A stretch of 64,000 nt of DNA from Sinomicrobium pectinilyticum (GTDB taxonomy: Bacteria; Bacteroidota; Bacteroidia; Flavobacteriales; Flavobacteriaceae): assembly GCF_003725735.1 (NCBI RefSeq), contig NZ_RJTM01000109.1:1-64000 (forward strand), written 5' to 3'. How positions within the stretch are numbered: the stretch's first letter is position 1; every line of letters begins with the position of its first letter. Shown piece by piece: positions 1 through 64,000 of this stretch. The translations under genes and the position numbers were made by a program. The notes under the pieces are model-generated. The model saw only the letters and a list, made by a program, of their open reading frames with translations. It made no database searches and was not told the origin of the DNA.

Positions 1-680
1 ATGGGAGTCCCACCTTCCTTATTTGCAAACCACTCAATGCTGTCGCCGGCACCTACAGGTGACAGTTGGAGATTAGCCGAAGCCCCGGGTTCTGCAATAT
101 TTCCGGATACCGCCGGTGCTCCGTAACGAAGCCTGGCACCGTAAACACGGACGTTGGTAAGTGCAGAAGCTATTGCCGCAAATTTCACACGAACGCGGTC
201 AAAATCCGCACCAGCAACAAATGTCACCATATAACGGTCCGTAGTACCGGGAACTAACTTAATATTGACAAGATCCGACAGGGATACCCCATCTCCATTG
301 GCAGCAGTACCGTTAAAACTTTCCAGGGTGAGCCCGCCAAGTACGGAGAAATCCGCAAGGCCTCCGCCAATACCGATCTCTACTTCCACAGCATCACCTT
401 CCAATCCCCCAAAGGGAAAAGCCAGGTCCTGCCAGATACCTCCCGCGATACCAAAGGACGCATTAAGCGCCGCATAATTATCAGGGTCGGTATCCACGGA
501 AAATTCCGGGTTAGCCACTTGACATGCAAGACACGAAACATCCTTATTCCATTCCTGATTATCGGCATGGAAAGGACTTTGCTGCGCAAAACCAAGGGTA
601 GATTTTAACACAATCAAAGAGAAGGCAAAAAGAAAAAACAACACATTGACCTTACTCTTCTGAGTAGTTTTCTTGTACAT
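1..680 (-). CDS. Secreted surface protein, N-terminal part (truncated by window edge)
   Basis: The minus-strand reading frame is open from an ATG at 680 to the window edge, giving 226 residues with no stop. Residues 1-33 form a signal peptide: a lysine-rich start, a hydrophobic core (VLFFLFAFSLIVL) and an AQQ cleavage region. The mature part is rich in Gly, Asp and Val, with short beta-strand-like segments. Near residues 205-226 it reads LSPVGAGDSIEWFANKEGG, which resembles the Ig-like (CHU_C-associated) domains found repeated in large flavobacterial adhesins exported by the type IX system. The C-terminus, where a sorting signal would lie, is outside the window. A surface adhesin or repeat protein is the inference; the specific function is unknown. 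It is read away from the regulator at 1393. Confidence 0.75.
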   Translation of the reverse strand, partial: MYKKTTQKSKVNVLFFLFAFSLIVLKSTLGFAQQSPFHADNQEWNKDVSCLACQVANPEFSVDTDPDNYAALNASFGIAGGIWQDLAFPFGGLEGDAVEVEIGIGGGLADFSVLGGLTLESFNGTAANGDGVSLSDLVNIKLVPGTTDRYMVTFVAGADFDRVRVKFAAIASALTNVRVYGARLRYGAPAVSGNIAEPGASANLQLSPVGAGDSIEWFANKEGGTP

Positions 681-1392
681 AGAACAGGGTTTCAAGTTAA
701 ACTAGAATAAATACCTCTATCGAGAACACAATAACTGTTAAACAATACTATTCTCTAACGCGTTCACACGTTTGCGAAAATCGCAGCGTGCAACAGGACA
801 ACCGCTTTCTTTATTCGCAGTATCCGACCACACGTCAGACGCAAAAACATCTTCCGGTCCCAGACCGGACAAAACGTTTCGGTTCGTATATTTTTTAATT
901 AAAAGCGGGGGTAGATTGCAATCTGAGGAAAGAACCAAACAGGGATAAAAGAGGTCCGAGCCATTCACATTCGGAGAATGCACCTCTTTATTATTTATTG
1001 ACCGACAATTATAACGAAAGTAATTTTCCACCATAGCTATTATTTAGTTCTGTCTGCATTCGATTCCATAAATAACACGAAATCGTCAGCACTTCAATTC
1101 ACCAATACATATAAACACCTTTTTACTAACCACTTAGAAACAGAAGAACGATTTTTTCGTCGCTTTCAACGAGTTTTTTTCTTACACTCCTGTTTTAACA
1201 TGTTATTTGCAGCCAGTTTGAACAATAATTCCCCCTAAAAACAGTTATAGTTATTACAAAAAGAGAATTTTTTAATAAAAAATGCCCCGAACACCCAAAC
1301 AACTGTCTTAACCTTACCGCTACAAACAACTATATCAACCAACCTGTATTTAATTTTTTTGTAGAACCCACTCATTGAGAAGCGTATAGCCG
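681..1392. other. Long AT-rich intergenic region
   Basis: This stretch separates the secreted protein from the divergent CI-like regulator and must hold both promoters. It is much more AT-rich than the rest of the window. A 7-bp hairpin (TCCGGTC / GACCGGA, 853-869) is present. A 98-codon open frame on the minus strand (738-1034) has no recognisable composition, domain or convincing start, and I do not call it a gene. No RNA gene or mobile element is visible. Confidence 0.6.
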
Positions 1393-2145
1393 ATGTTTCT
1401 CAATATGAGTACAAAAAATCATAAACAAATGTTAAACACTCCCAAATATAGGTATCATTACGCGAATACGCAAGAAAAAAAATCTCCTAATGCGACTTTT
1501 ATTTTAGATAAGTTAAAAAAACACTTACAAATTAAGACAAATATTGATCTTGCGAATATCCTTGATGTAAAACCCAACACCATATCCACCTGGAAGAAAA
1601 GAAACAGCATGGATTACGAGCTTATAGTTTCAGTTTGTGAAGCTTACGGCATTGATCTCAACGAGGTTTTTTACGATGGTAATACGGTCATGGAAGTAGA
1701 AAAAAACAATTACAACAAGAATATAAGTGTTGTAACAAGAGAGTACCAATATCAGTACGTACACCACCTGGGGGAAGATTCTTTCATTAACAGTATCCCT
1801 AAATACAACTTTCCTTTTATCAGCGGGGAAAACATGAGAGCCTTTCAGGTGACAGGAAATATGATGTATCCTACCCTTGAGGATAATTCCATTGTAATAG
1901 CAAAGCAACTGAACCCTTCCGAAACCATAGCAGACAATAAAAACTATGTGATTATCAGCAAAATAAGAGGTATTTTTATAAACAGGGTCCGGACACTTTA
2001 TGATTCTCCCGACGAGTTGCTCCTAATTAACGACAACAAAATGATACCCCAGGAAATAAAAATCCATACGGATGAAATTGCGGAAATCTGGGAGGTAAAA
2101 GCCAAACTGAGTTATTCCTTTATAGAAGAACCGGTTATCCAATAA
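1393..2145 (+). CDS. CI/LexA-like transcriptional regulator with degenerate S24 domain
   Basis: This 250-residue protein has a phage-CI-type helix-turn-helix at about residues 33-95 (ANILDVKPNTISTWKKR is the recognition region). A C-terminal S24/LexA-like fold covers about 130-245. In active S24 proteases a G-D-S-M-x-P-T motif carries the nucleophilic Ser; here it reads GNMMYPT, with Met in place of Ser. The catalytic Lys region reads IFINRVR, with no Lys at the usual place. The fold is probably kept for dimerisation while RecA-stimulated self-cleavage is lost. No phage genes surround it. It is flanked by two long non-coding AT-rich stretches, which suggests acquired DNA. An alternative start is the ATG at 1405, four codons downstream. 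Confidence 0.75.
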   Translation: MFLNMSTKNHKQMLNTPKYRYHYANTQEKKSPNATFILDKLKKHLQIKTNIDLANILDVKPNTISTWKKRNSMDYELIVSVCEAYGIDLNEVFYDGNTVMEVEKNNYNKNISVVTREYQYQYVHHLGEDSFINSIPKYNFPFISGENMRAFQVTGNMMYPTLEDNSIVIAKQLNPSETIADNKNYVIISKIRGIFINRVRTLYDSPDELLLINDNKMIPQEIKIHTDEIAEIWEVKAKLSYSFIEEPVIQ

Positions 2146-2914
2146 CAAAAATATAGTCTCCCGTAACCTGAAAAGACCGGTGTTTTTTCCACAGGGAGTC
2201 ATCATATTCCTTAATATGATTTTGCTGTGAAAAAGTGCAAACCTGTACTTTTTCACAGTTCAGTCTATAGAAAAAAAGTATAAAAGGTTTGTCGTTTATA
2301 ACAAAAACTTATTCATGCTTAAAAAACAGACTCACTAAATGAGAAATAAGCGCGTTTTGTGAATTTCAGACCTCTGATATCATTAAAATAAAAATACCGG
2401 CTGAAATGAGCCCTAATACCTCCATCCAAAAATACCCCGGAAAATTTTGTAACACAAAATACAGATTTAAAAGCTGGGGATTTAATGAAATAACTAATAT
2501 TTATAAAAAACCATATTTAAATAAATATACATTATACACTTCCAATTCCCCTCTTCAATACAACGGAAATAAGACCACTTCTCTTTTCCCACCATAAGCA
2601 ATACCATCCCCTTCAAAATAACACATTAAATACAATTATATTAGTTTTTTTTGACAACCCTGTTTTAAAACCGGCAGTCCAGAGCGGCATCGGATAACTT
2701 TTGAAAGGTCTGCATTTACTCAGAATACCCCACCATCATCTCACCATCTCCAAAACAGAGCGTAGCAAATTCCGTTTCTTCTTATGCAAACAGACCCGGC
2801 ACCTTACCTCGTTTACAGCTTTTCGGCCCGATATCCCATCCGCAGAGACTTCTTTTCGTCTTTCTCTTGTTCCTTCGCATATTTTTTTGCTAAATTTACA
2901 CTAAAAGCAGGACC
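2146..2914. other. AT-rich intergenic region upstream of cdaA
   Basis: This stretch holds the inverted repeat at 2225-2258 and otherwise no gene I can support. Open frames at 2406-2597 and 2701-2904 have low-complexity translations and no family resemblance. Just before cdaA the sequence CTAAATTTAC resembles the -7 box of a Bacteroidota promoter, with a TTG about 21 nt upstream. That is a plausible but imperfect promoter. Confidence 0.5.
2225..2258. repeat. 12-bp perfect inverted repeat downstream of the CI-like gene
   Basis: CTGTGAAAAAGT (2225-2236) and ACTTTTTCACAG (2247-2258) are perfect inverted arms around a 10-nt spacer. The repeat lies about 80 bp after the regulator's stop codon. As RNA it forms a strong AT-rich hairpin, but no clean T run follows on either strand, so it is a weak terminator candidate. 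It could equally be an operator for the adjacent HTH protein. Confidence 0.55.
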
Positions 2915-3700
2915 TTGAAAATATTCGATTTTCTCGACTTTAAAATCATAGATATCATAGATATTGTACTCTTTGCCTTTTTGTTATACTACATATACAA
3001 ACTGGTAAGAGGCACCGTCGCTGTGAATATATTCATCGGTTTCGGTATTATCTACCTGATATGGCGGATTACCAAAGAACTGCAGATGCATATGATGAGC
3101 AATATTTTCGGCAGTTTCATGAGTGTCGGTTTTTTTGCTCTTATTGTCCTTTTTCAACAGGAAATACGAAAGTTCCTTCTCACCATTGGCTCCACAAATC
3201 TCGCCAATCGGAAAAATCTCAAAAAATATTTCAAATTTTTCCGGGACGACAATTTTGATGTCAAGACCAATGTAGAGGTACTTGTCGCTGCCTGCGAAAA
3301 ACTCGGAAGTACCAGGACCGGCGGACTTCTCGTTATTGAACGCAATACTCCCCTGGATTTTGTTAAGAACACGGGGGACAATATGTACATAAAAATAACG
3401 GGGCCTATCATAGAAAGTATCTTTTACAAAAACAGCCCTCTCCACGACGGGGCAGCGATCATAGAAGGCAATTATATTGTGGCCACCCGCGTCGTGCTCC
3501 CGGTCTCCAACGAAAGAAGCATCCCGCTCCGTTTCGGGCTCCGCCACCGGGCAGCCATCGGAATCACCGACAAAACGGATGCTGTTGTTCTTGTTATCAG
3601 CGAAGAAACCGGGCAGATCTCATATATCAAAGACGGCCAGTTTACCCTTTACAACAATACGGAAGAGCTTATCAACATTATCAAAGAGGATCTCAGCTAA
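2915..3700 (+). CDS. cdaA: Diadenylate cyclase CdaA (c-di-AMP synthase)
   Basis: This enzyme makes cyclic di-AMP from two ATP molecules at the inner membrane; the messenger typically controls osmolyte and potassium balance. The N-terminus has three hydrophobic helices at about residues 13-90 (VLFAFLLYYIYKLV, FIGFGIIYLIW, GFFALIVLFQQE). The DisA_N catalytic domain follows at about 105-250, with the diagnostic LHDGA and LRHRAAIG motifs for ATP binding and catalysis. The length of 261 residues is normal for the family. The start is TTG; no in-frame ATG fits the N-terminal helix. It is followed by truA on the same strand after about 100 bp. Confidence 0.95.
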   Translation: MKIFDFLDFKIIDIIDIVLFAFLLYYIYKLVRGTVAVNIFIGFGIIYLIWRITKELQMHMMSNIFGSFMSVGFFALIVLFQQEIRKFLLTIGSTNLANRKNLKKYFKFFRDDNFDVKTNVEVLVAACEKLGSTRTGGLLVIERNTPLDFVKNTGDNMYIKITGPIIESIFYKNSPLHDGAAIIEGNYIVATRVVLPVSNERSIPLRFGLRHRAAIGITDKTDAVVLVISEETGQISYIKDGQFTLYNNTEELINIIKEDLS

Positions 3701-3771
3701 ACAAAATATGCTTTTTATCCCATAAAAACAGTTCAGAAACGAACCGCTAAGCCCGTAACGGAATAACTTCC

Positions 3772-3779
3772 TATCTTTG
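3772..3779 (+). promoter_or_regulatory. TAnnTTTG -7 box upstream of truA
   Basis: TATCTTTG is an exact match to the Bacteroidota -7 consensus and lies 22 bp before the TTG start of truA. No TTG is present at the -33 position, so the match is partial. Confidence 0.4.
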
Positions 3780-3801
3780 TATCTTCAAAAAAGAACTTCC
3801 T

Positions 3802-4587
3802 TTGCGTTACTTTATAGAACTATCATATTACGGAAAGGCTTATCACGGCTGGCAGAAGCAACCCAATGCGGGCACGGTGCAGGAAACAATAGAAAAGGCT
3901 CTTTCCTTACTATTGCAGGAACAGGTTAGCATTACCGGGGCGGGCAGAACAGATACCGGCGTACATGCCAGGCAAATGTTTGCTCACTTCGATACGCAAA
4001 CGGAAATTTCTGCCGGTATACTGGTGCATAAACTCAATTCTCTTTTGCCGGGGGATATTGCCATATACCGTATTTTTCCGGTTGAAGAGAACGCCCATGC
4101 ACGTTTTGATGCCACTTCACGTTCTTACGAATACCGGATCAATTCTTTTAAAGACCCTTTTCTCACAGGATTATCCTTCTATTACAGGTATCCGCTGGAT
4201 GTAAAAAAGATGAACAGTGCTGCAAAAATCTTACTCGGCCATAAAGATTTTCAATGTTTTTCCAAATCAAAAACCGATGTCAGGACCTATTTCTGTACCA
4301 TTGAAAACGCCGAGTGGAAACGAATGGGAGATAACCTGCTGTTCACAATAACAGCAGACCGGTTCCTTCGCAATATGGTAAGGGCCGTTGTAGGCACCCT
4401 GCTCGAAGTAGGCCAGGGGAAATTACAGGAGGAAAACGTTAAAAAAATCTTAGAAAGCAAAAATAGAAGTGAAGCCGGTGTGTCAGTTCCGGCACATGGT
4501 TTATATTTAACAAAAATTCAATACCCTTACATAACGGACAGGGAAAACCAAAAACCATACAATACATCAAAGTCTAAAACTCCCTGA
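3802..4587 (+). CDS. truA: tRNA pseudouridine(38-40) synthase TruA
   Basis: TruA isomerises uridines 38-40 in the anticodon stem-loop of many tRNAs. The catalytic Asp lies in the family motif GRTDTGVHA at about residues 50-58. The N-terminal YYGKAYHGWQKQP segment and the RFLRNMVRAVVGTLLEVG segment near residues 190-210 are also typical. The 261-residue length is normal. The start is TTG at 3802, which places the RYFIELSYYG strand at the N-terminus as in homologues. The C-terminal tail after about residue 240 is basic and unconserved. Confidence 0.96.
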   Translation: MRYFIELSYYGKAYHGWQKQPNAGTVQETIEKALSLLLQEQVSITGAGRTDTGVHARQMFAHFDTQTEISAGILVHKLNSLLPGDIAIYRIFPVEENAHARFDATSRSYEYRINSFKDPFLTGLSFYYRYPLDVKKMNSAAKILLGHKDFQCFSKSKTDVRTYFCTIENAEWKRMGDNLLFTITADRFLRNMVRAVVGTLLEVGQGKLQEENVKKILESKNRSEAGVSVPAHGLYLTKIQYPYITDRENQKPYNTSKSKTP

Positions 4588-4697
4588 CCCCGATATCATT
4601 ACGTACGGAAATGAAGTATGCGGCAGTATATACGGGGACAGGTGAAAACAGGCAATAGAAAAACGTTACTTTTTTTCTGCCTTAACGTGAAACAGCA

Positions 4698-6467
4698 ATG
4701 AGCAACAATAAAGGATCAGCTTTCGACTTAAGTCTTTTCAAAAGACTTATGGAACATGCCCGTCAATACAAAATCACCTTTTACGGTGTGGCTTTTGCCG
4801 CCATCCTGGTATCTTTGTTTGCCGTTGCCAGGCCTTACCTGCTTAAAATAACGGTAGACGACTACATAACACATAAGGATTACGGGGGACTCCTGCAGTT
4901 CACCATCCTCATGCTGGTAGTTCTCCTGTGCGGGGTTATCAGCCAGCTGGCCTTTATTTATTATGCCAACTGGCTGGGACAGTCTATCATAAAAGACATC
5001 CGGATACAGCTTTTCCGGCACATGCTTCAATTTAAAATGAAGTATTACGACAACTCCTCCATAGGGATACTCGTCACACGTGCCGTAAGTGACATGCAAC
5101 GTATAGGGGAAATTTTCAGCCAGGGCCTTTTCATGATCGTCAGCGACCTGCTCCAAATGTTTGTGGTAGCCACCGTTATGCTGTTTACCAGCTGGAAACT
5201 CTCTCTGATTGTATTTTCCGTTTTGCCCGTTATACTCTACGCTACCCGCCTGTTCCAGAAGGCCATGAAAGTAGCATTTACCGATGTAAGAGCCCAGGTG
5301 GCGAACCTCAATTCTTTTGTTCAGGAACGCATTTCAGGAATGAAGATCGTACAGTTGTACACCCGTGAAGATACGGAATACGAAAAATTTACGGAGATCA
5401 ACCAAAAGCATAAAAAAGCATGGCTTAAGACCGTATGGTACAACTCCATCTTTTTTCCAGTTGCGGAACTCGCCTCATCGGTCACCATAGGACTTGTCGT
5501 ATGGTACGGCGGCCTGCGTACTATTGCAGGCGATGACCTGGAACTCGGAAGCATTTTTATGTTTATCGAAATGTCACAAATGCTCTTCCGTCCCTTACGG
5601 CAAATAGCGGACAAATTCAACACCCTTCAAATGGGAATGGTTGCCGCGAATCGCGTATACGGCATACTGGACACGGATAGTTCCATAGAAGACAAAGGCA
5701 ATATCACAGCGGAAAATCTCCGGGGAAATATCCGTTTCCGGGATGTACATTTCGGTTATCTGCAGGATGAAGAAGTCCTCCATGGCATATCATTCGATGT
5801 AACCGCCGGCCAGACCATAGCCATCGTGGGCGCTACCGGGGCAGGAAAATCCACCATCATAAATTTATTAAACCGTTTCTACGAAATAAATTCCGGCGAA
5901 ATCCGCATTGACGATGTCAACATAAAGGACTATACCCTAAACTCCCTCAGGGGACGTATAGCCGTGGTCCTGCAGGATGTATTCCTCTTTGCCGATACCA
6001 TATTGCACAACATTACCCTGAAAAACCCGGAAATAACCGAAGAACAGGTACATAATGCCGCAAAAGAAATAGGGATTCACGATTTTATCATGAGCCTTCC
6101 CGGCGGGTATCACTACAACGTAAAGGAAAGGGGTACCATGCTATCCAGCGGTCAGCGCCAGCTTATTGCCTTTCTGCGTGCCTATGTGAGCAATCCGGAT
6201 ATCCTCGTATTGGACGAAGCCACGTCATCCGTAGATTCCCATTCGGAAAAGCTCATCCAGAACGCTACCGAAAAAATTACTGAAAAAAGGACATCCATCG
6301 TAATTGCACATCGTTTGGCCACGATTAAAAAAGCAGACAAAATACTTGTCATGGATACCGGGAAAGTGGTAGAGTCCGGCACTCACCGTGAACTTCTCAA
6401 AAAAGATGACGGTTACTACAAAAACCTATACGAAGTGCAGTTTATGGCCGAGGAAGAAACGATATGA
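4698..6467 (+). CDS. ABC exporter, fused membrane and ATPase domains (MdlB/MsbA type)
   Basis: This is a half-transporter that works as a dimer in the inner membrane. Residues about 25-310 form the six-helix ABC transporter type 1 domain. Residues about 340-575 form the nucleotide-binding domain, with Walker A GATGAGKST, signature LSSGQRQ (second position Ser, as in many exporters), Walker B ILVLDEATSSVD and the switch His in IVIAHRLAT. The substrate cannot be read from the sequence; lipids, peptides or drugs are all possible. It lies between truA and a phosphoesterase, an order I recall as common in flavobacteria. Confidence 0.9.
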   Translation: MSNNKGSAFDLSLFKRLMEHARQYKITFYGVAFAAILVSLFAVARPYLLKITVDDYITHKDYGGLLQFTILMLVVLLCGVISQLAFIYYANWLGQSIIKDIRIQLFRHMLQFKMKYYDNSSIGILVTRAVSDMQRIGEIFSQGLFMIVSDLLQMFVVATVMLFTSWKLSLIVFSVLPVILYATRLFQKAMKVAFTDVRAQVANLNSFVQERISGMKIVQLYTREDTEYEKFTEINQKHKKAWLKTVWYNSIFFPVAELASSVTIGLVVWYGGLRTIAGDDLELGSIFMFIEMSQMLFRPLRQIADKFNTLQMGMVAANRVYGILDTDSSIEDKGNITAENLRGNIRFRDVHFGYLQDEEVLHGISFDVTAGQTIAIVGATGAGKSTIINLLNRFYEINSGEIRIDDVNIKDYTLNSLRGRIAVVLQDVFLFADTILHNITLKNPEITEEQVHNAAKEIGIHDFIMSLPGGYHYNVKERGTMLSSGQRQLIAFLRAYVSNPDILVLDEATSSVDSHSEKLIQNATEKITEKRTSIVIAHRLATIKKADKILVMDTGKVVESGTHRELLKKDDGYYKNLYEVQFMAEEETI

Positions 6468-6531
6468 AGTACGAAGCCGGAAGCATGAAGTTAGGCTTAC
6501 GCCTGTTTTTTTAGTTCTTAATATACACCAG

Positions 6532-7026
6532 ATGACCAGGATACTGCTTTTATCGGACAGCCACAGCCATATAGACAACACAATCCTGAAATACGCCAGG
6601 GAAGCTGACGAGGTATGGCATGCCGGCGACATCGGAAATCTCGCGGTTACCGATACGCTGAAAAAAACAGCTCCGCTCCGTGCCGTCTATGGCAATATTG
6701 ACGATGCCGAAGCCAGAAAGGAATTCCCCGAAAACAACCGTTTTATGTGTGAAGATGTGGATGTGTGGATTACCCATATCGGGGGATATCCCGGGAAGTA
6801 CGACCAGAGGATCCGCGAAGAAATACGTAAAAATCCGCCTAAACTGTTTATCTGCGGGCATTCTCATATCCTCAAGGTTATTTACGACAAGAAACTGGAC
6901 CTACTGCACATGAATCCGGGTGCCGCAGGGAAATACGGTTTCCACCAGGTGCGTACCATGCTCCGCTTTCAAATAGACAAGGACCAGATCAAAGAACTGG
7001 AAATTGTAGAACTGGGAAAGAAATAA
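6532..7026 (+). CDS. YfcE/MJ0936-type metallophosphoesterase
   Basis: This 164-residue phosphoesterase has the calcineurin-like metal motifs in order: LSDSHSHID near residue 8, HAGDIGN near residue 30, GNID near residue 56, and GHSHIL near residue 115. These bind the two catalytic metals. The family cleaves phosphodiesters such as bis-pNPP or 2',3'-cAMP-type substrates; the physiological substrate is not known. I place the start at ATG 6532, because upstream in-frame codons overlap the ABC gene and carry no conserved residues. The sequence just upstream (6465-6495) contains a GAAGTACGAAGCCGGAAG-like short repeat. Confidence 0.88.
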   Translation: MTRILLLSDSHSHIDNTILKYAREADEVWHAGDIGNLAVTDTLKKTAPLRAVYGNIDDAEARKEFPENNRFMCEDVDVWITHIGGYPGKYDQRIREEIRKNPPKLFICGHSHILKVIYDKKLDLLHMNPGAAGKYGFHQVRTMLRFQIDKDQIKELEIVELGKK

Positions 7027-7186
7027 TACATCAGGCACAAAAGGTGCGGAGTTTTCCGGTTACAGGCGGGTTTATATACTAAAACGGCCAAACGTGTATA
7101 AACAGATATGGAAATCCCTGATTTTTGCGTAGTCCACAACAAATGGGAATGATCCTTTTTTACCCTTCGCAGGTACTCACAAAAAA

Positions 7187-7216
7187 ACCCGCCTGCAAAT
7201 ATACAGACGGGTCTTT
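7187..7216. terminator. Bidirectional terminator between phosphoesterase and DUF4293
   Basis: ACCCGCCTG (7187-7195) pairs with CAGACGGGT (7204-7212), with one mismatch in the stem. It is flanked by an A run on the left and CTTTT on the right. It lies between two convergent genes and can serve both. Confidence 0.7.
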
Positions 7217-7245
7217 TACGCACTAATACTACTAAGATTTCAGGT

Positions 7246-7656
7246 TTATCGCAACCGGTCTACTGATTTTACGAGATCTTCATCCTTTTTTATAGCCTTA
7301 TTGGCCAACACTAAAAAAACGATAGAAACTACAGGAATAAATATCCCAATACCCTTCTCTGAAATATTACTTTCTCCGGATAGATTTAGCGACCGATACG
7401 CAAATACTCCTAGTAAAATTAAGTTTAATATCATGTTCAATCTGTTAAGCACAAATTGATTTTTTCTGTTCCTGAACATCAAAACGGATATAAGAGCCAA
7501 TGATGCTATGACCATAAAACCCATCAGCACCCACAATTCTCCCGCAGCATATACGGCATTACCTTCTCCGTCTTTCCACAAAGATACTACAAAAGGCAGA
7601 ACCGCACTCACCAAAAACACAATTAATAAATATATGCTCTGTATTCTCTGTAACAT
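7246..7656 (-). CDS. DUF4293 membrane protein
   Basis: This 136-residue protein has four hydrophobic segments: residues 6-23, 42-60, about 73-90 and about 104-120. It is recognisable as the DUF4293 family, known from Bacteroidota and often found beside rho; no function is established. The start is set at the ATG at 7656 (MLQRIQSIYLL). The longer open frame upstream overlaps the promoter region and is not conserved-looking. It is transcribed divergently from rho. Confidence 0.85.
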   Translation of the reverse strand: MLQRIQSIYLLIVFLVSAVLPFVVSLWKDGEGNAVYAAGELWVLMGFMVIASLALISVLMFRNRKNQFVLNRLNMILNLILLGVFAYRSLNLSGESNISEKGIGIFIPVVSIVFLVLANKAIKKDEDLVKSVDRLR

Positions 7657-7676
7657 CTTTCTACCTGAAATATGGG

Positions 7677-7684
7677 CAAAAATA
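7677..7684 (-). promoter_or_regulatory. TAnnTTTG -7 box for the DUF4293 gene
   Basis: On the minus strand TATTTTTG matches the -7 consensus exactly and lies about 20 bp before the chosen ATG. This supports that start. No clear -33 TTG is present. Confidence 0.45.
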
Positions 7685-7875
7685 AGAGTTCTTTTTAAAA
7701 AATACGTTCCGTTTATAAAAATAAATTTGTAATATTGCGGTATCCATTCGTAACCCACTCAAAACAAGGTTCGTTTGACTTCGATTTTTTTTTCACTTTG
7801 ATGCTCATCCCAAAACATACAAATCGGACTTAACAGAGCACTTCAAAAGAATTAATTAACTTATTTAACATTTCA

Positions 7876-9552
7876 ATGTTTGACATTTCAGATTTAAAAG
7901 GAAAGAAATTAACTGAATTACAGGAAATTGCTAAAGATTTAAATGTTCCTAAATTCAGAACACTTAAAAAGATGGACCTGATCTATCAGATTCTGGATGT
8001 ACAGGCTGCAAACCCCAAGACTGTTACAGAACAAAAAACTTCTTCCCCTTCTTCAAATAACGGGGAAACCGCCCCCAAAGAGAGAAAAACACGCAGAGCA
8101 AGAATAAAAAAGACTTCTCAGGAAACTCCCAAGGCTAAAGCGATACAGGAAAAAACGGACAGCAAAGAAAAACCCTCTCCCGAACCTGCACCCCAGAAAA
8201 ACAATCCGCCCCAGGCCGTGACAAAAAGCCCGCGGGACGAAAAACAGCGGGACGAGAAACAGCGGGACGAGAAACAGGAAGAGCCGGACAACATCCAGAC
8301 CAAAGACAAGAAAAAGGAATACAATCCCAAGGGACAACAGCACCAGAAAAAAGGAAATACCGCCAGTCATCCTTCGTATAACAAAGAGAATTTTGACAAG
8401 GAGAAAAAGAACCGGTACAAGGATCCCGATTTCGAATTTGACGGTATCGTGGAAAGCGAAGGTGTCCTGGACATCATGCAGGACGGTTACGGCTTTCTCC
8501 GCTCATCTGATTACAACTACCTTTCTTCTCCGGATGATATTTATGTTTCACAGTCTCAAATACGATTGTTCGGGTTAAAAACCGGCGACACTGTGCTCGG
8601 TACCATTCGTCCCCCGAAAGAAGGAGAAAAATATTTCCCGCTTATACGGGTGACCAAAATCAATGGTCTGGCGCCCCAGGTAGTGAGGGACCGCGTATCA
8701 TTTGAGCACCTGACCCCGCTTTTCCCGGATGAGAAATTCAAACTCGCAGAAAAGCAAAGTACCGTTTCCACCCGGATCGTCGACCTCTTTTCTCCTATAG
8801 GAAAAGGACAACGGGGTATGATCGTTTCCCAACCGAAAACAGGTAAGACCATGCTGCTTAAAGATATTGCCAATGCCATAGCTGCCAACCACCCGGAGGT
8901 ATACCTGCTGGTGTTGCTCATTGACGAACGTCCGGAAGAAGTTACCGACATGCAGCGAAGTGTACACGGTGAAGTTGTCGCCTCTACCTTTGACGAACCC
9001 GCAGACAGGCACGTAAAAGTAGCGAACATTGTCCTCGAAAAAGCCAAAAGACTGGTAGAATGCGGCCATGATGTAGTCATCCTTCTCGATTCCATCACCC
9101 GTCTGGCCAGGGCATACAACACCGTACAACCTGCCAGCGGAAAAGTACTGAGCGGTGGTGTGGATGCCAATGCCCTGCACAAGCCCAAGCGTTTCTTCGG
9201 AGCCGCACGAAACATCGAAGGCGGCGGATCTCTTTCCATCATTGCCACCGCACTTACGGAAACAGGCTCTAAAATGGACGAGGTAATATTCGAAGAATTC
9301 AAAGGGACCGGTAACATGGAACTCCAGCTCGACAGGCGCATCGCCAACAGAAGGATATTCCCTGCTATTGACCTTATTTCTTCCAGCACCAGGAGAGACG
9401 ACCTGTTACTGGACGAAAACACCATACAGCGTATGTGGATCATGCGAAAATACCTGGCAGACATGAACCCGGTAGAAGCCATGGAATTCATGGACAGCCG
9501 TATAAAACGGACTGCGAACAACGAAGAGTTCCTGCTCACGATGAACCAGTAA
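7876..9552 (+). CDS. rho: Transcription termination factor Rho
   Basis: Rho is a hexameric RNA helicase that terminates transcription. The Rho_N helical domain ([18 protein letters not shown]) covers about residues 5-45. A long, highly charged, low-complexity insert follows at about 50-185, rich in Lys, Glu, Gln and Pro; it includes three RDEKQ repeats. The RNA-binding cold-shock-like domain is at about 190-265 ([16 protein letters not shown]). The ATPase core follows, with Walker A SQPKTGKT, Walker [18 protein letters not shown] and the Q-loop/R-loop region. The length of 558 residues, against about 420 in E. coli, is explained by the insert, a known feature of Bacteroidota Rho. Confidence 0.97.
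8233..8277 (+). repeat. Three 15-bp tandem repeats inside rho
   Basis: Three in-frame copies of CGGGACGAGAAACAG lie here; the first differs by one base. They encode RDEKQ three times within the disordered insert of Rho. Copy number could vary by slippage without breaking the frame. Confidence 0.9.
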
Positions 9553-9581
9553 CAGGAATTCCGTTCCGCCGGAAAATACAT

Positions 9582-9630
9582 AAATCCCAAAGGTTAAAAT
9601 CTACTTGTTTACCCTTTGGGATTTTATTTT
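9582..9630 (+). terminator. Intrinsic terminator after rho
   Basis: AAATCCCAAAGG (9582-9593) pairs perfectly with CCTTTGGGATTT (9613-9624), followed by TTATTTTT. It ends the rho transcript about 30 bp after the stop codon. Confidence 0.85.
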
Positions 9631-9666
9631 TCAAATATCTTTACATCCGTTTTTAAATATCTTCGC

Positions 9667-10224
9667 ATGATACAATTTGACCTTGCAAAATCCGAAGCGG
9701 ACCTGGAAGGGATCCTTGAACTGCAAAAAAAGAACTTTATAGAAGCTCTTTCTTCTGAAGAAGCTGCAAGCCAGGGTTTTGTTACGGTACGCCATGACCG
9801 GGACCTGTTGAGGCGCATGAATACGGAAGCTCCCAGTATAATAGCCCGGGACGGGAACAAGGTAATCGGTTACTGCTTGGCCATGACAAAAAAATTCAAG
9901 AAAGATATCCCCGTGCTCATCCCCATGTTCAACACTATCGATAAATTGTCGTACAACGATACCTCCCTCAAAGAAACGGATTATATCGTTTCCGGGCAGG
10001 TATGTGTTGACAAAGCATATCGCGGACAGGGAATATTTGATAATCTCTATCGACAATACCGTGATGCCTACAAAGATGTCCACCCTTATATCCTCACAGA
10101 AATACTGGCCGTGAACCAGAGATCGATAAAAGCGCATCAACGAATAGGTTTTCACCGGCTTCACAGGTATTCCGCCCCCGACAATACGGAATGGGACATT
10201 GTTATCTGGGACTGGAACAGCTAA
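9667..10224 (+). CDS. GNAT-family N-acetyltransferase
   Basis: This 185-residue protein has the GNAT fold. The acetyl-CoA-binding motif A reads QVCVDKAYRGQGIFDNLY at about residues 110-127, with the R-G-Q-G loop. A later ILAVNQRSIKAHQRIGF segment is typical of motif B. The substrate is unknown; small-molecule amines or protein N-termini are possible. I chose the ATG at 9667, since the upstream extension reads through the rho terminator. The sequence before it (TATCTTTA) resembles a -7 box. Confidence 0.8.
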   Translation: MIQFDLAKSEADLEGILELQKKNFIEALSSEEAASQGFVTVRHDRDLLRRMNTEAPSIIARDGNKVIGYCLAMTKKFKKDIPVLIPMFNTIDKLSYNDTSLKETDYIVSGQVCVDKAYRGQGIFDNLYRQYRDAYKDVHPYILTEILAVNQRSIKAHQRIGFHRLHRYSAPDNTEWDIVIWDWNS

Positions 10225-10373
10225 AAAACCCACTTTCCGGGCAAAGGATTGCATTACAGATTTTAATTTAAGCGGGAATCCCCTATTTTTATAGGCGGAA
10301 AACATTTTGGTATGTGCTCCCGTACAGGTCAAAAACTCCTGCACCCTACACATTCTCATATAAAAAGAAGATA

Positions 10374-11090
10374 ATGCCACGTGGAAAAAAAATATTGCTT
10401 GTAGAAGACGACAGCAAGGTCTGCTCCTTCATCAATCGCGGGTTGACCGAAGAAGGGTGTGAAATGACCGTTGCCATGACCGGTAAACAGGGACTGGAAT
10501 GGGCACAATCTGCCACATTCGACCTGTTGATCCTGGATATCATGCTCCCGGACCTCAACGGTCTTGATATCTGCAAAAAAGTGCGACAGAACAACCAGCA
10601 CATCCCCATATTGTTTTTAACGGCACTGGGCAGCGCCGAAAACATAGCCCTCGGACTTGACAGCGGAGCAGATGACTACCTCGTAAAACCCTTCAAATTC
10701 ATCGAGTTGATAGCCCGGATAAAGAGTTTGCTGAGGCGCTCCGAAAATTACGAGAGCAGGTTTGTAAAAGAAGAAGCCATATACAGGTTTGCCGACATTC
10801 TGGTAAACGATACCACCAAAACCGTTACCCGGAATAAAGAAGACATCAACCTGACCTCTACGGAATACCGCCTGCTCCTCATGTTCCTTAAAAATCCTTT
10901 TCGCGTCCTGTCGCGCACGGATATCCTGGAACATGTATGGGGCGTTAATTTCGACATCGGTACCAATGTGGTAGACGTATATGTAAATTACCTGAGGAAA
11001 AAACTGGAAAAAAACAGCAAACCACGTGTTATTCATACCATCATAGGCATGGGATATGTATTAAAAGAGAACGATGAACACACGAAATAA
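10374..11090 (+). CDS. OmpR-type response regulator
   Basis: This is a 238-residue two-component response regulator. The receiver domain (about residues 5-118) has the acidic pair in LLVEDDSKV, the phospho-acceptor Asp in LLILDIMLPDLNG, and the conserved Lys in DDYLVKPF. The winged-helix DNA-binding domain (about 140-232) ends with the typical VVDVYVNYLRKKL and TIIGMGYVL segments. The start is set at ATG 10374 (MPRGKKILLVEDD). Its 3' end overlaps the kinase gene by 17 bp, so the pair is translationally coupled. The repeat array at 12433-12471 is its probable target. Confidence 0.93.
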   Translation: MPRGKKILLVEDDSKVCSFINRGLTEEGCEMTVAMTGKQGLEWAQSATFDLLILDIMLPDLNGLDICKKVRQNNQHIPILFLTALGSAENIALGLDSGADDYLVKPFKFIELIARIKSLLRRSENYESRFVKEEAIYRFADILVNDTTKTVTRNKEDINLTSTEYRLLLMFLKNPFRVLSRTDILEHVWGVNFDIGTNVVDVYVNYLRKKLEKNSKPRVIHTIIGMGYVLKENDEHTK

Positions 11091-12438
11091 AATTATATTG
11101 TCCCTTACTGTCCTGACACTGGGCTACATCTTGATCTTCAGTGGCTTCATCTATTTTTCCATAGAGAATTATTCTTATATCGATTTTTATAAAAGACTGG
11201 AAATACGGGCTATTACTGCTGCAAAAATTGAACTGGAACACCAGCAGGACAGTGATGTACTCCGGGAAATACGCCAGGAGTTCCTGGAGAAGTTACCCAA
11301 TGAAAAAATCAATATAGCGGATATTTCGGGCGTTGAGCCCCGGGCCAAAGCCAGAAAGCTCGGTGTCCCTTTACATTTCATAGAAGAGGTGCTGCGTAAC
11401 GGCAAAGGCTTTTACAATCGCAATAACACCTACTTTTCCGGTATACGGTACCAGACACGAGGCAAGGATTACCTGGTGATAGTCTCCGCACAAAACTACT
11501 ACAGCACCCACCATAATGCCTACCTGAAAAACCTGCTGATCATTGCCTTGCTTATTTCCATAATTATCATTGCGTCTTTCGCTTACCTGTTCTCCAAACT
11601 CATATTCCGCCCCGTACAGAACATTATTGAAAAAATGCGGGAAATAAGTACGGAAAACATGCACCTGCGACTGGAGGTCCCTAACAACAACGAAGAGCTC
11701 AAAAGCCTCACCCTTACCTTTAACGATATGCTCAACCGGCTCGAAACTTCTTTTGAAACCCAAAAGAATTTTATCAGCAATGCCTCTCACGAATTAAACA
11801 CGCCGCTGACCTCTATTATAGGAGAGGCAGATGTTACCCTTGCAAAAGAGCGCAGTACGGAAGAATACCGCCATGCTCTCGGCAATATCCTGGAAGATGC
11901 CGAAAAATTAAGTAAAAAGACCGAGGCGTTACTGCTCCTCGCCCAGACCGGTTATAACGGCAAAGTGCAAAAGTTCGAACTTATGCGTATTGACCAGCTC
12001 ATTATGGACGCCGAACAGACCATCCATAAAATATACCCCAACTGCCAGATCCATATAGACTTCGACCTCCTGCCGGAAACTTCGGAAAAACTCAATATAA
12101 AAGGGAATAAACAATTACTGCACCTGGCCGTTTCCAACGTGCTGATGAATGCGTGCAAATATTCGGACAACAAAGACGTTAAGGTCGCCCTCGGCGTCTC
12201 CAACGACCATGTTATTATCATTATCAAAGATCAGGGAATAGGTATTCCCGAGCAGGAAATGCAATATATCTACGACCCGTTTTTCAGGGCTTCAAATACC
12301 GGCCACTATCACGGTTACGGCATAGGCCTTCCGCTGGCCAGAAATGTTGTTGAAATGCACAATGGCGTCCTTACGGTCTTCTCTACCGAAAACCGGGGAA
12401 CAACCGTAGAGATAAAACTTCCGGTACACAAATTCTAA
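11074..12438 (+). CDS. Sensor histidine kinase partner of the OmpR-type regulator
   Basis: This 454-residue kinase has a transmembrane helix at about residues 8-28 and a second at about 152-172 (LLIIALLISIIIIASFAYLF). They bracket a periplasmic sensor of about 120 residues with no recognised ligand motif. A HAMP domain, the dimerisation/phospho-acceptor segment SNASHELNTPLTSI with the reactive His, and a HATPase domain (N-box NVLMNACKYSDN, G-boxes KDQGIGIPEQE and GYGIGLPLA) follow. The signal is not known. It is adjacent to the UspA-like operon, suggesting a stress-responsive circuit. Confidence 0.92.
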   Translation: MNTRNKIILSLTVLTLGYILIFSGFIYFSIENYSYIDFYKRLEIRAITAAKIELEHQQDSDVLREIRQEFLEKLPNEKINIADISGVEPRAKARKLGVPLHFIEEVLRNGKGFYNRNNTYFSGIRYQTRGKDYLVIVSAQNYYSTHHNAYLKNLLIIALLISIIIIASFAYLFSKLIFRPVQNIIEKMREISTENMHLRLEVPNNNEELKSLTLTFNDMLNRLETSFETQKNFISNASHELNTPLTSIIGEADVTLAKERSTEEYRHALGNILEDAEKLSKKTEALLLLAQTGYNGKVQKFELMRIDQLIMDAEQTIHKIYPNCQIHIDFDLLPETSEKLNIKGNKQLLHLAVSNVLMNACKYSDNKDVKVALGVSNDHVIIIIKDQGIGIPEQEMQYIYDPFFRASNTGHYHGYGIGLPLARNVVEMHNGVLTVFSTENRGTTVEIKLPVHKF

Positions 12439-12490
12439 TCTGATTTTAATTTGGTTCTAAGACCGTTCTAAAACGGCAGACATAGCTTTG
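12433..12490 (+). promoter_or_regulatory. Four 11-bp-spaced TTCTAA repeats and -7 box: likely response-regulator site
   Basis: TTCTAA at 12433, TTTTAA at 12444, TTCTAA at 12455 and TTCTAA at 12466 are spaced at exactly 11 bp, one helical turn, so all face the same side of the DNA. The first overlaps the stop codon of the kinase gene. Eleven bases after the last comes TAGCTTTG (12483-12490), an exact -7 box, with no TTG at -33. The layout suits activation by an OmpR-type regulator that replaces -33 contacts. The UspA-like gene begins 26 bp later. Confidence 0.75.
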
Positions 12491-12516
12491 CTCAGTAACG
12501 AAAAAAAAGCATTGCT

Positions 12517-12996
12517 ATGAAAAACATTCTGGTACCTACCGACTTCACCGTGGACTCCCTTATCCTTTTAAAAAAGGCCATTGAAAATGAAGAAGGAAAG
12601 CTGAACCTCATCCTTGTTTACGGAAAATCCCTTCCGAATTCCATATCCGAACTGGTATTTTTCTCCAAAGGCAAACTCATTACTTCCCTGGAAAGCAAGA
12701 GTTTCGTAGAGGCGAAAGGGATTTTAAAGAACCGGTATTTCTCCAGAATAAATACTTTACGCACGGACATTTTTTACGGAAGGAACCAAAGTGCCTTTGA
12801 TAACTTCCTTGAAGGAAACGGTATTGACAAAGCCTATGTTCCGGATGATCCCGAGTCTTTGCATCCCTACCTGAAAAAGGGATTCGACCTCCTTCCCTAC
12901 CTGAAAAAGTCCGGCCTGGAATTAACAGAGGTCACCTACAGCAACCGGACCCCTGTCACCGTAGAAGAGACCCTGGCCAAATTGTTAATCCCGTAA
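12517..12996 (+). CDS. UspA-like universal stress protein
   Basis: This 159-residue protein begins MKNILVPTDFTVDS, the first strand and turn of the UspA fold, and matches that family in length. The later G-x2-G-x9-G-[ST] ATP-binding motif is not evident, so nucleotide binding is uncertain. It is the first gene after the putative regulator site and begins an apparent operon with the next two genes (7-bp gap, then a 20-bp overlap). A general stress role is inferred from family and context. Confidence 0.65.
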   Translation: MKNILVPTDFTVDSLILLKKAIENEEGKLNLILVYGKSLPNSISELVFFSKGKLITSLESKSFVEAKGILKNRYFSRINTLRTDIFYGRNQSAFDNFLEGNGIDKAYVPDDPESLHPYLKKGFDLLPYLKKSGLELTEVTYSNRTPVTVEETLAKLLIP

Positions 12997-13003
12997 AATT
13001 GCT

Positions 13004-13510
13004 ATGAAGAAGAAAAAATACAATCCGAAAATAAGGCTTATCTATTTTCTCGCCTTCGGGGGATGCCTGACCCTTTTCGTCCTCATGTCAGCACTGTCGC
13101 CGGCGCCGGACACTGTTATCCTGGGCAAATGGCAGGAAGTATCCTGGGAATACGAGAAACTTCCGGACGCCAAAGAGGCTTCACTAAGCAAAGCCATCAG
13201 TAATACGGTAAAAAATGAGATTACACGCGACCTCGTCATCCACCGGGCAGAAACCTGGGAATTCCTCCCTGGCGGCAAACTTCTTCTTCACCTTGAAGAG
13301 AAGTCCACACCATTGCACTGGACACTGAAGTCCAGGGGGAACATCCTGAAGCTGGACCACGAGAAGACCTCCCCAGAGCACTACAACCTCCAGGTATTGA
13401 ATGAAGATGAAATGATCCTGTATTTCAACACCGATTTACAGGCAAAAGGGATTGCAAAGATGAAATTCAAAAAAATCCATCACAAAGACTATGCTCAGAA
13501 AATTCAATAA
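13004..13510 (+). CDS. Membrane-anchored protein with lipocalin-like region
   Basis: I do not recognise this 168-residue protein with certainty. It has a basic N-terminus and one hydrophobic helix at about residues 11-30 (IRLIYFLAFGGCLTLFVLM). A soluble part follows that starts GKWQEVSWEYEK and continues with alternating strands (WEFLPGGKLLLHLEE, HWTLKSRGNILKLDH). This pattern recalls lipocalin-like beta-barrel domains common in Bacteroidota. Its last codons overlap the next gene by 20 bp, so the two are probably co-translated. No catalytic motif is visible. Confidence 0.6.
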   Translation: MKKKKYNPKIRLIYFLAFGGCLTLFVLMSALSPAPDTVILGKWQEVSWEYEKLPDAKEASLSKAISNTVKNEITRDLVIHRAETWEFLPGGKLLLHLEEKSTPLHWTLKSRGNILKLDHEKTSPEHYNLQVLNEDEMILYFNTDLQAKGIAKMKFKKIHHKDYAQKIQ

Positions 13511-14258
13511 CAGCAGGACCATAAAAGAGAATATTCAACTAGGTTCATTGACCGCCTTTTCGGCCGGCATGGTAAACGTAACCTCGGTTATCATATTTTT
13601 TGCGTTTACTTCAAACGTAACCGGGCACTACGCCATACTGGCCGAAGAAGTATCGAAAGGCAACTGGTACCAGGCAGCTGTGGTCTTTGCATGGATATTC
13701 ATGTTCTTTGCGGGTAACTTCTGCTCTAACCTTATTATTATCAACTTTAACCGGATAAACACTTATGCCGCACACGCCGCACCTCTGACCATAGAGATCA
13801 TATGTTTACTGGTCGTGGGCACGTACGGACAGTTCTTCTATAAAGAGACCCTCAACGAGACCGAGATCCTTGTGGCGCTCATGCTCTTTGCCATGGGTAT
13901 ACAGAACGGACTTACGGCAAGTATCTCGAATTTTTCCGTCAAAACAACACACCTTACCGGCCTTACCACCGACCTGGGATTACTGACTTCCATGTTCACC
14001 AAAAAAGAGTATCGCGAAAACAAAAGCCTCCGGGCCAGGGCCAGCGTCCTTTTCGCTATTGCAACTTCATATCTTTCCGGAGGTATTTTTGCCGGTATCG
14101 TATACCAGCAAATAGGCTTTATGGTTTTTTATATTGCTTCCCTGGTTATCGGTATCATTATCTGTTATGAATATTACAAGATAAAAATCAGGAAGATGGT
14201 ATGGAATAAGAAAAAGAAAAGCCTGAAGTACAAGACACCTGTCATGTCCAGGCCGTAG
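13491..14258 (+). CDS. YoaK/DUF1275 family membrane protein
   Basis: This 255-residue inner-membrane protein has about six hydrophobic segments. The N-terminal LGSLTAFSAGMVNVTSVIIFF and the central GIQNGLTASISNFSVKTTHLTG segment are hallmarks of the YoaK (DUF1275) family. A transport role is often suggested but is not established. It closes the operon and is followed by a strong terminator. Confidence 0.85.
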   Translation: MLRKFNNSRTIKENIQLGSLTAFSAGMVNVTSVIIFFAFTSNVTGHYAILAEEVSKGNWYQAAVVFAWIFMFFAGNFCSNLIIINFNRINTYAAHAAPLTIEIICLLVVGTYGQFFYKETLNETEILVALMLFAMGIQNGLTASISNFSVKTTHLTGLTTDLGLLTSMFTKKEYRENKSLRARASVLFAIATSYLSGGIFAGIVYQQIGFMVFYIASLVIGIIICYEYYKIKIRKMVWNKKKKSLKYKTPVMSRP

Positions 14259-14282
14259 ATACCGCTAAATCTACAAACGCAG

Positions 14283-14316
14283 GGCCGTCTTAAAGTTATT
14301 TAAGGCGGCCTTTTTT
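14283..14316 (+). terminator. Terminator of the two-component/stress operon
   Basis: GGCCGTCTTAAA pairs with TTTAAGGCGGCC around a GTTA loop (one G-T wobble), followed by six T residues. It ends the operon that starts at 10374. Confidence 0.88.
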
Positions 14317-14395
14317 AGTTTGTGAGTTTTTGGGTAATAATCATAACCGGGGTATGTAACAGGCTTCCCGGTTATACTTACCTCCGCGGAAGCAC

Positions 14396-14423
14396 AAAAA
14401 AAGGCCGCCTTTTCAGACAGCCT
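14396..14423 (-). terminator. Terminator of rpsT
   Basis: On the minus strand AGGCTGTCT pairs with AGGCGGCCT (two G-U pairs) around a GAAA tetraloop, followed by a long T run. It lies about 30 bp after the rpsT stop codon. Confidence 0.88.
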
Positions 14424-14451
14424 CTTATTCTTATATATCTTGCTTTTCAGC

Positions 14452-14706
14452 TTATGCCAAAGTAGCTATATGCTTTGCCAGTCTGGATTTTAAATTAGCC
14501 GCCTTATTGGCATGAATAATATTCTTCTTGGCCAATTTATCAATCATAGACACTACAGAAGGGAACAGAGTTTCAGCTTCCTTTTTATCTTCGGTACCAC
14601 GCAGCTTTTTGATAGCATTACGCGTAGTCTTATGCTGATACCTGTTTCTCAGGCGAACTGCTTCATTCCTTCTTATTCTCTTTAATGCCGACTTATGATT
14701 TGCCAT
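14452..14706 (-). CDS. rpsT: 30S ribosomal protein S20
   Basis: S20 binds 16S rRNA early in small-subunit assembly. The 84-residue, strongly basic helical sequence opens [15 protein letters not shown] and ends [15 protein letters not shown], as in bacterial S20. Length and start are normal. It is followed by its own terminator and preceded, on the same strand, by two tRNA-Glu genes. Confidence 0.98.
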
Positions 14707-14823
14707 TTTGTCTTTCCTTAGCTGTTAAATCTAAAATAATTAAAATCTTCTGTTACGGGACGGACCTTCACATCTTCTCCCGGTTTAATGATTGCGACCC
14801 GAAACCGCACATCTTCAATTTCG

Positions 14824-14895
14824 TAGTCCGTAGGGGATTCGAACCCCTGTTACCAGGATGAAAACCTGGCGTCCTAACCCCTAGACGAACGGACC
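14824..14895 (-). tRNA. tRNA-Glu (anticodon TTC)
   Basis: The minus-strand 72-nt sequence folds into a cloverleaf. The acceptor GGTCCGT pairs with ACGGACT (G1-U72 wobble). The anticodon stem CCAGG/CCTGG holds the loop TTTTCAT, so the anticodon is TTC. The T arm reads AGGGG-TTCGAAT-CCCCT. CCA is not encoded. It is one of two near-identical copies. Confidence 0.95.
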
Positions 14896-15003
14896 GAGTT
14901 AAAAAATGAATGCTCACAACAGTGAAACATCCGCAAAGATAATAAAATGCTACTATCCGCACCCATGCTTCCCGCTGTAATTATTCACTCTTCAAAGAAC
15001 TTG

Positions 15004-15075
15004 TAGTCCGTAGGGGAATCGAACCCCTGTTACCAGGATGAAAACCTGGCGTCCTAACCCCTAGACGAACGGACC
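15004..15075 (-). tRNA. tRNA-Glu (anticodon TTC), second copy
   Basis: This copy is identical to the one at 14824-14895 except for one base in the T loop (TTCGATT instead of TTCGAAT). It is the promoter-proximal copy, directly downstream of a perfect Bacteroidota promoter. Confidence 0.95.
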
Positions 15076-15099
15076 ATTTTTTATTTCAAATTGCGGATG

Positions 15100-15129
15100 C
15101 AAAAATACAACTATTTTTATACGATGCAA
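15100..15129 (-). promoter_or_regulatory. Perfect Bacteroidota promoter for tRNA-Glu
   Basis: On the minus strand TTG (15129-15127), then exactly 19 nt, then TATTTTTG (15107-15100) match the primary-sigma consensus fully. Transcription should begin about 18 nt before the tRNA 5' end and may read on to the second tRNA. Confidence 0.85.
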
Positions 15130-15393
15130 TACCTGACTCATTTTTTTTGTTTTAATTTTCAAAAAAAATCCTCCGGTCCCTTCTTCAGCCTTCGAACATA
15201 GATTTTCACCGCCGTAAATTTACCATAAAAACAATAAAAATCCCAGACTCTTCTTATCGCCATAAAAAAATTACGACAAATGTACTTCCTTTACCCTGAT
15301 CTTCCCGAAACAAACGGGACAATATTCAGCCTGCCATTCGAAAGAACCTCTTAATAATGCCCGGCAGGAGCCATTTACAACTTCACACCCTTC
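15130..15393. other. Intergenic region between tRNA promoter and chrA
   Basis: This stretch lies upstream of the tRNA promoter and downstream of the chrA stop codon. It is AT-rich at its left end. I see no gene, RNA or convincing hairpin terminator in it. Confidence 0.5.
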
Positions 15394-15939
15394 CTACAAG
15401 ATAATTATCCCCGTTATGCAGGATAACACAATAAGAAAAACAGGATTCATCTTTTTAAACCTGTATTGGATAACGGCTATTAAAAGCCCTATGGCTATAG
15501 CTCTCCACTGAATGGAAGTAAAACTTTCCGCGAAGAACGTTTTTTCCGAAATCTGCAACCCGGCAAATAAAATAAGGGCAATGGTCACCGGCTTCAGGGT
15601 TCTGAAAACGGCATCTTTAACAGGGTGTTGCTTCACCCTCATCAGAAACCTGGAGAGAAACAGCATAATAATCACAGAAGGAGCTGCAAGGGCGCCTGTG
15701 GCTGCAATACCTCCCGGTATCCCCGCTACACTGTTTCCGACATAGGTGGCGGAATTCATTGCTATGGCCCCGGGTGTCATCTGCGCGAGTGACAATACGT
15801 CCATGAACCGGTCGCTGCTCATCCAGCCCTGTTTTTCAAACTCCGTAATAAATAACGGGACCATTGTCAGACCTCCCCCGAAGCTGAACAACCCGATCTT
15901 AAAAAACACGCCTATTAACAATAATAAATCCCTGACCAC
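15394..15939 (-). CDS. Chromate transporter family protein ChrA, half-size subunit
   Basis: This 181-residue protein is one CHR domain: GLFSFGGGLTMVPLF at about residues 17-31 and SLAQMTPGAIAMNSATYVG at about 50-68 are signature motifs. About five to six hydrophobic segments follow. It starts with GTG, 6 bp after the stop codon of the second CHR protein. Pairs of short CHR proteins act together as a transporter in other bacteria, probably as a heterodimer with opposite topologies. Chromate efflux is known for the family; the actual substrate here is inferred. Confidence 0.88.
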   Translation of the reverse strand: MVRDLLLLIGVFFKIGLFSFGGGLTMVPLFITEFEKQGWMSSDRFMDVLSLAQMTPGAIAMNSATYVGNSVAGIPGGIAATGALAAPSVIIMLFLSRFLMRVKQHPVKDAVFRTLKPVTIALILFAGLQISEKTFFAESFTSIQWRAIAIGLLIAVIQYRFKKMNPVFLIVLSCITGIIIL

Positions 15940-15945
15940 AGATCT

Positions 15946-16524
15946 TTAAATTTTATGTATTAAACGAGACCATTTCCACACCAGGAAACCCGAGAATCCT
16001 CCGGCGACGATGATCAGAATAGGGTGTACACCACAAAACAACCCCAGTAACACTAGTAAAAAGACCACAAAGGGCACACCACCCTTTATCCCGGACCGGA
16101 TGAGAATATACACAGACCTGCATATCATGACCACCAGGCAGGCCCTTATACCTGTAAAAGCCTTTTGAACGATTTCACTTTCGAAATATCCCCCCGCGAT
16201 GTGGTACAAAACAGTAATGATGAGAAGGGAAGGAACGATAATCCCCAGAGAGGCCACTACGCCCCCCAGGGTTTTTCCCTTGATATTACCTATATGCGTT
16301 GCCGCATTAATAGCTATGGTGCCGGGTGTCATCTGGGAAAAGGATATGATCTCCAGCAGTTCATCATTCGTGATCCATTCCTTTTTACGGATCAGTTCCT
16401 GTTCCAGCAAAGGGATCATGGCATAACCTCCCCCGAACATAAAGAAACCTATTTTCAGAAAGGAAGTAAATAACTGAACATGAATATTTTCCCTGACCCT
16501 GTTCAACAAAACCAAACCTGTCAT
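15946..16524 (-). CDS. Chromate transporter family protein ChrA, half-size subunit
   Basis: This 192-residue protein is a second single CHR domain, with GFFMFGGGYAMIPLL near residues 27-41 and SFSQMTPGTIAINAATHIG near 66-84. It precedes its partner by 6 bp in one transcription unit. The two share clear motif similarity, so they are diverged duplicates rather than fragments of a broken gene: each has its own start, full domain and stop. It lies downstream of the czcCBA genes on the same strand. Confidence 0.88.
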   Translation of the reverse strand: MTGLVLLNRVRENIHVQLFTSFLKIGFFMFGGGYAMIPLLEQELIRKKEWITNDELLEIISFSQMTPGTIAINAATHIGNIKGKTLGGVVASLGIIVPSLLIITVLYHIAGGYFESEIVQKAFTGIRACLVVMICRSVYILIRSGIKGGVPFVVFLLVLLGLFCGVHPILIIVAGGFSGFLVWKWSRLIHKI

Positions 16525-16595
16525 TATCCGATTAAATTATTATACTGCAAATTCCTGTTGAAAAGCACTGTCTTTCAATACAAGTCTCACCCGAG

Positions 16596-19500
16596 TTATC
16601 CTTCTGATCTCCCTGTCTCATTTTCATCCTCCTTTTTTCCCCTGTAAGCAAAATAAAATACCTGCGGTAATACCGTAATGGAAAGGATCATGCAAACAAG
16701 GAGCCCTCCCACGATCATTATGGCAAGCGGTTTCTGTATTTCCGATCCCATACCGGTGGAAAGGGCCGCTGGTAAAAGTCCCATGGACCCCATCATGGCA
16801 ATCATCAATACGGGGCGTATACGGCCGTATACGGCGTCGGATATTGCTTTTTTCAATGGTTTTCGCATTTTCATCTGCTGCCGGATGTTCCCTATCAGCA
16901 CAATACCGTCAATCGTTGCCACCCCGAAAAGAATTATAAAGCCTATCCCTGCGGAAATACCAAAAGTGGTACCGGTTACCCAAAGGGACAGATAGCCCCC
17001 GATAAAGGCAAACGGAATAACGATACATGAGATAAGTGTGTCTTTGAGGTTCCCTTCAAAGTTCATCCACAACAGAAAGATTATGAGTACAAGACAGACC
17101 GGGACTATGGTATACAATCTCTTGGTAGCCCTTTCTTTGGATTCGAACTCCCCGGCCCACTCCGTTTTTATATGTTCCGGGAACTTTACCTTGTTATTTA
17201 CCGCCTCCCGGGCTTCGGCAATGGTACTTCCGAGGTCCCTGTTCTCAATACTGAACCCTACACCTATATACCTGCTGCTCCCTTCCCGGTAAATAAAAGC
17301 AGGACCGGTGTGGAAGTCTATGGTGGCGATCTCTTTTAAAGGAACACGCTTACCGTCTTTGGTAGGGATAAGAATCTCCCCGATTTTCTCATCCGTGTTC
17401 CTGTGATCTTTGGCAAAACGCAGGCGTACATCAAACATCCTTTCGTTCTCATAAAACGTGGTGGCCGCCTGTCCTCCAATGGCCATTTCCACCACCGCCT
17501 GTGCATCGGACATATCTACGGCATACCGGGCCATCTTATGATCGTGCAGCTGTATACGCAGTTCGGGCAAACCGATGTTCCGGTATACATTGAGGTCTTC
17601 TATACCCCTTATTCCCTTCAGGGCTCCGGCAACCTCATCGGCATAGTCTTCCAGCTCAAAAAGGTCGTCCCCGAATATTTTCACTACCAGTGAACTTTTT
17701 ACCCCTGCCACATATTCTTCCACATTATCCTGTATAGGCTGGCTAAAACCGAATACAATTCCCGGATAAGCCTGTAATGTCTGCCTCAGTTCTTCCACGA
17801 GCCCGGCCTTATCTATATTGCGTTTCCATTCGTCTTCGGGATATAGCTGTATGTGGAACTCAATATTGAAAAAGCCGGTAGGATCGGTACCGTCGTTTGG
17901 CCTGCCCGTTTGCGTCAGTACGAACTTCACCTCTTCATATTCCCGTATCTTGTTCTTCATTTCCCCGGTCAGTGTTACGGCTTCTTCCAGGTTGACACTA
18001 TTTGGCAGAGTAGCACGGACATACACGGCTCCTTCATTCAGCTTCGGCAAAAATTCCGAACCGTGGTTGAAAAAACCGAATACGGTTACCAGCAACAATG
18101 CGCAGAAAGCACCTATGGTTACTTTCTTATACCGCGTGGCCCACAGGTACCAGCTGTACAGTCCGTCCCTGAAAAACCTGGTAATGAAATTGTCTTTCTC
18201 CGTTATATTCCTGGTCAGGAGCAATTTACACATCGCCGGCACATAGGTCAGGCTCAGGATCAATGACCCCAGCAGGGCGAAACCAAGCGTATAAGCCAGG
18301 GGTGAGAACATTTTTCCTTCCACTTTCTGAAAAGAGAAGATAGGCAGTAACGCCACAATAAGGATAAACAGGGCGAAAAATATATAGGATGCTACTTCCC
18401 TGGCACTTTTCTTAATAATACCCGATTTGGAAATCTTATTGAACCGTTCCATTCCCAGTTCCTTTGCCTTGTGTTCCAGGCCTACAAAGACCCGTTCTGC
18501 AATGACCAGCGCCCCTTCCAGCAGCAATCCGAAATCGAGTGCCCCCATAGAGATAAGGTTGGCCGGCATGCCCATGATCCGAAGCATGGTAATGGCAAAG
18601 AGAAACGCCAGGGGGATTACCGACGCGACAATAAAGGTCATACGCCAGTTGTACAGGAATATAAAGACAATGAGGGATACGAGTACAATTCCCTCGATCA
18701 GGTTTTTGGTAACCGTGTTCACTGTAACGTCAACCAGTTCGGTCCTGTCTATAAAAGGTTCTATTTTTATATCCTTGGGCAGTATTCTTTCATTGAGATC
18801 TTTTATTTTCTCCTTGAGACTGGTAATCACCTCACCCGGGTTCTCTCCCCGGAGCATGATTACGATCCCTTCTACCAGGTCATCTTCATCCTGCAACCCC
18901 ACCTGTCCCAACCGTGGTTTTGCGGCTATTTTTACCTCCGCTACATGCTTTACCGTTACTGGGGTCGACCCTTTGACTTCTATCAGGATATTTTCTATAT
19001 CTTCCACACTCTCCAGTAGCCCCACACCCCGTACAACATAAGCCTGGCTTCCCTGTTCTATAATATCACCACCTACATTGATGTTACTTTTGGATACCGC
19101 CTCGAACACATCCAGGGGCGACAGGTCGTAATTTATCAGTTCCGTAGGGTGTATCTGTATTTCGTATATTTTTTCTTCCCCTCCGAAACTTACTATGTCC
19201 GCAACACCGGGTACAGCAACCAGTTCGCGTTCAATGACCCAGTCCTGGATAGCCGTAATTTCCTTTATGGGCCTGTCGCTTTTTATCACATAACGGAATA
19301 TCTCTCCGGTAGCCCCGGACGGCGGTTCTATCTCGGCTTCGGCCCCATCCGGAAGCTCCACGCCCTGAAGGCGGTTGGAAGCGTATTGCTGTGCAAAGAA
19401 ATCATCTGCTTTATCATCAAATAACACGGTAACCACAGACAGGCCGAAAAGCGATATGGACCGCACTTCCGTCTTTCCCGGAATCGTGTTCATTTCCTTC

Positions 19501-19718
19501 ATGACAGGTAGAGTGACAAACTTTTCTACTTCTTCGGCACTCCGGCCGGGCCATTGGGTAATAATACGGGCCCTTGTACTGGTTACATCGGGGAAGGCCT
19601 CTATAGGCGTATGCATATAACTCACAATCCCGGCAACCAGTAATAATGTGGTAAGAAAAAATACGACAACAGAATTCTTCAGGGAAAATGCTACGATGCT
19701 TTGGACGAATTTAGTCAT
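16596..19718 (-). CDS. czcA: CzcA/CusA-type heavy-metal RND efflux pump
   Basis: This 1040-residue inner-membrane proton antiporter is the pump of a tripartite metal exporter. It has the RND layout: helix 1 at about residues 13-32, two large periplasmic regions, and helix blocks near 335-530 and 860-1025. The helix-4 motif reads DFGLLLEGALVIAE; the classical CzcA motif has Asp where this protein has Glu (DFGLLLE). The substrate-loop segment GVKSSLVVKIFGDD is closer to the CzcA (Zn/Co/Cd) type than to the CusA (Cu/Ag) type. It is the last gene of the czcC-czcB-czcA set, 75 bp after czcB. Confidence 0.93.
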   Translation of the reverse strand: MTKFVQSIVAFSLKNSVVVFFLTTLLLVAGIVSYMHTPIEAFPDVTSTRARIITQWPGRSAEEVEKFVTLPVMKEMNTIPGKTEVRSISLFGLSVVTVLFDDKADDFFAQQYASNRLQGVELPDGAEAEIEPPSGATGEIFRYVIKSDRPIKEITAIQDWVIERELVAVPGVADIVSFGGEEKIYEIQIHPTELINYDLSPLDVFEAVSKSNINVGGDIIEQGSQAYVVRGVGLLESVEDIENILIEVKGSTPVTVKHVAEVKIAAKPRLGQVGLQDEDDLVEGIVIMLRGENPGEVITSLKEKIKDLNERILPKDIKIEPFIDRTELVDVTVNTVTKNLIEGIVLVSLIVFIFLYNWRMTFIVASVIPLAFLFAITMLRIMGMPANLISMGALDFGLLLEGALVIAERVFVGLEHKAKELGMERFNKISKSGIIKKSAREVASYIFFALFILIVALLPIFSFQKVEGKMFSPLAYTLGFALLGSLILSLTYVPAMCKLLLTRNITEKDNFITRFFRDGLYSWYLWATRYKKVTIGAFCALLLVTVFGFFNHGSEFLPKLNEGAVYVRATLPNSVNLEEAVTLTGEMKNKIREYEEVKFVLTQTGRPNDGTDPTGFFNIEFHIQLYPEDEWKRNIDKAGLVEELRQTLQAYPGIVFGFSQPIQDNVEEYVAGVKSSLVVKIFGDDLFELEDYADEVAGALKGIRGIEDLNVYRNIGLPELRIQLHDHKMARYAVDMSDAQAVVEMAIGGQAATTFYENERMFDVRLRFAKDHRNTDEKIGEILIPTKDGKRVPLKEIATIDFHTGPAFIYREGSSRYIGVGFSIENRDLGSTIAEAREAVNNKVKFPEHIKTEWAGEFESKERATKRLYTIVPVCLVLIIFLLWMNFEGNLKDTLISCIVIPFAFIGGYLSLWVTGTTFGISAGIGFIILFGVATIDGIVLIGNIRQQMKMRKPLKKAISDAVYGRIRPVLMIAMMGSMGLLPAALSTGMGSEIQKPLAIMIVGGLLVCMILSITVLPQVFYFAYRGKKEDENETGRSEG

Positions 19719-19793
19719 TTCTGATAGGTATTGTTAATTGGAAAACAGAGGTAAACAGGCTTGCCTTGCCGTTCCGGACAAGGAACAGTATTT

Positions 19794-20942
19794 TTAATTA
19801 TTTCCGGCATCCTTGATCTTTTCGTAAATAAGTAACTGGTTCCTGGTAACCACCTGCTCGCCTGCTTCCACTCCCCCGGAGATATAAGCGACATTCCCGT
19901 TTTTGCTGATGATTTCAGCCTGGCGGACCTGCAAGTCGCAATCGTCCTTATACACTACGATGAAGTTCCTGTTGTTATTGAAGATCAGGGAACCGGTAGG
20001 GATAGTAACCGCTTCCGTCCCCTGTTGTTTCTGAGCTATAATATCGGCAGACATGCCGGGTTTCAGCTCCTGGTTTTCATTGGGGATGACAACCCATGCC
20101 TTCAGTACCCTTTCTTCGTTATCAAATACCTGTGATATGGACGTGATCGTCCCTTTAAAGACCTTATCCTGGTACGATAGCGTCCGGATATCCACTTCCT
20201 GTCCTACGTGCAGCTTGGTGACATTACCGGCATAAATATTCAGGATCACCCATACTTCGCTCAGGTCGGCCACGGTAAACAGTGTATTACCTTCTGCGGA
20301 TATCTGCATTCCGGAGGTAATGTTCTTCTCCGTAATAACACCGGACATTGGAGCTTTTACCTGAAAACCGTCTTTTCCTTTACTACTCCCATACAGTCCC
20401 AATGTGGCTGTCACATTTTCAAGGGCGGCCTGTTTTGTCTTCAGTTCGCTCTGTGCGGTAAGGAAATCTTTATGGGAAGCTATTCCGTCTTCATACATGG
20501 ATTTAACAGAAGACAATTCCCGTTCCACAACAGCTATTTCCCCCTCCAGGCTTTTCCTTTCGGATTGCAGGTTATTCAGTTCCGAACTCTGTATTTCCGC
20601 CAGTACCTGCCCTTTGGAAACCACATCTCCCAGGGAGAAATAAGTACGCGAAACCACCCCGCCTACGAGGCTGGTAAAAGGTACTACCCTGTCCGGGTTG
20701 CTCTGTACAATACCGGTAAGGGCTATACGTTCCTGCACAGGTTGCAGCCGGGCCGGCTCCAGTACGATATCCTCCCGGAACGATTCATCCAGGCAATACC
20801 TTTCCGCTTTGGAAGTTTCCGGCATTTTTTCTTTACAGGAAAGAAAAAACGGCAGGATGACAAACACCGTGGCTGCGGTAAATAAAGTGGATATTTTTCT
20901 CTTACCGGAAGTATTGTTTTCGTTGTGGCTTAGTCGTTTCAT
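19794..20942 (-). CDS. czcB: CzcB-type periplasmic adaptor lipoprotein
   Basis: This 382-residue membrane-fusion protein links pump and outer-membrane channel. A signal peptide ends in the lipobox FFLSC near residue 36, so it is probably lipid-anchored. The split lipoyl/biotinyl half-motifs (VVSRTYFSLGDVVSKGQVLAEIQ and FQVKAPMSGVITEKNITSGMQI) flank an alpha-helical hairpin at about residues 120-185. A beta-barrel and membrane-proximal domain follow. It starts 4 bp after the czcC stop codon. Confidence 0.92.
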   Translation of the reverse strand: MKRLSHNENNTSGKRKISTLFTAATVFVILPFFLSCKEKMPETSKAERYCLDESFREDIVLEPARLQPVQERIALTGIVQSNPDRVVPFTSLVGGVVSRTYFSLGDVVSKGQVLAEIQSSELNNLQSERKSLEGEIAVVERELSSVKSMYEDGIASHKDFLTAQSELKTKQAALENVTATLGLYGSSKGKDGFQVKAPMSGVITEKNITSGMQISAEGNTLFTVADLSEVWVILNIYAGNVTKLHVGQEVDIRTLSYQDKVFKGTITSISQVFDNEERVLKAWVVIPNENQELKPGMSADIIAQKQQGTEAVTIPTGSLIFNNNRNFIVVYKDDCDLQVRQAEIISKNGNVAYISGGVEAGEQVVTRNQLLIYEKIKDAGNN

Positions 20943-20946
20943 GTGC

Positions 20947-22263
20947 TTACTGTGCTTTAATTTGGTCTATGTCTTTTCCTATTTCAAATTGAAGATCTTC
21001 GAGTTTTTCACGGGCATTTTTCGCCGATCCCAGGATGATGTCCCGGTTTTGCAGATAGGTTTCCAGGAAATCCAGGTATTCGAGCATACTGATATTCCTT
21101 TCCCTGAAATTACGGGTATAGCTGTCCAGGAGAGATTCCAGTTCGTCCCCGTAAGACGGGTCAATACTTTCGAGGAAGGATACGGAAGCCATCAGGTCGT
21201 TATAGGCCAGCATTATACCCGACCTTACTTCGAGTTCCTTTTGCTCGAACATCAGCCTCGCCTGCTCCTGCTCTATTTTCGCAGCTTTGATATTCCCCTG
21301 GTTACGGTCAAATACCGGCAGGTCCAGGGAGAATCCGAAGCCTATGAAGTCCAGCATAAAATTACCACCGCGGTCATACCCCGCCTTAAAAGTAACATCG
21401 GGGACCCTCATGGCTCTTTCATAGGCATAAGACTTATCGGCATATGTTTTCTCCAGTTCCGCAAGTTTTAATTCGGGCTGATGATCCGATGCCCTGGCGA
21501 TAAGATATTCCGGCAACACTTCTTTTATTTTTTCTACGGAAGGGACAAAACCTTCTTCGTCCAGAACAAGGGTTATCCCGACCGGCAACCGCATCAGTAC
21601 TTTCAGCTCTTTCTGAACTTTATTGGTTTCGCGTTCCAGGCGGTTGATTTCACCGGAAATCTCCAGGTCCAGCGCTTTAAGCCTTATGTATTCTCCTTTA
21701 CCGATATTTCCCTGCTCCACCTGTCGCTGATAGGCAGTCAGAAGTTGTTTGACGGAAGATGCTTCCTTTTCATATACCTCCTTATACATTTGCAGGTACT
21801 GCAGTTCCGTGAGGTTATTCCTGAACTCACGTTTGAGGTTTCGCAGCAGGTCCTCCAGGTACTGTCCTGCCATATCCACGGATACCTGCTCCAATGCCAT
21901 CATTTTTTTCCTTTTTCCCGCAGTACGGACCAATTGTTCCAGTTCCACGTTGATCTGCTGGTTTTTCCAGTCGCTACCGGAAAGCGGCGGTAACCCTTCC
22001 CCGAAATAATTCAGGTTATTGGTTCCTTTACCGGTCGTCCAAAGGTTTACCTCATCTACGGAAAAAGTGGGATTGGGCCATAATCCGGCCTGAAGGAGCC
22101 TGGCTTCGGCCTCGTCAATCTTTAACCTTTCGGCCAGCAGTTGCAGATTGTTTTCCAGAAATATGCTTTCGCACTGCTCCCGGCCGAGTACCAGTGTATC
22201 CTGTGCCCGCGCTTGCAGAAGCCCGAAACACAGCACAGTAAATACTTGTATAAAACACCTCAT
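20947..22263 (-). CDS. czcC: CzcC/TolC-type outer-membrane efflux channel
   Basis: This 438-residue outer-membrane factor has a signal peptide (residues 1-20, ending ARAQ) and the repeated long coiled-coil pairs of the OEP family. It includes the RLLQAGLWPNPTFSVDEVNLW segment near residues 50-70 that starts the first repeat. It is the first gene of the efflux operon. Its upstream region holds the direct-repeat array at 22306-22345. Confidence 0.9.
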   Translation of the reverse strand: MRCFIQVFTVLCFGLLQARAQDTLVLGREQCESIFLENNLQLLAERLKIDEAEARLLQAGLWPNPTFSVDEVNLWTTGKGTNNLNYFGEGLPPLSGSDWKNQQINVELEQLVRTAGKRKKMMALEQVSVDMAGQYLEDLLRNLKREFRNNLTELQYLQMYKEVYEKEASSVKQLLTAYQRQVEQGNIGKGEYIRLKALDLEISGEINRLERETNKVQKELKVLMRLPVGITLVLDEEGFVPSVEKIKEVLPEYLIARASDHQPELKLAELEKTYADKSYAYERAMRVPDVTFKAGYDRGGNFMLDFIGFGFSLDLPVFDRNQGNIKAAKIEQEQARLMFEQKELEVRSGIMLAYNDLMASVSFLESIDPSYGDELESLLDSYTRNFRERNISMLEYLDFLETYLQNRDIILGSAKNAREKLEDLQFEIGKDIDQIKAQ

Positions 22264-22271
22264 ATGGTCCT

Positions 22272-22296
22272 GTTCTTTTTTTGAGGTGTAAAGAAC
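22272..22296. repeat. 7-bp inverted repeat in the czcC leader
   Basis: GTTCTTT and AAAGAAC (22272-22278 and 22290-22296) are perfect inverted arms around 11 nt, just before the czcC start. It could be a leader hairpin or an operator; nothing decides between them. Confidence 0.4.
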
Positions 22297-22305
22297 CCGA
22301 TAAGC

Positions 22306-22345
22306 AGCTTAAAAAAAGCTTAAAGCCGATAAAATTCAGCTTAAA
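22306..22345 (-). promoter_or_regulatory. TTTAAGCT direct-repeat array upstream of czcCBA
   Basis: On the minus strand TTTAAGCT occurs at 22345-22338, 22324-22317 and 22313-22306. A degenerate copy (TTTTATCG) lies at 22334-22327, so the spacings are 11, 10 and 11 bp. The first copy overlaps the stop codon of the kinase gene; the last ends about 40 bp before czcC. The layout matches the 12433 array and the usual tandem sites of OmpR-type regulators. The likely ligand is the regulator at 23723-24409. Confidence 0.7.
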
Positions 22346-23700
22346 GGAAGGGTAACGGTAAATATGTTCATATCACCGTTTTCGGAAGTATACGATATAC
22401 TTCCTTCGTGAAGTTGTATTATTTTGTATATAAAGACCAGTCCGAGTCCGAAACCGGGCTTTCCCCTGCTGTTATCTCCACGGAAAAAATGCTGAAAGAG
22501 GTATTGCCTTTCTTCTTCGGCAATGGTTTTTCCCTTGTTGACAACATCCAGCTTTAATTTACGGGGAAATACCGTGATATGTATCCCGGTAAGGTTATCA
22601 CTGCCGTAGTGAATGCTGTTGAGCATAAGATTGGTAAATGCGGCACGGAGCAATCTCTCGTTTCCCAGGACCATAAGACGGCTCTCATCTTCCGGAATTT
22701 CCGTGTACTTCACCTGGAACCCGTGTTCCGGGAAGAGCAGTTTAAGTTCGTCTGCTAGGTCAAAAACAAGTTCGTCAATACGAATCTCTTTCCCGCTGTT
22801 CCTGTCGGCAGATTCGGTCTTGGCTATTTCCAGCAGTACATTAATGATCTCCCCGAGATTTCTGGTATCTTCTTTCTGGCGAAGGATAAGTTTCCGCATA
22901 ACCTCCGGGTCCGTTTCCTTTTCCAGCTTTTCAAAATTCGATACCAGTACGGCGATCGGGGTTTTCAGTTCATGGGAGATGTGGTGTATTGCATACTTCT
23001 GGAATGCAAAGGCCTCCCGTATACGATGGATAAGCTGGTTAAACCTGTTGGTAAGCAATACGATCTCTTTCTCCCTTCCTCTTACCTCTATTGGATCGTC
23101 TTCTTTCTCCGGATCGTAACAGGTGATCTTCCGGGTAATTTCCATAAGGGGCCGGGAAATCTTGCGGGACAGATAATAGGACAGGAGCACAAGGACCAGG
23201 GAAATAACAAAAAAGATCAGTACCAGGGTATTCCTCAGGAACCCGAGTTTCGAATATCCTACGGCATCGTAGGCCTTGCAGATACCGTAATAGGATTTCA
23301 TGCCGGACTCAAAATAGATGCCAATCACATCGTAAGCCCCGTCCTTTTTTTCAACCCACCTGGTATTGGGGGAAAGGCTGTTCAGTATGGTTTCCGCATC
23401 GGGTATGGTGGTATCGTCCAGGCTGGCGTATATTCTCTTTTTGTTATTGTTGTAGATAAACAACTTTTCGTCGTACATGGAATCTATGGTCTCCCGGTCA
23501 TAAGACAGAAGAATTTCGTTATCTACCTTTTGCACTTCGGCAAGATATTGCAGTGTCGCCGCGATTTTCTGTTTCTGGCTCTGCTGGAATTCTTCCTCCC
23601 GGTATTCGTAGAAGAGCGTATAAATAAGAAAAAGGGACAGCCCCAGAAGCGGGATCACCGCGGCAGTAAAGTATACCAGTATTTTTTTTCGAATGGTCAA
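22336..23700 (-). CDS. Sensor histidine kinase of the metal-efflux locus
   Basis: This 454-residue kinase has a transmembrane helix at about residues 8-28, a periplasmic sensor, and a second helix at about 155-175. A HAMP region, HHISHELKTPIAVL with the phospho-acceptor His, and an ATPase domain with N-box NLMLNSIHYGSDN and GFGLGLVFIYKI follow. The start is TTG; an in-frame stop lies just upstream and no ATG is available near the first helix. It lies between its regulator and the czcCBA genes, so metal sensing is the natural inference. Confidence 0.88.
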   Translation of the reverse strand: MTIRKKILVYFTAAVIPLLGLSLFLIYTLFYEYREEEFQQSQKQKIAATLQYLAEVQKVDNEILLSYDRETIDSMYDEKLFIYNNNKKRIYASLDDTTIPDAETILNSLSPNTRWVEKKDGAYDVIGIYFESGMKSYYGICKAYDAVGYSKLGFLRNTLVLIFFVISLVLVLLSYYLSRKISRPLMEITRKITCYDPEKEDDPIEVRGREKEIVLLTNRFNQLIHRIREAFAFQKYAIHHISHELKTPIAVLVSNFEKLEKETDPEVMRKLILRQKEDTRNLGEIINVLLEIAKTESADRNSGKEIRIDELVFDLADELKLLFPEHGFQVKYTEIPEDESRLMVLGNERLLRAAFTNLMLNSIHYGSDNLTGIHITVFPRKLKLDVVNKGKTIAEEERQYLFQHFFRGDNSRGKPGFGLGLVFIYKIIQLHEGSISYTSENGDMNIFTVTLPLS

Positions 23701-23722
23701 AATCGGCCGATCTTTTTACCGG

Positions 23723-24409
23723 TTAATCCTCAAAATAATAGCCATACCCCACCTTGGTCTTAATAGAGTCCTTACCGAAGGGCTTGTCTACCTTATTGCG
23801 GAGAAAATTGATATACACTTCTATGGTGTTGGTATTACCGTCAAAAGAACTTCCCCATATTTCTTTTATCAGTTCCTTTTTGGAGATGACTTCTCCTTCT
23901 GCCCCTACCAATTTCACCAATATCTGGTATTCCCGGGGCGTAAGGGCAATTTCCTTTCCCTGCCGGGTCACTTTTTTATATGCCGGATGAATCACCAGGT
24001 CCGACGCCGAAAGGACCTCTTTTTGTCTTTGGTCCTCCCGGCTGTTCTCGCTTCTTTTCATCAAGACGTTCAGCCGGAGAAGCAATTCGCGCATGTAGAA
24101 GGGTTTCGTAAGGTAATCGTCCGCCCCGCAATCGTATCCCCGTACCTTATCTTCGAGCTCTCCGAAGGCCGTAAGCATTAATACGGGTGTAAAGCTATTG
24201 TACTCGCGGAAACTCCTGCACACTTCATATCCGTTCTTTCCGGGGAGATTGATATCCAGGACAATGCAGTCAAAAGTGTTCTTTCTCAATATTCTTTCCG
24301 CCAGTAAACCGTCAAAAACACTATCTACTTCAAGTCCTTCTGCAACTAAAGCCTCCTTGATATTGCTGTTGAGAGCGGGATCATCTTCTATGAGTAGAAT
24401 CTTTTTCAA
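23723..24409 (-). CDS. OmpR-type response regulator of the metal-efflux locus
   Basis: This 228-residue regulator has the receiver motifs LLIEDD, CIVLDINLPGKNG (phospho-Asp) and DDYLTKPF, and a winged-helix domain ending TIEVYINFLRNKV and TKVGYGYYF. It is closest in layout to the CusR/CzcR group. The start codon is TTG at 24409. It is followed after 22 bp by the kinase gene. Activation of czcCBA through the repeats at 22306-22345 is inferred from position. Confidence 0.9.
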   Translation of the reverse strand: MKKILLIEDDPALNSNIKEALVAEGLEVDSVFDGLLAERILRKNTFDCIVLDINLPGKNGYEVCRSFREYNSFTPVLMLTAFGELEDKVRGYDCGADDYLTKPFYMRELLLRLNVLMKRSENSREDQRQKEVLSASDLVIHPAYKKVTRQGKEIALTPREYQILVKLVGAEGEVISKKELIKEIWGSSFDGNTNTIEVYINFLRNKVDKPFGKDSIKTKVGYGYYFED

Positions 24410-24469
24410 TGACTTGTTTCCGGGATTTTATGAAATTTATGCTAAAATACGAAATGTGCCGGCTCCGGG

Positions 24470-25183
24470 CTATTCCAGAAAGAATTCTGCGTACTGTAGT
24501 ACCCTGAAATCGACGGTGGTAAAAGCCGGGTTCTGTTGTTTTCGTTCTTTGTATAAAGGTATGCCCCCCACAGCCCTGTTGGCCGAACCGGAAGGTGCGG
24601 TGAGGGAAACGGTCCTTATCTCCCGGCACCTTCCTTCAGTTGTCAATGTAAAGTTGTGAATTCTCGGAACTTCATCCGAAACCACTTCCAGTTTCATCCC
24701 GTATTCTTTAAGATGCCTCCTGAAGAAATACTCGGGACCGTTTTTACTGTTTCCCCCGGTAAACAACAAGGTATGCACCGCAGGATGTTTTTGCAGATAC
24801 CCTATAAGGTCGCGATACCTGACATTTTGCATCCCCAGGTCGGATGCATCTATTTTTTCGCGTTCGCAGCTTTCCACAATATCACAGATGCCTATTTTTT
24901 GTTCTTTCAGAAAGGTTTTACGTTGTTCTATCGCTTCGGCTGTGGTTTCGAATTTCAGGCCGAGGTCAAATATTCTGTCCAGTATGGTCCATAACTGGCC
25001 GTCTATACTGCCGTAACAAAAATTCACATCGCCCTCTTTTAAAATTCCGGTAGAAAACCTGGGCGGAGGCAATGTACCTACGATAAGGCGGGTAGCTCCT
25101 TCCGGAATAAAAGGCGGAAAAGGATGCCGGTGTTTAAACAGGGACGATTTATTATTTTTCGCGTTTACAATATCAGAATTCAT
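24470..25183 (-). CDS. Uracil-DNA glycosylase-fold protein
   Basis: This 237-residue protein begins its conserved part with HPFPPFIPEGATRLIVGTLPPPRF, which resembles the active-site strand and loop (GxxP-type) of the UDG superfamily. Other features such as DIVESCEREKIDASD and LLFTGGNSKNGPEYFF fit a mug-like DNA glycosylase. The exact lesion is unknown. It lies 60 bp upstream of the metal-response regulator on the same strand, but a functional link is not evident. Confidence 0.65.
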   Translation of the reverse strand: MNSDIVNAKNNKSSLFKHRHPFPPFIPEGATRLIVGTLPPPRFSTGILKEGDVNFCYGSIDGQLWTILDRIFDLGLKFETTAEAIEQRKTFLKEQKIGICDIVESCEREKIDASDLGMQNVRYRDLIGYLQKHPAVHTLLFTGGNSKNGPEYFFRRHLKEYGMKLEVVSDEVPRIHNFTLTTEGRCREIRTVSLTAPSGSANRAVGGIPLYKERKQQNPAFTTVDFRVLQYAEFFLE

Positions 25184-25301
25184 TACCGGATGTTCTCCTC
25201 TGTTTATTTATCATTAAGGATAAGAGAATGTTTTCGTTCAGATTTCCCCTAAATCTCCTGTGTTTATTTCTATTGTTCTCACCGTGCCGGTTTTATTTTG
25301 T

Positions 25302-26063
25302 CTATCGCACAAAAACCAGTTCATTCTTCTTCACAGAATGCTCTTCACTGAAGGAATACCCTTCATAATTAAATCCTTTCAGGTCTTCTACGGTTTCAGC
25401 TCCCGTATCCAGGATATATCGCACCATAAGCCCTCTTGCTTTTTTGGCAAAAAAACTGATCATTTTCAACTGGTCGTTTTTCCAGTCTTTAAATTGTGGT
25501 GTGACTACCGGGACTTTAAGGGCCTTTATATCTACTGCCTTAAAATATTCGTTACTGGCGAGATTTATAAAAAGTTCATCTTTTTTGAGTTCTTTATTCA
25601 GCGCTTTCGTAATCGTATCTTTCCAGAATTCATAGAGGTTGTTCTTAACGCCTACCTTAAGAGATGTTCCCATTTCCAGGCGATAGGGCTGTATAAGGTC
25701 CAGCGGTTTTAAGACCCCGTAAAGTCCGGACAGAATACGCAGCGTATCCTGCAGTTCGTCCAGTTTATCCTCCGGAATGGTATAGGAATCCAGCCCTTCA
25801 TAAACGTCACCATTAAACGCATAGATAGCCGGACGGGCGCTATCGGGAGAAAACGGCAGGCTCCACTCCTGATTTCGTTTCCAGTTGAGTTCTGCCAGGT
25901 TAGCCGATATATCCATCAGTTTTGAAAGGCTTCTCGGCGATTTCTTTTTGAGTATTTTATTCAGCCGTTCTGCCTGTTTTAAAAATGAAGGTTCGGAATA
26001 TTTTTTGGTAGGCAAACCGGATTCGTAATCCAGTGACTTTGCAGGGGATATAACGATTTTCAT
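25302..26063 (-). CDS. yaaA: Peroxide stress protein YaaA
   Basis: YaaA lowers free intracellular iron during hydrogen peroxide stress in E. coli. The 253-residue sequence starts [15 protein letters not shown], contains [14 protein letters not shown] near residue 80 and [14 protein letters not shown] near residue 205, all conserved in DUF328/YaaA. The length is normal. It is probably monocistronic. Confidence 0.94.
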
Positions 26064-26307
26064 CTGTTCTTATTTAGTTTTTTTCAAAGGTCATCCCGAT
26101 GGTCCCGATAATTATCGGGATCGGGAGGAATGCCCTGATTATCATACCGTCCCAATAACTTTCAGAAGGTATTCGGATTTTCGGCGATGGGCATTTTATA
26201 ATCATTCTCTCTTATTTTTCTTCAAATTTAAAGGAAAAACGAACAGTATCTCCGACATTTTCAACGTTCTTTCTGATAGTAGTATTGGTGTTGTTTATAT
26301 TACGGGG
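26064..26307. other. Intergenic region upstream of yaaA with a perfect palindrome
   Basis: The stretch contains the perfect palindrome TCCCGATAATTATCGGGA (26103-26120), flanked by extra CCCGAT half-sites, and the divergent promoter area for yaaA. A close relative, TCCCGATATATATCGGGA, lies at 27632-27649. I see no gene here. Confidence 0.6.
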
Positions 26308-26367
26308 TACAAGTTACAAGTTACAGGTTACAGGTTACAAGTTACAGGTTCCAGGTTCCAGGTTCCA
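26308..26367. repeat. Short tandem repeats (GTTACAGG type), locus A
   Basis: The region is built of imperfect 7-bp units such as GTTACAA, GTTACAG and GTTCCAG, about eight in a row. Similar tracts lie at 34222-34247, 45475-45520 and 54101-54148. Three of the four sit just upstream of a GGTGGCTGAGTG hairpin element. Confidence 0.85.
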
Positions 26368-26389
26368 GATTTCCAGTGGTCTAAACGGA

Positions 26390-26434
26390 GGTGGCTGAGT
26401 GCCCCGGCTCCGCCGGGGTGTACCGAAGCCCCGG
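26390..26434. repeat. GGTGGCTGAGTG nested-hairpin element, copy A
   Basis: The left part GGTGGCTGAGTG is followed by the inner hairpin CCCCGGC-TCC-GCCGGGG and then TGTACCGAAGCC. The outer stem (GGTGGCT with AGCCACC in the other copies) is partly changed here to AGCCCCG. Copies B and C lie at 45534-45580 and 54159-54202. Confidence 0.85.
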
Positions 26435-26444
26435 ATTCCACGTT

Positions 26445-27608
26445 TTACTTACTGGCAAAAAGTTCCACATCGCTTTCGCTCACTTCCTTACCGCCGAGAA
26501 TAATAAGCCGTTCCACAACATTGCGAAGTTCACGTATGTTTCCGGTCCAGTCGTACTCTTGTAACCGTTTTACCGCGTCTGAGGAAAATTTTTTCGGTTG
26601 CATCCCCTGTTCACCGGCCACCTTTTCCGCAAAGTACTCAACGAGCAGCGGGATATCCTCCCTCCGGTCGTTAAGGGCCGGGACGTGAATGATGATAACT
26701 GCAAGCCTGTGGTAAAGGTCTTCCCGGAATTTCCCTTTTTCTATTTCCTTTTTCAGGTCTTTGTTCGTAGCGGCTATAACCCGTACATCTACTTTAATGT
26801 CTTTATCGCTCCCTACCCGGGATATTTTGTTTTCCTGTAAGGCGCGGAGGACCTTGGCCTGTGCGGAAAGGCTCATATCCCCTATCTCATCGAGAAAGAT
26901 CGTTCCTTTATTGGCCGCTTCAAATTTTCCGGCCCTGTCTTTAACCGCTGAAGTAAAAGCGCCTTTTACATGCCCGAACAGTTCGCTTTCTATCAACTCT
27001 GACGGAATAGCGGCACAATTGACCTCTACCATAGGTGCCGCAGCTCTTTCGCTTTTCTCGTGGAGCCAGTGCGCCACCAATTCCTTACCCGTACCGTTAG
27101 ATCCCGTGACCAGTACCCTTGCATCGGTGGGGGCAACTTTTTCTATGATCTCCTTTATCCGGGAAATAGCGTCGCTCTCCCCGATCATTTCAAAGTTCCT
27201 GCTGACTTTCTTCTTGAGCTGTTTGTTTTCCCGTACCAGTTCCTTTTTGTCCAACGCATTTCTTACGGTATTCAGAAGCCTGTTCAGGTCGGGAGGTTTG
27301 GAGATATAATCATAGGCCCCCAGTTTCATGGTGTGTACTGCCGTATCCAGATCACCATGTCCGGAGATCATCACAAAAGGAATATCGGGTTTTACCTTTC
27401 CCGAAGCTTCCAGCACTTCCACGCCGTCCATCTTCGGCATTTTTATATCGCAGAGAACCAGATCGTAATCGTCCTTTTTGATCTTTTCTATTCCGGCAAG
27501 ACCATCCTCCGCCTCTTCCACTTCGTATTCCTTGTTTTCTTCCGTAAGTATTTTTACCAGTACTCTTCGTATGGCAACTTCATCTTCTATTACTAATATT
27601 CTGGGCAT
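26445..27608 (-). CDS. NtrC-type sigma-54 activator lacking a DNA-binding domain
   Basis: This 387-residue protein has a receiver domain (about residues 3-118; phospho-Asp in LVLCDIKMPKMDG, Lys in YDYISKPP). The AAA+ sigma-54 activation domain (about 143-370) has Walker A GSNGTGKE and Walker B GTIFLDEIGDM. The sigma-54 contact loop reads GAFTSA instead of GAFTGA. The protein stops right after the AAA+ lid (NVVERLIILGGKEVSESDVELFASK); the Fis-type HTH that would normally follow is absent. It may act from solution or through a partner. The pattern is probably conserved in Bacteroidota rather than a local truncation. Confidence 0.88.
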   Translation of the reverse strand: MPRILVIEDEVAIRRVLVKILTEENKEYEVEEAEDGLAGIEKIKKDDYDLVLCDIKMPKMDGVEVLEASGKVKPDIPFVMISGHGDLDTAVHTMKLGAYDYISKPPDLNRLLNTVRNALDKKELVRENKQLKKKVSRNFEMIGESDAISRIKEIIEKVAPTDARVLVTGSNGTGKELVAHWLHEKSERAAAPMVEVNCAAIPSELIESELFGHVKGAFTSAVKDRAGKFEAANKGTIFLDEIGDMSLSAQAKVLRALQENKISRVGSDKDIKVDVRVIAATNKDLKKEIEKGKFREDLYHRLAVIIIHVPALNDRREDIPLLVEYFAEKVAGEQGMQPKKFSSDAVKRLQEYDWTGNIRELRNVVERLIILGGKEVSESDVELFASK

Positions 27609-27631
27609 AGGTCTGTTTTATTGTTTTTTAG

Positions 27632-27649
27632 TCCCGATATATATCGGGA
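27632..27649. repeat. Perfect palindrome TCCCGATATATATCGGGA
   Basis: An 18-bp perfect palindrome lies upstream of the sigma-54 regulator. It is the same kind as the one at 26103-26120, differing only at the centre. The pair suggests a dispersed palindromic element or a shared operator. Confidence 0.55.
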
Positions 27650-27806
27650 TGGAGTTCGGAGTTGATGAGTTTGAGGTTCATGGAAAACATTAAAAGAGCA
27701 TCTTCAAAACGCCGAACTTATCAACTTTAAAACTCTTTAACCTTTCATCCGGCCTGAATTTGCTGTGCCCGATATATCCATCCTGCACGGCATGCCGGCA
27801 AACGGC

Positions 27807-28655
27807 TTATTCTCCCTGAGGAATAATATGCACATCTCTCTGCGGGAACGGTATGGAAATATTATTCTCACGAAACTTCTTATCTATTTCAAAACGTATC
27901 TCACTTCGTACCCTGGGCGCGGGAAAACCATCCGGAATATAAAAGTACACTCCGAAATCCAGCGAAGAATCCCCAAAGTTCTCAAAGAGTACAAAAGGTT
28001 CCGGAAATTCCAGTATCCCGGGATGTTCATAAACACACTTCAGCAGCAGTTTTTCTACCAGTTTCACGTCCGATCCGTATGCCACCCCCACTTTCACATC
28101 ATCTCTTATGGTATTTCCGTTCTGTGTCCAGTTGAACAACGGGTCGGACATAAATTTATGGTTAGGCACGATCAGCACCCGGCCCCCGCGGGTTTCTACT
28201 CTTGTTGTTCGCAGGTTAATGCTTACCACCCGGCCTATTTTGTCGTCTACCTCGATAATATCCCCGACATGAAGGGATTTATCGGTGATAATGAGTATTC
28301 CGGACATGATATCCTGGAACAACTGCTGCAAGGCAAATCCCAAACCTACGGCTAAAGCGGCAAAAGGCGCAATCAGAACGGTGATATTCACTCCCGAAGT
28401 ATCGAGCGTAAATATAATGACCAGTATATAGGCAATGTATTTTACAAACTGAAATATACTGAAAAACTTATTCTTATCGCCACTATTGAATCGCCTAGTT
28501 ATTAACTTACGGACCAGTTTAAGGACAAGATTGGTAGCCAGTAAGGCAATAACAACTGCCACAATCACACCGATAGTTATATCTACCGGACTGTCCTTGG
28601 GAGAGTATATTTTAACGGCGAGAATCTCTTTTATAGAATCTATTATTTCATTCAT
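27807..28655 (-). CDS. MscS-family small mechanosensitive channel
   Basis: This 282-residue channel opens under membrane tension to release osmolytes. It has three transmembrane helices at about residues 23-47, 63-83 and 88-120. The third contains the pore-lining Gly/Ala-rich segment APFAALAVGLGFALQQLFQDIMSG. The cytoplasmic beta domain (VGDIIEVDDKIGRVVSINLRTT) and C-terminal domain follow. I chose the ATG at 28655 with AAGGA just upstream. A TTG at 28679, overlapping the stop of the upstream gene, would add eight residues. Confidence 0.92.
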   Translation of the reverse strand: MNEIIDSIKEILAVKIYSPKDSPVDITIGVIVAVVIALLATNLVLKLVRKLITRRFNSGDKNKFFSIFQFVKYIAYILVIIFTLDTSGVNITVLIAPFAALAVGLGFALQQLFQDIMSGILIITDKSLHVGDIIEVDDKIGRVVSINLRTTRVETRGGRVLIVPNHKFMSDPLFNWTQNGNTIRDDVKVGVAYGSDVKLVEKLLLKCVYEHPGILEFPEPFVLFENFGDSSLDFGVYFYIPDGFPAPRVRSEIRFEIDKKFRENNISIPFPQRDVHIIPQGE

Positions 28656-28675
28656 GGTTCCTTCATTTAGGGATA

Positions 28676-30016
28676 TCAACTATATTTCAACCACTTGTAC
28701 AATTCTTTATAACCGGGCTTTTTACCATACATCAGTATTCCCACCCGGTATATCTTGGCGGCCAGCCAAACAATAGCCAGAAAGGTGACGACGAGCAATA
28801 CTATGGACGTGACGAACTGCCATACGGGGACCCCTCCGGTACCTATTCCTCCCGGCAGGCGCATGAGCATTACAATGGGGGAGGTTAACGGAAAGAGTGA
28901 AAATGCCACGGCTATGGGGCCATGCGGGTTATTGAATACGGAAAAGAAACCGACGTATATGGCCAGCATAAGCGGTAATATTACGGGGAACATAAACTGC
29001 TGCGTATCGGTTTCGTTATCCACCGCTGCCCCTATGGCGGCATATATGGAACTGTAAATAAGGTATCCCAGGATAAAATACACGACAAAAGAAAACAACA
29101 ATACACCCCAGGATATATTGAGTAATTCCGCTATATAAAGCTGCATTTTTTCCTGCATACCCCCGGACATATTATTCATGGCATCTGCTGCATCGGGGGG
29201 AATCCGGGACCCTCCCAGCTCTCCCATACTTATCCCCAGAAAAGCGGCAAGCACAAACAACAGCAGACCTGCGGAAATGATCCATATGACAAATTGCGTG
29301 ATCCCCGCAAGGGAGGTCCCGATGATCTTCCCCAGCATAAGCTGGAAAGGTTTTACCGAGGAAATGATCACTTCTATGATCCTGCTGGTCTTTTCTTCGA
29401 TAACGCTCCGCATGACAAAGGCACCGTAAATAATAATGAACATCATAATAAGGTAGCCGAATGCTCCGCCTATGACCGCTTTCATTTCATTGATGCCCCT
29501 CAGTTTTTTCTCGCCGGTAAAATTCTCCACATTGATTTCATAATTCCTGCCCATTTCACCCAAAACCTCATCGGGCACTCCGAAGTTCCGGAGTTTGACA
29601 TCCCGGACCCGGCTACGGATCACTCCTTCCATAGAAGAAAGGGTACCGAGACCGGGGGATTCCTTACAGAAGAATTCTATGTTTTCTGCTGCATTTTCAA
29701 TATCCCTGCCTTCCGGAATGTACAGCAGTCCGTAATATGCGGCGTGCTGTGCGGAGTCTTTGGCGGTTTCCAGCGATATATCACGGAATGGCACAAAAGC
29801 TATGGAAGCGTCATCCTTGAACTGTTCCCGGAAAAAGTTTCCTTCGTCGAGCACTGCTATGACTTTGCGCTCTTCGTTATTGGCTTTGGTCAGGAAAAAG
29901 ACCAGTGCCGCCATTCCCACTACCAGTAGCGGACTGAGAACGGTCATTACAATAAAGGACCTGTTGCGGACTTTGGCCAGGTACTCTCTTTTTATAATCA
30001 AAGGCAGTTTATCCAT
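28676..30016 (-). CDS. ABC-2 type permease (NatB-like)
   Basis: This 446-residue membrane subunit has one N-terminal helix (SFIVMTVLSPLLVVGMAALVFFL) and a long extracytoplasmic region of about 140 residues. Five to six helices follow from about residue 180 to 440, including VIEEKTSRIIEVIISSVKP, a signature of the NatB/ABC-2 group. It is co-transcribed with, and overlaps by 8 bp, the ATPase gene. The substrate is not evident; sodium, peptides and drugs are reported for relatives. The ATG at 30016 is preferred to a GTG nine bases upstream. Confidence 0.88.
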   Translation of the reverse strand: MDKLPLIIKREYLAKVRNRSFIVMTVLSPLLVVGMAALVFFLTKANNEERKVIAVLDEGNFFREQFKDDASIAFVPFRDISLETAKDSAQHAAYYGLLYIPEGRDIENAAENIEFFCKESPGLGTLSSMEGVIRSRVRDVKLRNFGVPDEVLGEMGRNYEINVENFTGEKKLRGINEMKAVIGGAFGYLIMMFIIIYGAFVMRSVIEEKTSRIIEVIISSVKPFQLMLGKIIGTSLAGITQFVIWIISAGLLLFVLAAFLGISMGELGGSRIPPDAADAMNNMSGGMQEKMQLYIAELLNISWGVLLFSFVVYFILGYLIYSSIYAAIGAAVDNETDTQQFMFPVILPLMLAIYVGFFSVFNNPHGPIAVAFSLFPLTSPIVMLMRLPGGIGTGGVPVWQFVTSIVLLVVTFLAIVWLAAKIYRVGILMYGKKPGYKELYKWLKYS

Positions 30017-30947
30017 TACTGTCACTGTCTTTTACGGTTTGTATAAAAATATCATTAACACTCGGGATGACCTCGACAAAATGGCTCACGGTTGATTTCG
30101 ATACCAGGTATTGCAGAAGATCGTTGGGCGAATGCCCGTTTTGCAATTGTATGCGGAGTTTAAGCTCATCCGCCAGGGATTTAAAAACAGCGCCGGAAAC
30201 GGTAAAACGCGTTTCCAGTTCGGACCGCAGGGCTTCTTTATTCTCCGTTTCCAGCCCTACTTCAAATGTATTACTTCGGTATTGCCGTTTTATGTCCACC
30301 AGTTTTCCGTCGAGTATTTTTTGTGATTTATTAATAAGGGCTATATCATCGCAAAGTTCTTCTACCGACTCCATACGGTGCGTCGAAAAAATAACGGTCG
30401 CCCCTTTGTCCCTCAGGTGCAGTATCTCGTCTTTGATGATATTGGCATTGATGGGGTCAAAACCACTGAAAGGTTCATCGAAGATAAGCAACCGGGGGTT
30501 ATGCAGTACCGTCACCACGAACTGTATTTTCTGGGCCATGCCCTTGGACAGTTCCTGTATCTTTTTGTTCCACCAGTCCCCTATTCCTAACCGGTCGAAC
30601 CAATAGTGCAGCCGTTCTTTTGCTTCTTTTCTGGACAATCCTTTTAACTGGGCCAGGTAAAGGGCCTGTTCCCCTACTTTCATGCTTTTGTACAAGCCTC
30701 TTTCTTCCGGTAAGTATCCTATAAGAGCTACATGTCCGGGCTGCAGGGGCTTTCCGTCGAAAGTAACGGTCCCGGTGTCCGGGTAAGTGATCTGGTTGAC
30801 AATCCGTATCAGGGTGGTCTTTCCCGCCCCGTTGGGACCGAGCAAACCAAAAATACTACCTTCGGGCACTTTTAGCGAAACATGGTTAAGCGCGGTGTAC
30901 TGTCCGTATTTCTTGGAGACATCATTTACCTCCAGCAGATTACTCAT
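30009..30947 (-). CDS. ABC transporter ATPase (NatA-like)
   Basis: This 312-residue ATPase energises the adjacent ABC-2 permease. Walker A is GPNGAGKTT near residue 40, the signature is ELSKGMAQK, Walker B is RLLIFDEPFSGFD, and the switch His is in IFSTHRMES. The C-terminal extension of about 80 residues is typical of DUF4162-type exporters. It is divergent from typA. Confidence 0.92.
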   Translation of the reverse strand: MSNLLEVNDVSKKYGQYTALNHVSLKVPEGSIFGLLGPNGAGKTTLIRIVNQITYPDTGTVTFDGKPLQPGHVALIGYLPEERGLYKSMKVGEQALYLAQLKGLSRKEAKERLHYWFDRLGIGDWWNKKIQELSKGMAQKIQFVVTVLHNPRLLIFDEPFSGFDPINANIIKDEILHLRDKGATVIFSTHRMESVEELCDDIALINKSQKILDGKLVDIKRQYRSNTFEVGLETENKEALRSELETRFTVSGAVFKSLADELKLRIQLQNGHSPNDLLQYLVSKSTVSHFVEVIPSVNDIFIQTVKDSDSNG

Positions 30948-31146
30948 ATTAGATATGTTAGTTTTTCACGTAGTAGCATCCAAAGATATTGAAATCACTG
31001 CTAAAGAGGGAAAAATAGGAAAATTTATTTACCGGGCGGCCGTTTGGGCACGAAAAACGATAATTTCATTCCCGGAAAATCCCCGGACCGGACGCCGGAC
31101 TCCTTAAAAAACAATAATTTAATGTTTATATGCCAAGAATATGATT

Positions 31147-31154
31147 TATATTTG
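31147..31154 (+). promoter_or_regulatory. TAnnTTTG -7 box upstream of typA
   Basis: TATATTTG matches the -7 consensus exactly and lies 90 bp before the typA ATG. The -33 region has TTT in place of TTG. A leader of about 80 nt is implied. Confidence 0.5.
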
Positions 31155-31243
31155 CGCCCTCATTTTCGGAGGTCGGTTTCGGGTAGCGGATACCACAAGG
31201 GCCACGGAAAAACAACATAGTGTTAAAAATCAAGTCAAAATTT

Positions 31244-33043
31244 ATGGCGGACATCAGAAATATAGCGATCATAGCTCACGTAGACCACGGTAAAACCACG
31301 CTGGTAGACAAAATAATGTACCACTGTCAGCTATTCCGTGAGAACGAGAATACGGGCGATCTGATCCTGGACAATAACGACCTGGAACGGGAAAGGGGAA
31401 TTACCATTACCTCCAAAAACGTTTCGGTAATTTACAAAGGTACCAAGATCAACATCATCGACACGCCCGGGCACGCCGATTTCGGTGGTGAGGTAGAACG
31501 GGTGCTGAACATGGCGGACGGGGTTCTGCTGCTGGTAGATGCTTTTGAAGGACCTATGCCGCAAACACGGTTCGTATTGCAGAAAGCTATCGACCTGAAG
31601 CTGAAACCTTGTGTGGTTATCAACAAGGTGGATAAGGAAAACTGTACACCGGAAGAGGTACACGAAAAAGTATTCGACCTGATGTTCGAACTGGGTGCGG
31701 AAGAATGGCAGCTCGATTTCCCTACCGTATATGGTTCGGCCAAGAATAACTGGATGTCCGAAGACTGGCAGAACGTTACGGAAAATATCGAGCCTCTCCT
31801 GGATATGGTCATAGCGCATGTCCCCGAGCCTAAGGTTTCGGAAGGAACACCGCAGATGCTCATTACCTCTCTCGATTTCTCCAGCTTTACCGGGCGTATC
31901 GCCATAGGAAGGCTGCAAAGGGGTACGCTTACGGAAAACATGCCGATAGCCCTGGTCAAAAGGGATGGAAGTGTCCTGAAATCCAGGATCAAGGAACTGC
32001 ACACCTTCGAAGGACTGGGCCGGAAAAAAGTACCGGAAGTACATGCGGGGGACATCTGTGCCATCGTTGGCCTGGAAAGTTTTGAGATCGGCGATACCGT
32101 TGCCGATGCGGAAAACCCGGAGGCACTGGCTTCCATAGCCATAGACGAGCCTACTATGAGTATGCTCTTTACAATCAACGATTCCCCGTTTTTCGGCAAG
32201 GAGGGTAAATATGTGACTTCCCGTCACATTAAGGACCGCCTGAACAAGGAATTGGAAAAAAACCTCGCCCTCAGGGTACATGAAACGGACAGTGCGGATA
32301 AATTCATGGTTTTTGGCCGTGGGGTACTGCACCTTTCCGTATTGATCGAAACCATGAGACGCGAAGGTTATGAACTCCAGATCGGGCAGCCGCAGGTGAT
32401 CATCAAGGAAATAGACGGTGTAAAATGTGAGCCCGTGGAAGAACTTACCATCGACCTGCCGGAAAACCTTTCCGGAAAGGCCGTGGAATTCGTCAGTCTC
32501 CGAAAAGGAGAAATGCTCAGCATGGAGCCGCGGGGAGAGCGCATGATATGTGTATTCCACATTCCGTCAAGGGGTATCATAGGACTCCGTAACCAGTTGC
32601 TTACCGCTACTGCCGGAGAGGCCATCATGTCTCATCGTTTTATCGAGTACCAGCCTTACAAAGGAGAAATCCCCGGAAGGAACAACGGTTCGCTCATATC
32701 CATGGAAAACGGAAAAGCCATCCCTTATTCCATAGATAAGTTACAGGACCGGGGCAAGTTTTTCGTTGATCCGAACGAGGATATTTACGAAGGGCAGGTT
32801 ATCGGCGAAAATTCCAGAGGGGACGATATGACGGTCAATGTGACCAAGACAAAAAAGCTCTCTAATGTCCGTTCTTCCGGAGCGGATGACAAGGCCAGGA
32901 TTGTTCCTGCCATAAAATTCTCGCTGGAAGAAGCACTGGAATACATTCAGAAAGACGAGTATGTGGAAGTAACGCCGAAAAGTCTCCGGTTACGAAAAAT
33001 ATACCTCACTGAGAACGACAGAAAACGTTATAAAATAGCATAA
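31244..33043 (+). CDS. typA: Translational GTPase TypA/BipA
   Basis: BipA is a ribosome-bound GTPase needed for 50S assembly and growth at low temperature or under stress. The 599-residue protein has the G motifs AHVDHGKTT, the RGITI switch I, DTPGHADF and NKVD, then domains II, III and V and the BipA-specific C-terminal domain ([22 protein letters not shown]). I chose ATG 31244 ([10 protein letters not shown]) over the upstream GTG at 31220, since BipA proteins begin close to this strand. Confidence 0.97.
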
Positions 33044-33070
33044 CGGGATAACAATATACCTATTGATAAA

Positions 33071-33103
33071 AACGGGAAGCGACATGGCCGCTTCCCGTTT
33101 TTT
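33071..33103 (+). terminator. Terminator of typA
   Basis: AACGGGAAGCG pairs perfectly with CGCTTCCCGTT around a short loop and is followed by TTTTTT. Confidence 0.9.
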
Positions 33104-33157
33104 ATTGCAGGTTGTATAGTTGTGGCGTTTTTTAGTTGGTAGTTATCTCTCCAGGTA

Positions 33158-34081
33158 TTACTCCTGCCCGGATTTCCCTAACAAATCTTCTAATGCGGGT
33201 TTTATACTGGAATACTTAAATAAAAATCCCATATCCGTTATTTTTCGTGAGCTTACCCGCTGGCTGCTAAAGAGCAGATAGGACATTTCCCCCAACAGGA
33301 ACCGCATCGCAAACCTGGGGATATTGGGTAAGAAAAGTGGTTTATGAAGTACTTGCGCGATTTCTTTGGTCAGTTTTTCATTAGTCACCGGATTGGGTGC
33401 AACACCATTAAAAATACCCGGCATACCTTTTTCCGCTATAAAGAGGAATATCTCTGCCAGGTCCTCGATATGTATCCATGACTGCCATTGCTGACCGTCG
33501 CCAAGAGGGGCACCGACAAAATATTTTACCGGCCTGGCCATTTGCGGCAACGCCCCGCCTTTCGCGGAGAGCACCAGCCCTATACGTATTTTGGCCACCT
33601 TTATTCCCAAACGCTCTACAGAATCGGCAGCGGCCTCCCATTCCGTGATTACTTTTCCGGGAAAAGAATCATCTGCTTCCGGTTCATCTTCATCATAATA
33701 ATGAACTTCAGAATCCGGGTAATAACCGATCGCCGAAGCCGAAAGCAGCATTTTCACCTGGTGTCCGTCTTCACATGCCAGTGTCCGGTGCAGTAATTGC
33801 AGGGATAATCTCCGGCTTTCCAGGATACGTTTTTTTCTTACCGGGGTCCATCGTTGTGCTATGGTTTCGCCCGCCAGGTTAATAATAATATCCACACCAT
33901 CCAGGCATTCCCTGTCTATTTCTCCCTTATCCGGATTCCAGTAATAACCCCGGTAGGTATCCGTCTTTTTTATTTTCGAACGGTTCGTGGTGAGATAATA
34001 TACCTCAATCCCTCTCCGTTCACATAAACGAACGATCTCACTGCCTATCAGGCCCGTCGCCCCGGTAATTAAAACTCGCAT
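33158..34081 (-). CDS. TIGR01777 family NAD-dependent epimerase/dehydratase-like protein
   Basis: This 307-residue protein has an N-terminal Rossmann motif (ITGATGLIGSEI) and the internal NLAGETIAQRWTP segment typical of the TIGR01777/YfcH (SDR39U1) family. It ends in a DUF1731-type C-terminal domain (FLLGEMSYLLFSSQRVSSRKITDMGF...). NADP binding is likely; the substrate is unknown. Related YfcH and SulA-like proteins are linked to cell division in some bacteria. The start is the ATG at 34081. Confidence 0.9.
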   Translation of the reverse strand: MRVLITGATGLIGSEIVRLCERRGIEVYYLTTNRSKIKKTDTYRGYYWNPDKGEIDRECLDGVDIIINLAGETIAQRWTPVRKKRILESRRLSLQLLHRTLACEDGHQVKMLLSASAIGYYPDSEVHYYDEDEPEADDSFPGKVITEWEAAADSVERLGIKVAKIRIGLVLSAKGGALPQMARPVKYFVGAPLGDGQQWQSWIHIEDLAEIFLFIAEKGMPGIFNGVAPNPVTNEKLTKEIAQVLHKPLFLPNIPRFAMRFLLGEMSYLLFSSQRVSSRKITDMGFLFKYSSIKPALEDLLGKSGQE

Positions 34082-34221
34082 TTTCTCCTTTCTTGATCTT
34101 CTTAAAGATACGGCATATTGCAGAAGCGACATAACAATTTAGAAAAGGTTTAACGTATTGTGATCTTTGATTTACGGACAGGGCAAACGCATTAGAAAAA
34201 TTATAATTGCAGCGTTTAAGG

Positions 34222-34247
34222 GTTTCAAGTTTCAGGTTTCAGGTTCC
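34222..34247. repeat. Short tandem repeats (GTTTCAGG type) without hairpin
   Basis: About three to four imperfect 7-bp units (GTTTCAA, GTTTCAG) lie here. The tract resembles those at 26308, 45475 and 54101 but has no adjacent GGTGGCTGAGTG element. Confidence 0.7.
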
Positions 34248-34265
34248 TGAGCTGGAGAACACAAC

Positions 34266-38130
<3,865 letters not shown>

Positions 38131-38135
38131 GAAAA

Positions 38136-38167
38136 AAGCGCCTTTCCTCGCCAGAAGAAGGGCGCTT
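38136..38167 (+). terminator. Terminator of the GH2 gene
   Basis: AAGCGCC pairs with GGCGCTT, followed by CTTATTTT. It lies just after the stop codon and also faces the convergent aroQ gene. Confidence 0.7.
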
Positions 38168-38199
38168 CTTATTTTATATCATTCGTAACTACCTCTTCG

Positions 38200-38616
38200 T
38201 TACAAGACAAAACTGCGTATAGCAAGAATATAACTCTCCAGTCCGAAACCGAGTATCACCCCTTTAGCATTCGGGGAAATATAGGACTGGTGCCGGAAGG
38301 ATTCCCGGCCGAAGGTGTTGGATATATGTACTTCCACGACAGGGACGGATATCCCCTTTATGGCATCTCCTATACCAATGGAAGTATGGGTATAGGCTCC
38401 TGCATTGAGAATAATACCGTCATAACTAAACCCTGTTTCATGGAGTTTATCAATGATCTCCCCTTCTATATTGGACTGATAATAATCCAGTTGAATATCC
38501 GGAAATTCGCCGCGAAGTTTTCCCAGAAAATCTTCAAAGGTTTCGGAGCCGTATATTTCGGGTTCCCGCTTTCCGAGAAGGTTAAGGTTAGGCCCGTTGA
38601 TGATAATGAGTTTCAT
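38200..38616 (-). CDS. aroQ: Type II 3-dehydroquinate dehydratase
   Basis: AroQ dehydrates 3-dehydroquinate to 3-dehydroshikimate in the shikimate pathway and forms dodecamers. The 138-residue sequence has the N-terminal NGPNLNLLGKREPEIYG with the catalytic Tyr, and later NAGAYTHTSIGIGDAI and VEVHISN with the catalytic His. The start is ATG 38616; the frame open upstream is not conserved. It lies downstream of the proline operon, beyond a terminator. Confidence 0.96.
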   Translation of the reverse strand: MKLIIINGPNLNLLGKREPEIYGSETFEDFLGKLRGEFPDIQLDYYQSNIEGEIIDKLHETGFSYDGIILNAGAYTHTSIGIGDAIKGISVPVVEVHISNTFGRESFRHQSYISPNAKGVILGFGLESYILAIRSFVL

Positions 38617-38698
38617 GTCTTTTATTTCTTTGGATGAGAACCCCGTAAAAATATCCATTTTCGGGAGTATAAAAAAATACGGACCATTAAAACAACAA

Positions 38699-38727
38699 CC
38701 CCGGAGCTTTTTGTAAAACTTCCGGGG
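38699..38727 (-). terminator. Terminator of the proline operon
   Basis: On the minus strand CCCCGGA pairs with TCCGGGG across a 15-nt interval, followed by TTGTTGTTTT. It lies 25 bp after the proA stop codon. Confidence 0.7.
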
Positions 38728-38751
38728 CTGTCACCAACTATAAAACATCAC

Positions 38752-39954
38752 CTATATACGGACCTGGCCATCGCCGTATACGTAATATTTATTTGTAACC
38801 AATTGTTCTAATCCCAATGGTCCCCTGTGATGTAGTTTGTCCGTACTTATCGCCAGTTCGGCTCCTACGCCCATCTGTCCGCCGTCGGTAAAACGGGTAG
38901 AGGCATTCTGGTATACCGCCGCACTATCTACCTGTTCCATAAAGGCAAGGGCAACGTCGTCATCTTCCGTAAGCACACAAGCGGAATGTCCGCCGGAATA
39001 CTTGTTGATCCTGTCTATGGCTTCTTCTACATTATCCACGGCTCCTATTACCGCTTTAAGGGCCAGGAACTCTTCATACCAGACGGACTCTTCTTCTACG
39101 GGCGAAGCATCCGGAAGGATCTTCTTTATATCGGTATCCGCAAGAAGTTCTACCGAATTCCGGTGCAATTCGCCGGCCAGTTCTTTTACCTTATCCTCAT
39201 ACCCGGGAATATTTTTATCTATCAGTATCTTGTCCAATGCATTACAGGCCGATATTTTATGGGTCTTGGCATTGACAATAACACGCAGGGTTTTATCCCA
39301 GTCCGCATCTTTGTTTATATATAGGAAATTATTTCCCCGTCCGCTTACCAGTACGGCACATTGCGCATGGTCTTTGACGAACTTAATAAGCCTTTCTCCC
39401 CCGCGGGGTACGATCAGGTCCAGCTTTTCGGGCGGATTTTTGAGGAAGTCCTGGGTTTCCTGGCGGTTCATGTTCAGCAACTGAATCCACGCTGCGGGCT
39501 GCAGCCCGTTTTCCTTCAATGCGCGGTGCCAGCATTCCTCCAGCTTTTTATTACTGTTCCAGGCTTCCTTTCCACCTTTGAGTAAAATCTTATTATTGGC
39601 TTTAAAAGCCAGAACGGCTGCTTCTATGGTCACATCGGGACGGGATTCATAAATAATCATTATGGTACCGAACGGCGCTGTTTTGTTCAGTATTTTCAAG
39701 CCGTTGTCCAGTTCCCGCGAGGATTTCAGCTTTCCTACGGGGTCGTCCTGTTCCCTGACCTCTTTTACCGCCTGGATCATACCGTCTATTTTGGCCTTGT
39801 TGACCACCAGCCTGTCATACATGGCACGGTCCGAACTGTCAAAGGAATCCAGGTCCTTTTTATTCGCCGCTATTATGGCTTCACGTTCTTCATCCAGGAT
39901 CCGCTCCATGGATTTCAGTACGTTGTTTTTTATGTCTTTTGCTAATAGTTTCAT
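38752..39954 (-). CDS. proA: Gamma-glutamyl phosphate reductase (glutamate-5-semialdehyde dehydrogenase)
   Basis: ProA reduces gamma-glutamyl phosphate to glutamate semialdehyde, the second step of proline synthesis. The 400-residue protein has the NADP-binding region APFGTIMIIYESRPDVTIE and the catalytic Cys in HKISACNALDKILID near residue 238. The late segments ASTRFTDGGQMGVGAELAIST and HHRGPLGLEQLVTNKY are ProA signatures. It is the last gene of proC-proB-proA. Confidence 0.96.
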   Translation of the reverse strand: MKLLAKDIKNNVLKSMERILDEEREAIIAANKKDLDSFDSSDRAMYDRLVVNKAKIDGMIQAVKEVREQDDPVGKLKSSRELDNGLKILNKTAPFGTIMIIYESRPDVTIEAAVLAFKANNKILLKGGKEAWNSNKKLEECWHRALKENGLQPAAWIQLLNMNRQETQDFLKNPPEKLDLIVPRGGERLIKFVKDHAQCAVLVSGRGNNFLYINKDADWDKTLRVIVNAKTHKISACNALDKILIDKNIPGYEDKVKELAGELHRNSVELLADTDIKKILPDASPVEEESVWYEEFLALKAVIGAVDNVEEAIDRINKYSGGHSACVLTEDDDVALAFMEQVDSAAVYQNASTRFTDGGQMGVGAELAISTDKLHHRGPLGLEQLVTNKYYVYGDGQVRI

Positions 39955-39971
39955 TGTGTTTGTTTTTTGGG

Positions 39972-40051
39972 GTCCGAAGCTCGGAGTACGAAGTCAGAAG
40001 CGGAGTTAATGCATACATAATACTTCCGACTTCGGGCTCCGGACTTCCGAC
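39972..40051. repeat. 29-bp imperfect inverted repeat between proB and proA
   Basis: The left arm 39972-40000 and the inverted right arm 40023-40051 agree at 23 of 29 positions around a 22-nt spacer. Each arm is made of short CGAAGT/CGGAAG units. As RNA it makes a large stem-loop inside the proB-proA message. A related short tract lies at 6465-6483. Confidence 0.75.
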
Positions 40052-40057
40052 TGTTCT

Positions 40058-40828
40058 TTATTCCACGATGCGGGTCCCTACGTCTTTTCCTTCTACTATA
40101 TCCATTATCACGCGGTTTCTTTTACCATTGGCAATATAGGTAGGAATATTTTTGGCCGCCGTATTCTTGGCGATCTTCAGTTTAGACGCCATACCGCCAC
40201 GACCGGAGGTTTCCCCCTTGTCCGTTTCCTCGATATACTGCTCCACTCGCTGACCTACCCTGACTTCGGGGATCAGTTCGGAATCATCCTTATCGGGGTG
40301 ACCGGTATAAAAACCGTCTATATCCGTAAGAATGATAAGCATATCCGCATGGATAAGTTCGGCGATGAGACTCGCCAGTTCATCGTTATCTGAGAACATG
40401 GAATGTGTTACGGAAACGGCATCGTCCTCATTGGCAATCGGTATAACACCTTCTGACATCAGTCCTTCGTAACAATTGATCATGTTCTTTCGGTGCTCTC
40501 CGGGATTAAAATCCCTCTTGGTGGCCAGCACCTGTGCACAACGCATACCGTAATCGTGGAAGAGGCTATAGTAATAGCGCATCATCCTCGGTTGCCCAAT
40601 AGCGGAATATACCTGTCTCCGAATAGATTTGTTCTTAATTTCACTGTCTCCCAGTATCTCCCGTCCTGCATTGGCCGAACCGGAACTGACCAGTACGGTC
40701 ATAATATCCTGTTCGTACAGTTCGGCAACCTGATCTACCAGTTTCTTTAAAATAGGCTGTACAATGCGATTGTCTTTGTTAATCATTACATTGGTACCTA
40801 CCTTGACTACTATCCTTTTCTTATACAT
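40058..40828 (-). CDS. proB: Glutamate 5-kinase (short form, no PUA domain)
   Basis: ProB phosphorylates glutamate at the gamma-carboxyl, the committed step of proline synthesis. The 256-residue amino-acid-kinase domain shows RIVVKVGTNVM, VLVSSGSANAG, FSDNDELASLIAEL and LTDIDGFYTGHP. The C-terminal PUA domain of the E. coli enzyme (about 367 residues) is missing, as in many other bacteria. It overlaps the proC 3' end by 8 bp. Confidence 0.95.
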   Translation of the reverse strand: MYKKRIVVKVGTNVMINKDNRIVQPILKKLVDQVAELYEQDIMTVLVSSGSANAGREILGDSEIKNKSIRRQVYSAIGQPRMMRYYYSLFHDYGMRCAQVLATKRDFNPGEHRKNMINCYEGLMSEGVIPIANEDDAVSVTHSMFSDNDELASLIAELIHADMLIILTDIDGFYTGHPDKDDSELIPEVRVGQRVEQYIEETDKGETSGRGGMASKLKIAKNTAAKNIPTYIANGKRNRVIMDIVEGKDVGTRIVE

Positions 40829-41642
40829 ATTCCTTATTGTTTTCTTTACCCAGCTGCACTGCTCTCTCGAAAGCAGCGTGTGCCGCGTCCTTAATAAGCT
40901 CTTTTACATTGTTTTCTTCCATAGAATCCAGGGCTGCACGGGTAGTCCCTCCCTTGGAAGCCACTCTGTCCATCCACGCCGTGGGGTCGAGGTCGGAGCT
41001 GTTAAACAGTTCCACAGCTCCCTGGAAAGTCTGTGCCACCATAAGACGGGCATCTTTCTGGGAAAATCCCATTTTTACGGCAGCCTCCATCATAGACTGC
41101 ATGAAATAGAATATGTAAGCGGGACCCGATCCGGAAATCCCTGTAGATTTGTCTATTTCCATTTCGTTGGCCAGAAGTATAGACCTCCCCGTAGTGTCAA
41201 TAAGACGTTCTACCGTGAGCAACTCCAGCCTGGAGACCTGTTTTGATGCGGTAAAAGAAGTAAATCCGTGCCCCACTTTCGCTGCAAGGTTAGGCATGGC
41301 ACGTACCACTTTTTTAATACCCATGGCCTCCTGCATGGTTTTAATGGTAACACCGGCCATAATGGAGATAAAGATCTGCCCCGGCTTTTTGTGCTCCCTG
41401 ATCGCTTCAAAAAGTGCATCGCTGTTATAGGGTTTTACGGCGATGAACACAATGTCTGCCTGTGGCAGACAATCCTCAATTTTCTCATAAACGTCAAACT
41501 CGTCGTTTTTCCGCAGTGCATCGGTTTTCTCCCGTGCACTGTCTAAAATCAATAGGTCCTTTTTCTTTAATAAGTCTGATTGGGCCATCCCCTGGGCATA
41601 CGTTAGCCCCATGTTTCCGGCGCCAATTACTAGAACTTTCAT
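40821..41642 (-). CDS. proC: Pyrroline-5-carboxylate reductase
   Basis: ProC reduces pyrroline-5-carboxylate to proline. The 273-residue protein has the N-terminal Rossmann motif VIGAGNMG, the central FIAVKPY and MAGVTIKTM, and the C-terminal signature TGISGSGPAYIFYFMQSMMEA. It is the first gene of the proC-proB-proA unit, which makes proline from glutamate. Confidence 0.96.
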   Translation of the reverse strand: MKVLVIGAGNMGLTYAQGMAQSDLLKKKDLLILDSAREKTDALRKNDEFDVYEKIEDCLPQADIVFIAVKPYNSDALFEAIREHKKPGQIFISIMAGVTIKTMQEAMGIKKVVRAMPNLAAKVGHGFTSFTASKQVSRLELLTVERLIDTTGRSILLANEMEIDKSTGISGSGPAYIFYFMQSMMEAAVKMGFSQKDARLMVAQTFQGAVELFNSSDLDPTAWMDRVASKGGTTRAALDSMEENNVKELIKDAAHAAFERAVQLGKENNKEYV

Positions 41643-41986
41643 TTGATAAAGTTTTATAGTTATTATTTATATTTGCTTTTATACCCGCAAGGAACGTGCT
41701 GAATTTTGCCAAAAAAAAGAAAACCACTCTAAAACGGGAAAATCAAAAACACATAAGTTACTAAAAACAAGACAATTATTTGTGTTTGTTTATTTTTTTA
41801 ACATTTTTAAAGAATTTTCTGTAGACTTAAATGCAGGTGGAAAAAGACCGCCATATATGCATAAACCTGAAAAAAAGGCAGGTTTTAACCTGTTTTTTAA
41901 CATTTAGTTAACAAACAGTAAAGGTGTCAGGTTTATGACAATTGAGGATTTGCAGACTGCTTAAGAGTGGCCGCCGGGAAATAAAA
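41643..41986. other. Intergenic region upstream of proC
   Basis: The stretch is AT-rich next to proC, where its promoter must lie. It also contains the palindrome CAGGTTTTAACCTG (41879-41892) with an extra AACCTG half-site 10 bp to its left, a possible operator. No leader peptide or gene is visible. Confidence 0.45.
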
Positions 41987-42012
41987 AACGGGAATCCTTT
42001 CAGATCCCCGTT
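41987..42012 (-). terminator. Terminator of the first outer-membrane barrel gene
   Basis: On the minus strand AACGGGGAT and ATTCCCGTT form a near-perfect stem followed by TTTTTATTT, 27 bp after the stop codon. Confidence 0.8.
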
Positions 42013-42038
42013 ATTACTTTTTGTAAAAAGGTTGTTAT

Positions 42039-42602
42039 CTAAAACCTGTAACCAAAACCTACCTGGAAGTTTCTTGTTTTTATATCTACACCCGAGAAAA
42101 CTACATCTCCAAGATAAAAATCATCAATCTCTGATATATCAGTTAACCCCAGATTATATCTGGCGTCAAAAAAGAAACCGCTTGGCAGTTCATATCCTGC
42201 CCCGAAACTCAAACTGAAATTTGTTGTCTTAAGACCTTCCGTTCCACCATCCGCATCTACTAATATTCCTAATTGTGGACCAGCCTGTATATTAAAGCCT
42301 TCCACCACATAGAATTTGGCCAGTACCGGAATGTTTATATAAGAAATATCTCCGTCCTTAATTCCTTCGCTGGAAAAAAGGGCTTCGGGCTGAATATGAA
42401 ATTTTTCGGAAATCCCGAAATCCGCAAGTCCACCGATATAAAACCCAGTTCTCCCATCAGGCGAACTGCTTCCCCAATTATCAATATTTGTTTTAATATT
42501 CGAGAAGTTCAATCCGGCCTTTACCCCAAAGGTAACATCCTGTGCGGCAGCATTGAATACAAAACCAAGGGCTATTACGGCAATGAGTAATAATTTTTTC
42601 AT
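42039..42602 (-). CDS. Outer-membrane beta-barrel protein (porin family)
   Basis: This 187-residue protein has a signal peptide (residues 1-20, ending NAAAQ) and a beta-barrel of about eight strands. It opens VTFGVKAGLNFSNI and ends in an aromatic strand (VGFGYRF), as barrel-assembly substrates do. It belongs to the outer-membrane-protein beta-barrel domain family (OMP_b-brl). It is a paralogue of the next protein, sharing FGxKxGxNF, GRTGFHIG-like and IQAGPQLGI-like segments. The function is unknown. Confidence 0.85.
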   Translation of the reverse strand: MKKLLLIAVIALGFVFNAAAQDVTFGVKAGLNFSNIKTNIDNWGSSSPDGRTGFYIGGLADFGISEKFHIQPEALFSSEGIKDGDISYINIPVLAKFYVVEGFNIQAGPQLGILVDADGGTEGLKTTNFSLSFGAGYELPSGFFFDARYNLGLTDISEIDDFYLGDVVFSGVDIKTRNFQVGFGYRF

Positions 42603-42666
42603 ATTGATGAATTTTAAAATTAACGGGGCTAATATAAAGGATATTTTAATGTCGGGATATAAAAAA

Positions 42667-42690
42667 AGCGAAAGTCGTGTAACTTTCGCT
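42667..42690 (-). terminator. Terminator between the two barrel genes
   Basis: AGCGAAAGT and ACTTTCGCT pair perfectly around a 6-nt loop; on the minus strand a T run follows. The two barrel genes are therefore separate units despite being tandem. Confidence 0.88.
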
Positions 42691-42722
42691 TTCCGTTTAT
42701 GCTGCTTTTTTCGGTTTCTTCC

Positions 42723-43253
42723 CTAGAAGAAAAGATATCCTACCGACAATTGGAATACGGAGTTTTTTACATTTTCATCGGAAACATCGCTAAGTCCAAA
42801 ATTATACCTTCCTTGTGCAAAAAAACTTCCTATCTTATATTCAACTCCAACGGCCCCGCTCATTTCAAAGCTTTTTACATCCGTTTCAAGGCCTTCGAAA
42901 TCATCCTTTACATTGATTCCGAACTGAGGTCCCGCTTGTACACTAAAGCCGTCCGTAAGATAATATTTTGCTAATACAGGGACATTCACATAATCCAGAT
43001 TAAGATCGGCATCCGACAATTTTGCTCCCTGAGCAGAATACAATACTTCCGGCTGAATTGAAAATTTATCGGTCAGCCCCAATTCTGCTAATAAACCGAT
43101 ATGGAAACCAGTCCGCCCATCAAAGCCATCGGCATCATCCCCGTTTAAATTGGCAAAGTTAACCCCGCCTTTAGCACCGAAATGAACGGATTGTGCATTA
43201 CCGTAAAGCGATACGCCGATAACGGCCATAATTACTAAAACAATCTTTTTCAT
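42723..43253 (-). CDS. Outer-membrane beta-barrel protein (paralogue)
   Basis: This 176-residue barrel has a signal peptide (residues 1-20, ending YGNAQ), the opening VHFGAKGGVNFANL and the C-terminal strand LSVGYLFF. It resembles the neighbour at 42039 across its length, for example FSIQPEVLYSAQGAK against FHIQPEALFSSEGIK. A tandem duplication is the simplest origin. The ATG at 43253 is preferred to the GTG one codon upstream. Confidence 0.85.
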   Translation of the reverse strand: MKKIVLVIMAVIGVSLYGNAQSVHFGAKGGVNFANLNGDDADGFDGRTGFHIGLLAELGLTDKFSIQPEVLYSAQGAKLSDADLNLDYVNVPVLAKYYLTDGFSVQAGPQFGINVKDDFEGLETDVKSFEMSGAVGVEYKIGSFFAQGRYNFGLSDVSDENVKNSVFQLSVGYLFF

Positions 43254-43478
43254 CACTAATGGTTTTTGTGTTTTATAAAGTAAAGATACTTATATTTTGT
43301 TCCAAATCCACAAAAAGTGTATTATTTTTAGTACAGGTTTTTCCGAAAATGATAAAAAACTGACATACATCGGAATAGCAAAATTCCGGGAAGCGGATAC
43401 GGGGATATGTACAGCTTTCCTATGGATGTTCTCTATATATTCTGTATATTTATCGATATTCAACATATTTATCTCACC

Positions 43479-44393
43479 ATGAATCACAATATCAATATTA
43501 TAGAATTTCCATCGAATTTGGGATTGAAAGAACCTGAACCGGGAGTGGAACCCGGGGTACGGAACTTACCGGACTGGCTTCGGGAAAACGGTTTTTACGA
43601 TTTATTAAAACCTCAGCATATCTATACACTGGAACCTCCGCAGTATTCCATGAAAATGGACGAGGACGCGGGGGTGAGAAACAGCGAAGCTATTATCGGC
43701 TATGCCAAACAACAGGCGGAACTACTGGATAAGGTTTTTGACGAAGGCCCTTTTCCCGTTATCCTGGGCGGGGATTGCAGTATTATAATGGGGAGCGCCA
43801 TGGCACTGAAGAAAAAAGGGAATTACGGTTTGTTTTACCTGGACGGGCATACGGACTTTATGCTGCCCGAACTGTCTCAGACCGGCGGGCTTGCCGGTAT
43901 GGACCTTGCCGTGGTTACCGGCCACGGGCACCCGAAACTGACGGATATAAACGGACTGAAGCCTTATTTTAAGGAAGAGAATGTCTGGTCCGTAGGAAAC
44001 CGGGAATACGAGGTGGACTATGTAGCCCCAATCCTGGAGTCCGACATACATTATTTTGACCTGGAGGATTTACAGGACAAGGGAACGGAACGGTGTACGA
44101 ACGAATTCCTACAAATGGTAGAGGACAACAATCTTGACGGTTTTTTTATTCATGTAGATGCGGATGTGCTGGACGATATTATTATGCCGGCCGTAGACAG
44201 CCGGGCCAAGGACGGCCTCACTTATGCGGAACTGAACCACATCCTGGAGAAACTACTGGCCAGCGAAAAAGCAGTCGGTATTGAAATTACTATCCTCGAT
44301 CCGGACCTGGATCCTACTGCAGAGTACACGAAAGAATTTATCGCTAACCTGGGGAAGTGTATCCTGGATGCCCGCAAATATCCGGATATGTAA
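43479..44393 (+). CDS. Arginase/agmatinase-family hydrolase
   Basis: This 304-residue protein has the ureohydrolase fold, which hydrolyses guanidino compounds such as arginine, agmatine or formiminoglutamate using two Mn ions. The metal motifs are present in order: GGDCS near residue 95, DGHTD near residue 122 and HVDADVLD near residue 225. The first motif is normally GGDHS; here the ligand His is Cys. The start is ATG 43479. The substrate cannot be named. It stands alone, convergent with rlmN. Confidence 0.85.
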   Translation: MNHNINIIEFPSNLGLKEPEPGVEPGVRNLPDWLRENGFYDLLKPQHIYTLEPPQYSMKMDEDAGVRNSEAIIGYAKQQAELLDKVFDEGPFPVILGGDCSIIMGSAMALKKKGNYGLFYLDGHTDFMLPELSQTGGLAGMDLAVVTGHGHPKLTDINGLKPYFKEENVWSVGNREYEVDYVAPILESDIHYFDLEDLQDKGTERCTNEFLQMVEDNNLDGFFIHVDADVLDDIIMPAVDSRAKDGLTYAELNHILEKLLASEKAVGIEITILDPDLDPTAEYTKEFIANLGKCILDARKYPDM

Positions 44394-44409
44394 CCCGGGG
44401 GTATTCCGT

Positions 44410-45450
44410 TCAGGATTTGTTGGCCAGTTGCCCGCAGGCAGCATCTATATCTTTTCCGCGTGAACGACGAATGGTAACGGTTATACCGTTCTCTTCCAGC
44501 ACTTCGCGGTAAAGCTCCAGCGCCGCAGGATCTGCCTGGGCGAAATGTTCGTCACCAATGGGGTTATATTCTATAATATTTACCTTGGAGGGTGCGAAAC
44601 GGCAAAAGCGCGCCAGTGCTTCGGCATCTTTTCTCTTGTCGTTAATGTCTTTCCATACCACGTATTCGTAGGTGATCCTGCTTCTGGTTTTCTGATACCA
44701 GTATTCCAGGGCTTCCCGGAGTTCCTGTAAGGGAAAGTGTTCGTTAAAAGGCATGATGGAGGTACGCACCTCATCTAAGGCCGAGTGCAGGGAAACGGCA
44801 AGTTTGAATTTCACCTCATCGTCCGCCAGTTTCCTGATCATTTTCGGCACCCCGGAGGTGGAAACGATAATTCGTCTCGGGGACATGCCAAGACCTTCGG
44901 GAGAAGTGATCTTTTCAATGGCTTTTAATACGTTATTGTAATTCATGAGCGGTTCGCCCATCCCCATAAAAACGATATTGCTCAATGGCCTGCCGTAATA
45001 CAAACGGCTTTCGTTATCTATGGCCACCACCTGGTCATAAATCTCATCAGGATTCAGGTTACGCATGCGTTTCAGGCGTGCCGTAGCACAGAACTTGCAG
45101 TCCAGGCTACACCCTACCTGGCTGGACACACAGGCGGTAGTACGGGTATCCGTAGGTATCAGTACAGATTCCACGATGAGGCCGTCGTGCAGGCGTACGG
45201 CATTTTTGATAGTCCCGTCGTTACTGCGCTGCATACGGTCTACCTCTATGTGATTGATCACAAAGTGGTCTTCCAGCATTTGCCTGGTGTCTTTGGAAAG
45301 GTTTGTCATTCCTTCAAAAGAATGTACGCCCTTGTTCCAGAGCCATTCGTAGACCTGGTTGCCCCTAAAGGCCTTATCGCCCCGGCTGGTAAAAAAATCG
45401 CGGAGCTGTTCTTTGCTAAGGGCCCGTATGTCTCTTTTTGTTGTCTGCAT
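44410..45450 (-). CDS. rlmN: 23S rRNA (adenine-2503-C2) methyltransferase RlmN
   Basis: RlmN is a radical-SAM enzyme that methylates A2503 of 23S rRNA and A37 of some tRNAs. The 346-residue protein has the cluster motif CSLDCKFC near residue 115, VFMGMGEPLMNY near residue 160 and the C-terminal catalytic Cys in DIDAACGQL. Length and motifs are standard. Confidence 0.97.
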   Translation of the reverse strand: MQTTKRDIRALSKEQLRDFFTSRGDKAFRGNQVYEWLWNKGVHSFEGMTNLSKDTRQMLEDHFVINHIEVDRMQRSNDGTIKNAVRLHDGLIVESVLIPTDTRTTACVSSQVGCSLDCKFCATARLKRMRNLNPDEIYDQVVAIDNESRLYYGRPLSNIVFMGMGEPLMNYNNVLKAIEKITSPEGLGMSPRRIIVSTSGVPKMIRKLADDEVKFKLAVSLHSALDEVRTSIMPFNEHFPLQELREALEYWYQKTRSRITYEYVVWKDINDKRKDAEALARFCRFAPSKVNIIEYNPIGDEHFAQADPAALELYREVLEENGITVTIRRSRGKDIDAACGQLANKS

Positions 45451-45474
45451 ATGTGTGCAAAGGTAGTGAACTTA

Positions 45475-45520
45475 TAGGTTACAGGTTACAGGTTGCAGGT
45501 TACAGGTTGCGGGTTGCGGG
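45475..45520. repeat. Short tandem repeats (GTTACAGG type), locus B
   Basis: Six or so 7-bp units (GTTACAG, GTTGCAG, GTTGCGG) lie directly after the rlmN start and 14 bp before hairpin element copy B. Confidence 0.85.
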
Positions 45521-45533
45521 TTTGAGCAGGCGA

Positions 45534-45580
45534 GGTGGCTGAGTGCTTTCGCCCTTCCGGCGAAGTGTACCGAAGCCACC
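45534..45580. repeat. GGTGGCTGAGTG nested-hairpin element, copy B
   Basis: The outer stem is GGTGGCT with AGCCACC. The inner hairpin CTTTCGCC / GGCGAAG has a different sequence from copies A and C but the same structure. The flanking GAGTG and TGTACCGA linkers are conserved. Confidence 0.85.
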
Positions 45581-45671
45581 GGAGGCGGCTGTAAACCACA
45601 AATCCCGGGTTCCGTACATTTTGAATATGTTCCGAAACCCGGGATTCCGATATGGTACCTACTAAAGACGC

Positions 45672-46721
45672 TTACAGTATAAGCATGGCATCCCCGTAGG
45701 AATAGAATTTATATTTTTCTTTCACCGCTTCTTCATAGGCCTTCTTGATGAGATCGTGACCTGCAAAGGCAGAAACCATCATCAGCAAGGTGGATTTCGG
45801 TGTGTGGAAATTGGTTACCATACAGTCTGCGATACTGAAATCATACGGGGGGAAAATAAATTTATTCGTCCACCCTTCGTAAGGGTTCAGCAGTTTTTCG
45901 GAAGACACGGAACTTTCCAGTGCACGCATAACCGTTGTTCCAATGGCGCAAACTTTCTTTTTATTCCGTTTGGCCTCGTTGACTATTCTGGTCGCTTCTT
46001 CCGGGATAAGCAATTCCTCACTGTCCATTTTGTGCTTGGAAAGGTCTTCCACTTCTACCGGGTTAAAGGTTCCGAGTCCTACGTGGAGGGTAACTTCGGC
46101 AAACCGGGCTCCTTTGATCTCTAGGCGTTTTAACAGGTGCTTGGAAAAATGCAGCCCTGCGGTAGGCGCTGCCACCGCCCCTTCGTACTTGGCATAAATA
46201 GTCTGGTAACGTTCTTCATCCTCGGGCTCTACTTCTCTTTTGATGTATTTCGGAAGCGGGGTCTCCCCGAGTTCTTTCAGTTTCTGCCTGAAATCCTCGT
46301 ATGAACCGTCATACAGGAAACGCAGTGTACGTCCCCGGGATGTCGTATTATCTATAACTTCGGCCACAAGGCTTTCGTCATCGCCGAAATAGAGTTTATT
46401 TCCTATACGGATCTTCCTTGCGGGGTCCACAAGAACATCCCACAAACGCTGCTCTTCATTGAGTTCGCGAAGCAGGAATACTTCTATCCTGGCCCCGGTC
46501 TTTTCCTTGTTACCGTACAAACGGGCCGGGAACACCTTGGTGTTGTTCAATACCATCACATCGCCTTCATCAAAGTAGTCGATAAGATCCTTGAACATCT
46601 TGTGCTCTATAGTGCCGTCTTTGCGGTTTACCACCATCAGCCTGGCTTCGTCCCTGTTTTCGGAGGGGTATTCTGCCAGTAATTCTTTCGGAAGATCAAA
46701 ATTAAAATGAGATAACTTCAT
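45672..46721 (-). CDS. queA: S-adenosylmethionine:tRNA ribosyltransferase-isomerase QueA
   Basis: QueA transfers the ribose of SAM to preQ1 in tRNA, making epoxyqueuosine. The 349-residue protein starts [20 protein letters not shown] and has [32 protein letters not shown] and the C-terminal [15 protein letters not shown], all family signatures. The start is ATG 46721; the 57-codon extension upstream is not conserved. Other queuosine genes are not in the window. Confidence 0.97.
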
Positions 46722-46901
46722 GTGCTTGATTTTTTTTACACCGGTATCGCCGGCGCATTCTCCTCCCGCCTTGCCCGGGATTCGTTTGTTCTGGATTTTT
46801 TTACGAAGCTGCAAATATACGACCCCCGGACAGGGGTTGTCAAGGAAATGGTCAAATTTATTTGGAAGACAGGCACTTCCCCTGTAAAACACCGGAAAAC
46901 T

Positions 46902-47750
46902 TCAGGAATATTTATCTATGATCCGCCGCACCCCCAGCTGGTACCCGGAACCGAACAGATTGAGATGCACCAGCAAATAATACAATTGCCATATATCGAG
47001 GCGGTCACCCCATCCTTCACTGAGCGGAAAAACCTCGTTATAGGCATCCGTAACCGTTTGCGGAAACCCTCCGAAAAGGTGCATCATGGCGATATCGGTC
47101 TCACGGTGACCGTAGGCCACGGCAGGGTCTATCAGGCAGGGATTGCCGTCCCTGCACACCAGGTAATTGCCATTCCACAGGTCTCCGTGCACCAATGCCG
47201 GGCGCTCGTCCGGAATTACTTCCTGCATGTTTTTATACAGGGCATCGGTCTGAAAACGGTATCCCTGGTCGTATGCCATACGGAACTGGGGTTGCAACCG
47301 CTGGCTGATATAGAACTCCACGGCGTTTTTACACCGTTCGTTATACTGGGGCAGGCTGCCTATGTAATTGGAGTTTTCAAAACCGAAACTGTCTGAGGTA
47401 TTCCCGTGCAATGCGGCCAGTTGTCTCCCGAACACATGCCAGAAATCAGGCGCCGGGGTCCCGGCTTCCATATGTTCGAGTATCAGATAGGCTTCATCTC
47501 CTTCCTCTCCGTGTGCTATAACCGCCGGGGTGTGCATGGCCCCGGACCTGCTCAGCGTTCCCAGTCCTTTCGCCTCGGCAGGGAACATCCCCGGATAGCG
47601 GGAGGCACTGTTGAGTTTCAAAACAAATTTTCCGGAAGCGGTATCCAGCAGGTATACTTCATTGATATCTCCCCCGGAAAGCGGGGTAGTATTGCGTATT
47701 TCGGTCTGAAGAACCCGGTTAAGCGAATTTCTGACGGTATCGGTAATCAT
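46902..47750 (-). CDS. Fructosamine/ketosamine-3-kinase family protein
   Basis: This 282-residue protein resembles the fructosamine-kinase family, which phosphorylates sugar-modified lysines and so removes early glycation products. The N-terminal SGGDINEVYLLDT and KFVLKLN (ATP-binding Lys) are present. The catalytic loop reads LVHGDLWNGNYL, with the metal-binding LIDPAVAYGHRETDIAMM after it. The bacterial substrate could be a protein or a small ketosamine. Confidence 0.88.
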   Translation of the reverse strand: MITDTVRNSLNRVLQTEIRNTTPLSGGDINEVYLLDTASGKFVLKLNSASRYPGMFPAEAKGLGTLSRSGAMHTPAVIAHGEEGDEAYLILEHMEAGTPAPDFWHVFGRQLAALHGNTSDSFGFENSNYIGSLPQYNERCKNAVEFYISQRLQPQFRMAYDQGYRFQTDALYKNMQEVIPDERPALVHGDLWNGNYLVCRDGNPCLIDPAVAYGHRETDIAMMHLFGGFPQTVTDAYNEVFPLSEGWGDRLDIWQLYYLLVHLNLFGSGYQLGVRRIIDKYS

Positions 47751-47808
47751 TACTCGGGGTGTTTTAGGATGTGTGCAAAGGCAGACGGGAGCCTGCCTTT
47801 ACAGAATT

Positions 47809-49035
47809 TTATACGGTTTCTGCCTGAAAGTGTAGTTTTTCCAGATCTTTCCAGAAGTCCGGGTAGGATTTACTCACCACTTCAGCCTCTTCAATGACAA
47901 GCGGCACTTTCAGTCCCAGCGGGGCAAAGGCCATAGCCATACGGTGGTCGTTATATGTAGGAATAGCTACATTTTTGTTAATGGCCCCGGAAGGTTCAAG
48001 GAACAATTCGGCATCCGTTACTTTTATGGATGCGCCCAGTTTGGACAACTCGGTCTTCAGGGCTTCGAGCCTGTCTGTTTCTTTGATTTTCAGGGTATGC
48101 AGCCCTGTCAAATGGCACCCCAGTCCCATACCGAAACAGGTAACTGCTATGGTTTGGGCGATATCGGGGGCATTGGCGAGGTCAAAACGGATATCTCCTG
48201 CGGTATGGCGCCCCTTTTTCCGCAAGGTTACCGTATTTGCCTTAAAGGTGGTTTCTACACCAAAACTCTTATAGAGTTCTGCGAGTACACTATCGCCCTG
48301 GAGACTGGCTTTCTTGTAGGCGGAAAGGGATATTTCCGTTCCTTCCTCGCACATGGCTACAATACTGTAAAAATAGGATGCCGAACTCCAGTCCGACTCT
48401 ACCGTAAGAGTAATGGGGGCAACCTCTTCTTTCGGAAAGACCCTGATTGTGTTTCCTTCGAAAGAATATGTTACCCCGATCTCACCCAGCAGGGCGAGGG
48501 TCATTTTTATGTAAGGTACAGAGGTGATTTTTCCTTCCAGGGTAAGTTCGAGTCCGTTCTTCAGTGTAGGTGCGATCAGTAAAAGTGCGGAAATATACTG
48601 GCTGCTCACATTGGCCTGTAAAGACACCTTGTTTTTTTCCAGCCGCTTTCCCTTTATTTTCAGGGGCGGGTAACCTTCTTCCGCCACGTATGTTATTTCC
48701 GCACCGAGTTGTTTCAGGGCATCTACGAGTATTTTTATCGGTCGCTCTGTCATTCTCTTAGACCCGGTAAGGGTTACTTCCCGGCCTTCGCGGGTTGCAA
48801 AAAAAGCGGTGAGGAACCGCATGGCGGTACCGGCATGATGTATATCTGCTACTTCAGCACCGGAAGCCAGCGCTTTCTGCATGACACCGGAGTCGTCCGA
48901 ATTGGAAAGGTTCTCGATTTTTATCTGCGGATACAGGGCCTGTAACAGTAATAAGCGGTTGGATTCGCTTTTGGACCCGGTGATCCGTATGTCGCCATTG
49001 ATCCTGGTCCGGGGATTGGAAATTTTGATGTTCAT
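47809..49035 (-). CDS. aroA: 3-phosphoshikimate 1-carboxyvinyltransferase (EPSP synthase)
   Basis: AroA makes 5-enolpyruvylshikimate-3-phosphate from shikimate-3-phosphate and PEP. The 408-residue protein has the substrate-binding ITGSKSESNRLLLLQ near residue 17, HAGTAMRFLTAF near residue 65 and the late YNDHRMAMAFAPL with catalytic residues. It is somewhat shorter than E. coli AroA (427). It lies in the same transcription direction as the aromatic operon, after mazG. Confidence 0.95.
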   Translation of the reverse strand: MNIKISNPRTRINGDIRITGSKSESNRLLLLQALYPQIKIENLSNSDDSGVMQKALASGAEVADIHHAGTAMRFLTAFFATREGREVTLTGSKRMTERPIKILVDALKQLGAEITYVAEEGYPPLKIKGKRLEKNKVSLQANVSSQYISALLLIAPTLKNGLELTLEGKITSVPYIKMTLALLGEIGVTYSFEGNTIRVFPKEEVAPITLTVESDWSSASYFYSIVAMCEEGTEISLSAYKKASLQGDSVLAELYKSFGVETTFKANTVTLRKKGRHTAGDIRFDLANAPDIAQTIAVTCFGMGLGCHLTGLHTLKIKETDRLEALKTELSKLGASIKVTDAELFLEPSGAINKNVAIPTYNDHRMAMAFAPLGLKVPLVIEEAEVVSKSYPDFWKDLEKLHFQAETV

Positions 49036-49060
49036 TAGATTTTTCGACTATCTTTTCGGA

Positions 49061-49078
49061 AACGCACGGCCGTGCGTT
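49061..49078. repeat. Palindrome AACGCACGGCCGTGCGTT
   Basis: An 18-bp perfect palindrome followed by TTTT lies between mazG and aroA. It resembles the hairpin at 56638-56659 in layout (GCAC-GGCC-GTGC against CATAC-AGCC-GTATG), with complementary differences between arms. It may be a small dispersed palindromic element. Confidence 0.6.
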
Positions 49079-49095
49079 TTTACCTGGATTATAAT

Positions 49096-49428
49096 TTATT
49101 TTAATTTTTCATTGTTGTGATGGCGGTCGTGGTCGCGTCTGGTCTTTTTGTCCATCTTTTTGTCAAAGGCCGCCTGCAGGTCTATACCGGTCTGGTTGGC
49201 CAGGCAAAGGACCACAAAGACCACATCGGCGAGTTCTTCTCCCAGGTCTTTCTCCTTATCGCTTTCTTTCTCGCTCTGCTCTCCGTACCTCCTGGCTATA
49301 ATGCGGGCCACTTCTCCCACTTCTTCGGTAAGCTGGGCCATATTGGTCAATTCATTAAAATAACGTACTCCATGCTCTTTTATCCATGTATTTACTTCCT
49401 GTTGGGCGTTCTTTATATCCATGATCAT
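49096..49428 (-). CDS. MazG-type nucleotide pyrophosphohydrolase
   Basis: This 110-residue protein has the MazG metal-binding helices: LTEEVGEVARIIARR near residue 34 and EELADVVFVVLCLAN near residue 63. These E-x2-E and E-x2-D motifs bind Mg for hydrolysis of NTPs to NMP and pyrophosphate. It probably cleanses the nucleotide pool. The ATG at 49428 overlaps the stop codon of the upstream gene (ATGA), so coupled translation is likely; an ATG at 49422 is an alternative. Confidence 0.9.
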   Translation of the reverse strand: MIMDIKNAQQEVNTWIKEHGVRYFNELTNMAQLTEEVGEVARIIARRYGEQSEKESDKEKDLGEELADVVFVVLCLANQTGIDLQAAFDKKMDKKTRRDHDRHHNNEKLK

Positions 49429-51449
49429 ATTTTGGTTAACACTATTTTTTCTGTTTCTTTTTCCACAAGCTGTTTAAAAAATTCTTTGACGGCTCCGTAA
49501 TATACCGACGATACTATGGCGGAGTTCATTTCTGTCTGTACCATAACCTGTATGATATCTCCCGTCTCGTTTATATTAAACAGAAAGGAACCGAGATCAT
49601 CGGGTAACATCACCCTGGATGGCTCGGGGAGTATTTCTGTTTTATACCCGGAAGGGATACGGATATTGATAATGTATTTATCCGCCCAGGGATATGAAAA
49701 ATCTATGGGGTACTCCCGGTTATCCAGCTTAAACGGATTTTCTTCCGTAGCAAAGAATAACATAGGCGAAAGATACACTTTATCTGCTATACGGTCACAG
49801 GCATTTTCTTTGGAAAAGCTAAAAGTTTCTACTATGGGTTTGGTTATATCGTCTTTATTTTCCAGTTTGTACCCGGATATTTCCATGCCGTTATACGTAT
49901 TTTCGAGATTCTCGAGATATTCTTCTTCGTTTGCAGTATAGTATTTTTGGCGAAATGACAATGCGTGATGATCGGTAAACTGCTTTCTGATCCTCCCTTC
50001 TGCAATGCCATCTTCGGTAATATCATAATTTACGGATACGAGTTCTTTGGACATCTCTTTCGGGGTAAGGTCGATCTCTTCGGAGGAGCCGTCTTTTTGT
50101 ATCAGTCTTCCCATCCAGTTATGTGCCCTGGGAGGCAGCATACCGGGGGTACTGAACTTGGCAGTACCGTCGAGCAGTACGGTCCCGTTGTCCAGGGAAA
50201 CTGCACTGACTACATAATTAAACCCTTCGCGGGTGGGAAAGAGCGGGATGCCGTGCGACCGGGTACTCACCAGAACGGGATTGGCATCCAGCCCGGCATG
50301 ACGAAGCATAGCGGTAAGCATCAAATTGATTTCCGCCACATTGCCCGTTTTATCCTTGTACGCTTTTCGCACGCCATCATCGCAATAATAGCCGAAATAG
50401 CCGTTCCAGTTCATCCTGTTCTTCACATACCGGAAAATAATGCTGGTTTTCTGCAACGGATCGGAAACTCCTTCAAGAAGCGAATTGATGTCATTTTCAA
50501 AATAGCCCGTCTTCTTCACTTCACTTCCGAAGGCGGGGTTATCGTAAATGCTTTTGGCTACATCTGTCCAGGTTGTGGAGTAATAGTCGATGGGGGAATT
50601 AGGGAATTTTACGTATTGCAATTCGTATTTTATGGCCGACCTGTAATTATTGATATTGTTTACATAGGGCTCTTCTTTGAGTGCAGGCACATTTTCCAGG
50701 TCTATTTTGGAGACATTGGTGGTATAATCCACTTTATTGTTCTCGTATTTTGTCTGGGTCGAGGTAAATCCGCCACCGCCGGACCGTACTTTATTCGTAA
50801 AGTTAATGGACCCCCTCTTGGTTTCCGAAGCTATCTGAAAGGGATAGTATCCTTTCATCAACGGTTTGAAGACAAAATATTCCGGGCTTTCCACCTGTAC
50901 TTCTATTTTCCGTACCGGGACCTCATATTGCAGGGCTATTTCATCGATATTGGACAGGTAAGGAGAGGTTATGGTATAATCATACTCTACAACGGAACCC
51001 GGCCGGATATCCGGCATGGTGAATTTGGTACTACTCCAGTAGCGGGATTCTTTTTCATCAAAAATGTCACTCTTTTTCAGTTTTGTTTCTTCTATCTTTC
51101 CGTTGTTCAGGTTATAGGTAACGGCTTTCAGCGAAGTTACTTTTTCTTCATTTCCACCACCCGGGGTGTAATACATGATTTTTTTCGTGGCATGGTCAAA
51201 CCCTTCCTGGTTATAGAGTTTTATGCGTTCCTGTACATCCGTAATCAATACAAAACCGTTATTGCTGTCATAACGGTAATACACTCTTATTTTTTTATAT
51301 AATATGGCGGCATTGGCGGATGAATCCTGCGGGTAAACTTTTTCTTCCAGCTCTGCTTCGGATACTTTCCCAAACTTATAATTCTGGGCCAAAGTAAGGT
51401 TCAAAGGGAATATCCCCAGTAAAATCAGATAGAGTAAAATTCTTTTCAT
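49425..51449 (-). CDS. DUF3857/transglutaminase-like protein with degenerate active site
   Basis: This 674-residue exported protein has a signal peptide (residues 1-21) and an N-terminal DUF3857 domain (about 50-280). A transglutaminase-like core follows at about 300-420, then a C-terminal beta-rich DUF2569-like region. The core segment normally carrying the Cys reads KTGNVAEINLMLTAMLR, and the His position reads FNYVV, so two of the three catalytic residues are missing; the Asp (LLDGTAKF) remains. It is probably a binding or scaffold partner of the intact paralogue upstream. Confidence 0.85.
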   Translation of the reverse strand: MKRILLYLILLGIFPLNLTLAQNYKFGKVSEAELEEKVYPQDSSANAAILYKKIRVYYRYDSNNGFVLITDVQERIKLYNQEGFDHATKKIMYYTPGGGNEEKVTSLKAVTYNLNNGKIEETKLKKSDIFDEKESRYWSSTKFTMPDIRPGSVVEYDYTITSPYLSNIDEIALQYEVPVRKIEVQVESPEYFVFKPLMKGYYPFQIASETKRGSINFTNKVRSGGGGFTSTQTKYENNKVDYTTNVSKIDLENVPALKEEPYVNNINNYRSAIKYELQYVKFPNSPIDYYSTTWTDVAKSIYDNPAFGSEVKKTGYFENDINSLLEGVSDPLQKTSIIFRYVKNRMNWNGYFGYYCDDGVRKAYKDKTGNVAEINLMLTAMLRHAGLDANPVLVSTRSHGIPLFPTREGFNYVVSAVSLDNGTVLLDGTAKFSTPGMLPPRAHNWMGRLIQKDGSSEEIDLTPKEMSKELVSVNYDITEDGIAEGRIRKQFTDHHALSFRQKYYTANEEEYLENLENTYNGMEISGYKLENKDDITKPIVETFSFSKENACDRIADKVYLSPMLFFATEENPFKLDNREYPIDFSYPWADKYIINIRIPSGYKTEILPEPSRVMLPDDLGSFLFNINETGDIIQVMVQTEMNSAIVSSVYYGAVKEFFKQLVEKETEKIVLTKI

Positions 51450-51479
51450 ATCGGTGAGTTTTGTGTGTTTGTGCGGTGG

Positions 51480-53393
51480 TTACTGTTTTAACAATACTAC
51501 TTTCGACCGGTCCGTATGTGCCACTTCCTTCCGGAAATCCCTGTACGCGTCGTATTCTTCTTTAGGATATACCCCTTTGCGGACCATTAACTTTCTCCTG
51601 TATATAAGCACGTTATCGCCCGTTTGTTCTACTTCCATACTATACTCTCCGAAGGGGCTCTGCAGGGACACTTTTTCCGGAATGGCTTCTACCGCATATC
51701 CTTCCGGCAGGTTCACCTTAAATTCGTCTTCGTCCAAAAACCCCCTGCTGATCTCAAAAGGCAGTTTTCTGTTCCGGTAACGGTCCGGCACAAAATCATT
51801 ACGGTTGAATGCATTGATAACAAAGAGCAGCCTGTCTCCGCTTCCGGATGCATAACCGGAAGCTTCTACCTGTACCTCCTCGGTAAATTCCACGTTCTTC
51901 TTATTGTTTTTAAACCCGTACTTATTGACTTTGAGATTGTTTATTGTATTCCAGTACTGTTTGTATCTCTTGATAATGTCTTCGTCCGTTTGCCTGTCCA
52001 GGTATACCCTCCGGTCGTACTGAATGCCCCCGGTAACAATACTGAGGTCTCCGCGTAACATACCTTCTGTATCCAGGCTGTATTCGGCAAGGGTATGCTG
52101 GTAATTCTGCTCATTTATATATGCCGCTGTCTTCACGACTTCACCTCCTTCGGGCTTCATTACCAGGACCTCCCGGTCATCGGTAAAGTCTCCCGTAAAA
52201 CCAAAAGGGTGAACCTGGCTTGTACAATCGATCCAGACAAATTTATCATTGTCCGGAATGGCCAGGATGGCATGATTTCCCTGTGCCAGGGAGGCAAAAT
52301 CCGGTTCAAATCCTATTTTATCATCTCCGGCCTCTACATGCGTGTAATACGATTTCACCCCGGCAACTTCCAGAAGCCCTTTAGTATAATTGGATAATCC
52401 TTTACAGTCGCCGTACTTTACCTTATCTACTTCGGCAGCCATAATGGGCTGCAAACCGCCTATGCCCACCTGAACGCTGATATAGCGGGTATTGTCCTGT
52501 ACATATTTATACACAATCTCAGCCCGTTCCAGCGGATCTTCCACTCCTGCGACCAGAGCTTTTATTTTTGCTGCCGTAGTTTCGGGGATTTTGTCCCTGC
52601 CCTTCAGGAGATCTTCATACATCCAACGGCCCAGCTGCTCCCAGTTTTCAGCTTCCCCGTCATAACCGTTCAGATGAAATTTATCAATGGCAACCATTAA
52701 TTTCGGGGCCAGTTCCGCGAAAACAGGACTCAGGCTTTCCTCTTTTACCGCCTTTATGGATTTTCCGTGAAATTCGATCCCCTGCTGTGTTTCTTTCCTT
52801 TCGATCCCGTATTCTTCCAGGTGTTTTTCTTTAAACCTGGGACGGAACCGGTTTTTGTCATACTGCAAGCTATAACGGCTTTCTTCGGTACTCACATTAT
52901 AACCGTCCAGGAAATACCAGGAAGGGATAAGCCCGGTATTAGGCGTTTGCACTTCATAGGTAAATTCCATTGTATAGGGATAGGTGACGGGCACATAATC
53001 CAGATAAAGGACCCTATGGTCCGAATAGAGCGTCCCACGGATTACGGCACTGACATCTTTGAAGTCCTTTTTACGGAATTTGGCTATTTCTTTACCAAAA
53101 GCATCGAAAACCAATGCCCCGAGGCTTTTGACTTTTCTGCCGTTGTCATAACCTACGGAAGCCCGTACATAGCGATTCCCTTTTTTATTGAGTACGGTAA
53201 CGATCCGTTTCTGCCTGATCACCATATCCTTCTGCGACCGGATCTCTACCTGGTATTCATCCAGGCGAACTACAGCATCTGCATATTCGGTAAGTCCTTT
53301 GTCGAGTAACAGGGCCTGGTATTTATCGGCCTGTGCTTTTACGGTAAGTGAACAAGTGAAAAAACAAAGAAGAAAAAAAGCAGAGATATTCAT
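51480..53393 (-). CDS. DUF3857/transglutaminase-like protein with intact triad
   Basis: This 637-residue exported protein has a signal peptide (residues 1-21, ending VKAQ), DUF3857 (about 50-230) and a transglutaminase core (about 270-400). The likely catalytic triad is Cys in KYGDCKGLSNYTKGLL, His in GNHAILAI and Asp in WIDCTSQVHPFGF. The family is common in Bacteroidota, probably periplasmic, and its substrate is unknown. The gene lies 30 bp upstream of its degenerate paralogue, in the same operon. Confidence 0.88.
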   Translation of the reverse strand: MNISAFFLLCFFTCSLTVKAQADKYQALLLDKGLTEYADAVVRLDEYQVEIRSQKDMVIRQKRIVTVLNKKGNRYVRASVGYDNGRKVKSLGALVFDAFGKEIAKFRKKDFKDVSAVIRGTLYSDHRVLYLDYVPVTYPYTMEFTYEVQTPNTGLIPSWYFLDGYNVSTEESRYSLQYDKNRFRPRFKEKHLEEYGIERKETQQGIEFHGKSIKAVKEESLSPVFAELAPKLMVAIDKFHLNGYDGEAENWEQLGRWMYEDLLKGRDKIPETTAAKIKALVAGVEDPLERAEIVYKYVQDNTRYISVQVGIGGLQPIMAAEVDKVKYGDCKGLSNYTKGLLEVAGVKSYYTHVEAGDDKIGFEPDFASLAQGNHAILAIPDNDKFVWIDCTSQVHPFGFTGDFTDDREVLVMKPEGGEVVKTAAYINEQNYQHTLAEYSLDTEGMLRGDLSIVTGGIQYDRRVYLDRQTDEDIIKRYKQYWNTINNLKVNKYGFKNNKKNVEFTEEVQVEASGYASGSGDRLLFVINAFNRNDFVPDRYRNRKLPFEISRGFLDEDEFKVNLPEGYAVEAIPEKVSLQSPFGEYSMEVEQTGDNVLIYRRKLMVRKGVYPKEEYDAYRDFRKEVAHTDRSKVVLLKQ

Positions 53394-53577
53394 ATTGTCC
53401 CGGTGTCCTGTTTTGTTAATATTTTCTAAAAATAGAAAAATCGGGGGAGAGATTTATACGTTTTTCCGTAAAAGCATGGTTCTCTCCGGCAAAAAGCAGA
53501 AACCTCCTTCATCACCCGGAAAAATTATCTGCTTTTCTTAACCTTGCTCAGTATTTTCCGGTCAAGAGGGAAAAAAT

Positions 53578-54030
53578 TTATTCCCTGTTCCGGGTATCTA
53601 TGATAATGGTAACCGGGCCGTCATTGATAAGGCTCACTTTCATGTCAGCACCAAATTCTCCGGTCCCTATGTCCTTACCGGTGTCTTCTTTCATCTGCTT
53701 TATAAAATTCTCGTACAGGGGAATGGAAATCTCAGGTCTGGCAGCTTTGATATAGGAAGGACGGTTGCCCTTTCTGGTAGAAGCATGAAGTGTAAACTGG
53801 CTTACCACAATGATATCTCCGCCGGTTTCCAGAACAGACCTGTTCATCACCCCGTTTTCATCGTTAAAAATGCGAAGGTTGGCTATTTTTCGCGACAACC
53901 AGATAACATCTTCTGCGGTATCCGCATTTTCCACACCCAGCAGGATGAGGAGCCCGTCTTTTACCGATGATTTTATTTTGTCTTCTATGGTAACGCTTGC
54001 TTCTTTTACACGTTGTATTACTGCACGCAT
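53578..54030 (-). CDS. dtd: D-aminoacyl-tRNA deacylase
   Basis: DTD hydrolyses D-aminoacyl-tRNAs (and Gly-tRNA-Ala), protecting translation from wrong chirality. The 150-residue protein has the active-site motif VVSQFTLHASTRKGNRPS near residue 76 and the Gly-cisPro motif in LINDGPVTIIID near residue 133. Length and start are standard. Confidence 0.97.
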   Translation of the reverse strand: MRAVIQRVKEASVTIEDKIKSSVKDGLLILLGVENADTAEDVIWLSRKIANLRIFNDENGVMNRSVLETGGDIIVVSQFTLHASTRKGNRPSYIKAARPEISIPLYENFIKQMKEDTGKDIGTGEFGADMKVSLINDGPVTIIIDTRNRE

Positions 54031-54100
54031 ATTAATATTCTTAAAAAATGTTATTCATTACGTGCCGGATCAGGGCAAACACGTCATAAAATTATAAATA

Positions 54101-54148
54101 GTTACAGGTTGCAGGTCACAAGTTTCAAATTACAGGTTACAGGTTGCA
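54101..54148. repeat. Short tandem repeats (GTTACAGG type), locus C
   Basis: Imperfect 7-bp units (GTTACAG, GTTGCAG, GTCACAA, GTTTCAA) lie between dtd and rsgA, 11 bp before hairpin copy C. Confidence 0.8.
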
Positions 54149-54158
54149 ATAAAGCGGA

Positions 54159-54202
54159 GGTGGCTGAGTGTTCCGGCTCCGCCGGAATGTATCGAAGCCA
54201 CC
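54159..54202. repeat. GGTGGCTGAGTG nested-hairpin element, copy C
   Basis: The outer stem is GGTGGCT / AGCCACC and the inner hairpin TTCCGGC-TCC-GCCGGAA. Compared with copy A, two inner base pairs change from C-G to T-A on both arms. The copies therefore vary while keeping the fold. Confidence 0.88.
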
Positions 54203-54344
54203 GGCCACGAAATCTCCCGGTCATCCTTATAATCCCGATCCTCTCATTCCCAAAATTCTTTTACCCTATGGTCGCATTCTCACTTTCTCACATTCTCAGA
54301 TCCTGTGCATGATGTGCTGCTTTCTGTACCGGATCAGGAACTGC

Positions 54345-55319
54345 TTAGGTCTTATCCTCTTCTCCGTAAATGTCGGTACGGTAGTTTTCATCTTCTCCTT
54401 CCAGTATCTGAAGGTAGCTTTTATACCTGCTCCAGGGAATTTCACCGTCTTCCAGGGCTTGTTTTACGGCGCAATGCGGCTCGTCTACATGCAGGCAATT
54501 GTTAAACCTGCACTCTCCTTTTCTGGCAAAAAACTCGGGAAAATAATCGCCTATCTCTTCTTTTTCCATATCTATGATACCAAACCCCTTAATTCCCGGG
54601 GTGTCTATAATCCTGGCATCGAAACCGAGATCGAACATTTCGGCAAACGTCGTGGTATGCTGTCCTTGCTTATGTTGTCCGGAAATTTCGGCGGTTTTCA
54701 GGTTCAGCCTTGGTTCAATAGCATTGACCAGGGTGGATTTACCTACACCGGAATGCCCGGAAAACATGCTTACTTTTCCCTGCATCCGCTCTTTTACCTT
54801 ATCTATGTTTTTCCCATTCAGGGCAGATACGCCTATACATTCGTAACCTACCTGGCGGTACATGGCCGCAAGATATTTTACTTCCAGGAGTTCTTCCTCA
54901 TTGTACTGATCGGCTTTATTGAAAAGCAATATGGCTTCGATGTCATATGCCTCGGCCGTAACAAGAAAACGGTCGATAAAAGTGGTTAATGTCAGTGGGT
55001 TTTTCAGGGTCACCAGCAAAAATACCTGGTCGATATTTGCGGCTATGATGTGTTTTTGTTTGGACAGGTTGACAGATTTACGCACAATGTAATTCCTCCG
55101 GTCGTGAATATGCGCAATGATCCCCGTACCGGCATCCCGATAACTATCGGAACCGTCTGTTTCCGGTTCAAAATCCACCACATCGCCCACGGCAACGGGA
55201 TTGGTACTTTTTATTCCCTTGATACGGAATTTCCCTTTGATCCTGCAATCGAACACCTGTCCGTCGTCGGTCTTGACCGTGTACCAGCTTCCGGTAGATT
55301 TGTAGACTGTTCCTGTCAT
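54345..55319 (-). CDS. rsgA: Ribosome small-subunit GTPase RsgA
   Basis: RsgA is a circularly permuted GTPase that matures and releases the 30S subunit. The 324-residue protein has an N-terminal OB domain, then the permuted motifs FNKADQ (G4), SGHSGVGKSTLVNAI (G1) and DTPGIKGF (G3). The C-terminal zinc knuckle reads CRFNNCLHVDEPHC. It lies between dtd and the aromatic genes. Confidence 0.96.
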   Translation of the reverse strand: MTGTVYKSTGSWYTVKTDDGQVFDCRIKGKFRIKGIKSTNPVAVGDVVDFEPETDGSDSYRDAGTGIIAHIHDRRNYIVRKSVNLSKQKHIIAANIDQVFLLVTLKNPLTLTTFIDRFLVTAEAYDIEAILLFNKADQYNEEELLEVKYLAAMYRQVGYECIGVSALNGKNIDKVKERMQGKVSMFSGHSGVGKSTLVNAIEPRLNLKTAEISGQHKQGQHTTTFAEMFDLGFDARIIDTPGIKGFGIIDMEKEEIGDYFPEFFARKGECRFNNCLHVDEPHCAVKQALEDGEIPWSRYKSYLQILEGEDENYRTDIYGEEDKT

Positions 55320-55481
55320 AGGCTAAAAAGAAGTGCCCGGAAAAACAATATTACCGTTTCTGCCGCCCGTACGATCGTATCGGGTTACAGCGAACCGGAT
55401 TTTCCCTTCCGGACACTCCCGGAATATTAATTGCGAAAAATTTGTTTTAGTACATCACAAAAATCTGTACAGTTTACAAAT

Positions 55482-56564
55482 TTACGCTTTTAATATCTTT
55501 TCCTGGTGATTAATAGACTCCTGGTGGATAGCCTTGAACATTTTCAGGATAAATTCCTCGCTCAATCCTCTTTCCTGTCCTTCGAGTATCATCCTTCCCA
55601 GAATTTCGTTCCATCGTTTGCTTTGCAGAACGGCAACGTTCTTCTGTTTTTTCAGGGCCCCTATCTCATCGGATATTTTCATTCGCTTCCCGAGCGTATC
55701 GATAAGGCCATTGTCTATAACATCTATTTGTGCGCGGAGCATTCCCAGTTTGTTGTTGTACTCGGCTTCCGCATCACTTTCTTTTCTTATTTTAAGGTCC
55801 TGCATGATCTGAACAAGCCTTTGGGGAGTAACCTGTTGCGATGCATCACTCCATGCATTGTCCGGATCGTTGTGGGTTTCTATCATCAACCCGTCATAAT
55901 TCAGGTCCAGGGCGGTCTGTGCCACATCAAAGATCATGTCTCGTTTACCGGTGATATGCGACGGGTCGCAGATAAGGGGAAGATCCGGAAACCTGTTTTG
56001 TAATTCGATAGCCAGCTGCCACTCGGGAATATTCCTGTACTTGGTTTTTTCGTAGGTAGAGAACCCCCTGTGGATAACACCGAGTTTCTTAATATCGGAA
56101 GAGTACAGGCGCTCTATACCTCCGAGCCACAAAGACAGGTCCGGGTTTACGGGGTTTTTTACCAGCACTACCTTATCTGTCCCTTTAAGGGCGTCGGCTA
56201 TTTCCTGAACGATAAAAGGACTTACGGTAGATCTTGCGCCTATCCACAACAGGTCGATATCGTGCTCCAGGGCCAGTTTTACGTGGGCTGCATTGGCCAC
56301 TTCCGTTGCCGTGAGCATCCCGGTCTCTTCCTTGGCTTTTTGTAACCATTTTAGCCCTAATGCTCCTACCCCTTCAAAATTGCCGGGACGTGTACGCGGC
56401 TTCCATATTCCGGCACGAAAATAAGTAACATCGGTATCTTTCAGCTCATGCGCTATTTTCAACACCTGTTCTTCTGTTTCGGCACTACAGGGGCCGGCAA
56501 TTACCAGAGGGTGGTCCAATTGCAGGTCGTTCAGCCATCCCCTCATCTCTTTCGAATTTTCCAT
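55482..56564 (-). CDS. Bifunctional DAHP synthase / chorismate mutase
   Basis: This 360-residue fusion has a DAHP synthase domain (about residues 1-260; AGPCSAETEEQ, FRAGIWKPRTRPGNFEG, CDPSHITGKRDMI). A type II chorismate mutase domain follows at about 270-355 (MLRAQIDVIDNGLIDTLGKRMKISDEIG with its catalytic Arg/Lys). It commits erythrose-4-P and PEP to the shikimate route and converts chorismate to prephenate. The fused mutase commonly makes the synthase sensitive to prephenate or chorismate. It is the fourth gene after the Phe leader. Confidence 0.95.
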   Translation of the reverse strand: MENSKEMRGWLNDLQLDHPLVIAGPCSAETEEQVLKIAHELKDTDVTYFRAGIWKPRTRPGNFEGVGALGLKWLQKAKEETGMLTATEVANAAHVKLALEHDIDLLWIGARSTVSPFIVQEIADALKGTDKVVLVKNPVNPDLSLWLGGIERLYSSDIKKLGVIHRGFSTYEKTKYRNIPEWQLAIELQNRFPDLPLICDPSHITGKRDMIFDVAQTALDLNYDGLMIETHNDPDNAWSDASQQVTPQRLVQIMQDLKIRKESDAEAEYNNKLGMLRAQIDVIDNGLIDTLGKRMKISDEIGALKKQKNVAVLQSKRWNEILGRMILEGQERGLSEEFILKMFKAIHQESINHQEKILKA

Positions 56565-56637
56565 GATCTTTTTTAATTTGTAAATTCCAGTTTTGGTTCT
56601 TTATTTTTTTATTATAAACATTCCTTATTTTTTTACT

Positions 56638-56680
56638 GAGACATACAGCCGTATGTCTCTACGGGATATGGATATCCCGT
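56638..56680. repeat. Two adjacent perfect hairpins between tyrA and the DAHP synthase gene
   Basis: GAGACATAC / GTATGTCTC (56638-56659, 4-nt loop) and ACGGGATAT / ATATCCCGT (56661-56680, 2-nt centre) are both perfect. The second overlaps the tyrA stop codon. Neither has a T run in the minus direction, so they are more likely RNA-stability or repeat elements than terminators. Confidence 0.7.
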
Positions 56681-57543
56681 TACGGGGTGGGAACGTTGAT
56701 CCCTTTCAGGATCTCCTTTATCCTGTTGGTATTTTCCATTTCGCTGTAAATAGCCTCGAATTCCCCTTTTTTCACCAGGTCCAGGAACTGTTGTAAATTG
56801 GCAATATATTCTTCGAGGGTTTCGACAACATTCGCTTTGTTCTGCTCGAAAATGGGTGCCCACATGGCCGGTGAACTCTTGGCGAGACGCACGGTACTCT
56901 CAAATCCGCTTCCGGCCATGTCAAAAATATCGCGTTCATTCTTTTCTTTTTCAATAACCGTCTTTCCCAACATAAAAGAACTGATATGTGACAAATGAGA
57001 CACGTAGGCTATATGCCTGTCATGCGACGCCGGGTCCATATAGCGGATCCGCATCCCTATATCGGTAAACAGTTTCAATGCTTTTTCCTGTAGTTTGAAT
57101 GCTGTTTTTTCCACTTCGCATATAATATTCACCTTGTTCGTGTACAATCCTGTCAGGGCTGCGGAAGGCCCTGAAAATTCGGTCCCGGCGATGGGGTGGG
57201 CCGCAAGAAAATTCCGGCGTTTGGGATGCCCGGCTACAGCTTCACATATCAGCGATTTGGTAGATCCGGCATCGAACACCACGGCATCATCCCGGACGAG
57301 GTCGAGTACTTCGGGCAGCAGTTTGAGACTGGTATTTACGGGAACGGCCACAATAACGATATCTGCCTTTTCCACATCTTCCAGCCGGGCTTTCTTATCG
57401 ATCAGTCCCAGTTCCAGGGCCTGCGCCAGGTGGTTATCGTTGGTATCGACACCGTAAATCTCCGTCTCTTCGTATACCGATCTGATATCGAGTGCGAAAG
57501 ACCCTCCTATCAGGCCGAGCCCTATTACAAATACATTTGTCAT
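56680..57543 (-). CDS. tyrA: Prephenate dehydrogenase
   Basis: TyrA oxidises prephenate to 4-hydroxyphenylpyruvate for tyrosine. The 287-residue protein starts with a Rossmann motif, VFVIGLGLIGGSFALDI. It also has FLAAHPIAGTEFSGP near residue 120 and the helical C-terminal domain with HIAYVSHLSHISSF. There is no fused mutase or ACT domain. The start is ATG 57543. It is third in the Phe/Tyr operon. Confidence 0.95.
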   Translation of the reverse strand: MTNVFVIGLGLIGGSFALDIRSVYEETEIYGVDTNDNHLAQALELGLIDKKARLEDVEKADIVIVAVPVNTSLKLLPEVLDLVRDDAVVFDAGSTKSLICEAVAGHPKRRNFLAAHPIAGTEFSGPSAALTGLYTNKVNIICEVEKTAFKLQEKALKLFTDIGMRIRYMDPASHDRHIAYVSHLSHISSFMLGKTVIEKEKNERDIFDMAGSGFESTVRLAKSSPAMWAPIFEQNKANVVETLEEYIANLQQFLDLVKKGEFEAIYSEMENTNRIKEILKGINVPTP

Positions 57544-57582
57544 TTTACGTTTTTTTATCTTTGCCGAAGGCACTTACCTTCT

Positions 57583-58728
57583 CTATATCCGGTCTGTTGC
57601 TTCCTGTATTTTCTCTTTTGGGGTACACAGGGAAAAACGAATATAGCCTTCGCCATTTTTCCCGAAAATGGTTCCCGGGGTTATGAATATGCTTTTGTCG
57701 TACAATATGCGGTCTATAAAAGCTTCTGCCGAAGTCACTTCCGCCGGCAATTTGGCCCAGACAAACATCCCTACTGCGTTGCTGTCATATGTACATCCCA
57801 GTTTTTCTATAAGCCGGTACATGAGCTCCCTTCTCTCTCCGTATACCTGATTGATACCGGAATACCATTCATCCGAACAGCAGAGTGCGGCTATGGCTCC
57901 TTTCTGAATCCCGTAAAACATACCGCTGTCCATATTGCTTTTTACCTTGAGTACGGCATTGATGTTCTTGTCATTTCCCATCACCATTCCCACACGCCAA
58001 CCGGCCATATTAAAGGTCTTACTCAGGGAATTGAGTTCCAGGGCCACTTCTTTTGCACCTTCTACCCTCAGGATACTTGCCGGGCTGTCATTGAGGACAA
58101 AGCTGTACGGATTATCATTCACCAAAAGGATGTTGTTCCTCCGGGCAAAAGCCACCAATTCTTCGTATAACTCCCGGGTACCATTGGTGCCGGTAGGCAT
58201 ATGCGGATAGTTGAGCCACATCATTTTCACCTTGGAAAGTCCTTGTTTTTCCAAGACATCCAGGTCGGGTAACCAACCGTTACTTTCGGTCAGGTCGTAA
58301 TATCTCGGCACAGCGCCTATCAGTTTGGTCACCGAAGTATAGGTAGGATAACCGGGATCGGGGATTAGCGCCTCATCACCTTCGTTTAAAAAGGCCATAG
58401 AGATGTGCATAATACCTTCCTTGGACCCCATAAGCGGCAGTATCTCCGTATCCCTGTCCAGCGTAACCCCGAATTTTTCCTTGTAAAAATCCTTTACACC
58501 TTGGCGCAGTTCGGGCAATCCCTGGTAGCTTTGGTACTGGTGTGCCAGGGCATCGTCTACGGAATCACGGAGCGCCTTTATCACTTCGGGGGCAGGATGC
58601 AGATCGGGGCTTCCAATACCCATATTGATAACCGGCTTGCCTTCGGACATAAGCTGTCTCACTTCCCGTAGTTTCCTGGAAAAGTAATACTCCTCTACCG
58701 TATTTAACCTTTTGGCTACCTCAATCAT
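57583..58728 (-). CDS. Class I/II aminotransferase, probably aromatic
   Basis: This 381-residue PLP enzyme has the fold-type I signature NSLSKTFNMAGWRVGMVMGN, with the PLP Lys, near residue 235. It also has IPDPGYPTYTSVTKL near residue 120 and the C-terminal Arg region (GYIRFSLC). It belongs to the aspartate/LL-DAP aminotransferase-like group. Its position between pheA and tyrA suggests that it converts phenylpyruvate and hydroxyphenylpyruvate to Phe and Tyr. Its start overlaps the pheA stop (ATGA). Confidence 0.9.
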   Translation of the reverse strand: MIEVAKRLNTVEEYYFSRKLREVRQLMSEGKPVINMGIGSPDLHPAPEVIKALRDSVDDALAHQYQSYQGLPELRQGVKDFYKEKFGVTLDRDTEILPLMGSKEGIMHISMAFLNEGDEALIPDPGYPTYTSVTKLIGAVPRYYDLTESNGWLPDLDVLEKQGLSKVKMMWLNYPHMPTGTNGTRELYEELVAFARRNNILLVNDNPYSFVLNDSPASILRVEGAKEVALELNSLSKTFNMAGWRVGMVMGNDKNINAVLKVKSNMDSGMFYGIQKGAIAALCCSDEWYSGINQVYGERRELMYRLIEKLGCTYDSNAVGMFVWAKLPAEVTSAEAFIDRILYDKSIFITPGTIFGKNGEGYIRFSLCTPKEKIQEATDRI

Positions 58729-59552
58729 AGTTTTACATTTTTGTACTCACCGAGTATTTTAAAATCTTCTGTCATGATCTGTAAAAGGGATTTTGCCTTT
58801 TTGAAATCGTCGTACTTCTCAAAAGTAACATCGACGAAAAAGGAATATTTCCAGGGGGTTTCAATAACCGGAAGCGATTGTATTTTTGTCAGGTTCAACC
58901 GGCAATCGCTCATTACGTTAAGCACGGTAGCGAGGCTTCCGCGTTTGTGGTCGGTCTTGAATTTTATCGATGCCTTGTTTATTTCTTCTTCGGGCAATAC
59001 GGAATTTTTTGTCTGTACGATGACAAAACGGGTGGAATTGTCCTGAATGGTCTGGATATTCTCTGCCAGGATCTGCATATCGAAAAGTTCGGCGGCAGTC
59101 CTGCTGGCTATCGCACCTATTCCCTTCAATCCGTTTTGCCGGATCCTCCTTGCCGTTTCGGCCGTGTCGGCATCTTCTACCAGTTTGATATGCGGATGTT
59201 GCTTAAAAAACTTTTTACACTGCAACAAAGCCATGGGATGGGAATATACCTCTCGGATGTCTTCCAGTCCCTGGCCTGGCAAAGCCATCAGGTTATGGTG
59301 GATGTTTACATAATGCTCCCCTATAATGTGCAGTTCGTTATTATCTATCAAGGCGTAATTGGGGATGATAGAACCTGCAATGGAATTTTCGATGGCCATG
59401 ACAGCACTGTTTGCGGTCTTGTCCAGAAGGCTGTCTACTAAACTGTCGAAAGAAAGGCATTCCAGAATCTCCGTATCATTGCTGAAATATTCTCTTGCCA
59501 CCTGATGGTGAAAAGATCCTTTAATTCCCTGTATGGCTACTATCTTACTCAT
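58725..59552 (-). CDS. pheA: Prephenate dehydratase
   Basis: PheA converts prephenate to phenylpyruvate, the committed step to phenylalanine. The 275-residue protein has the dehydratase domain (about residues 1-180; MAIENSIAGSIIPNYALI and the TRF motif in NSTRFVIV). An ACT domain follows (about 195-272; GSLATVLNVMSDCRLNLTKIQSLP). In the ACT domain the Phe-binding ESRP motif of many PheA proteins is QSLP. It is the first structural gene downstream of the Phe leader and attenuator. Confidence 0.95.
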   Translation of the reverse strand: MSKIVAIQGIKGSFHHQVAREYFSNDTEILECLSFDSLVDSLLDKTANSAVMAIENSIAGSIIPNYALIDNNELHIIGEHYVNIHHNLMALPGQGLEDIREVYSHPMALLQCKKFFKQHPHIKLVEDADTAETARRIRQNGLKGIGAIASRTAAELFDMQILAENIQTIQDNSTRFVIVQTKNSVLPEEEINKASIKFKTDHKRGSLATVLNVMSDCRLNLTKIQSLPVIETPWKYSFFVDVTFEKYDDFKKAKSLLQIMTEDFKILGEYKNVKL

Positions 59553-59600
59553 GTTGCTGCAATTACCTGCATATTTTTTGTTATTACGATTTTTAAGACC

Positions 59601-59628
59601 AAAAAAAAGTCCCGGAAAATCCGGGACT
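59601..59628 (-). terminator. Attenuator terminator upstream of pheA
   Basis: On the minus strand AGTCCCGGA pairs perfectly with TCCGGGACT around a TTT loop, followed by seven T residues. It lies after the leader ORF and 49 bp before the pheA ATG. It therefore stops transcription before the operon unless it is prevented from forming. Confidence 0.92.
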
Positions 59629-59655
59629 CGTCATATATTTTTTGCTCAAAATAAC

Positions 59656-59733
59656 CTATAACTGTCCCGTCCTCCCTTTAAAAAAGTAAAAGAAGAAGAA
59701 ATAAAAGTTCCAGTTATAAATAGTGTGAGCCAT
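59656..59733 (-). CDS. Phenylalanine leader peptide (attenuator)
   Basis: A 25-codon ORF (ATG at 59733, TAG at 59656) begins MAHTIYNWN and continues FYFFFFYFF at residues 10-18: seven Phe and two Tyr codons in nine positions. It ends KGRTGQL. When charged tRNA-Phe is scarce a ribosome would stall in this run. CGGGAC (59669-59664), in the last codons, is complementary to GTCCCG in the left arm of the terminator. A stalled ribosome leaves it free to pair (antitermination); a ribosome reaching the stop codon covers it and the terminator forms. No database evidence was used; the assignment rests on codon content and folding. Confidence 0.9.
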   Translation of the reverse strand: MAHTIYNWNFYFFFFYFFKGRTGQL

Positions 59734-59755
59734 TTGTTTATTCTATTTGACGCTG

Positions 59756-59785
59756 CTAAAGTAATTATAAATTTGAAACGGACAA
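59756..59785 (-). promoter_or_regulatory. Promoter of the Phe/Tyr operon leader
   Basis: On the minus strand TTG (59785-59783), then exactly 19 nt, then TACTTTAG (59763-59756) match the TTG-N19-TAnnTTTG consensus except for one base. The predicted transcript starts about 16 nt before the leader ATG. Confidence 0.75.
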
Positions 59786-59986
59786 GACAGGAGATGTATT
59801 TTTTTCATTTTTCCCGAAAAAAGGATAAAAAATAACAAATCGGAAATCTGACGGCGCCTTTATTATCAAAGTCATTCCCATTAACATCTTCACAAGTACA
59901 ATATTTTCTTTTTTCCGCACGGATGAGATGCGAAATATCCGGATAAAGAAATACCGCAAAACATTTATCCTTAATAAGCGTTTATG
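59786..59986. other. Divergent intergenic stretch between the Phe operon and gldA
   Basis: This AT-rich stretch lies upstream of both the leader promoter and the gldA promoter. I see no gene or further regulatory element that I can support. Confidence 0.4.
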
Positions 59987-59994
59987 TATTTTTG
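59987..59994 (+). promoter_or_regulatory. TAnnTTTG -7 box upstream of gldA
   Basis: TATTTTTG is an exact -7 match, 33 bp before the gldA ATG; TTT replaces TTG at -33. Confidence 0.5.
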
Positions 59995-60026
59995 AAGACC
60001 AATACCAGCTACAAAATATCTGTTCC

Positions 60027-60938
60027 ATGTCCATAGAAGTTGCCGACATATCCAAAAATTACGGAAACCAAAAGGCCCTTAACGAAGTGTCTTTCTCCAT
60101 AAGAAAAGGGGAAGTTGTGGGTTTTCTCGGCCCCAACGGCGCCGGAAAATCTACACTGATGAAGATACTCACCACTTACATATCTGCCGATGCCGGCGAG
60201 GCCAGGGTAAACGGGTTTGATGTGGTTTCCGGAAAAAAAGAGGTACAGAAAAGTATCGGTTATCTTCCGGAACACAACCCGTTATACCTGGACATGTATG
60301 TAAGGGAATACCTGGATTTCAGTGCATCGGTATACCGGTCTGCCGGAAAAAAGACAGATAAGGAACGTATTGCGGAAGTTATACAACTTACCGGACTGGC
60401 CCCGGAAGCACATAAAAAAATAGGACAGCTATCCAAAGGATACCGCCAGCGTACGGGGCTGGCCGCTGCCATGCTCCACGATCCGGAAGTACTTATACTG
60501 GACGAACCTACAACAGGACTGGACCCTAACCAGCTGGTGGAAGTAAGGGCGCTTATCCGCAATATGGGGAAGGAAAAGACCGTACTGCTCTCCACGCATA
60601 TTATGCAGGAGGTGGAGGCTATTTGTGACAGGGTTATTATTATTAATCACGGAGAGATCGTAGCCGATAAAAAACTGGAAAGCCTGCGGGAAGCTTCGGA
60701 ACAGGTGATCGAGGTGGAATTCGATTACCGCGTGGAACCCATTTTACTGGAAAACCTTCCCCATATCCGGTCGGTGACCAATATTTATGACTTTGTTTAC
60801 GAACTGCGTTTCCACACTTCGGTAGACATGCGACCGGCGGTATTTGATTTTGCTCACGACAACGGGTTAAAAACCCTGCAACTGCACCGAAAAAACCGGA
60901 ACCTGGAAAGTTTGTTCCGCGAACTGACCCAGGCGTAA
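60027..60938 (+). CDS. gldA: Gliding-motility ABC transporter ATPase GldA
   Basis: GldA is the ATPase of the GldAFG transporter linked to gliding in flavobacteria. The 303-residue protein opens MSIEVADISKNYGNQKALNEV. Walker A is GPNGAGKST, the IGYLPEHNPLYLDMYVREYL segment is characteristic of GldA, the signature is QLSKGYRQR, Walker B is VLILDEPTTGLD, and the switch His is in LLSTHIMQE. The permease genes gldF and gldG are not here, as is usual. Gliding itself is not shown by this gene alone. Confidence 0.93.
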   Translation: MSIEVADISKNYGNQKALNEVSFSIRKGEVVGFLGPNGAGKSTLMKILTTYISADAGEARVNGFDVVSGKKEVQKSIGYLPEHNPLYLDMYVREYLDFSASVYRSAGKKTDKERIAEVIQLTGLAPEAHKKIGQLSKGYRQRTGLAAAMLHDPEVLILDEPTTGLDPNQLVEVRALIRNMGKEKTVLLSTHIMQEVEAICDRVIIINHGEIVADKKLESLREASEQVIEVEFDYRVEPILLENLPHIRSVTNIYDFVYELRFHTSVDMRPAVFDFAHDNGLKTLQLHRKNRNLESLFRELTQA

Positions 60939-61295
60939 AACGGGGTAAAATCAAAGAAAGAATTTTACGGTAATCCCATAAGATTGCTAAGGAGAATTGC
61001 TCGAAAATAACTGAAAAGAGCAGGGTACTGGCCATTACAGCACCGGGCAGCACCCCTTCCCGGAAAATCTTACTACGCCAGGAATTTACTGCTGTCAAAA
61101 CCAGAGAAGCGAACGGTTTTTCCGCGGAAGTTATGCAGAAGACCGGTGCCCTCCTCTTCTTTTCCCGCCCCGGTTTACCGGATCGCCATATACGCTCCTG
61201 AATTTTTAACACTCTCCTTCCCCTAATTCCAGATTTTTAGCCTTACTTTAATACCTTCTATATGACCTATATATGTCAATCAAAAAGACCATATC
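60939..61295. other. Intergenic region after gldA
   Basis: The stretch has a weak hairpin right after gldA (GTAAAAT / ATTTTAC). A long open minus-strand frame (60643-61212) covers it, but most of that overlaps gldA and its translation looks like a shadow. The last 60 bp must hold the promoter of the next gene. Confidence 0.4.
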
Positions 61296-62003
61296 ATGAA
61301 AAAACTGTTATTTCTCTTACTGATGCCAGGTTTCATCGCTCATTCTCAAAATGACCTGAACGACAATAAAAATACCACTTCTGTCAATATACCCCCTCTT
61401 ACGGACAATGAGCGTCCGCAATACCTGAAAGAAGACCCCCAGAATATATATAACAGCCGTGACATAACCACCCTTGACCTGGTAGAAGCACTGGATCTTG
61501 CAGGCATTCAGATATACAAATTCCATACCGGGAAATTTGACAAGGACTATCATCTGTACATCTTAAAGGACAAATACGAAAACGGAAAATTAACGGAGCA
61601 GGACACTATAGCCCTGATGGATACCAAATATCATTATTATTCCGGGGACATCCTCATGTATGACCATCTGGATCAAATGAAAATATTTACCAAAGCCGAT
61701 GGCAACAAAAGTTTTCTGGACATCCGCACCTACAGTATGGGACTGAAAACCAGTGTGGAACTGAAAAAAACTTCAGATAGCCAGTTTTTCATGTGGAAGG
61801 AATATGTAAACCCCTCCTGGGAACTGAACAGGAAAATTCCGCTGATGATCTTCGCTTCTTCCTGGTACGATGAAAAATTTAAAGTGAAACGTTTTTGCGG
61901 CGTTGCAAAATTAAAAGAAGGCGACGAAGGATCGGAAGAACTCCTCCGTTCTTCCCCGGGTTATGTCCTGATAAGCTATCTTGTGGAAAACAAACCGGAA
62001 TAA
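61296..62003 (+). CDS. Secreted protein of unknown function
   Basis: I do not recognise this 235-residue protein. It has a signal peptide (residues 1-17: MKKLLFLLLMPGFIAHS) and no further membrane segment. The mature part has many aromatic and charged residues (HYYSGDILMYDHLDQM, DSQFFMWKEYVNPSWELNRK). Its length and secretion recall the DUF5041-type proteins of Bacteroidota, but this is a weak impression. A terminator follows about 130 bp downstream. Confidence 0.65.
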   Translation: MKKLLFLLLMPGFIAHSQNDLNDNKNTTSVNIPPLTDNERPQYLKEDPQNIYNSRDITTLDLVEALDLAGIQIYKFHTGKFDKDYHLYILKDKYENGKLTEQDTIALMDTKYHYYSGDILMYDHLDQMKIFTKADGNKSFLDIRTYSMGLKTSVELKKTSDSQFFMWKEYVNPSWELNRKIPLMIFASSWYDEKFKVKRFCGVAKLKEGDEGSEELLRSSPGYVLISYLVENKPE

Positions 62004-62112
62004 TTAACATCAATAATGTTTAAGCCTTATGGACTAAAAGTACTCACACTGTGATAGGAAAAACACAAATGTTTGGAAATAAATCCTGGGCCTGGGCCTG
62101 GTCAAACTCCCC

Positions 62113-62165
62113 GTCCCGCAGGCGGGACACCCCTCTTCATCTGAAGAGGGGAGCCTTTTTTCTTA
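62113..62165. terminator. Double hairpin with T run after the secreted protein gene
   Basis: GTCCCGC-AG-GCGGGAC (62113-62128) is followed at once by CCCCTCTTC / GAAGAGGGG (62130-62151) and then AGCCTTTTTTC. The second hairpin is a good terminator on the plus strand. The compact double structure looks like a dispersed repeat of the kind seen in other flavobacterial genomes. Confidence 0.75.
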
Positions 62166-62194
62166 TCCATTATTCACGTTAATTACCTTCCGCC

Positions 62195-62575
62195 ATGACA
62201 AAAGAAACCTGGATTTACATATGCGGTATCTATTCCTTCGGGTTTGCGGTCTTTCATGTATTCTTCTGGAAACTGTTCCGGTGGAAAGAGGATCTCCAAA
62301 AACTAAGTCGCCCGAACCGAGGGATCATGCAAATACTGAACCTGCGCATTATCTACTATTTCGTTTTTGTGAGTGTAATATGCTTTGCATTTCCCCAAGA
62401 GCTCGGTGAAACCGGCCTGGGAAGATCTTTTCTGGCAGGCAATGCCCTTTTCTGGACCGGGAGAACAGTGGAGCAGTTTATTTTTCTGAGAATAAACCAC
62501 CGCATGGTACATATCCTCACTTTATTGTTTATTTCGGGGATATTCCTGTTTGCCATACCTGCCTTCGGGGAATAA
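62195..62575 (+). CDS. Small integral membrane protein
   Basis: This 126-residue protein has four hydrophobic segments: about residues 7-26, 48-65, 77-95 and 105-122. The pattern, with short basic loops (KLFRWKEDLQKLSRPNRG), fits an inner-membrane protein. No catalytic motif is present and I do not recognise a named family. Its 3' end is 8 bp from the convergent GIN-domain gene. Confidence 0.75.
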   Translation: MTKETWIYICGIYSFGFAVFHVFFWKLFRWKEDLQKLSRPNRGIMQILNLRIIYYFVFVSVICFAFPQELGETGLGRSFLAGNALFWTGRTVEQFIFLRINHRMVHILTLLFISGIFLFAIPAFGE

Positions 62576-62583
62576 TCTCCCGG

Positions 62584-63336
62584 TCAGTCCTCTTCAAACC
62601 GTAATTTACCCCGGTAATGCTCCGTTACTTCCACCCGAGGAGGACGGTTGACGGCTATAACATCGCCGGTACTGTATATATCGCCCTGAAGGCACTGTAC
62701 GGGATGTACGGTAATATCATTGGAACTGCGGTGATACAGGGTGACTTCACCGGCCACAAAGCCTGCTGCTTCTACCCGGGAATTTCCCGCTGCCAGAGTG
62801 ATATTCATTTTCCCGGTACTCCCCTCCAGGTAACAATTGGACAGGTTATTGAACACCAGGCTGAAACTCTTGTTTTCCAGGTGCAGGTAAAAATTGCCGG
62901 TGTTCTGGTAATCACTCTGATAATCTTCGGAAACAATCCGAAGGTCCGGATAGGTGAGTACGCCATCCGAACGGATATCCCACTGGGTGGAACTCCTTAT
63001 TTCGGTAATGTCCGGTGCTGTTACATACACAATGGTCTGATCGTAATCCCGGAAAAAATTACAGGTAGCACTGTTGGTAAGTACCAACTGCCCTTCTGTT
63101 ACCCGGGCATGAACATCGTTCACCAGGTTCTTTCCGGTTTCTATGGTCACCCTATACCCGGCAGATTCTTTAAGGACCATCTGCACGCCTTCTTTTACCA
63201 GTATCCTAGAAAAAGCAGGCACATCGATTTCCTTTCTTACCATGTCTCCTGCTGTTTTCAAACAGTCGCCGGCATTCTCACTGTCGCAAGAGGGCAGCAG
63301 AAAGAGAAAGGCTATGATGTACACTATTTTTTTCAT
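62584..63336 (-). CDS. Head GIN domain (DUF2807) lipoprotein
   Basis: This 250-residue protein has a lipoprotein signal peptide (lipobox LLPSC near residue 17). A beta-helical GIN domain follows at about 40-235, made of repeating short strands (YRVTIETGKNLVNDVHARVTEG, DIRSDGVLTYPDLRIVSED, NRPPRVEVTE). The GIN domain is common in Bacteroidota surface or periplasmic proteins; its function is unknown. The upstream region has a strong inverted repeat at 63383-63425. Confidence 0.88.
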   Translation of the reverse strand: MKKIVYIIAFLFLLPSCDSENAGDCLKTAGDMVRKEIDVPAFSRILVKEGVQMVLKESAGYRVTIETGKNLVNDVHARVTEGQLVLTNSATCNFFRDYDQTIVYVTAPDITEIRSSTQWDIRSDGVLTYPDLRIVSEDYQSDYQNTGNFYLHLENKSFSLVFNNLSNCYLEGSTGKMNITLAAGNSRVEAAGFVAGEVTLYHRSSNDITVHPVQCLQGDIYSTGDVIAVNRPPRVEVTEHYRGKLRFEED

Positions 63337-63382
63337 GTGCGTATTTTTGTTGTTTTTTAATGGTCACATGTAACCTTTGATT

Positions 63383-63425
63383 ACTAAAATAATCATTGCC
63401 TTATGTGTCTAAAGATTATTTTAGT
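63383..63425. promoter_or_regulatory. 12-bp perfect inverted repeat upstream of the GIN lipoprotein gene
   Basis: ACTAAAATAATC (63383-63394) and GATTATTTTAGT (63414-63425) are perfect arms, with centres 31 bp apart, close to three helical turns. The left arm is also part of TGATTA-N6-TAATCA. No T run follows. An operator for a dimeric regulator is the likely role; the regulator is unknown. Confidence 0.6.
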
Positions 63426-63461
63426 CATGTCGGTTTCATTACATAAAAGTTAGAAATGGTA

Positions 63462-64000
63462 TCAAAGGCGTATACCTACTCCGAATTCGACAGCTTCCGC
63501 TTTTGCAGCATGTGTTTTAAGTGTTAGTGCCACAAAGAACTTGTCCCCGAAATAGCGCTTCAATCCTATCCTCTGGTAAAAACGCCCTTCGAAATCCACG
63601 GGGTAGTACACATAATACCCCAGTTGTGTTACCAGCGAAAACCGGTTTACAAACAGTTCGTGCCCTAGAAAAACACCTGCTCTTTTAAAATCCTCATTGC
63701 CGGATATATCATCTTCCGGGTATGCTACCCCCCTGTACCGGATATATTCTTTAAGAAAATTGGAATAGAAAATGTCCGTACCCAGTTGTAATGCACTTTT
63801 TCTGCCCAGTCTCTTATCGGCATAAAAGGAAAAAACATAAAAGGCATACTGCCCGCTGTCCACTACATCACTTTCATTTATCCCGGTACGGAACACGGCA
63901 TTGTACCGTACAGGCTCCGTAAACCTTCCGGAGCTAACCGTATGTATAAACCGAGGCTGTTCTTTCTCCAGTTGATAGTTTATGCCAACATTGAATGCTA
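63462..64000 (-). CDS. Acyloxyacyl-hydrolase/PagL-like outer-membrane protein (truncated by window edge)
   Basis: The frame is open from the window edge to the stop at 63462, about 179 residues with no start. It is beta-strand rich, with alternating aromatic residues (GQYAFYVFSFYADKRLG, LVTQLGYYVYYPVDFEGRFYQRIGLKRYF). It ends LKTHAAKAEAVEFGVGIRL, which resembles the C-terminus of acyloxyacyl hydrolase / lipid A deacylase (PagL) proteins, where a His and an acidic residue are catalytic. The Ser expected two residues after that His is Ala here. It would act on lipid A acyl chains in the outer membrane; activity is uncertain. Confidence 0.7.
   Translation of the reverse strand, partial: AFNVGINYQLEKEQPRFIHTVSSGRFTEPVRYNAVFRTGINESDVVDSGQYAFYVFSFYADKRLGRKSALQLGTDIFYSNFLKEYIRYRGVAYPEDDISGNEDFKRAGVFLGHELFVNRFSLVTQLGYYVYYPVDFEGRFYQRIGLKRYFGDKFFVALTLKTHAAKAEAVEFGVGIRL

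Follow-up and report, generated by a model that had tools for sequence, protein, structure and literature searches.

The window, by which we mean the whole 64-kb stretch of DNA analysed here, contains a four-gene operon on the minus strand that is headed by pheA and preceded by a short leader, with gldA as its divergent neighbour. The features are as follows.

55482..56564, minus strand: DAHP synthase fused to chorismate mutase (top NCBIfam matches for the two functions, below their cut-offs)
56680..57573, minus strand: tyrA, prephenate dehydrogenase (NF006307, 390.9 bits, above the cut-off of 295)
57583..58728, minus strand: PLP-dependent aminotransferase (NCBIfam aminotransferase models, those shown all below their cut-offs)
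58725..59552, minus strand: pheA, prephenate dehydratase, first gene of the operon (best NCBIfam match NF008865, 200.7 bits, below the cut-off of 219)
59601..59628, minus strand: intrinsic terminator, regions 3:4 and T-run (sequence, terminator listing and folding)
59622..59635, minus strand: region 3, UAUGACGAGUCCCG, 3' strand of the predicted antiterminator, holding most of the terminator 5' arm (folding and comparison)
59656..59733, minus strand: leader-peptide ORF MAHTIYNWNFYFFFFYFFKGRTGQL followed by TAG, 25 codons from an ATG start (read from the sequence)
59657..59669, minus strand: region 2, CGGGACAGUUAUA, 5' strand of the predicted antiterminator, within the end of the ORF (folding and comparison of 66 leaders)
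59680..59706, minus strand: control codons 10-18, FYFFFFYFF, nine consecutive Phe/Tyr codons (read likewise)
59711..59718, minus strand: region 1, codons 6-8, predicted partner of the 3' part of region 2 (folding)
59756..59763, minus strand: -7 box of the Bacteroidota type (sequence, and conservation of the motif in leaders)
59783..59785, minus strand: TTG, a possible -33 element, separated from the -7 box by 19 nt (read from sequence alone)
59928-60938, plus strand: gldA, gliding-motility ABC transporter ATPase (TIGR03522, above cut-off)

The aminotransferase gene shares 4 bases with the end of pheA. Among the four operon proteins only TyrA exceeds its NCBIfam cut-off, and the others are named from their best matches. 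As gldA is divergent, the terminator, which is placed between the leader ORF and pheA on the minus strand, serves transcription toward pheA.

The observation at the leader locus is confirmed. The hidden 25-codon ORF with FYFFFFYFF that had been proposed in the initial annotation is present (59733-59656, minus strand, with the run at codons 10-18), as is the perfect 9-bp terminator with seven T residues (59628-59601, minus strand), in which the stem spans 59628-59608 around a TTT loop and the T residues follow at 59607-59601. A short ORF with codons for the products of the operon and a terminator therefore both stand before the first structural gene. Among ATG-started ORFs of 8-45 codons, this is the only one on either strand of the window with at least 7 Phe/Tyr per 10 codons, and its peptide has no NCBIfam match.

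The near-consensus promoter that had also been proposed is not supported as a sigma-70 site, none being listed at that place on the minus strand; a box of the TAnnTTTG type lies there instead. This box, TACTTTAG (59763-59756), fits five of the six fixed positions of TAnnTTTG and ends 22 nt before the leader ATG. In a comparison of 66 non-redundant leaders, 55 have TAnnTT[TA]G in the 70 nt before the leader ATG, versus 3 of 66 for the 70 nt further upstream, and the median distance between box and ATG is 18 nt. Sequence just upstream of the ATG is rich in A, with A at position -3 in 61% of leaders, and Shine-Dalgarno sequences are described as lacking in these bacteria (PMC9723704).

For folding at different ribosome positions, the leader RNA was ended just short of the right terminator arm, and its free part was taken to begin 15 nt downstream of the first nucleotide in the A-site codon. 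When codon 10, 11, 12, 13, 15 or 17 occupies the A site, CGGGAC and GUUAUA are predicted to pair with GUCCCG and UAUGAC, giving an antiterminator with a dG of -18.0 to -18.7 and a mean arm pairing of 0.75 over codons 10-17. This antiterminator is lost with the ribosome at codon 19 (arm pairing 0.37) or at the stop codon (0.34), and extending the RNA then yields the terminator; for a ribosome at codon 12, extension to include the terminator leaves the antiterminator favoured. Both alternative structures thus come out of the folding as the initial annotation had predicted, the one excluding the other, with the antiterminator strand hidden once a ribosome has reached the stop codon and a predicted switch point between codons 17 and 19. 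The earlier account of the pairings was sound as to the antiterminator core, in which CGGGAC (59669-59664) is complementary to GTCCCG (59627-59622) on the minus strand, but not as to its 6-bp extent, having overlooked the GUUAUA:UAUGAC half as well as region 1 and its pairing. In the absence of a ribosome, region 1 (UAUAACUG, 59718-59711) is predicted to pair with CAGUUAUA (59664-59657) at the end of the ORF, forming a 1:2 protector hairpin with the terminator beside it, and the U-rich Phe codons pair with purines 5' of region 2. The ensemble effect in this leader is moderate, a separate computation giving arm pairing of 0.60 with a stalled ribosome, 0.37 with a ribosome at the stop codon and 0.46 with no ribosome.

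A comparison with relatives had been suggested in the initial annotation, and it bears the proposal out. When named genome contigs were scanned and the best 80 of 585 candidate loci taken, a short ORF rich in Phe and Tyr codons and a terminator were found before pheA at all 80. By title, 76 of these 80 loci bear names that we take to be flavobacterial, the genus-to-family assignment coming from general knowledge, and the remaining four comprise three unclassified Bacteroidia/Bacteroidetes bins and one Rhizobium label. On the contig under that label (L140, bin Rhizobium sp. Q54) there is a pheA of flavobacterial type (70% identity) together with the leader, so that either the contig or its label is probably wrong.

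A strict detector was passed by 128 of 150 upstream regions, some of which represent one genome twice (e.g. L004 and L071). These include 27 of the 30 loci of the first relative set and, from a further set of 40 loci (out of 103 places listed), 21 of the first 24. The 22 regions missed were L016, L027, L030, L040, L041, L051 and L055-L070. Leaders are present on inspection at L030 and L051 although the strict detector missed both, and none of the 16 most distant PheA loci yielded a Phe/Tyr leader with that detector. Inspection found no Phe/Tyr leader at L016, L027, L040 or L041; L027 shows nothing, and at L040 and L041 the sequence looks coding right up to pheA. Upstream of pheA in L016, the place of the leader is taken by a repeat whose unit, roughly 110 bp long, comprises MKRSFY..EERNK.N ORFs and GC hairpins.

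Shuffled versions of the regions (20 shuffles of each of the 66 non-redundant regions) never reached 5 Phe/Tyr in 10 codons plus a terminator, in 0 of 1320 cases; since the 66 leaders were picked as positives, the unbiased count is the 80 of 80 given above. Phe and Tyr both occur in the control run of all 66 leaders, the whole peptides totalling 377 F and 218 Y. Such a hydrophobic core would also suit a functional small protein with an incidentally placed terminator, and leader peptides that act in trans have been reported in other systems (peTrpL, PMC7298713). We regard this reading as extremely unlikely, as the N- and C-termini of the peptide vary freely among relatives, and in L014, L019 and L076 the ORF ends earlier while the terminator is still present downstream.

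The alternative pairing was then followed across the 66 non-redundant leaders, where the terminator 5' arm has a mean pairing of 0.77 with a stalled ribosome, 0.15 once the ribosome sits at the stop codon and 0.66 in its absence. When the RNA that separates ribosome and arm (region 2) is shuffled, arm pairing falls from 0.77 to 0.48, and on average 8.5% of such shuffles match the observed value. The duplex of region 2 with its own region 3 averages -15.78 kcal/mol, against -11.11 kcal/mol when these regions are exchanged between leaders, and in 65 of 66 leaders the own pairing is stronger than the average exchange; the true matching was equalled in 0 of 5000 permutations. Both strands vary while the match is kept, as for AUCGAGGCUU with AAGUCUCGAU in L019, GAGGCUU with AAGCCUC in L020 and GCGGGA with UCCCGC in L025. 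If the locus held only a constitutive intrinsic terminator, or the 5' end of a transcript, before pheA, with a chance Phe/Tyr ORF and no switching, the strength of the hairpin alone (dG -16.9 for 59646-59602) would be accounted for. The antiterminator strand would then have no cause to track its own terminator arm, as the permutations indicate it does, nor would the ORF be expected at every one of the best 80 loci and in no shuffled region, and this explanation is accordingly a most improbable one. A 1:2 hairpin is not general over the 66 leaders, in which the arm is paired at 0.66 on average without a ribosome, and a general 1:2 protector, or the full four-region design in every relative, is unsupported.

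Leaders with cognate codons stand before other amino-acid operons of this genome. Upstream of hisG lies an ORF with His codons, MNPIVLHHHHFYTCTQAR, and upstream of trpE one with Trp codons (WWW), MHTILNNTWWWSNLRRNVVS, each with a terminator (L151, G000:C110, and L153, G000:C2). The trpE leader matches the Rfam family Bacteroid-trp (RF01692, 74.8 bits), which also matches at 11 of 19 further trpE loci. Counting the window's genome, cognate leaders were found at 19 of 19 hisG, 20 of 20 trpE and 12 of 21 ilvD loci, under loose thresholds and without ORF-level shuffles; the ilv fragments L253 and L254 and second TrpE-like matches in the trp set were excluded. Cognate leaders were not found before the homoserine dehydrogenase loci L155 and L156 or the second TrpE-like match L154.

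No known RNA family was recovered at the pheA leader, the gathering-level Rfam matches in the window being two tRNAs only. This includes riboswitch and T-box-like families, which speaks against a terminator switched by an RNA-binding protein, a small ligand or a tRNA instead of a stalled ribosome. Many relatives can form the antiterminator without a ribosome, as the mean of 0.66 indicates, and another factor could tip that balance. We nevertheless consider such a switch very unlikely, because the control codons fit the operon product here, at hisG and at trpE, and because the position of the antiterminator strand in the last stretch of the ORF would let a ribosome that terminates there mask it.

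We are therefore highly confident that the leader of the pheA operon is a ribosome-mediated transcription attenuator of the trp/phe-leader type. By anatomy and comparison the case for a genuine leader-peptide attenuator is well supported, and the relatives and the folding uphold the Phe/Tyr attenuation claimed in the initial annotation, with regulation by Phe and Tyr themselves as the action that this anatomy implies. For this to operate, the leader ORF would be translated and its translation coupled to transcription, the ribosome following RNA polymerase into the 25-codon leader. Were charged Phe-tRNA or Tyr-tRNA to fall short, the ribosome would stall in codons 10-18 and cover region 1, the region 2:3 antiterminator would form, and transcription would read through into pheA, the aminotransferase gene, tyrA and the DAHP synthase/mutase gene. 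With both tRNAs plentiful, a ribosome at the stop codon would cover region 2, so that 3:4 forms and transcription ends, and without translation the 1:2 hairpin and the terminator would form. As the operon makes both Phe and Tyr, a shortage of either one should suffice to stall the ribosome.

The enterobacterial pheL leader has Phe codons and is not known to have Tyr codons, whereas the leader described here mixes Phe and Tyr codons and its operon also contains tyrA and DAHP synthase. Both precede the same gene and follow the same logic of Phe codons, antiterminator and terminator. The corresponding Rfam model (Phe_leader, RF01859) aligns over its whole length to 59725-59601 with 21.2 bits (E 0.33), below the gathering cut-off of 55, so the leader falls short of assignment to that family. 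Bacteroid-trp (RF01692, gathering cut-off 49 bits), likewise a leader-peptide RNA of Bacteroidota and listed in PMC2864571, serves a different amino acid, represents a different sequence family and was not recovered at the pheA leader. In Bacteroides, short ORFs that resemble leader peptides have been noted (PMC7366714). The pheA attenuator is partly anticipated in print by a 2021 transcriptome study of Flavobacterium psychrophilum (PMC9723704), which reports a structured 5' element of pheA, conserved in other genera of the Flavobacteriaceae and without an Rfam match, as well as strong clues for leader-peptide attenuation before amino-acid operons. Gene and family are the same as here and attenuation is suspected; however, that study terms the element only a probable original cis-regulatory element, and for pheA neither a leader peptide nor alternative structures are given in its main text.

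The less expected part of the result is the serial arrangement of attenuators in relatives. Two families of the same class were surveyed, those of G110 and G075, with a PheA match in 29 of 41 and 28 of 41 genomes, respectively. At least one Phe/Tyr leader with a terminator was found in 29 of 29 loci of the G110 family and 25 of 28 of the G075 family, in which L191 and L212 had no Phe/Tyr leader and L214, with 61 nt of upstream sequence, fell outside the tandem examination. L185 and L186 (G175) count as one genome in this survey; their PheA frame lies in two overlapping pieces, a frameshift or an assembly error. Two Phe/Tyr leaders in series, each with its own terminator, occur at 20 of the 57 pheA loci, 8 in the G110 family and 12 in the G075 family (L157, L161, L163, L167, L168, L170, L171, L186, L188-L190, L194, L196, L197, L200-L202, L204, L206 and L207). 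Terminator 1 is followed by the second ATG after 10-49 nt, and TAnnTT[TA]G is found in none of the 20 gaps. The same box precedes leader 1 at 12 of 12 loci of the G075 family and 0 of 8 of the G110 family (1 of 8 with G allowed at position 7), so that in the latter it is the short gap that points to a single promoter.

Mean arm pairing in these tandem loci is 0.81 stalled, 0.34 at the stop codon and 0.52 shuffled for leader 1, and 0.80, 0.29 and 0.55, respectively, for leader 2. Three of the 40 units do not rise above their own shuffles (L196 leader 2, L197 leader 1 and L204 leader 2), and in L196 leader 2 the stalled value is also below the value at the stop codon. A division of labour between a Tyr-rich and a Phe-rich leader was considered and set aside, Phe/Tyr counts by eye showing no consistent bias.

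The ilvD gene of the window's genome probably has two attenuators in series as well, its upstream region (L152, G000:C40) containing MKTNLIHIISVIVIVIISP and then MKTLSYIVIILVVIINTFPG, two Ile/Val-rich leader ORFs each with a terminator. Serial ilvD leaders are present in four of six genomes of the window's genus (L152, L233, L234 and L235) and a single leader in the other two under the same filter; a -7 box of the TAnnTT[TA]G pattern was not found within 60 nt upstream of the serial leaders. In Salmonella mgtCBR, the two ORFs of the leader respond to different signals, unlike the tandem leaders here, where codons for the same amino acids recur in both units. That system, described as tandem attenuators with two short ORFs in one leader (PMC3641672), resembles the pheA and ilvD arrangements in having two ORFs with attenuator structures, although before other genes. 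Among the papers listed by a literature search in a collection with few subscription journals, none was recognised as describing leader-peptide attenuators in tandem for one set of amino acids. On balance we lean towards the view that in Bacteroidota leader-peptide attenuation is general for amino-acid operons and has repeatedly been built in series for the same amino acids, as two complete attenuators with a leader ORF, antiterminator and terminator each, apparently behind one promoter.

These results offer a mechanism for the pheA 5' element reported in F. psychrophilum (PMC9723704), and the pheA leader adds a small gene without an NCBIfam match. Because ribosome-mediated attenuation requires coupling of transcription and translation, a conserved Phe/Tyr attenuator offers a direct reporter of such coupling in Bacteroidota. 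If these readings are correct, the Phe/Tyr leader would be an either-or sensor of both products, and serial attenuators would multiply termination and sharpen the response. The result thereby suggests a dual sensor of Phe and Tyr, along with serial attenuators whose dose response is measurable.
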